From a virus: 26,204 nt of DNA. Each line of letters begins with the position of its first letter. The stretch's first letter is position 1. Below are positions 1 to 26,204 of the stretch, piece after piece. Where the stretch lies: positions 1-26,204 of the IMG/VR virus record IMGVR_UViG_3300032083_002581. One strand, 5' to 3'. Made by a program: the position numbers and the translations under genes. The notes under the pieces were generated by a model. That model saw only the letters and a program-made list of their open reading frames with translations, searched no databases and was not told the DNA's origin.

Positions 1-415
1 CGTCTTTTTTTATAATTGAGTTATAAGTATCTCTATCTATTTCAAGATAATTATTACCATTTATTCTTTTTGAAAAAAATCTTTTATATACTCCAGCTTC
101 ATAATCAAGTTCTGTAGGGGTGTTTTTTACAACAGGGACTGGTTTTATGTCTTCTAAAAATTTTCTAATATCTTTTTTTAATAAGCTATATTTTAAAACC
201 TCTTTAGTAGAACCAAAAGGTTTATCACCTTCTACATGTGAAATTGTATCTAAAACAAGTTCAGGTCCTATACTTGTATTGCTGGTTCCTGCATAGTATT
301 TTCCGTTATTAACTTTAATATAGGGTCCTGCATAGGATTTCCCGTTGGAAGCAAATTTTAATAGACCTCCAGTTGTGTGTTTAATTGATATTTTAGATAA
401 TGGTATATACGGCAT
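1..415 (-). CDS. Conserved phage protein of unknown function (3' end cut by window edge)
   Basis: An open frame begins with ATG at 413-415 and stays open to base 1, giving 138 visible residues starting MPYIPLSKIS; the C-terminus is beyond the window. It starts 2 nt after the stop of the large baseplate gene, so it is probably in the same late operon. The N-terminal part holds two similar short elements, GKSYAGPYI (about residues 25-33) and GKYYAGTSN (about 38-46), then a charged, probably helical stretch. There is no signal peptide and no membrane segment in the visible part. Position next to baseplate genes suggests a virion or baseplate accessory protein, but I do not recognise the family well enough to name a function. 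Confidence 0.7.
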   Translation of the reverse strand, partial: MPYIPLSKISIKHTTGGLLKFASNGKSYAGPYIKVNNGKYYAGTSNTSIGPELVLDTISHVEGDKPFGSTKEVLKYSLLKKDIRKFLEDIKPVPVVKNTPTELDYEAGVYKRFFSKRINGNNYLEIDRDTYNSIIKKD

Positions 416-417
416 TT

Positions 418-3400
418 TTAAACAAATATATTTCCTTCTTGTTGTGTATCATGTAAAAACTTACAAGGATCAGTTGTTGATGTTTCTCCTCTACTATTTA
501 CTTTTCCATTAGATAATGTTTGCCACCAACTAGGATTAGGAGAATTATCATAAACTTCATAATGTAAATGTACACCTTCAGCATCTCCACTATCACCCAT
601 AATACCTATACGTTGTTGCATTTCAACTACATCACCTATTTGTACAGTAATAATATCTAAATGGCAATATCTTGTTTTAAATTCTTCACCATTTATAATA
701 TGTTCAATCGTTACTTCATTACCACATCCAGAAAGAGATTCTTTTGTTGAAATAACTGTTCCGGCAGCCGCAGATCCAACAAGATCTCCTGCTATTCCTT
801 GTACACTTGCTCTAATATCTACTCCTGTATGTCTTCTATTAGGATCACCATCAGGTCTTTCTCTACCCCATGGAGAGTTTATTACTATTGGGTGGTCAAC
901 GGGGTTTGCCCATATTGAAGAATCTATAATGTTTTCAGGTCCTGGTAATCCTTCTATTGCCTTATCTATATTATCTAATTTTTCACCTTTTCTTTTAGGG
1001 ATAAAATTACCATTATAAGGATTAGTTCCATCATTATTTATTCCTTCCCCTTCACGGTCCATATATACATTATAATCTGTTTCACTATTATCGTGAACCA
1101 TTTGACCAGTAAATTCTACAGTCCAATCTCCCGCCGAGTTTATTGTTTGTGATTCAGGAAAAACAATAAAAGAAATTTTAGAGTTTTCATATGCTTTAGG
1201 TAATCTTTGTGGATTAATTTTAAAAACTTGACGGGGTAAAATTCCTCCTATACCATCCATTTTTATTGTAAAATTAAGAGGAACTACCATATTTCTTTTA
1301 ATAGATGTAGTATTTCTATAATGACCAACCTTTCCTAAAGGATTTTCATTACCATCCTTATCTAATAATGGGTGTCTTCGTAATATACTAATTCTTAATT
1401 CTTCTAATTCTTGAACATATAATTTAGCTTCATTAGCAGTTAATACATTTCTATAAGTCCCATCTGCATCAAAATAAGGTGAAATATCTGCGTTTGCTAA
1501 TCTTTTTATATATTCAGATACAGCATAGCAAAGATTTATGTATCTGTTTACATCTTGTTGCATATTAAATTTTGCATCTTGGTCTACTTGATTTTTATAC
1601 TCCAAATCTACTTCAGATGATGTAAATCTATTTTTTACATTTTTATTAAAGGCTTTAAAAGTCATAACTTCTAAAGTATTTTCTTCTTTAGGTGCTTGAG
1701 CAGCTATAGATACAGCTGAGGCAAAATCTTTTGTTATGGAAGAATCAAAAATAAAATCTCGAGTTATTGAATTTAATGATTGTGGATCAAATTCAAATAA
1801 ATCTTCAGGATTATCAATTTTATTATTAAAAGTTTTTTCTATTACTTTTACTATATGGGGTCTTTCATGTTCAGTTGTTATATCAAAATTATAATATCCA
1901 GCACATGCATCATTTACTCCGTCCCATATTTGTTTAACAAAATCATATAACCCAAAATCTTGATTAAGTCTAGGTGTTGTTGTATCTTCTATAGATTCAT
2001 TTTTAGTTGAAACAAATCTCATGTTTACATACTCCTTTATTACATAATCTAAATTAAAATAAATATAGCCTATATTATTTTTTGGATTATCAGGAAAAGA
2101 AAAAATATTATCATAAGAAGTAAGAGGTAAATGTGAAAATTGATTAGCAAATTGTACCATATGTTCATTATCTTGCCCATCAAATATATCAGGATCAAAT
2201 GCATTTAAATTATCAAAAAACTTCATGTGAGGAAGTAAACATACTTCGTAATCATAACTATGTCCTAATAAGGGATGACGTTTACCCGTGTTTTTACCAT
2301 CTCTTTCATTAGTTTGGCTACTTAAATTATCTACTGCCATTGGATTTGTTACTTCATCATATACATCCTGAGCAGACCTATTTGTTTGGTTAGAAATAAG
2401 ATTTATAGGATCTGCTGTTTCTAGTTCATCTGGAGCAGAATAAGGTAAATAAAAATGTTTTTCTATAAGTTCTTCTATAGGAACAGACCCATCTGGTGAT
2501 GTAACATTATCAAATATATCACCAAATCTATTTACTGTTTTTCTTTTTTTTCCTAATGCGTATGTTAAGGCTCCATCATTCATATAAGATAACTCCATTA
2601 CAGGCTTACCTTCTTTATATTGATCTGTACATAGTTGGTTTATTATTTGACATAATAAATCCCATCTTATGTATATATTATTATCATATCCTCTTCGATT
2701 ATAAATATTTTCTCCTGAAGTTTGTTTAAAATTAGTAGTATCAACATCATTATATTTGATTACTTGTTTTAGTATAGTGCCTCCTAAAAATGTTTTATAT
2801 CCTCTACCTATAACCTCATCATTTAATTCTTCGCCTTCGGGTAATTTGTTTGCTTTTATAATATCTAGATATAAATTTTCTATTTTACTATAAGCCTCTA
2901 AATATAATTTATTAGATTGATAATTTTGTAAATTTTCATATAGAATGTAATAAGGGTTTTCTTTTGACCCTACATTATATATAGAAGTTGATCGAGCAGA
3001 TGTGCCTGGAAAATTTTCTGTTTGAATACGAATCATACCTTCTGAGCCAAATTCCTCTGTATATGAAACAAGTGTTGAATTAAATTCAAAATCTGATACA
3101 GCTTGATCATACGCTGTTTGGCTGATTTGACCATTTGCAAATAGGTCATCATAAAATTTTAAATATTTTTCTCTTCTTTTTTCTAGATCTTTTTTTGATG
3201 CATCTCTATCAACAGCTGTATTTCCTATTGTTCTTGTATCTGGTTCATTTTCTGTAAGGTATGCTGTTTTTTTAATAGATCTTAAATATAATAAAAGTTG
3301 ATCCATTACTTCAATTTTAGTTAAAGCACGGTTATCAGTTGTTCTAATATCATATTGTAATATTTCTTTTCCTATTTGTAATCTTTCTATTAGATCTCCT

Positions 3401-4191
3401 TGTGCCATTATTTCTGTTTGACAATCATAACCACCATCCTCTCGGGCTTTAAAAGAAAAGTTTTTACAATAACCTACAAACCCATCATAATTCCCACCTG
3501 AGGCTTCTTTATATTGTTTTATTTTAGTATTTAATTTATCAAAATCAGAATCAGGATCAAAAAATTCATCTAATACAGTTGCTTCAGCTGTTTGTTTATT
3601 ACCATCATTATCTATATAAGGTGACCATTGCCATTCTAATAATATAGGAAATCCAATTCTCATATATAGAGTTTCTAATACACTTAATTGTCTCCTACTA
3701 TGGCAAACAAAATTTACTGTGGCTTCTCTAAGTGCTCCTTCAGCAGATTTAGTAGCTATAGTAGCGTCTATAATACCAGGCATAGGAACTATACCAAAAT
3801 CATCATCGGGATTAGATCTAATATTTTTATCACCGTAAGAAAAACCTCTTTCTCTATCATCTTCTTCGTTTAAAGTAGTAAATCCTTCTCTTTGCCCCGC
3901 AAATCCTCCTTCTCTATTGTAATGTTGAGTTCCTCCTTGTAAAATATATTGTCTTGCTAAACCACTACCTGTTTTTTTTATTTTTTCATCTTCTTCTAAA
4001 AAATCATCCCTAGCACTTTCTCGTAAATCAACTCCAGAAGCCATTGTAATAACACAACGTTTTTCAACAGTATAAGCATAAAATTCTTCGTTACGTAAAG
4101 AATCTGAATTTTCCATTAGATTTTTTCTAACTTCTAATTGCTTTTTTACGTATGGTTTAAATGGTTCATATATACCTAATGTAGTACCCAT
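418..4191 (-). CDS. Large baseplate/tail hub protein with C-terminal M23 metallopeptidase domain
   Basis: This 1257-residue protein is the largest in the window. Its last ~140 residues form an apparently intact M23 (LytM/lysostaphin-type) zinc peptidase: HTGVD gives ligands H1121 and D1125, a mid-domain YCHL gives H1177, and HLHYEV gives H1208 and ligand H1210. M23 enzymes cut peptide cross-bridges or stems in peptidoglycan. On a virion this would open the wall during DNA entry, the job done in T4 by the lysozyme domain of gp5. The first ~1100 residues have no domain I can name; they are rich in N, D and Y as in neighbouring structural proteins. The gene follows the LysM/gp53-like gene by 1 nt, which supports a baseplate location. 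The peptidase call is firm; the hub assignment is inferred from context. Confidence 0.82.
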   Translation of the reverse strand: MGTTLGIYEPFKPYVKKQLEVRKNLMENSDSLRNEEFYAYTVEKRCVITMASGVDLRESARDDFLEEDEKIKKTGSGLARQYILQGGTQHYNREGGFAGQREGFTTLNEEDDRERGFSYGDKNIRSNPDDDFGIVPMPGIIDATIATKSAEGALREATVNFVCHSRRQLSVLETLYMRIGFPILLEWQWSPYIDNDGNKQTAEATVLDEFFDPDSDFDKLNTKIKQYKEASGGNYDGFVGYCKNFSFKAREDGGYDCQTEIMAQGDLIERLQIGKEILQYDIRTTDNRALTKIEVMDQLLLYLRSIKKTAYLTENEPDTRTIGNTAVDRDASKKDLEKRREKYLKFYDDLFANGQISQTAYDQAVSDFEFNSTLVSYTEEFGSEGMIRIQTENFPGTSARSTSIYNVGSKENPYYILYENLQNYQSNKLYLEAYSKIENLYLDIIKANKLPEGEELNDEVIGRGYKTFLGGTILKQVIKYNDVDTTNFKQTSGENIYNRRGYDNNIYIRWDLLCQIINQLCTDQYKEGKPVMELSYMNDGALTYALGKKRKTVNRFGDIFDNVTSPDGSVPIEELIEKHFYLPYSAPDELETADPINLISNQTNRSAQDVYDEVTNPMAVDNLSSQTNERDGKNTGKRHPLLGHSYDYEVCLLPHMKFFDNLNAFDPDIFDGQDNEHMVQFANQFSHLPLTSYDNIFSFPDNPKNNIGYIYFNLDYVIKEYVNMRFVSTKNESIEDTTTPRLNQDFGLYDFVKQIWDGVNDACAGYYNFDITTEHERPHIVKVIEKTFNNKIDNPEDLFEFDPQSLNSITRDFIFDSSITKDFASAVSIAAQAPKEENTLEVMTFKAFNKNVKNRFTSSEVDLEYKNQVDQDAKFNMQQDVNRYINLCYAVSEYIKRLANADISPYFDADGTYRNVLTANEAKLYVQELEELRISILRRHPLLDKDGNENPLGKVGHYRNTTSIKRNMVVPLNFTIKMDGIGGILPRQVFKINPQRLPKAYENSKISFIVFPESQTINSAGDWTVEFTGQMVHDNSETDYNVYMDREGEGINNDGTNPYNGNFIPKRKGEKLDNIDKAIEGLPGPENIIDSSIWANPVDHPIVINSPWGRERPDGDPNRRHTGVDIRASVQGIAGDLVGSAAAGTVISTKESLSGCGNEVTIEHIINGEEFKTRYCHLDIITVQIGDVVEMQQRIGIMGDSGDAEGVHLHYEVYDNSPNPSWWQTLSNGKVNSRGETSTTDPCKFLHDTQQEGNIFV

Positions 4192-4192
4192 T

Positions 4193-4501
4193 TTAATAAC
4201 TTTTATTTACTTTTTCAAAATCTTTTATAATTTGGTTTATATTACTAGGAATTCTAATTTCTAATCCTGGTTTTAAACCTAAACTATCTTTTCTTACTAT
4301 GTCTCTATTGGCTGTAGCTATAACCCACCATAACCTAACATCACTATAAAACTGATTAGCTAGTAAGTCAAGTCTATCACCGGCTGTTGTTATAACATAT
4401 ATATCATTTACGGATAAAGGTATGTTAGGATATTTTATTATTCTATAAGATCTCCTTTTTTTATTTGTATTTTGGGCTATATATTTTAATCTATCTCTCA
4501 T
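4193..4501 (-). CDS. LysM-like baseplate wedge protein (gp53-like)
   Basis: A 102-residue basic protein. Residues about 34-86 read as a LysM-type fold: YVITTAGDRLDLLANQFY, then the WWVIATAN helix, and a closing LKPGLEIRIP strand. Short LysM proteins of this kind (P2 gpX, Afp7/PVC type, and the similar ELANAIYG...YWVL region of T4 gp53) sit in contractile-tail baseplates and help fix the wedge or hub. It lies between a tube-cap candidate and the M23 baseplate protein with gaps of 1 nt on each side, as expected for a baseplate operon. Within phage tails LysM folds are often structural rather than true peptidoglycan binders. The family is clear; equivalence with gp53 rather than another LysM tail protein is less certain. 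Confidence 0.75.
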   Translation of the reverse strand: MRDRLKYIAQNTNKKRRSYRIIKYPNIPLSVNDIYVITTAGDRLDLLANQFYSDVRLWWVIATANRDIVRKDSLGLKPGLEIRIPSNINQIIKDFEKVNKSY

Positions 4502-4502
4502 T

Positions 4503-6074
4503 TTATCCTATAGTATTAGGGTCAGTAGGAGAAACAGCGTCTCCTATACTATCATCTACTAGTGTTGCTTTTTGCAGAGGGGGTCGTTCAATTTTGTTTT
4601 CTATAGGACCTGCTTTTTTAGTTTCTATTTTATTAAAAGTAGGCATATTTAAAAAGAAATCATGATTAAGAGCTTCTGATCCTGCTGATTGACGATTTTT
4701 ACTTAACCAATATTCTATTCCTAAGAATGGGTTTCTAAAGTCATTACTTGGAGTAAATGTATGAATTGGTAGATAATTAATAGTTACATCTAAAACATGA
4801 GGTAAAACTAACATATGTTTATCTTTAGCATTAGTATTTTCTATTAAAGTAGGTGATGTTTCTCCTGTTTCTTCATCTGTAGCTGTTCCTTTTTGGAATT
4901 TATCTAAAGCTATTTCCCAAACATAATCTTTTTGCCAACCAACACTTAAATTTGTAAGAACACCAGGTAACTTATTAAAGTAATCACCCATAGTAAGCTT
5001 CATATAGGGGGTTCTTATCCTTCCACTACTAGAATAACTAGGAGCTGTTTGGGCCGCTAAATAGTTTAATTTTCTATATAATGGATACATGTCATGTCTT
5101 GATTGAGCTGCTATTTTAAAACTCACTGATATACTTCTTTTGAAACTATTATATGTGTAAAATTCTTCTGCTCTACCATTATACTTTACTGTATTGTGGT
5201 TAGCACTAAAATCATCACTATAGCTATCTATAAATGCTCTAAAAATTATATAATCTGTTTCTCCTATATTGTCTTGATCTATAACTTCAAATCTAAAATT
5301 TACCATGTCTTTAGCATAGTATGCCACTTCATCTGGTAACTCTCCATCTGGACCCGATCTTACTACATCTAATAAATTAATTTTATCTAATTTAGTAAAA
5401 TTATCTTTTATATTACCCGCAGCATAATCTTTAGGATTTTTAGATTTTTTTATCCCAAGTATAGTATCTGCTAATTTAGCTAATCCCGTTAATGGTATAT
5501 CAGCTCCGGGGTCTCCTAAATTAAAATTGGTTGTTAATTTTTCATTATTACTAAATGTACTTACGTAATCACCTCCTAATCCTATAGTACCCAATCCAAA
5601 AGGTAAAGAAATATCTACATTTAATCCTTTTGAATCTACGGGAGTTGCAAGTAATCCTGCTCTTTTAAAATTAGATAAACCAGAAGCTGCTATTTGGGCT
5701 ATTAAACTAACTCCAACATTAAAAACACGTTGGTTAGGTTGTGTATTTAGTAATTGTAATGCTGCTTGTCTTATAAGAAACTGATCTCCAGTAGGTGATT
5801 CTAGAAAGTTGGTGATTCTTCTTATATCTATTTCCCTTCTATCTATATTTGTTGTTATTCCTCCCCTTAATATTAATCCATCTATTATTCCAGGATTTTT
5901 ATGATCTTGGCCTATTAAAAAAGTAGGATTAGCATTTGGATCAGTAATATCCCACTCAACTCTCTTATTAAATTGATAAGAGTTTTGATTAGGGATATAG
6001 GTAATACCTTTAGAGGGACCACCATTTCCTAAATTATAGGAATTAGGATTTGTAAGTAAATCAGTTAATGCCAT
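4503..6074 (-). CDS. Baseplate/tail-tube-cap candidate structural protein
   Basis: A 523-residue protein with no signal peptide or membrane helix. The N-terminal half is variable and glycine- and asparagine-rich. The C-terminal half (about residues 260-450) contains a conserved-looking segment with NTVKYNGRAEEFYTY, SFKRSISVSFKI, PLYRKLNYLA, LTMGDYF and LPHVLDVTINYLPIH. This arrangement, a beta-rich core with a helix between strands and a final strand after HVLDV, resembles the tube-like domains of T4 gp48/gp54 that cap the baseplate and start tube growth. Position between the tape measure and the LysM and M23 proteins agrees. The resemblance is pattern-level, so the role should be taken as a baseplate structural protein first and a tube cap second. 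Confidence 0.55.
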   Translation of the reverse strand: MALTDLLTNPNSYNLGNGGPSKGITYIPNQNSYQFNKRVEWDITDPNANPTFLIGQDHKNPGIIDGLILRGGITTNIDRREIDIRRITNFLESPTGDQFLIRQAALQLLNTQPNQRVFNVGVSLIAQIAASGLSNFKRAGLLATPVDSKGLNVDISLPFGLGTIGLGGDYVSTFSNNEKLTTNFNLGDPGADIPLTGLAKLADTILGIKKSKNPKDYAAGNIKDNFTKLDKINLLDVVRSGPDGELPDEVAYYAKDMVNFRFEVIDQDNIGETDYIIFRAFIDSYSDDFSANHNTVKYNGRAEEFYTYNSFKRSISVSFKIAAQSRHDMYPLYRKLNYLAAQTAPSYSSSGRIRTPYMKLTMGDYFNKLPGVLTNLSVGWQKDYVWEIALDKFQKGTATDEETGETSPTLIENTNAKDKHMLVLPHVLDVTINYLPIHTFTPSNDFRNPFLGIEYWLSKNRQSAGSEALNHDFFLNMPTFNKIETKKAGPIENKIERPPLQKATLVDDSIGDAVSPTDPNTIG

Positions 6075-6079
6075 AAATA

Positions 6080-6337
6080 TTAGGTTGGCATATTATCTAG
6101 ATATTTTTGGGGCTCTTCTCCATTTAAATCATGGATTGATGGCTGGTAAGATGAAAATTGTCCCTGGACAGAATTAATTAATAATTCTTTTAAATGATCT
6201 TCTACTAAAAAAGGTGAAGATGATTGTCCTGAGTTTCTAAAATATGCTCCATCTCCGGGTGCATTTTCTCCTACTGTGCCACCTGCTACTCCTGTTTGAT
6301 TTCTATCAAATAGTGATGTTTTTTCTACTAAACTCAT
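6080..6337 (-). CDS. Small uncharacterised virion-cluster protein
   Basis: An 85-residue soluble protein, beginning MSLVEKTSLFDRNQTG. It is glycine- and serine-rich in the first half (GVAGGTVGENAPGDG) and has a short amphipathic helix around residues 43-60 (LVEDHLKELLINSVQ). I do not recognise a family. It lies just after the tape measure and 5 nt before the next structural gene. Its start is preceded at about 21 nt by a good copy of the TATATTTATAAT box (6359-6370), so it may be the first gene of the downstream baseplate transcript. A virion or assembly role is inferred only from position. Confidence 0.65.
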   Translation of the reverse strand: MSLVEKTSLFDRNQTGVAGGTVGENAPGDGAYFRNSGQSSSPFLVEDHLKELLINSVQGQFSSYQPSIHDLNGEEPQKYLDNMPT

Positions 6338-6358
6338 AATTTTATGTTTTTAATGTTT

Positions 6359-6370
6359 ATTATAAATATA
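6359..6370 (-). promoter_or_regulatory. Putative late promoter box TATATTTATAAT
   Basis: The minus strand reads TATATTTATAAT about 21 nt upstream of the gene starting at 6337. The same 12-mer recurs before the tail tube gene and the gene starting at 21682. It is proposed as the -10-like element of a phage promoter; no transcript data are available here. Confidence 0.5.
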
Positions 6371-6371
6371 A

Positions 6372-8339
6372 CTAGCTAAAAGCTGTTTGGTCCCTTTTAC
6401 CATCAGAATAAATACTTCTTTGAGCAAATTTATCTGCGGTTATTGTTCTATTTGTTCTACTTACTGATATTAATTCATCTAATTTATCCTCTACACCCTT
6501 ACTATTTGTAGAACCAGGTAATGATCCGGGTACAGCACTTGCGGGAGTTTCAGGGGTTGTCATAGATGCACCCCCTCCTACAGCTGATGATATTATAGTT
6601 GCTGCGGCTCCTGCGGCTACTAAACCAAAAATTATTCCAGGAATACCTCCTGTAGCAGCTGCTGCTAATATAGAGCTTATTGCTAATCTTGTCATATTAG
6701 CTACTAATAAACCTAAACCTATACCTGCTATGATTTTTAAATTATTTCTAAATGTTTCACTATTTTGAACTAAATTAGAAAATCCTTCTAATAGGGGTAA
6801 AAGAGGTGTCATTAAATCAACAAATATTGTTTTTAATTGCGTTACTAGATCATTGAATTGTTGTTGTAAATCTCTTCTTTCAAACATTGTTGCTAATTCT
6901 TCCTCTCCAGCATCTCTTGCTTGTTGAGCTAATGATGCAAATCCTTCTTGTTTGAATAACATATCACCTAATGTATCTGCACTCATTCCTAAAGATTTAG
7001 CTAATGCATCTTGTTGTAAAACATTCATTTTAGCAAATTCAAGTGCTGATCCTGCATTTGCTGCTATTTCTTTAGTTAAGCCTTCATAATTCCCTGTTAA
7101 TGCAAATAATCTGGCTCTTTCTAAATTTAGATTTTTACCTATAAATAATTCAGCTTCAAATTCAGCAGTTATAGATGATTGAAAATCTAATAAACTTTTA
7201 CTAATACCCGCTACTTCTGCTAAACTAGTACCAAAACTTTTAGTAACAGATATTGCACGAGCTATATTTTGTATATTAAAACCTAAATTTGCTCTTATTT
7301 GTCCTGTTATTTTACCAGCTTCATCTAGTACTTTATTTACATCTTGCCTAATTCCTAATTCTTTTTCAACTTCTAAAACAGCTGCTCTAGTTTCATCAGT
7401 TAACATTTCTGCGTTTTGACCTGAAATTTGAGCTTGTAAAGCAAAATTTGCTTGTGCCTCCGCTGATAAATTTGTAAATTTAGCTAGTTTAGCTATTTCA
7501 CCTACTACATCAGCTCTTAAAGAAGTTGCAGCTATACCTAATTGATCATTTATGTTGATTAAAGCTTCTTGAGTATCTAAACTATTAACTCCTATAGCTC
7601 CTGCGGCCTCTGCTGCTTTTATTCCTAAATTTGCTGCTTCTTGAGCAGATATACCTAGTTTTCTTTGAAGTTCAGCTACTCTTTTATCTAAAGATAATAC
7701 AGCACCCCCTATAAGTGCTGCTTGTGCTAAAAATGAATTTGCAAATTCAGATGCTGCATTTTTTAGTGAACCTAAAAATGCTATGGTTCTATTTTGATTA
7801 TCTTTTATAGCATTTTCTTGGTCTTTTAATATTTGATCTATAACTACTGCAGTAGCAGCTCCTACACCTGGAAGATCTTTTATAAAAGCAGCTATATTAT
7901 CTAAGAGACCCATTCTCTTATCAATATCTTCTCTTAGTTCCATTTCTGCTTTTAATTCTGCTTGTAAAGTTTGTGCAAATCTGATTTTTTCTTCTGCGAT
8001 TCTTTGTTCATCTTCGCCTGCACTTTTTGCAGCTTCAGCTAGTTGCATTTGAGCTACTTTTGCTTGAGCTAGTTTTTTGGCTAATTCTTCCTTTGATCTA
8101 ACCGTTGTTTGATCTAGGGCAACATCTGTTTCCTTAAGAAGTAGTTGGTCTTTTATTTGTTTAGTTATATCATTATTTAAAGAAGCAAATTCTTTTTGTG
8201 CTTCTGTTCTTTGTCTAGTATTACCTAAGATTTGGAATAGGACTTCATTTTGGTCTCTTAAAATTCTTAAAGCTTCTCTATCTACAGGTCCACCAGTACC
8301 ACCAGCGTCTTGATCTCTATATGGATAATTTTTTAACAT
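6372..8339 (-). CDS. Tail tape measure protein
   Basis: A 655-residue protein in the canonical tape-measure position, after tail tube and tail assembly chaperones. Residues about 15-145 are highly charged, A/E/K/Q-rich and predicted coiled coil. The middle is long and helical with many alanines. Residues about 536-589 are a hydrophobic Gly/Ala-rich stretch (IIAGIGLGLL, GIIFGLVAAGAAA) typical of tape measures that insert in the host inner membrane during genome entry. At roughly 1.5 Angstrom per residue a helix of this length would span close to 100 nm, similar to the T4 tail (gp29, 590 residues). A promoter-like box lies at 8355-8366 and a terminator for the preceding gene at 8376-8396, so it probably has its own transcript. 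Confidence 0.85.
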   Translation of the reverse strand: MLKNYPYRDQDAGGTGGPVDREALRILRDQNEVLFQILGNTRQRTEAQKEFASLNNDITKQIKDQLLLKETDVALDQTTVRSKEELAKKLAQAKVAQMQLAEAAKSAGEDEQRIAEEKIRFAQTLQAELKAEMELREDIDKRMGLLDNIAAFIKDLPGVGAATAVVIDQILKDQENAIKDNQNRTIAFLGSLKNAASEFANSFLAQAALIGGAVLSLDKRVAELQRKLGISAQEAANLGIKAAEAAGAIGVNSLDTQEALININDQLGIAATSLRADVVGEIAKLAKFTNLSAEAQANFALQAQISGQNAEMLTDETRAAVLEVEKELGIRQDVNKVLDEAGKITGQIRANLGFNIQNIARAISVTKSFGTSLAEVAGISKSLLDFQSSITAEFEAELFIGKNLNLERARLFALTGNYEGLTKEIAANAGSALEFAKMNVLQQDALAKSLGMSADTLGDMLFKQEGFASLAQQARDAGEEELATMFERRDLQQQFNDLVTQLKTIFVDLMTPLLPLLEGFSNLVQNSETFRNNLKIIAGIGLGLLVANMTRLAISSILAAAATGGIPGIIFGLVAAGAAATIISSAVGGGASMTTPETPASAVPGSLPGSTNSKGVEDKLDELISVSRTNRTITADKFAQRSIYSDGKRDQTAFS

Positions 8340-8354
8340 ATAATAGTATTATTC

Positions 8355-8366
8355 AATAATAAATAT
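8355..8366 (-). promoter_or_regulatory. Putative late promoter box ATATTTATTATT
   Basis: The minus strand has ATATTTATTATT about 16 nt before the tape measure start and directly after a transcription terminator. This is a variant of the TATATTTATAAT box seen before other units. Confidence 0.4.
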
Positions 8367-8375
8367 GAAAAAAAG

Positions 8376-8396
8376 AAAGGTATCTATGATACCTTT
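8376..8396 (-). terminator. Rho-independent terminator after the tail chaperone genes
   Basis: A perfect 9-bp stem (AAAGGTATC at 8376-8384 with GATACCTTT at 8388-8396) and a 3-nt loop. On the minus strand it is followed by TTTCTTTTTTT, a U-rich tail. The stem begins at the stop codon (8396-8398) of the frameshift extension, so it ends the sheath/tube/chaperone block before the tape measure. Confidence 0.8.
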
Positions 8397-8671
8397 TACT
8401 TTTTAAAATTATAAGTTGAAGAGGGACTTATGTTAGGTCCCATAGCTTTTCCTAAAGGCTGTGAATTACCTTTTTGAGCTTTTTTCATTTCTTCATTTCG
8501 TTTTTTATTCCATTCACTTACTTTATGAATGTGGAATTTTCTTAACCAAATAGGCATGTTATAAACTTCTGAGTATATAAATCCACCACCACCATGGTAT
8601 ACTAGATCATGTATTTGGTCAAATATATTCTTCCTATATTGTGGCGTCAGGCCAAAAAAAGTTAACACCAA
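8396..8671 (-). CDS. Tail assembly chaperone frameshift extension (GT-type product)
   Basis: This frame overlaps the end of the gp26-like gene by 38 nt in a different frame and has no ATG. It is open only from a TAG about 30 nt upstream of the overlap; the first possible start, TTG at 8669-8671, is unconvincing. Translation therefore most likely enters by recoding at the T7 run (8654-8660), adding about 85 residues (GLTPQYRKNIFDQIHD...) to the chaperone. The extension contains YNMPIWLRKFHIHKV and a K/E/N-rich helix, features I associate with the T part of tail chaperone fusions that bind the tape measure. The order tube, G, GT, tape measure matches lambda gpG/gpGT and Mu-like systems. The frame offset is +1 (equivalent to -2), not the commoner -1. 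A terminator follows the stop at once. Confidence 0.7.
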   Translation of the reverse strand: MVLTFFGLTPQYRKNIFDQIHDLVYHGGGGFIYSEVYNMPIWLRKFHIHKVSEWNKKRNEEMKKAQKGNSQPLGKAMGPNISPSSTYNFKK

Positions 8672-9380
8672 CAGGAATATCTATTTTTGTAATATTCCCT
8701 CTAGCATCTTCATAATCGTATGATAGATCAACACTAGGTTGGATTTCTTTAATATAATTTCTTAATTCACGTGCATCTTTAGCTAAAAATTCAGTATCTA
8801 CAAAATTTCTGATTGTTTTACTTTCATAATCGCCATCTACAGATAAAATAATATGTTTTAGTCTAGTAGATAGTTCATTAGAAGCATTTTTGTTGATTTT
8901 TTTTAATCCTTTTAATTCTCTTTCTATAGCAATTTCATCACCATGTGTTAAAAGTTTAAAAGTGATTTCTTTTTCAGATACAGGTAAAGTAAATTTAAAT
9001 TCATTTTTACCATCTACTACTAAGGATTCATCTAAAGGTTTATCTTTAACTTCTGATAAATCAATATTAACTTCTTCTCCTCTATAAGTAAACGAATAAT
9101 CAGAACCATAACCTAATATCCTAGCAGCAATTAAAATTGCATTTTTATCACCTGATAATAATTCATTGTAATTAATAGGTGAAATAATTAATGCTTGTAA
9201 TAATTTATCTATTACTGTACCATTTGCTATTAAGTTTTGGTTAGTAAGGATATCTTCTTCTTTGGCAGTCATATATTTCATTTCTATGATTCCTTTTCTT
9301 AATGAAGATCCTTCTGGATAAAGTAAACCTTTTGAGGGTAATGTGACTTCTTCAGCCGGAAATTGGTGTTTTTGTTCCAT
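8634..9380 (-). CDS. gp26-like baseplate hub subunit / tail assembly chaperone
   Basis: A 248-residue acidic protein. The N-terminus VTLPSKGLLYPEGSSL followed by IEMKYMTAKEEDILTN and a helical segment with GDKNAILIAARILGYG is the pattern I know from T4-type gp26 (T4_baseplate family) proteins in marine myoviruses. In T4, gp26 is a hub-assembly protein. In other tailed phages the gene between tube and tape measure encodes the chaperone that keeps the tape measure soluble, and the overlapping second frame here supports that role. The 3' end carries AAC TTT TTT TGG, the recoding site. The ATG at 9380 is chosen because it lies about 24 nt after a promoter-like box and just beyond the tube terminator. 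No SD sequence is visible. Confidence 0.75.
   Translation of the reverse strand: MEQKHQFPAEEVTLPSKGLLYPEGSSLRKGIIEMKYMTAKEEDILTNQNLIANGTVIDKLLQALIISPINYNELLSGDKNAILIAARILGYGSDYSFTYRGEEVNIDLSEVKDKPLDESLVVDGKNEFKFTLPVSEKEITFKLLTHGDEIAIERELKGLKKINKNASNELSTRLKHIILSVDGDYESKTIRNFVDTEFLAKDARELRNYIKEIQPSVDLSYDYEDARGNITKIDIPVGVNFFWPDATI
8654..8660 (-). other. Putative programmed frameshift site (T7 run)
   Basis: The minus strand reads AAC TTT TTT TGG in the gp26-like frame, 18 nt before its stop codon (8634-8636). Slipping +1 of Phe-tRNA from TTT to TTT, or -2, moves ribosomes into the second frame (TTT GGC CTG ACG). Cognate pairing is kept because all codons involved are TTT. The products would be 327 (+1) or 328 (-2) residues. 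The site is read from sequence; its activity is inferred. Confidence 0.6.
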
Positions 9381-9403
9381 AACGTTATTTAATTAAAACT
9401 AGT

Positions 9404-9422
9404 TCGGATATACATATATGTA
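9404..9422 (-). promoter_or_regulatory. Putative promoter/operator box TACATATATGTATATCCGA
   Basis: This 19-mer is present base for base at 13499-13517 too, each time about 15-24 nt before a start codon on the minus strand. Its first 12 bases (TACATATATGTA) are a perfect palindrome. It is probably a promoter of a second class or a regulator site. Confidence 0.45.
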
Positions 9423-9430
9423 GGAATAAA

Positions 9431-9454
9431 AAAAGCGCCAAAAAAGGCGCTTTT
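9431..9454 (-). terminator. Rho-independent terminator after the tail tube gene
   Basis: A 9-bp stem (AAAAGCGCC at 9431-9439 with GGCGCTTTT at 9446-9454) and an A6/T6 loop, 20 nt after the tail tube stop codon. It would end a short, abundant tube message. Confidence 0.85.
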
Positions 9455-9473
9455 CTTTAATATAATTTAACTA

Positions 9474-9959
9474 TTAGTAGTTTAAGATGGCATAATCCAT
9501 TACTATAGTCATTGAAATGTTTGCTGGTGAATCAGATGTCCAATCCATAGATCCAAAGTTTGCATTTTGACAATATGCACCTTTTAAAATCCATTCTTCA
9601 ACAACATCACCTACTGGTCCTAAAGTTCTAATATAAAGATCTTTTTTATAGAAATCAGAATAACCATCTCTACCTGTAACTGATTCATGTCCTAAACGAA
9701 CCCACTCCATTACTGCTTGTGCACCTGAAGGTGTTACTGGATCATAAAGTTCAGCTGTAACATTATCCCAGTTAGCTTTTCCTTTAATTTTTCTTTTCAC
9801 GTTAATATGATCAAGAACTACTTCTCCAAATGTAATACTTGGTCTATCAATTTTTTTAATCAGGTATGCTGGGATACCATCAATTTCCATTAGAAACCTA
9901 TTTTGTAATTTAGGTTCGAATGCTGTGAAAAACATGTCATTTGTTTCTAATATTGCCAT
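9474..9959 (-). CDS. gp19: Tail tube protein (gp19-like)
   Basis: A 161-residue protein of the T4 gp19 tail-tube family, close to the usual length (T4 gp19, 163 residues). Recognisable parts are the N-terminal FEPKLQNRFLMEIDGIPAYLIKK, the PSITFGEV strand, ANWDNVTAELYDPVTPSGAQ, and the C-terminal IVMDYAILNY. Hexameric rings of this protein stack inside the sheath as the DNA conduit. It follows the sheath gene, as in T4. A 20-bp promoter-like element at 9976-9995 lies upstream and a strong terminator downstream, so it can be expressed as a monocistronic unit, which fits a protein needed in over a hundred copies. The start codon is ATG with no SD. Confidence 0.95.
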   Translation of the reverse strand: MAILETNDMFFTAFEPKLQNRFLMEIDGIPAYLIKKIDRPSITFGEVVLDHINVKRKIKGKANWDNVTAELYDPVTPSGAQAVMEWVRLGHESVTGRDGYSDFYKKDLYIRTLGPVGDVVEEWILKGAYCQNANFGSMDWTSDSPANISMTIVMDYAILNY

Positions 9960-9975
9960 CTTTTATATTATTTTA

Positions 9976-9995
9976 TTGTTCTATTATAAATATAA
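9976..9995 (-). promoter_or_regulatory. Putative late promoter of the tail tube gene
   Basis: The minus strand reads TTATATTTATAATAGAACAA about 17 nt before the ATG. An identical 20-mer occurs at 21699-21718, and the sheath upstream region has a near copy (ATATTTATGACAGAAC). The conserved AGAAC after the box may mark the transcription start. Confidence 0.6.
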
Positions 9996-10011
9996 TCCTT
10001 TTAAGTTTTTC

Positions 10012-13000
10012 TTAATAGCCTCCGCCACCACCAGCAGTTCCACCACCTCCTGTAGCTCCACCGCCACTACCATCAAATGTAGCTCCTGTAGGTAGTACAT
10101 TAAAGTCTAGTACTATAAACTCAGCTGTTTTAGTTGGTTGTAAGTAAATAGCGCCTAATAATTGGTTTCTATCAATTACATCTGGTGTGTTATTGGTTTC
10201 GTCCATTTGGACTCTAAATGCGTATAATCCTTGTCTTTGTTGTACTGATTCTAGATATGGATTTACTATATTTAGGAATCTTGTTCTTGTTTGTAATGTA
10301 TTTTGTTCAAATACTAGGTATCTTGAAGAACTTGCAATGTATTTCTTAAGTGAAATTAATAATCTACGAACATTAATTCTATCTAATGCTGTTGATCTTT
10401 CTTGTAATGTTTTCTGACCCCAAATACAAACTCCAGTTCCTGGGAATGTAGCTATTGGATTAATTTTATTATCATATAATGTATCTCTTTCAGCTTGGTT
10501 TAATCTAATTTTAGCTTCTAGTACATTTCCTAGTACACCTCTATTTAAACCTGCTGGTGCAAACCATTCTGCAGCAATTCTATCTGAAGCAGCTATTGCT
10601 CCTGGTACAATTACTGATGGTGGTACTAATACTGGTCTATTTCTAGAGTCTGTAACTTTAACCCATGGATAATAAACAGCAGCATAATTAGTATCTAATC
10701 CATCTACTGTATTAACAGCTGTATTTACAGATGCATCTAATCTGGTTAAATCCATTACATAAAATGCATCTCCTCTTCCTTCTGCCATATCAATAGCGGC
10801 ATTTGTTACAGAATTATGAATTTGTTTAATAACACCTGGTAACACTAACATGTTAATGTCGTATTCGTCTTGATTTGAAAGAATATCTAATGCTTTTTTA
10901 TATGCCTTATATCCATTTTTATCAGTCCCACTTAAATCAAATCCATATAGATTAGTTCCTGCTGTATATGTTGAATCCATATCTGATGCTACTGCTGTTT
11001 CACCACCTGTGAATTTTACAGTATAAGGAGCTATACCATCATCACCACCTTGGAAAGGTACTGTGAATTTTAACTGATTAGCTGTTGGTCCTGTAGTTCC
11101 TGTTGTATCAAGAGAAGCACTTAATGAACCTACCCATAATGATGAGCTTGGGTGACCTGAATAATTTTCAACATTAAAATCACCCGACACATTAGCCTGA
11201 TTATTATCTGGTAATGGTTGTAAGAAAGCTTCATTATCTGGTTCTTTATCAATAAATTTAAATCCTAAAAATGCTTTAGAGCTATAATCGCTTCCTACTA
11301 CTTGATTTCCTTCGTATGATGCTGAAGGGAATGTAAAATTAGTAGCAAATGAAGCTGTGTTGATTGTATCTCTTACTGCTTTAAATCCTTTTGGAGACAT
11401 TTTAGGTGAAAGACCTTTAGAAGCTACTGCTGCTGCTACCTCAACTCTAATTAAATTTGAAATATTTGGATAATTTCCAAGTAGTTCTACTTTTGCTAGT
11501 GTATCATTATATTGTGGGTATCTATCTCCAATTACTTTTGCAATATAATTTGGTGAATCTGGATCTAAATTACAGTTATTAAATTGTTCTAAAATAACTG
11601 GGTTTTTATCTTTATCGTTTGTTCTTCTAACTATAACAGAGAATGTAGAGTATTGTTCAACTCCATCAATATTACTTGGTTCTCTTAAGTTAGCAATTGA
11701 AATTTTAAAATCATGACATAAATGTTTACCATGATCTAGTGTATGGAATTTAAATAATTCTTTTGTTGTTTTATTAGCATCTAAAAACTGTGTAGTAATA
11801 AACGGTGTAGAAGCATATCCATATCCTTCTGTTTGGCCTATTTCTCCACTAAATACTATATCAGCTGATTGAGTAACTACCATAACGTGATCACCACTAG
11901 CTACTGAATATCCTGTAATATCGGTTCCTTGAGTAGTAACTGATACAGATGCTGTAGTAGCTGTTAGTGCACTTTGGCCAATTCCATCGGGGCCAAATTT
12001 ATTAATTGCATCTGTTGCAGATCCTGCATCAGCATAAGTTATAGTTACAATTAAACCTGTACTGTCTACTGTAGCAGAAAATGGTTTATCACTAGATATA
12101 CCTGATGGTGAAGAACCTGTGATAGAATTTACTGCTGCCGCAAAACTGACTGCTAATCCTGCACCTGAAATATTTGTATTAATCATTTGATGTGCACACA
12201 AATCTGCTTTAACTAATGAACCTGTTATACCAGTTGTTGGATCAGCAAAACTAGAACCTGAAAATACTAGTGTATATTGTTCTCCATCAGAGTCTGATAA
12301 AACAATAGCTCTTGTTTGGTTTTCAGCTACACTATCAATACTTGCTGTAGCAATGAATTCACTTGCAAATGTAACTTGTGCTACTTCTGAAGTTGCACTT
12401 GCTATATTTGTTTGAATTGTTTTAAAATTAATATAAGTGTATCCAGGAGTTCCAGCGTAAGCAGTCACACCACTTTTGCTATTGTCAGCTGAGTTTCCTA
12501 ATTGTTTAAATAAATAATTTGAATTAGCAGGATTTAATGAGGCAGAAAATTGTGTACCTGCTGTTAGTGCAGCTCCTCCAGTTGAACCACTTAATATAAA
12601 ATTAAAGTTTTCAGTAAAGTCTTGTTCAGCTGTATCTGTAGATGCTGATAAAATAGAAAGACCTAAATCAGGAGTACCTGTATTTTTAGAAGGATAAACT
12701 ACACCTAGTAGTACATTTTCAGCTGCACTTACTGAGCTAGTAATAACTAATGCTATCATTTCATTAGTTCCATTTGCAAATGTATATCCGCTTCCTCCTA
12801 ATACTCTTGTTACAGTAACTGATCCAGCGTTTTTTAAATATTCTCTAACTGTTTGTGGAACATAAGTTTCTGTATCATTAGATCCGAATCTTCTTTGGTA
12901 TTCTGAAAAACTTCTTACTACCGTAGGTACAAATGCTGGTCCTTTTTCTGTAGGTCCAACAACTGCTGCTCCAATTGCTTGGACCCCAGCAGGTAAAAAT

Positions 13001-13053
13001 GAAAGGTCGTTTTCTCTTGTAAAAACACCTGGTGAAATAATTTGTTCTGCCAT
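10012..13053 (-). CDS. gp18: Tail sheath protein (gp18-like), enlarged
   Basis: A 1013-residue contractile sheath subunit. The N-terminus IISPGVFTRENDLSF and the segment GAAVVGPTEKGPAFVPTVV are typical of sheath proteins. The C-terminal ~300 residues hold the conserved core: RNRPVLVPPSVIVPGAIA, WFAPAGLNRGVLGN, FPGTGVCIWGQKT, and INVRRLLISLKKYIASSSRY. T4 gp18 is 659 residues; the surplus here is in the Thr/Ser/Ala-rich middle (about residues 100-470), which looks like inserted beta-sandwich domains exposed on the sheath surface. The last ~17 residues are almost all glycine (GGGATGGGGTAGGGGGY). The gene precedes the tube gene and has a 134-bp upstream region with two promoter-like boxes and a hairpin. 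The identification is firm; the boundaries of the insert are estimated. Confidence 0.95.
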   Translation of the reverse strand: MAEQIISPGVFTRENDLSFLPAGVQAIGAAVVGPTEKGPAFVPTVVRSFSEYQRRFGSNDTETYVPQTVREYLKNAGSVTVTRVLGGSGYTFANGTNEMIALVITSSVSAAENVLLGVVYPSKNTGTPDLGLSILSASTDTAEQDFTENFNFILSGSTGGAALTAGTQFSASLNPANSNYLFKQLGNSADNSKSGVTAYAGTPGYTYINFKTIQTNIASATSEVAQVTFASEFIATASIDSVAENQTRAIVLSDSDGEQYTLVFSGSSFADPTTGITGSLVKADLCAHQMINTNISGAGLAVSFAAAVNSITGSSPSGISSDKPFSATVDSTGLIVTITYADAGSATDAINKFGPDGIGQSALTATTASVSVTTQGTDITGYSVASGDHVMVVTQSADIVFSGEIGQTEGYGYASTPFITTQFLDANKTTKELFKFHTLDHGKHLCHDFKISIANLREPSNIDGVEQYSTFSVIVRRTNDKDKNPVILEQFNNCNLDPDSPNYIAKVIGDRYPQYNDTLAKVELLGNYPNISNLIRVEVAAAVASKGLSPKMSPKGFKAVRDTINTASFATNFTFPSASYEGNQVVGSDYSSKAFLGFKFIDKEPDNEAFLQPLPDNNQANVSGDFNVENYSGHPSSSLWVGSLSASLDTTGTTGPTANQLKFTVPFQGGDDGIAPYTVKFTGGETAVASDMDSTYTAGTNLYGFDLSGTDKNGYKAYKKALDILSNQDEYDINMLVLPGVIKQIHNSVTNAAIDMAEGRGDAFYVMDLTRLDASVNTAVNTVDGLDTNYAAVYYPWVKVTDSRNRPVLVPPSVIVPGAIAASDRIAAEWFAPAGLNRGVLGNVLEAKIRLNQAERDTLYDNKINPIATFPGTGVCIWGQKTLQERSTALDRINVRRLLISLKKYIASSSRYLVFEQNTLQTRTRFLNIVNPYLESVQQRQGLYAFRVQMDETNNTPDVIDRNQLLGAIYLQPTKTAEFIVLDFNVLPTGATFDGSGGGATGGGGTAGGGGGY

Positions 13054-13093
13054 CTTATATATTATTTAGTATGTTATATCCTTGATTGGTTCT

Positions 13094-13104
13094 GTCATAA
13101 ATAT
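13094..13104 (-). promoter_or_regulatory. Putative proximal promoter of the sheath gene
   Basis: The minus strand reads ATATTTATGAC followed by AGAACCAA, a close match to the tail tube promoter element (ATATTTATAATAGAACAA). It lies about 41 nt before the sheath start codon. Confidence 0.5.
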
Positions 13105-13133
13105 GGAAGAGAGACGCAAACCAAACCAAGATA

Positions 13134-13160
13134 GGCGATTAGTTTTATAACCTAATCACC
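13134..13160 (-). other. Hairpin in the region upstream of the sheath gene
   Basis: A 9-bp stem with one G.U pair on the minus strand (GGTGATTAG with CTAATCGCC) and a 9-nt loop. There is no U-tract after it, so it is not a normal intrinsic terminator. It lies between the two promoter-like boxes and would form at the 5' end of RNA starting from the distal one. Confidence 0.4.
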
Positions 13161-13170
13161 AATAAATATA
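13161..13170 (-). promoter_or_regulatory. Putative distal promoter box of the sheath gene
   Basis: The minus strand reads TATATTTATT between the stop of the coiled-coil gene (13188) and the hairpin. It is an imperfect copy of the TATATTTATAAT box, about 108 nt from the sheath start codon. Confidence 0.35.
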
Positions 13171-13187
13171 ACGTTAATTTTAAAAAA

Positions 13188-13484
13188 TTAAGATACTGGA
13201 GTAAATGTACCTGAAACTAAATCTATACTTCCTTTACCATATTTATCTGATAAAGTTTTAGCTATATCAGTTTCTTTTTTTTCTATTGTAGCTAATTCTT
13301 TTTTTAATTTAAGTTCAGCTTCTTCTAACTTAATTTTATTAATATATAATTGTCCCATTTGGGCTGTAAGTTGACCGATTTCGGATCTTAATTCTTTAAG
13401 TTGGTTTAATTCTTCAGGAGTAAAAGATTGTGGTGTTGATTTAATTTCTGAAGGAGAGGGTACTTTTTGTTTTTGTATTGCCAT
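13188..13484 (-). CDS. Small coiled-coil protein, unknown function
   Basis: A 98-residue soluble protein. The first ~20 residues are polar and proline/serine-rich; residues about 24-80 form one long heptad-like helix (ELNQLKELRSEIGQLTAQMG, then EEAELKLKKELATIEKKE), so a coiled-coil oligomer is likely. The last 15 residues (KGSIDLVSGTFTPVS) look like a short beta hairpin. It lies between the fibre block and the sheath gene and has its own TACATATATGTATATCCGA box just upstream. I recognise the type from marine phage structural clusters but not a defined function. A fibre- or tail-associated connector or assembly factor is possible. Confidence 0.7.
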   Translation of the reverse strand: MAIQKQKVPSPSEIKSTPQSFTPEELNQLKELRSEIGQLTAQMGQLYINKIKLEEAELKLKKELATIEKKETDIAKTLSDKYGKGSIDLVSGTFTPVS

Positions 13485-13498
13485 AACTTATTATTTTA

Positions 13499-13517
13499 TC
13501 GGATATACATATATGTA
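13499..13517 (-). promoter_or_regulatory. Putative promoter/operator box TACATATATGTATATCCGA
   Basis: An exact second copy of the 19-mer at 9404-9422, about 15 nt before the start of the coiled-coil gene. It lies directly downstream of the short fibre-type gene that stops at 13520. Confidence 0.45.
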
Positions 13518-13519
13518 AT

Positions 13520-13777
13520 TTAGAAAGACCCACCATTTATTATTGAATTATTTATATTAAACCCACCCATATTAAGGTCTTGTGTAGCTGTATGGTTACC
13601 TAAGTTATCAGCTGATCCACCTCCGCTTTCGACAACTTCTGATACATCATTGCCTTGGATTTTTAATAATTCTTTTTCTGATTTAAAAAATAAAGTACCG
13701 CTTTTGCGATTGATAATAATTTCATCAGATGCAAAATCTGTTCTTTTAGGGTCTCTATTTTTTATTTTTATAGGCAT
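13520..13777 (-). CDS. Short fibre-like protein
   Basis: An 85-residue protein. The first half has a basic start (MPIKIKNRDPKRTDF) and a short beta-rich region ending EKELLKIQG; a serine/glycine linker (ESGGGSAD) leads to NLGNHTATQDLNMGGFNINN, a motif widespread at the heads or joints of phage tail fibres. The C-terminus (NSIINGGSF) resembles that of the 245-residue fibre (LDLTINGGTF). Its ATG overlaps the stop of the upstream 57-residue gene (TAATG), implying coupled translation. A small fibre tip, adaptor or fibre-joining protein is likely; host-binding specificity cannot be judged. Confidence 0.65.
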   Translation of the reverse strand: MPIKIKNRDPKRTDFASDEIIINRKSGTLFFKSEKELLKIQGNDVSEVVESGGGSADNLGNHTATQDLNMGGFNINNSIINGGSF

Positions 13778-13950
13778 TATTGATTTTTAAGAGTATTTAC
13801 TTCTTTTACTAGTTCGTCTATCTTTTTAACTAAAAATTGAACTGTTTCCTGTAATTCAAAAACTGGTTCTGATGATTCAACTTGATCTTTTACATTAGAT
13901 AATGAACCTGATACTGAAAATTCTTCTGTTGTTGTTCTTATGTCTGACAT
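13777..13950 (-). CDS. 57-residue helical protein in the fibre block
   Basis: A small gene with ATG at 13948-13950 and TAA at 13777-13779. It begins 2 nt after the stop of the 411-residue fibre gene, and its stop overlaps the next ATG as TAATG. The product starts MSDIRTTTEEFSVSGSLSNV and ends with a strongly amphipathic helix (about residues 31-55; VQFLVKKIDELVKEVNTLKN) that looks like a short coiled coil. Without it there would be a 175-nt gap in an otherwise gap-free operon, which supports it as real. No family is recognised. A coiled coil of this size could trimerise with or cap a fibre. Confidence 0.65.
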   Translation of the reverse strand: MSDIRTTTEEFSVSGSLSNVKDQVESSEPVFELQETVQFLVKKIDELVKEVNTLKNQ

Positions 13951-13952
13951 TA

Positions 13953-15188
13953 TTATCTTGTTTTAGCTGTTACTGTATATGATCCTTTCATTACCTTACT
14001 ACCTGCTATATCTGAATTTGCAAATATATATAAATAATCTCCTTTATCAGCTTGTAATCCTGTACTTCCTGTTATGTAAATATCGTTTGGTCTACCATTA
14101 GTTGTTGTAGCTGAAGAGGCACTAGCTAAAAATGTTATAGTACTACCAGCGGCACCATTAAAAGGGGTACCTTTATATATATAATAATTTAATTCAGTTA
14201 CACTAGCATTAGGTCTTAAAGTTCCAACAAGTTCTATATCTGTTATATTATGGTTTATTCTGACTCCTTTATTAAAGTCAAGGTGGGTAAAAGTTCCCGT
14301 ATCTCCATCACCAGCATCTACATCTGATTTATCTACGCCATCATCCCAACCTCTATCGGCCCAACCAAAATTATCATCACCATTTGTTAACTTCCCTAAA
14401 CCCCAATCATTTGTATCAGTTGCAGAGTACCATGCATGTGTAACTATTTGAATAGGGGCACCTATAAAATTACTTGCACTTATATTACCTGAGGCTGTAA
14501 TTTCTCCAGTTACATCAATACCTGTAGTTTCAACTTCTAAAGCTGTAGCATTAGCTGGTTTTAATTGTATTTTATCGTCAGTTCCAAAATCAATGTAAGT
14601 GTCATCAGTAGCTCTACCTACTTTTAAACTTGTATTTGTAACAGAAGTTATACCTGTTTGAGCCGCCGATACATCTAGTTCTTCATTTGTATTATCTGCT
14701 GTTAAACCTACACCCGCTATAACATCAACATCTATATCTAGAGTAACTGAACCACCTAATGTAACTGATCCTCCTGTTTTTAGCCCATCTCCTGCTGTTA
14801 TAGTTACAGAATCTTCAGCTAACTTGGCAATTGGAATTTCATCATTATCAATTTCTGCAACGATTGCGGCCGCTAATGTATCTGAAACTGCGGCTGCATC
14901 TAATGTAGCTGCTGTTATTGTTCCTAAAGCAGTTACATCCCCACTAGTTAATATATTTCCACTTGCACTTATATTACCTGAAGCGGTTATTTCACTAACT
15001 ATAAGATTACCACTTGCGCTTACAACTGAGGCAGTGACATTAGTAAATGTTTCTAATTTCCTTACATCGTTTCCAGAGCCCGAACCATAGTAAAATAAAC
15101 CATCGTTTACATTAATAGCTACTTCACCATTTGTAAGACTAGATGGGGCTCCTGATGTCCCTGTTTTTAATTGTATTGTACTTGCCAT
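13953..15188 (-). CDS. Tail fibre/adhesin with ASGNIS repeats (fibre A)
   Basis: A 411-residue fibre-type protein. The N-terminus MASTIQLKTGTSGAPSSLTNGEVAINVNDGLFYYGSG is the attachment domain seen in many marine phage fibres. Repeats of the ITASGNISASGN type follow at about residues 67-80 and 230-240, separated by a beta-repetitive region (SVTITAGDGLKTGGSVTLGG). The C-terminal ~150 residues (from about 250, QIVTHAWYSATD) lack repeats and contain W- and D-rich loops (NDWGLGKLTNGDDNFGWADR), making this the probable receptor-binding tip. The protein is Thr/Ser/Ala/Gly-rich and cysteine-free, consistent with a trimeric beta-helix. An ATATTTATAAT box ends 2 nt before the ATG. Confidence 0.75.
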   Translation of the reverse strand: MASTIQLKTGTSGAPSSLTNGEVAINVNDGLFYYGSGSGNDVRKLETFTNVTASVVSASGNLIVSEITASGNISASGNILTSGDVTALGTITAATLDAAAVSDTLAAAIVAEIDNDEIPIAKLAEDSVTITAGDGLKTGGSVTLGGSVTLDIDVDVIAGVGLTADNTNEELDVSAAQTGITSVTNTSLKVGRATDDTYIDFGTDDKIQLKPANATALEVETTGIDVTGEITASGNISASNFIGAPIQIVTHAWYSATDTNDWGLGKLTNGDDNFGWADRGWDDGVDKSDVDAGDGDTGTFTHLDFNKGVRINHNITDIELVGTLRPNASVTELNYYIYKGTPFNGAAGSTITFLASASSATTTNGRPNDIYITGSTGLQADKGDYLYIFANSDIAGSKVMKGSYTVTAKTR

Positions 15189-15190
15189 AT

Positions 15191-15201
15191 ATTATAAATA
15201 T
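15191..15201 (-). promoter_or_regulatory. Promoter-like box abutting the fibre A start
   Basis: The minus strand reads ATATTTATAAT directly before AT-ATG. If it is a -10/-7 element, the message would be nearly leaderless. Alternatively the sequence here only serves as the A/T-rich initiation context. Confidence 0.35.
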
Positions 15202-15939
15202 CTAAAAAGTTCCTCCATTTATAGTTAAATCTAAATTATTTATTTGTGCTGCTCCTGAAATTATACCACTTGGTACAAAAGATAAATTATTATAACTGAC
15301 ATCTACTAAATCACCACCACTTCCATTAAATCTAGATGCAGATATAGTTCCACTTGCACTTATATTACCTACTACTTCTAATTTTTCTCCTGGTGAAGAT
15401 GTTCCTATACCCACACCTGTAGTGGTTAATGCTAACACATGAGAATTACTATTGTCAACATGCATTCGGATAAAATCATCATCTTCATTACCTACTATTC
15501 TAACTCTACCTGTGTTGCCATCTCCTATATCCGCAAATGTAATTTGTTTATTATTTTCTAATTGTAAATCACCGCCGTCTATGCTTAATATATCTGTACC
15601 ACCGGTTGCTCCTACCTGTAATTTATCTGTTTTTACATAATCAAATGAACCAGTAACTCCTATTATATCACCACTTGCACTTATATTACCTGATGCTGTA
15701 AAGTTAGTTGCAAAACTAGCTGTGTCTGCGCTCACAGCATGTGATGAAGATAACTCAAACGTAATCTCATGAGAAGCAGACACTGCAAATAAAGCATGTG
15801 ATGCTGTTATAGCGTGTGAAGCTGAGATTGGGATAAAGATATTACCCTCTCCGTCAGCTAGTCTATTAGTATTATCTGTTTGGACTACTCTTTGATAAGT
15901 ATCTTGTATATTTTGTCCTGTAAAGTCGCCAATTGCCAT
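15202..15939 (-). CDS. Tail fibre protein with ASGNIS and ASHA repeats (fibre B)
   Basis: A 245-residue fibre. The start (MAIGDFTGQNIQDTYQRVVQ) is an attachment-type domain. Residues about 37-70 hold short-period repeats around A/S-S-H-A/E (ISASHAITASHALFAVSASH). FTASGNISASGDI and VGNISASGTISASRFNG are copies of the ITASGNIS repeat shared with the two other fibre genes. GVGIGTSSPGEKLEVVGNIS is the hallmark motif of beta-helical phage fibres, often found ahead of S74 chaperone domains, but no S74 domain is present. The C-terminus is IINNL-type beta strands ending TINGGTF. It is likely to be a short or proximal fibre working with its neighbours. Confidence 0.72.
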   Translation of the reverse strand: MAIGDFTGQNIQDTYQRVVQTDNTNRLADGEGNIFIPISASHAITASHALFAVSASHEITFELSSSHAVSADTASFATNFTASGNISASGDIIGVTGSFDYVKTDKLQVGATGGTDILSIDGGDLQLENNKQITFADIGDGNTGRVRIVGNEDDDFIRMHVDNSNSHVLALTTTGVGIGTSSPGEKLEVVGNISASGTISASRFNGSGGDLVDVSYNNLSFVPSGIISGAAQINNLDLTINGGTF

Positions 15940-15948
15940 TTATAACCA

Positions 15949-16509
15949 TTATTTTTCTTTTTCAAGAATTTCTAATACACCATTAATAACTTTACCTGTG
16001 TTTTTCACGGTGTTTTCTTTGAGATACGTTGCTACTATATTATTTAGTGCGTTACGTTTGTATGAGATATTTTCTATGTTTATATCTTCTTTTACTAATA
16101 ATTTAAGTAAATTTATTACGTGATCTTTTTCAGTAAGTGTTGGTTTTTCTTTTTTAACTTTAACATTTACTTTAGTTTCTACTATAGGTTTTTTAGTTGA
16201 TTGTGACTTAACCTCAACAGTTACTTTTTTACTTGCATCTACTTCAAAATCTGATTCCCAAGGAGTAAAGTAAGTGTCTTCAGCTATAACTTCTAAACGA
16301 ATATTACCTGTAGTATTTTCGTCTATTAAACCTTTTAATTTTCTAATAGGGATTTCACACTTTCCATTAGAATTAATTTCACCTTTAAAAAGTAAAGAGT
16401 AGTCGGATGTTTCGACTACTAAACGTGCAGATGATTTACTTAAACTGGCTCCTTCTAGTTTAATATCACATTCAAAAAGCTCAGATTTATCAGTAAATAA
16501 TTTATACAT
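15949..16509 (-). CDS. Uncharacterised protein in the fibre block
   Basis: A 186-residue protein that I do not recognise. Residues 1-100 look like one all-beta domain (YKLFTDKSELFECDIKLEGA, then SARLVVETSDYSLLFKGEI and GKCEIPIRKLKGLI). Residues about 100-125 are a Lys/Val/Thr-rich linker (VEVKSQSTKKPIVETKVNVK). Residues 125-186 are helical with a basic surface. It sits between fibre B and a 101-residue protein and has a TATATTTATAAC box 11 nt upstream, so it may open a transcript with fibres B and A. A fibre-associated structural protein or chaperone fits the position, without sequence proof. Confidence 0.65.
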   Translation of the reverse strand: MYKLFTDKSELFECDIKLEGASLSKSSARLVVETSDYSLLFKGEINSNGKCEIPIRKLKGLIDENTTGNIRLEVIAEDTYFTPWESDFEVDASKKVTVEVKSQSTKKPIVETKVNVKVKKEKPTLTEKDHVINLLKLLVKEDINIENISYKRNALNNIVATYLKENTVKNTGKVINGVLEILEKEK

Positions 16510-16520
16510 AATTAGATTTT

Positions 16521-16532
16521 GTTATAAATATA
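16521..16532 (-). promoter_or_regulatory. Putative late promoter box TATATTTATAAC
   Basis: An 11-of-12 match to the box TATATTTATAAT on the minus strand, 11 nt before the ATG at 16509. Confidence 0.45.
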
Positions 16533-16541
16533 GGATGATTA

Positions 16542-16847
16542 TTAAAACTTAATATTTTCTGTCATTATTTCTATACCTAATACTTTTTTAGCTAATAATT
16601 TTATATCAGAAATTTTGATTTTATAATCTTGAATTTCTTTTTCTTCTCTAATAGTTTTACCTTGAACTTTACAAATTAATTTTATAAGACGTTTTTTCTT
16701 TTCATCTTTAAATTGAGTCCAAGGCATATCTTCTGCCATAACTCCTCCACCCCCTACAGCTTCAATTACTAGTAAAACTTCATCCCAAGTGTGTGGATTA
16801 TTATCCCAATTAAAATTAGCCTTGTTCCATGTTATAGGTGTTGCCAT
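16542..16847 (-). CDS. Small conserved-type phage protein, unknown function
   Basis: A 101-residue protein. It starts with paired W-x(3-7)-W elements (ITWNKANFNWDNNPHTWDEV), a pattern I have seen at the start of small proteins in marine phage structural operons. A glycine knot (AVGGGGVMAED) and a basic helical C-terminal half (KDEKKKRLIKLICKVQGKTI) follow. It begins 3 nt after the stop of fibre C and has no promoter box of its own. No enzymatic motif or membrane segment is visible. It could be a fibre adaptor or virion component, but there is no direct evidence. Confidence 0.6.
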   Translation of the reverse strand: MATPITWNKANFNWDNNPHTWDEVLLVIEAVGGGGVMAEDMPWTQFKDEKKKRLIKLICKVQGKTIREEKEIQDYKIKISDIKLLAKKVLGIEIMTENIKF

Positions 16848-16850
16848 TTA

Positions 16851-18047
16851 TTATATCCCTAACATTTGGAAATTAATTTTAAGAGTACCTCCTGCAAAAG
16901 CTTCTGTACCACATGATAGATTTAGGAAAAATGCCCCAGCTTGTATACTATTAGGGTTAACTAAAACCTTATTATCACTATTAGCAATTATTATCATATA
17001 CGTTTGACATCTAGCTGCTATAACTCTAAAATTAAGTATTTCTTCTTTTGGATTTGCACTAGGAACACCAGTAATAGTTATTATACCTCCATATGCAGAA
17101 CCTATATCTTTAGAACCATCACCAAAAGTAGCTGCGAATTCACTTGTTCTAACTTGGCTAAGATCTATTGTGGGTATTGATATTGAACCAAATGTTACAG
17201 AACTATTTGTTTTAACATTTTGGTCCATATCATATAACTCATTATCACCTTGGCCTGTGTTTACTGTTGCAAAAGTTACAGCTGATGTTGTTGTAACATT
17301 TTGATTCATGTCATATAACTCATTATCACCTTGGCCTGTGTTTAAAGTAGATGCTATTAATTTTCCACTTGCGCTTATATTACCTGAGGCTGTTATTGGT
17401 CCAAATAATGAAATATTTTTTGTTGGTTCTGCAGATCTTCCTATGCTTATAGCTTTATAATTTCCATCTTCGAATAACGATCCTGTAAAATCAGAATTTT
17501 GAGAGAAAACTGATCGAACAGCTGTAAGTCCATCTGCCTTAAAATTGGATGAAAATATAGTACCACTTGCACTTATATCTCCTGAGGCGGTTATTTCTCC
17601 ATCAAGTATTAAATTTCCACTTGAACTTATATTACCTGAGGCTGTTATATGTCCTGTGAAAGATGATTTTCCTGTTATTGTTAAGTCTCCTGTCGCACTT
17701 AAATTTCCACTTGAACTTATATTACCTGAGGCTGTTATATTTCCTTGAGCATCTAAACCTCCTCCAAATATTTGTAAATTATCTCCTGTTGTATCTGGTA
17801 GTAATCTAACATTATCAGACTCAAATCTAAACCCACCAGTATTATCTGCACTAAATGAACTAGCAATTATAGCCCCACTTGAACTTATATTACCTGAAGC
17901 AGTTATTTCACCTGTTAACTGAATGTCTCCTGTATTGTTTTCTGATAAATTTAAATTACTATCTACTAAATCAGCATAGTTATTTTCTGTGGGAACATCG
18001 CCTGTTTGAAAAAATGATTTTAGTGTAGTTCTTGTTTGTTTTGCCAT
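16851..18047 (-). CDS. Tail fibre/adhesin with the densest ASGNIS repeats (fibre C)
   Basis: A 398-residue fibre. The N-terminus (TLKSFFQTGDVPTENNYADLVDSNLN) is an attachment domain common in marine phage fibres. Residues about 45-230 carry six or more ITASGNIS(S/A)SG units at irregular spacing, interrupted by motifs such as DLTITGKSSFTGH. Next comes a 27-residue tandem duplication (NTGQGDNELYDM...), encoded by DNA with a 34-bp exact repeat at 17230-17263 and 17311-17344. The C-terminal ~110 residues (from about 290, VRTSEFAATFGDG) are non-repetitive and beta-rich (RVIAARCQTYMIIIAN), a likely receptor-binding or trimerisation head. It follows the gp15-like gene by 1 nt. Confidence 0.75.
   Translation of the reverse strand: MAKQTRTTLKSFFQTGDVPTENNYADLVDSNLNLSENNTGDIQLTGEITASGNISSSGAIIASSFSADNTGGFRFESDNVRLLPDTTGDNLQIFGGGLDAQGNITASGNISSSGNLSATGDLTITGKSSFTGHITASGNISSSGNLILDGEITASGDISASGTIFSSNFKADGLTAVRSVFSQNSDFTGSLFEDGNYKAISIGRSAEPTKNISLFGPITASGNISASGKLIASTLNTGQGDNELYDMNQNVTTTSAVTFATVNTGQGDNELYDMDQNVKTNSSVTFGSISIPTIDLSQVRTSEFAATFGDGSKDIGSAYGGIITITGVPSANPKEEILNFRVIAARCQTYMIIIANSDNKVLVNPNSIQAGAFFLNLSCGTEAFAGGTLKINFQMLGI
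17230..17344 (-). repeat. Tandem 81-bp duplication in fibre C
   Basis: Two copies of a unit starting 81 bp apart share 34 identical consecutive bases (17230-17263 and 17311-17344), with further similarity around them. They encode two NTGQGDNELYDM modules. The 81-bp period preserves frame (27 residues). Confidence 0.85.
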
Positions 18048-18048
18048 T

Positions 18049-19053
18049 TTATGCTATTTGATTGTTATTTCCTATAATTTGATATCCTATACCTCCATCT
18101 ATTGATTGTATATTAATACCTAATTGACCTCTTACTTCTTCTCTTGTTCTAGGGGCACTAGGAGCAGAAGTCACTATTTCACTGTTAAATAATACTTGTG
18201 ATTTAGTATATGTTTTTTGCATGTTTTCACTTGCAAGTTTTTTATTTAAACTGTCTGGTACTAAATATCCCTGGATAGTTAAACCAAAATTAGTTTTTAC
18301 TATTCTATTATCTCCTTGTTGAATTTCTGTTGTATTATTGTAGGTATCTATTCTTGCGTTGAATTTAAATCTTTCAGGATCACCCCAATAAGAATCAGAT
18401 GAATAATTTATCATTTCAATTAGTTTATTCATTTGAGCAACATAATCACACCAAATAGTACAAGTATATTGTAATCTTACATAGTCAGGAATTACTACTC
18501 TATATAACTCTTGTTGAGGTTTTCTTCCTTGTAAAACTGTAAAATTATCATATCTGTTTCTTTTAGAGTATCTTTCTTGAAATGTATAAAATAACTGTGG
18601 GGTATTAGCATCTAATTTATTACCGATGTCTCTTCTTTTTTCAACACTATCCCTTTTAAACATAATAAGGGGTGTTTGAATTTTACCTTCTTTATCTCTA
18701 TAGTATCCATCTTTTTGAACTGATTTCCATCTTTCAGGTGAACCATATATAATAGGTACGTTTGTTCTATTACCATTTATAATAACAGATGGTTTAATAA
18801 TATTATTAAAATAATACATTATAGATTCATCATGGTCTTGTAAACCAATAGATATATCTCTAACTAAATCATCTTTACGAGAAGTTTGAGCTCCTCTACT
18901 TATATTAGGTCTTGTATCAGGCCCTGGAAATCCACCATCTATAGAAGGAAAACTATCTTTAAAATTAGCTTCTAAATTAGTTCTTAATCTACTATAACCA
19001 TCATTAGGTATAGGTCTTCTTGGGTTTATATGTTTTCTATCGTTATGAGGCAT
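18049..19053 (-). CDS. Tail sheath stabilizer/tail completion protein (gp15-like)
   Basis: A 334-residue protein (T4 gp15: 272). Shared layout with gp15 includes an early helix followed by VPIIYGSPERWKSV (T4 has a VPITYAS element). It also includes a CTIWCDYVAQMNKLIEMINY helix, similar in place to the T4 segment around IFTRYEDDMFQIVEQI. A late strand pair with GDNRIVKTNFGLTIQGYLVP matches the T4 GDNLSRRRIEW...GWMYP element. In T4 gp15 caps the finished tube and sheath and binds gp13/gp14. Here it follows the gp14-like gene with 1 nt between, the expected neck order. The call is by recalled motif likeness, not alignment. An N-terminal extension of about 70 polar residues is not in T4. Confidence 0.68.
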   Translation of the reverse strand: MPHNDRKHINPRRPIPNDGYSRLRTNLEANFKDSFPSIDGGFPGPDTRPNISRGAQTSRKDDLVRDISIGLQDHDESIMYYFNNIIKPSVIINGNRTNVPIIYGSPERWKSVQKDGYYRDKEGKIQTPLIMFKRDSVEKRRDIGNKLDANTPQLFYTFQERYSKRNRYDNFTVLQGRKPQQELYRVVIPDYVRLQYTCTIWCDYVAQMNKLIEMINYSSDSYWGDPERFKFNARIDTYNNTTEIQQGDNRIVKTNFGLTIQGYLVPDSLNKKLASENMQKTYTKSQVLFNSEIVTSAPSAPRTREEVRGQLGINIQSIDGGIGYQIIGNNNQIA

Positions 19054-19054
19054 G

Positions 19055-19600
19055 TTATCCTAATAAATTTGCTGTTCCACCATCTAATTTTTCTGTGGTG
19101 GGGTATTTTCCTTCTCTTAATGGTATTAAATTTAATTTTTCTACTCTTGAAATATGAGTACCAACAGTGATTGAAAAACTTTTACCAAAATCTGTAGTTT
19201 CTGTTGCTATTGCATAATCTGGGTCTTTACCTAGTATAAATTGATTTTCGATTTTACTATCAACTTCATAAAAATTATTTTTGAAAAGTAATAAATCTCC
19301 TACTTCAGGTAATAAATTTATATCTTGTAATTCTTGTTTTAAAAAACGAAAACTAATGTTTTGATTAACATCAGATCCAAAGTCATCAGATGACCATGAT
19401 TGGTCTTGTTTGTCGATTAAACACGCGATTTTTAATGGTTCAAAATAATTTTTACCTGGGGCTTCACCATAAACATTTACTGTAGTTTGTTCTAAAGCAA
19501 ATTTGTAGTAGGCAACTTCTGTTTGAATAATGTCGTTAATTAACTCTTTATTCAAACTATGAAAGAGTGATATGTCTCGTGAACCTCCAAATAATGCCAT
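19055..19600 (-). CDS. Neck protein (gp14-like)
   Basis: A 181-residue protein, shorter than T4 gp14 (256). The N-terminal helix (SLNKELINDIIQTEVAYYKF) corresponds to the gp14 helix near its start. It is followed by a beta region with DDFGSDVNQNISFRFLKQEL and then LLPEVGDLLLFKNNFYEVDS, equivalent in place to the gp14 GDLLYFP...LFEI segment. gp14 with gp13 forms the collar that joins a filled head to a completed tail. Position between the gp13-like and gp15-like genes strongly supports the assignment. Its stop/start junctions with neighbours are 1-nt gaps or TAATG overlap, so expression is coupled. The T4 C-terminal third is missing or replaced. Confidence 0.68.
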   Translation of the reverse strand: MALFGGSRDISLFHSLNKELINDIIQTEVAYYKFALEQTTVNVYGEAPGKNYFEPLKIACLIDKQDQSWSSDDFGSDVNQNISFRFLKQELQDINLLPEVGDLLLFKNNFYEVDSKIENQFILGKDPDYAIATETTDFGKSFSITVGTHISRVEKLNLIPLREGKYPTTEKLDGGTANLLG

Positions 19601-19941
19601 TATAGTCGTCTTAGGGTTTCTTCTTTAAATTTTACTGATTTTGCACCTGGTATTCTTAAATCATTTTTTGATCTATCAGATGTCAATATATCTTCTTTGA
19701 ATTGAGCTAAATCTATTTTAGGATCTTCTCTAGTAACAAATTTAATTTTTAATTTTGTATATTCTAATTCTTGATCTTGTTCATACTCTTCAGGAGTAAT
19801 ATTATTAACAATAGTTACTTTTCTTAAACCACGAACTTGATTTAAAACATCTGTAATATTAAAATCTTTATCTGTAAATAAATCACATTCAACTTGGAAT
19901 GTGTTTAAAACTTCGGATAATATGTTACTTAATTTAATCAT
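19600..19941 (-). CDS. Small protein between neck genes, unknown function
   Basis: A 113-residue soluble protein. It has an N-terminal amphipathic helix (MIKLSNILSEVLNTFQVECD), then a beta-alpha-beta-like core (ITDVLNQVRGLRKVTIVNNI, then LEYTKLKIKFVTRE) and a basic C-terminus. A small ferredoxin-like fold is plausible from this alternation. It overlaps both neighbours by one base (TAATG at each end), so its translation is coupled to gp13 and gp14. T4 has no gene here. A neck or tail-terminator accessory protein is a reasonable guess; I have no motif to prove it. Confidence 0.65.
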   Translation of the reverse strand: MIKLSNILSEVLNTFQVECDLFTDKDFNITDVLNQVRGLRKVTIVNNITPEEYEQDQELEYTKLKIKFVTREDPKIDLAQFKEDILTSDRSKNDLRIPGAKSVKFKEETLRRL

Positions 19942-21164
19942 TAATGTATGTAAATTTGATATCTAGCTTCATTTGAAAGTTGGCCTTTTGTATTTTCTGA
20001 TTCATTTAATACTCTTTCTGTTAATTTTTCAGTAGTTACTTCACTTAAATCTTCTCTCAATTGTTCTATTAATGCTGTTTTTTCAGATTGGGCTTCACTT
20101 AATAATCTATTATAATCTAAAGTTGTTGTTTCACCAGGTATTGGTAAACTTTGATATTTACCTCTAATACCCCCTAACATTTCTTTAGCTAAAGCTAAAG
20201 TATATTTTCTAATCCATTGCCTACCTACTGCATTAATAAATTTATATGTAGGATTAGTATAAGGAACATTTGATATGTCTGTTACAGTATTAAGAGCTGC
20301 TGTACTGCCTATTCCCTCTTCTGGGTTAGATCCTGCTCCTAGAGATCCTAAAGTTACAGTATATTCAAACCATAATTTATAATTTCTTGTGGGTATAGGG
20401 AATATTTTTAAAAATCTATCTTGTTCTATTTCATAATGATATGATGATTTTCGAATTGTATCATTTAATTCAATTGCTTGAAGTTTTAAAATATCATAAT
20501 ACATAGGCATTAACATAAAGTTTACACCTGGTGAGTAATTACCAAATCCAAATGTTTGCATTAATGATTGTATACCTGTACCTGTACCCGCGTAAGGATC
20601 AAAATATCTATTAATTGCAGCAGGAGCATAATGATATATTTTTTTAATTTTTATATCTAAACTTCCACTTTCTATTTGTGCAGAACCTGATTCCCAATTA
20701 ACTAATCCTGATTCTATTAGATCATATTTTTGCTGTCCTAGTTGTAGATCTAAAGATGCAGAATATGTTCTAGTGTTATCACTAGAATAAGATCCTCCCG
20801 AAGTTGAATCTGTGTTATTTGATTGAAAAAGAGTACCAAAATCATCTTTAATATTTACTTGGTTTAAGTTATCCCAAGATCCATCAGAAGATGCTGTAAC
20901 AGATCCTACTAATCTAGCTAGATTATCTCTAATTTGGTACCCATAAACTTGGGCTCCATATTCACTTACTGCTTCTTCAAAACAAGTAAAAAAGTTTAAT
21001 GGTTGTAATTCTATATCTACTAATGGATAACCTAATCTTTGAGCACACCAATTAGATACCCCTACAGCATCAACTTGAAAATCTGTATCATTATCATAGA
21101 ACCCAAAAGGTGTATCTCCTGGGAAAAAACTACTTGAGCCGGGCCATATAGGTATGTTTGCCAT
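19941..21164 (-). CDS. Neck protein (gp13-like)
   Basis: A 407-residue protein matching T4 gp13 (309 residues) in its two end segments. The N-terminal WCAQRLGYPLVDIELQ followed by a helix with FEEAVSEYGAQVY corresponds to T4 RRLGAPIINVELT and its ALELYGEY helix. The C-terminal WIRKYTLALAKEMLGGIRGK and LDYNRLLSEAQSEKTALIEQ correspond to WVKDYATALAKELNGQ and the IDGQRLIEEARLEKEAL region. gp13 and gp14 form the neck. The central ~90 residues (S/T/N-rich, 90-200) are extra relative to T4. The gene starts the gp13-14-15 set. A TATAAATA octamer (the T4 late promoter sequence) lies about 10 nt upstream in the correct orientation at 21174-21181. Confidence 0.82.
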   Translation of the reverse strand: MANIPIWPGSSSFFPGDTPFGFYDNDTDFQVDAVGVSNWCAQRLGYPLVDIELQPLNFFTCFEEAVSEYGAQVYGYQIRDNLARLVGSVTASSDGSWDNLNQVNIKDDFGTLFQSNNTDSTSGGSYSSDNTRTYSASLDLQLGQQKYDLIESGLVNWESGSAQIESGSLDIKIKKIYHYAPAAINRYFDPYAGTGTGIQSLMQTFGFGNYSPGVNFMLMPMYYDILKLQAIELNDTIRKSSYHYEIEQDRFLKIFPIPTRNYKLWFEYTVTLGSLGAGSNPEEGIGSTAALNTVTDISNVPYTNPTYKFINAVGRQWIRKYTLALAKEMLGGIRGKYQSLPIPGETTTLDYNRLLSEAQSEKTALIEQLREDLSEVTTEKLTERVLNESENTKGQLSNEARYQIYIH

Positions 21165-21173
21165 TGGTTGATT

Positions 21174-21181
21174 TATTTATA
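21174..21181 (-). promoter_or_regulatory. T4-late-promoter-like octamer TATAAATA before gp13-like gene
   Basis: The minus strand reads TATAAATA 9 nt before the gp13-like ATG. It equals the T4 late promoter consensus, but other units use a different box and the stretch is AT-rich, so chance is possible. Confidence 0.2.
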
Positions 21182-21184
21182 TTA

Positions 21185-21682
21185 TTAACTTGTACTACTT
21201 GCTATGAACACTTCTAATTGAACTGATCTTGCTCCACTATCTGCTACTATACTTTCTAAATTACTTAGTACTGGGGTTGAAGTTTCAAAAGGTATTAAAT
21301 CAGAAGAATCATCATCTACTTGTAAGCTACCTGTTGTACTACCCATCATAAAGCTTTTTCCTTTTTCTAGTAATAAATTAGCAGATTCATCTGCTGCGGT
21401 ATCGTTTGACCCACTATCTATTTGTAAAGATAAAACTACTGGGTTAGTTCCATCTAAATTAGTTATTCTGATGTATTTTACATTTCCAACGTCTAATGCT
21501 GAATCTGAAATTCCTACTGTTGATTTAAAAGTAGCTAAAGTAGTATCAGATCCTGAAGGGACTGTTACTAATCTTTTATATATATCTGTAATGCCGCTAA
21601 TGGTATTTTTATATACACCTCCTTGTTGTGTATTATTAAGGATTAAATCTTCTTTAATTGTAATAGATAAGTCAGCGCTCAT
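21185..21682 (-). CDS. Beta-rich virion protein, possible head decoration
   Basis: A 165-residue protein. It starts with DLSITIKEDLILNN, contains YIRITNLDGTNPVVLSLQID, and finishes with ARSVQLEVFIASS; these are alternating strands of an all-beta domain with many Ser, Thr and Asp and no cysteine. Proteins with the KYIRITNLD element occur in structural gene clusters of marine phages; I am not aware of a defined function. The gene has its own strong promoter-like element (21699-21718, identical to that of the tail tube), suggesting a protein needed in many copies. A capsid decoration or collar/whisker component would fit; this is inference. Confidence 0.65.
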   Translation of the reverse strand: MSADLSITIKEDLILNNTQQGGVYKNTISGITDIYKRLVTVPSGSDTTLATFKSTVGISDSALDVGNVKYIRITNLDGTNPVVLSLQIDSGSNDTAADESANLLLEKGKSFMMGSTTGSLQVDDDSSDLIPFETSTPVLSNLESIVADSGARSVQLEVFIASSTS

Positions 21683-21698
21683 TTTTAATAGAATTAGG

Positions 21699-21718
21699 TT
21701 GTTCTATTATAAATATAA
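21699..21718 (-). promoter_or_regulatory. Putative late promoter of the decoration-candidate gene
   Basis: The minus strand has TTATATTTATAATAGAACAA, identical over 20 bases to the element upstream of the tail tube gene, 16 nt before the ATG at 21682. Confidence 0.6.
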
Positions 21719-21735
21719 AGAAAATACGGAGAATA

Positions 21736-22398
21736 TTACATTCCGTTCAATAATTCAAATACCTCATCTATTGCTTCATGGCGGTGATTATCTTGAAGTA
21801 CTCTTTTATAAACATATTGAGAGTCATCTATTTTAGATACATCATGAATGGCTGAGTAGTTTTTATCTTTAAGGTCAATTTGTTGACTATCACCACAGTA
21901 GATCATTGTTGATCCTTTTCCTATTCTGCCTAAGGTCATTCTAAATTGTGAACGAGTTAAATTTTGAAATTCATCTACTATCACTAATGAATTTTCAAAT
22001 GTTCTACCTCTAAAATGTGCTAGTGATACTAATTCTATTTGTTCACTACTTTCCATTTTTTCTAATATATCTGGTTTATTATAAACCTTTCTCATATTAG
22101 ATCTAATAGGTACTAACCATGGTTCCATTTTTTCTTTTTCTGAACCAGGTAAAAAACCATTGTCTTCAGTTGATACTGTAGGTCTTGTAATGATGATTTT
22201 GTCTATCATTCTTTTAAAAAACATATCTAAAGCAACTTGACATGCTAATAATGTTTTACCACTACCTGCCTTACCAACTATAAAATTGTAAGGATGGTGT
22301 AAAATTGCTTGTTTAGCTGCTTTTTGTTCTTCTGAAAGGGATAATGAAAATCTTACAGAACCTTTTGGGGGTTTTTTTGCCGTGTTTTTTGTCGCCAT
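21736..22398 (-). CDS. phoH: PhoH-like P-loop ATPase
   Basis: A 220-residue PhoH-family NTPase. Walker A is GKAGSGKT at residues 42-49, with the ITRPTVSTEDNGFLPG segment at about 70-85. The RGRTF element lies near 130-134, Walker B is SLVIVDEFQN at about 137-146, and the GDSQQIDL sensor-like motif is at about 169-176. All motifs look intact. PhoH proteins are RNA/DNA-associated ATPases related to helicase cores; phage copies are very common in marine myoviruses, and their exact role is unsettled. The gene sits between the major capsid gene and the neck set, behind the capsid terminator and a TATATGTATAAT box. Its ATG is preceded by TTATATTT, with no SD. Confidence 0.93.
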   Translation of the reverse strand: MATKNTAKKPPKGSVRFSLSLSEEQKAAKQAILHHPYNFIVGKAGSGKTLLACQVALDMFFKRMIDKIIITRPTVSTEDNGFLPGSEKEKMEPWLVPIRSNMRKVYNKPDILEKMESSEQIELVSLAHFRGRTFENSLVIVDEFQNLTRSQFRMTLGRIGKGSTMIYCGDSQQIDLKDKNYSAIHDVSKIDDSQYVYKRVLQDNHRHEAIDEVFELLNGM

Positions 22399-22411
22399 AA
22401 ATATAACATTT

Positions 22412-22423
22412 ATTATACATATA
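22412..22423 (-). promoter_or_regulatory. Putative phoH promoter box TATATGTATAAT
   Basis: The minus strand reads TATATGTATAAT directly after the capsid terminator and 13 nt before the phoH ATG. It is intermediate between the two box classes. A further TATATTTATG at 22396-22405 overlaps the start codon and is less likely to act as a promoter. Confidence 0.45.
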
Positions 22424-22428
22424 AAAAA

Positions 22429-22450
22429 AAGAGCCGCTATTGCGGCTCTT
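22429..22450 (-). terminator. Rho-independent terminator of the scaffold-capsid unit
   Basis: A perfect 9-bp GC-rich stem (AAGAGCCGC at 22429-22437 with GCGGCTCTT at 22442-22450), a 4-nt loop, and T8 on the minus strand. It lies 22 nt after the major capsid stop codon. Confidence 0.9.
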
Positions 22451-22472
22451 CTTTATATAGTTAGATTAAGTA

Positions 22473-24206
22473 TTATACTTCGTCTAAGTCTCCAATAAAT
22501 ACTTTACCATAGAAATCAGGACGAACCATTTTCTTAGCGTAACGAGTCATAATACCTTTTCTAGGTGTGAATGACGTTGGATCGTACACTAATGGAGTCA
22601 TGATTAATGGAATATATGGTGCAAATACAGCTCCAGTTTCAAGGAATTGAGATCCTTTATAACCCATTAAGATAACGTTTTCAGTCATGTAAGGGTTTTT
22701 GTAAACTGTGTAACGGTTATTAATTGCACCAATCTTTTGAACACCCATGTTGTACTTGTTACTGTCTCCAGCAGAGTCAGCAGCAAATCCTGGAATTGAT
22801 TCTAAGATTGTAGAAACTTTTGGAGATACTACCATAAAGTTAGCACCACCTCTTAAAGTTTTCTGGTGAATTAAGTTAGATACTTTCTGTAATTTGATAC
22901 CTAAAGTTTGGAACCAAGACATTTTAGTGTAGTATACACCGTCTGTATTGGCTGCAACTGTAAAGTTAGAAGTAGTAGTTCCTGCTGCTGTGTTATTAGA
23001 AGCGAGTTTTACATCATTACCTACTTTAGCACTCCAACCTTCAACTGTATCAGCGTTTTTAATTAGCATATCTAAGATTTCAAGATCAATTTCCATTGAA
23101 ATGTACTCACTTAAGATAGAAGTTAATTCTGCTTCAGCGTCAATTGAGTGGTAAGCATTCAAGTCTTGAGCGAACTCAGGAGTCCATTGTGCTTTCAATT
23201 TACGTGTTTTAGCAGAAACTGTATCACTAATTAATTTAACATTGATTTCAGGAATATCTTGAGAAGATACTGCTCCTGATTCTGCAGCTGGGAAACTATC
23301 TTCAAAGTCACCTCTATCATTTAAGTTATCTGGGCCTTGAGTAAATGTTAATACTGTACCTGTTAAATCAGCACCTGCTGCTGCAGATATTACAAATTCA
23401 ATGTTATTACCATTGATTCTTGTAAATTGTGGGAATACTCCTTTAATAAGTGCACCTTTCGATACTGTAAATGATCTAATTCCTTCTACATCGTGGTTTG
23501 AAGCTGATACTAGTGGTAAAGACAATATTCTAATATTATCTGTAACAGAAGTGTTATCTAAAGCTACACCAAATTCTCCTGCTTTAGAAGCTGAGAATTC
23601 AACATCCATATTTAGGATATCTAGAGCATTTAATGATACAGCTCCTGGCGCTCCCGCAGTTACACCCATTGATGATGTAGTTTCATCTCCAACTGTGTAA
23701 GTTACTTGGCTTTCTGTTACTGAGTAAGAAAATTGTCCAGTACCATAAAGACCTTTTTCAAATCCACCATCTGTTCTTTTGATAAGTGTTGAAGTAGATC
23801 CTGCAGCACCATAAAGTGATTCGTCAGCCGCTTGGAAAGCTCTACCTGTACCATACTGGAAATCTAAATAAAAGATTAATCCTGCAGGTAAGTTCATTGG
23901 TTGAACCGATACTAAATCTTTAGCAACGATTTCACCAAATACTCTTCGCACTAATGGAAGAGCAACACCAGCCCATGCTTCTGAATTACCAGTAGTAATT
24001 GATGCGTCAGTTCCTATAGAAGAAGCCTCATTTACCAATTGTTTTGCTTGGTTTTCAAGAAGAATAGACATATTGTTTTTTTCTGTTGAAGATTCAATTC
24101 CCTCTAAAAGACCTGATCTTTCCCACTTGCTAGCTAATTTAGCTGACTGCTCAGAAAGAACTTGGTAAGGGCTTGCACCTTCTAATAAATGATTTACTGT
24201 GTCCAT
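22473..24206 (-). CDS. gp23: Major capsid protein (gp23-like)
   Basis: A 577-residue T4 gp23-family capsid protein (T4: 521). The N-terminus LLEGIESSTEKNNMSILLEN matches the T4 cleaved propeptide in pattern. The junction LVNE/ASSIGTDAS at E60-A61 aligns with the T4 prohead-protease site after E65. The VQPMN element and the GRAFQAADE region follow, and the C-terminus is MTRYAKKMVRPDFYGKVFIG. The central region (about residues 150-330) is enlarged with Ser/Thr/Ala-rich insert sequence, probably the surface domain. The protein forms hexamers of the head shell. It is preceded by the scaffold candidate (27 nt) and followed by a strong terminator. The gp21-like protease expected to cut it is outside the window. 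Confidence 0.96.
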   Translation of the reverse strand: MDTVNHLLEGASPYQVLSEQSAKLASKWERSGLLEGIESSTEKNNMSILLENQAKQLVNEASSIGTDASITTGNSEAWAGVALPLVRRVFGEIVAKDLVSVQPMNLPAGLIFYLDFQYGTGRAFQAADESLYGAAGSTSTLIKRTDGGFEKGLYGTGQFSYSVTESQVTYTVGDETTSSMGVTAGAPGAVSLNALDILNMDVEFSASKAGEFGVALDNTSVTDNIRILSLPLVSASNHDVEGIRSFTVSKGALIKGVFPQFTRINGNNIEFVISAAAGADLTGTVLTFTQGPDNLNDRGDFEDSFPAAESGAVSSQDIPEINVKLISDTVSAKTRKLKAQWTPEFAQDLNAYHSIDAEAELTSILSEYISMEIDLEILDMLIKNADTVEGWSAKVGNDVKLASNNTAAGTTTSNFTVAANTDGVYYTKMSWFQTLGIKLQKVSNLIHQKTLRGGANFMVVSPKVSTILESIPGFAADSAGDSNKYNMGVQKIGAINNRYTVYKNPYMTENVILMGYKGSQFLETGAVFAPYIPLIMTPLVYDPTSFTPRKGIMTRYAKKMVRPDFYGKVFIGDLDEV

Positions 24207-24233
24207 TTTGTAAATTCTTTAAAAAGTTAATAA

Positions 24234-25397
24234 TTATTCGTTAATTTTAATATTTGCTAATTTTTGGAAACGATTTACCATATTAGATGATTCTGAAATT
24301 ACTTCTTTTTTAGGAGCGGTACTAATACCAGCTGCTTTAGAAGCCATTCCAAAGTTTTCTTTTAAAGTTTTCGTTTTTGTTTTTACAGATGCTTTCTTTG
24401 ATTTAGCAACATTGAAAGTATCCTTAATAGTTTCATATATTAACTTAGCTTCTTTAACGCTATCAGCTTTATCTAATGTCTCAACAACACGTAGTTTTTG
24501 AGCTTCATCTAAAGTGTTTGCTTTAAAAATTCTGTTAACATAGAGTAGTTTAGAGTTAAGAAGATTAACTTCGTTAAGCTCGACTTTGATAGCAGTATAT
24601 GCAGCTTGGGCTTCATGTAATTTAGCACGTAAAGGTTTGCAACCTCCTCCAACGGATTCTTTTACTTCCTTTTTATCGTCTTTATCATGCACGCCTTCAT
24701 CTACATCATCTTCATCATGCATACCTTCAGTCACACCTTCTTCATAGCAGTGTGATTCAGGCATTGGTTTACCATCTTCATCGTAGCAATGTCCTTCTTC
24801 TAAACTGTTGATTTCATTTAAGAGAGCATCTAGATCAAATTCCTCATTTTCGTTTAGACCTTGATTAACGTCAGTAGCATCTGCTTTGACTTTTTGTACT
24901 TGGTCTGCGCGGTAATTAGGATAACCTACAGCTTCTTCAATTTCATCTTCTTCGTCTAAGACTTCTTCGTCTTCGTCTAATTCTAGTTCATTTAATAGTT
25001 CTTCCAAATCTATTTCTTCGTCCATGTCGTCTTCGTCATGCATGCCTTCGTCCATATCGTCTTCATCATGCATACCTTCGTCCATGTCGTCTTCGTCATG
25101 CATGCCTTCATCCATATCGTCTTCGTCATACATTCCTCCGTGCATCATTCCATGACCTTCATCCATATCATCCTCATCATGCATACCTTCATCCATATCA
25201 TCTTCGTCATGCATACCTTCGTCCATGTCGTCTTCATCGTACATGTCCTCGTCTAATTCCTCAGATAATTTAGCAGATAGCATTGATTGGAGTTTTGGAG
25301 TGAAAGCTTCTTCCAATGCAGCTTTAGCATTTGCAAGTGCTACTTCACGAACCGCTTTAGCGTCAGCGATAGCCTCTTTTAAAATGTCCTTTGCCAT
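24234..25397 (-). CDS. Prohead core scaffold candidate with acidic His/Met repeats
   Basis: A 387-residue, extremely acidic protein in the gp22 (scaffold) position just before the capsid gene. The N-terminus is a helix (AKDILKEAIADAKAVREVAL, then LEEAFTPKLQSMLSAKLSEE). Residues about 51-127 contain seven MHDEDDMDEG-type decapeptides split 3+4 by HGMMHGG. Another acidic region follows (EEIDLEELLNELELDEDEEV), with a degenerate repeat copy near residue 227. The C-terminal ~140 residues are helical and basic (SKKASVKTKTKTLKENFG). LxE sites suitable for a T4-type prohead protease are frequent. Core proteins are expelled or degraded after shell assembly. The scaffold call rests on position, acidity and helical ends; the repeat region is unusual. 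Confidence 0.72.
   Translation of the reverse strand: MAKDILKEAIADAKAVREVALANAKAALEEAFTPKLQSMLSAKLSEELDEDMYDEDDMDEGMHDEDDMDEGMHDEDDMDEGHGMMHGGMYDEDDMDEGMHDEDDMDEGMHDEDDMDEGMHDEDDMDEEIDLEELLNELELDEDEEVLDEEDEIEEAVGYPNYRADQVQKVKADATDVNQGLNENEEFDLDALLNEINSLEEGHCYDEDGKPMPESHCYEEGVTEGMHDEDDVDEGVHDKDDKKEVKESVGGGCKPLRAKLHEAQAAYTAIKVELNEVNLLNSKLLYVNRIFKANTLDEAQKLRVVETLDKADSVKEAKLIYETIKDTFNVAKSKKASVKTKTKTLKENFGMASKAAGISTAPKKEVISESSNMVNRFQKLANIKINE
25016..25247 (-). repeat. 30-bp tandem repeats coding MHDEDDMDEG
   Basis: Seven near-identical 30-bp units are arranged as four and three copies around a 21-bp spacer coding HGMMHGG. Third positions vary between copies (for example TCG/TCA, GTC/ATC), so the peptide is better conserved than the DNA. 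This argues for selection on the protein rather than very recent duplication alone. Confidence 0.85.
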
Positions 25398-25528
25398 TTG
25401 TTTAATGTTTTTTTCTCTTTCGAGTCTCGTTAATAAAATTGTACGGGAAATAAGGTTATTAAGAACCTTAATAAAGGGTTATTATAAGTCAGGGACGGCT
25501 TATTGGAAAGTCCGTATGTTTGTCTAAC
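25398..25528 (-). promoter_or_regulatory. Long 5' leader of the scaffold-capsid operon
   Basis: About 130 nt without an ATG-initiated frame separate the promoter-like box from the scaffold ATG. It contains a 7-bp hairpin (TAAGGTT 25451-25457 with AACCTTA 25464-25470, 6-nt loop) and a weaker GGAC/GTCC pairing (25493-25496 with 25510-25513). I see no known riboswitch; a stabilising or translational-control leader is possible. Confidence 0.4.
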
Positions 25529-25537
25529 ATACATATA
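25529..25537 (-). promoter_or_regulatory. Putative scaffold-capsid promoter box TATATGTAT
   Basis: The minus strand reads TTATATGTATGTTAGAC just after the upstream terminator. It shares TATATGTAT with the 19-mer boxes and the phoH box. Being between a terminator and an operon with no other candidate makes a promoter here likely. Confidence 0.45.
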
Positions 25538-25557
25538 ATAAAAAAATAAAGACCAAA

Positions 25558-25577
25558 AAAGGCGCCGAAGCGCCTTT
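25558..25577 (-). terminator. Rho-independent terminator after the small membrane protein
   Basis: An 8-bp stem (AAAGGCGC 25558-25565 with GCGCCTTT 25570-25577), a TTCG tetraloop on the minus strand, and six Ts in the tail. UUCG is a very stable loop. It lies 23 nt after the stop of the 75-residue gene. Confidence 0.9.
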
Positions 25578-25599
25578 AATGATGTATTTAATTAAAAAA

Positions 25600-25827
25600 T
25601 TACTTCTTATCTACAAAGAAGGAACCAATAATAACTAGTACTACTAGTCCAACGAAACCACCGTTACCTAATGCATCTACTAATGCTGTTAGGTTAGCGA
25701 TTACGTCCATTCCAAATACTGTTCCGCCTGTTAATACAGACCAAAGGATTGTTACAGGGATAAATGCTAAAAATAATTTAGCTAAACCACCTAAAAATCC
25801 TGTTACTAATGAAAATGCTTTTTCCAT
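25600..25827 (-). CDS. 75-residue two-helix membrane protein
   Basis: A very hydrophobic small protein. Residues about 7-33 (LVTGFLGGLAKLFLAFIPVT) and 56-72 (GGFVGLVVLVIIGSFF) are membrane segments joined by a loop (MDVIANLTALVDALGNG); the C-terminus is basic (VDKK). It starts 23 nt after the outer-membrane protein gene and is ended by a strong terminator, so the two are probably co-transcribed. Size, two helices and charged tail resemble a holin or a small lysis/superinfection-exclusion protein, but no endolysin gene is adjacent and the family is not recognised. A virion membrane-associated component is also possible. Confidence 0.65.
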   Translation of the reverse strand: MEKAFSLVTGFLGGLAKLFLAFIPVTILWSVLTGGTVFGMDVIANLTALVDALGNGGFVGLVVLVIIGSFFVDKK

Positions 25828-25850
25828 GATTTTTGTTTTTAATTAATAGT

Positions 25851-26204
25851 TTAAAATTTATAAGACAAACCTAGGTTGAAAGAACCTTCTCTCTCACCGT
25901 TTTCATCTTCTTTTAAACCCACGCTGTAGTTAGGTTCAACATGAAGTCCTTTCCAAACGTCATAAGAGTAACCTACGCCAACATTTAAGTTGTCGAAAGT
26001 CTCCTCAGTTGGAGCTTGAACAGAAACAAACAGGTTTTCATTCCATAAGTAACGTCCCCATACATCGTATGAATCATCACCTTCGGCATTTTCGCCTGCT
26101 CTTACCAAACCAACAACAAACTTATCGTTTACTAAGTAACCGATACCTAAATTGTCAGTAAAATTAGTTGTACCCCATTCTTCGTTTAAGTCGCTGTCAG
26201 GAGT
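25851..26204 (-). CDS. Outer-membrane beta-barrel protein, partial (5' end beyond window)
   Basis: The frame is open from the stop at 25851-25853 to the right window edge, giving 117 visible residues; the N-terminus and any signal peptide are outside. An internal TTG at 26106-26108 is not a credible start. The sequence alternates hydrophobic and polar residues in strands separated by short acidic loops: NLGIGYLVNDKFVVGLVRAG, SYDVWGRYLWNENLFVSVQA, LNVGVGYSYDVWKGLHVEP and GSFNLGLSYKF. It ends in phenylalanine, the usual C-terminal signal for outer-membrane barrel insertion. Lambda-type Lom is a known phage outer-membrane protein; in this case a role in receptor masking or the lysis stage is only a guess. 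The host would be Gram-negative. Confidence 0.72.
   Translation of the reverse strand, partial: TPDSDLNEEWGTTNFTDNLGIGYLVNDKFVVGLVRAGENAEGDDSYDVWGRYLWNENLFVSVQAPTEETFDNLNVGVGYSYDVWKGLHVEPNYSVGLKEDENGEREGSFNLGLSYKF

Follow-up and report, generated by a model that had tools for sequence, protein, structure and literature searches.

Introduction

A recoding review describes the frameshift between the tail genes G and T as conserved in long-tailed phages, with T4 as the exception (PMC5009743). In lambda (gpG/gpGT; Xu, Hendrix, Duda; PMC5009743), the gene lies between those for the tube and the tape measure and gives a short product and a rare long one. Ribosomes slip shortly before the first frame ends, and the overlapping second frame has no start of its own. 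The direction of the shift varies among phages and can be -1, -2 or +1 (PMC5009743), and the haloarchaeal myovirus HSTV-2 is cited as a very likely case of +1 frameshifting at the tail chaperone locus (PMC5009743). For T4, a review of tail assembly lists gp26 and gp51 as hub assembly chaperones; gp51 is essential, required for assembly and absent from the particle, and its function is unknown (PMC3004832).

Here, we analyzed a 26,204-nucleotide stretch (the window) of the contig IMGVR_UViG_3300032083_002581 from a marine T4-type phage. A gp26-like gene in it very likely yields a short protein, G, and a long one, GT, through a +1 programmed frameshift. The locus resembles that of lambda in its gene position, its slip site and its startless second frame, with an overlap of 47 nt, and by inference in its short and rare long products, and meets the G/GT hallmarks of gene position, a startless overlapping frame and a conserved slippery sequence. 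Unlike lambda G, the G protein of the window falls in the T4 gp26/PF12322 family, and the shift would be +1 at UUU/CUU-UGG; HSTV-2 very likely shares the direction but differs in host domain. The conservation of the offset, the element and the extension, as well as the homology of G and, through cyanophage sequences, of T to T4 proteins, is shown below. That ribosomes shift frame here, in which direction and how often, and that the products act as chaperones, is inferred, with no protein or reporter data. In the open-access full texts, we found neither a frameshift in the gp26 family nor gp26/gp51 described as G/GT; subscription papers were not covered, and priority is not established.

Results

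Organization of the G and T frames

The genes of the window are ordered as sheath, tube, G/T and a long ORF in the place of the tape measure (Table 1), and the order of tube, G, T and tape measure is that of the tail assembly chaperone genes of lambda-like phages. The long ORF has no family match in Pfam and PHROG profile searches; in Flavobacterium phage immuto, SP-15 and LIS04, a gene annotated as tape measure occupies the corresponding place. The location between tube and tape measure, which an earlier reading of the sequence alone had proposed, thus held, with the tape measure probable by position only.

Table 1 Features of the G/T locus and its neighbors in the window.
Feature	Position	Strand	Length or evidence
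Tail sheath protein (context)	10012..13053	-	PF04984, E=8.7e-18
Tail tube protein (gp19-like), upstream neighbor	9474..9959	-	phrog_4542 tail tube, E=4.3e-28; PF06841, E=3.7e-5
G, gp26-like protein, product of standard decoding	8634..9380	-	248 aa
T, extension frame, +1 register, no ATG start	8396..8680	-	open from 8680 down to the stop at 8396; conserved domain
TAG preceding the T frame	8681..8683	-	
TTG in the T frame	8671	-	
Overlap of the two open frames	8634..8680	-	47 nt, stop-to-stop ORFs
Shift element TTT TTT TGG CCT GAC	8646..8660	-	conserved in relatives
T-run	8654..8660	-	seven T's
P-site codon TTT	8655..8657	-	
A-site codon TGG	8652..8654	-	
Codon after the +1 slip, GGC	8651..8653	-	
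G stop codon	8634..8636	-	
Probable tape measure protein, downstream neighbor	6372..8339	-	655-aa ORF; position only

The G protein matches the 'baseplate hub' profile phrog_150 (E=9.6e-10). A Pfam search of the window ORFs gave no direct PF12322 match for G, but tblastn leads from it to a gp26-like protein of Bacillus phage SP-15 (E=2e-13), and this homologue matches PF12322 with E=1.5e-28. On the minus strand, the gene ends with GGT GTT AAC TTT TTT TGG CCT GAC GCC ACA ATA TAG, so that the protein terminates in NFFWPDATI. The second frame is offset by +1 (equal to -2) relative to G. It encodes the motif GLTPxYR...QIHD.V.HG.GG...YNMPIWLR, and its first ATG falls within the conserved core (YNMP), none being found ahead of the domain. 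Comparison of T with DUF6760 (PF20546) gave a weak score of 19.7 bits against a curated cut-off of 27, and membership is not met. DUF6760 was also used to look towards contractile injection systems; a search of 392 genomes returned one match, which has an internal stop and looks like chance, and this route was abandoned.

The sequence-only reading had placed a +1 or -2 frameshift site in this gene, and the arrangement is confirmed, the frameshifting itself remaining an inference. AAC TTT TTT TGG ahead of the G stop, a second frame without ATG that opens after an upstream TAG, and an extension of 85 residues (counted from GLTPQYR) all held. Its overlap of 38 nt held in part, being the value counted from the TTG of Table 1 rather than the overlap of the open frames. 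Its label of chaperone is still an inference.

Conservation of the offset, the element and the extension

A scan of IMG/VR reached at least 600 relatives, of which the best 80 were analyzed. In all 80 of these nearest viral contigs, the extension is open in the identical register, and the two frames join at TTT-YTT-TGG-CCT-GAC or a near variant. Across 82 close relatives, the first codon is always TTT, the P codon is TTT or CTT and is always followed by T, and TGG occupies the A site in 79, with CCT next in 80 and then GAC in 78; two relatives (L058 and L059) read TTT TTT TTC. All 12 P-site codons that encode Leu are CTT, though CTT makes up only 19.6% of the Leu codons in these genes, and a tree of 65 sequences requires two to three changes between TTT and CTT. 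The boundaries of the shift are narrow: L029 and L055 have an upstream in-frame stop at a distance of 5 nt from the P codon, and in other relatives the G stop lies 9-12 nt downstream of it. The shift must therefore take place at or just after the T-run.

Beyond the G stop, the extension frame contains no stop in 79 sequences, against 320 and 834 for the two alternative frames, and its median dN/dS of 0.32 (773 pairs, non-independent) indicates purifying selection. The conserved offset and open extension are far from chance expectation, and chance is excluded. Part of the constancy of the element has another source. The element encodes WPD in one frame and GLT in the other; this double coding alone would keep much of it constant, and we therefore do not take its full length as signal.

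Two explanations would dispense with recoding by the ribosome. The first, that faulty sequencing or assembly or the decay of the gene has split the frames, is suggested by the proneness of homopolymers to miscalls. It is all but excluded, because about 190 loci keep the offset, as do isolated phages, purifying selection acts on the extension, and heteropolymer variants exist. The second, transcriptional slippage on the T-run, would generate mRNAs with a changed number of U's. In its favor, the run comprises seven T's in most members and nine in L058 and L059. Seven T's are short for efficient polymerase slippage. Twelve sequences carry TTTCTTTGG, in which TTTCTTT leaves no run above three and the offset is unchanged; both a miscalled homopolymer and polymerase slippage are rejected on account of these variants, and we regard the latter as very improbable. 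Conservation of the overlap, the T-run and the offset in relatives had been set as a test by the sequence-only reading, and it is passed in the same loci; a single uninterrupted frame at the site, which would have refuted that reading, is seen in no homologue, and the miscall that it had also allowed for is ruled out by the TTTCTTTGG variants.

Direction of the shift and proposed mechanism

The position, the register and the P-site codons fit re-pairing from (U/C)UU to UUU, as at prfB, and for this reason a +1 slip is favored. Features in common with the prfB site (CUU UGA C) are the U that comes after the P-site UUU or CUU, the UUU on which the tRNA re-pairs in the +1 frame, and the U-G-x-C pattern of the next bases. 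CUU, CCC and UUU are reported as the slipperiest codons for +1 shifts (PMC10885494). Unlike at prfB, the A-site codon is the sense codon UGG instead of a stop, no SD-like stimulator was seen in the ten upstream stretches inspected, and the shift would govern the ratio of two products and not the level of a release factor. No conserved downstream RNA structure was detected either, the 80-nt windows being not above shuffles or control windows (mean z -0.14). A pause caused by a rare codon at TGG was considered and rejected, as TGG is neither rare nor common in the window, at 6.2 per 1000 codons, though Trp is nearly absent elsewhere from G (2 of 19,972 codons); judged by window codon usage, the rarity of TGG does not explain the A-site pause.

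The main competitor is a -2 slip, as in phage Mu or arteriviruses, which would make the same fusion with one extra Phe (NFFFGLTPQ). Its register is identical to that of +1; on the run of seven T's, a P-site slip by -2 re-pairs UUU with UUU, and a P-site tRNA on CUU could re-pair on UUC. A tandem -2 slip is impossible, since the codon preceding the run is freely variable (AAC, TCG, AAG, CAG, ACA and others) and tRNA-Trp is unable to re-pair on UUU. Furthermore, at the TTC TTT CGT sites of the SP-15 type, -2 would set Phe-tRNA on UCU, but +1 gives a perfect UUC. A -2 slip by the P-site tRNA alone, on the seven-T or CTT sites, is not excluded, though we consider it unlikely, as we do the -2 explanation as a whole. 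The direction, which the sequence-only reading had given as +1 (or -2), is thus refined: +1 is better supported and is the likely direction, but it remains inferred.

With the +1 slip as the preferred reading, the majority of ribosomes would halt at TAG and release G. A minority would slip at the Phe-Phe site: with UGG waiting in the A site, the peptidyl-tRNA would leave the P-site codon, which is UUU or in some relatives CUU, and re-pair on the overlapping UUU. Reading on in the +1 frame, these ribosomes would make GT of 327 aa, with the predicted junction ...PVGVNFF|GLTPQYR... Should the analogy with lambda G/GT apply, many copies of G and few of GT may cover the tape measure protein, with tube subunits recruited by the T domain, after which G and GT would leave. 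The tail-chaperone role of G and T, the binding to tape measure and tube and the excess of the short product are all inferred, without experimental data.

Inferred shifts of +1 and -1 across the wider family

The +1 frame is open past the G stop and encodes a T-like domain in six further phages, namely Flavobacterium phage immuto, Microcystis phage Mel-JY01, Bacillus phage SP-15, Listeria phage LIS04, Streptococcus phage GXN1 and Rhodothermus phage RM378. At their T regions, GenBank holds truncated hypothetical proteins or nothing, and a frameshift is annotated in none. Two scans provided 111 further readable loci, 108 with the +1 offset and three (L249-L251) with -1; the 108 take in L267, which is cut by the contig end, and L311, both assigned to +1 by a T-profile match. 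A scan of a genome collection revealed one contig of an Erysipelotrichaceae MAG with an open +1 frame, and a tblastn search of plasmids with SP-15 G gave no match. At several SP-15-type loci (L231, L232, L236, L239-L241, L245 and L246), the site reads, for example, TTA TTT AAT CCC AGT or CTA TTC AAT CCC AGT. The slip codon is ambiguous there, and CCC-A is a possible alternative +1 site.

Kyanoviridae phages such as P-SSM2 and HTVC008M carry the same family gene ('gp26') with T in another frame at the same place. They differ from the window in having T in the -1 register and in being annotated as two genes, the T ORF appearing as a distinct small 'gp51' (57 aa in P-SSM2, 45 aa in HTVC008M). Among 83 cyanophage-type loci, which comprise P-SSM2 (counted twice) and 80 viral contigs, the heptamer T_TTT_TTC is found in 81. 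One exception is HTVC008M with T_TTT_TTT. The other, L190, is unexplained: its gp26 frame ends elsewhere, no heptamer is present, and 413 codons are open in the +1 frame. The -1 arrangement also occurs in phiM12 (T_TTT_TTT) and in phiW-14, Atu_ph07 and PA5oct (T_TTT_TTC), and the -1 frame of LR756511 is T-like. The -1 sites (U_UUU_UUC) fall on the same Phe-Phe position as the +1 sites.

These annotations raise the alternative that T is a separate protein with its own start, at TTG or GTG or by translational coupling, as GenBank presents the cyanophage 'gp51'. In its support, the window has TTG and GTG codons ahead of its shift site, and in most cyanophage-type loci an ATG lies 5 nt after the beginning of the G stop codon. 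Against it, 13 of the 82 close relatives of the window locus have no ATG, GTG or TTG ahead of the conserved domain, and 49 have no ATG there; the cyanophage ATG is missing in L214 and HTVC008M; the slip elements would need no conservation; and in T4 gp51, T is fused in frame to the gp26-like domain. We thus hold a separate T to be unlikely in general, though independent initiation remains conceivable in the cyanophage-type group and is not fully excluded. Most of the cyanophage-type loci L135-L214 have both a T-frame ATG a few bases past the G stop and the -1 heptamer, and two routes to T, as a fusion and as a free protein, may coexist there.

Relationship to T4 gp26 and gp51

In T4, PF12322 (T4_baseplate) and phrog_150 each pick out both gp26 (208 aa) and gp51 (249 aa); phrog_634 is a further family for this pair. 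The C-terminal end of gp26, EFFELL, is the equivalent of the shift-site Phe-Phe, and gp51 runs about 45 residues further. The T sequences of cyanophages match the C-terminus of gp51 (hhalign E=1.9e-11; hmmsearch on gp51 proteins from 7e-9 to 5.5e-3, with the best shuffled decoy at 0.063), and the cyanophage T profile matches the window-type T profile with E=1.6e-6. Neither a direct profile comparison of window-type T with the gp51 C-terminus (E=0.08) nor a whole-length hhalign of GT against gp51 was significant. The homology between the T of the window and gp51 is therefore indirect, since the link is seen only via cyanophage sequences.

The number of PF12322 genes follows the same division. 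One such gene is present in SP-15, LIS04, GXN1, LR756508, Atu_ph07, PA5oct, LR756511, RM378, P-SSM2, HTVC008M, phiW-14 and phiM12, and two are present in the Straboviridae phages T4, RB43, PF-CE2 and Aeromonas phage 31. At the Pfam level, a PF12322 match is lacking in Mel-JY01 and immuto, but tblastn gives one homologue in each. In T4, G thus has homologues in both proteins and T in the gp51 C-terminus, but the two are separately initiated paralogous genes on opposite strands and not a single frameshifting gene. From this homology, we infer that gp26 (as G) and gp51 (as GT) are likely a G/GT pair split by duplication. Two separate, normally initiated genes would have refuted the sequence-only reading; the pair in the T4 relatives consists of the paralogues gp26 and gp51 instead of a split G and T. 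Its proposed link of T4-type gp26 to the G/GT chaperones is strengthened, gp51 being a gp26 paralogue with the same C-terminal domain.

A bolder reading joins these inferences, and we consider it more likely than not. PF12322 would be the tail chaperone family of T4-type phages, descended from an ancestral single frameshifting gene that shifts by +1 or -1 according to lineage at the same Phe-Phe codon pair, with T4 having swapped the frameshift for a duplication.

Predicted structures of G and T

The AlphaFold2 model of G is confident (pLDDT 90.7), and in BFVD it matches the SP-15 protein (TM 0.82) and many baseplate hub or assembly proteins of T4-type phages. A Foldseek search of the PDB with this model gave no significant match. 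With VIA-align, the top match is 2ob9, the tail assembly chaperone of HK97, a weak one (Z 4.6, rmsd 3.2) over 78 residues within 126-216 of the model; as a Z under 8 may arise by chance, the predicted likeness to the HK97 chaperone fold is suggestive and possible, not proof. T modeled alone is poor (pLDDT 62), and searching by sequence brought up no solved structure for G or gp51.

Discussion

If gp26 and gp51 are split equivalents of G and GT, the T4 exception to the conserved G/GT frameshift vanishes. Two T4 proteins would then gain a testable role, including the essential gp51, whose mechanism would be to link the tape measure gp29 to the tube. Within the family, one pair of proteins would then arise through a +1 slip, a -1 slip or gene duplication, which makes a natural series. 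In the annotated phage records examined, the gene is labeled 'baseplate hub' or hypothetical, with the second ORF truncated or missing, and many genomes are probably affected, given the at least 600 related viral contigs reached by the scans.

Other ORFs on the minus strand of the window were noted in passing. A 1257-aa ORF (418-4191) carries at its C-terminus a peptidase domain of the M23 type (PF01551, E=4.6e-18) and is possibly a hub or tail lysin. Several ORFs at 13953-18047 contain repeated ASGNISASG-type motifs and by eye resemble tail fiber or tip proteins. A P-loop ATPase ORF (21736-22398, GKAGSGKT), which looks PhoH-like by eye, is located amid the structural genes, and a 387-aa ORF (24234-25397) carries several tandem copies of MHDEDDMDEG in a strongly acidic repeat region.
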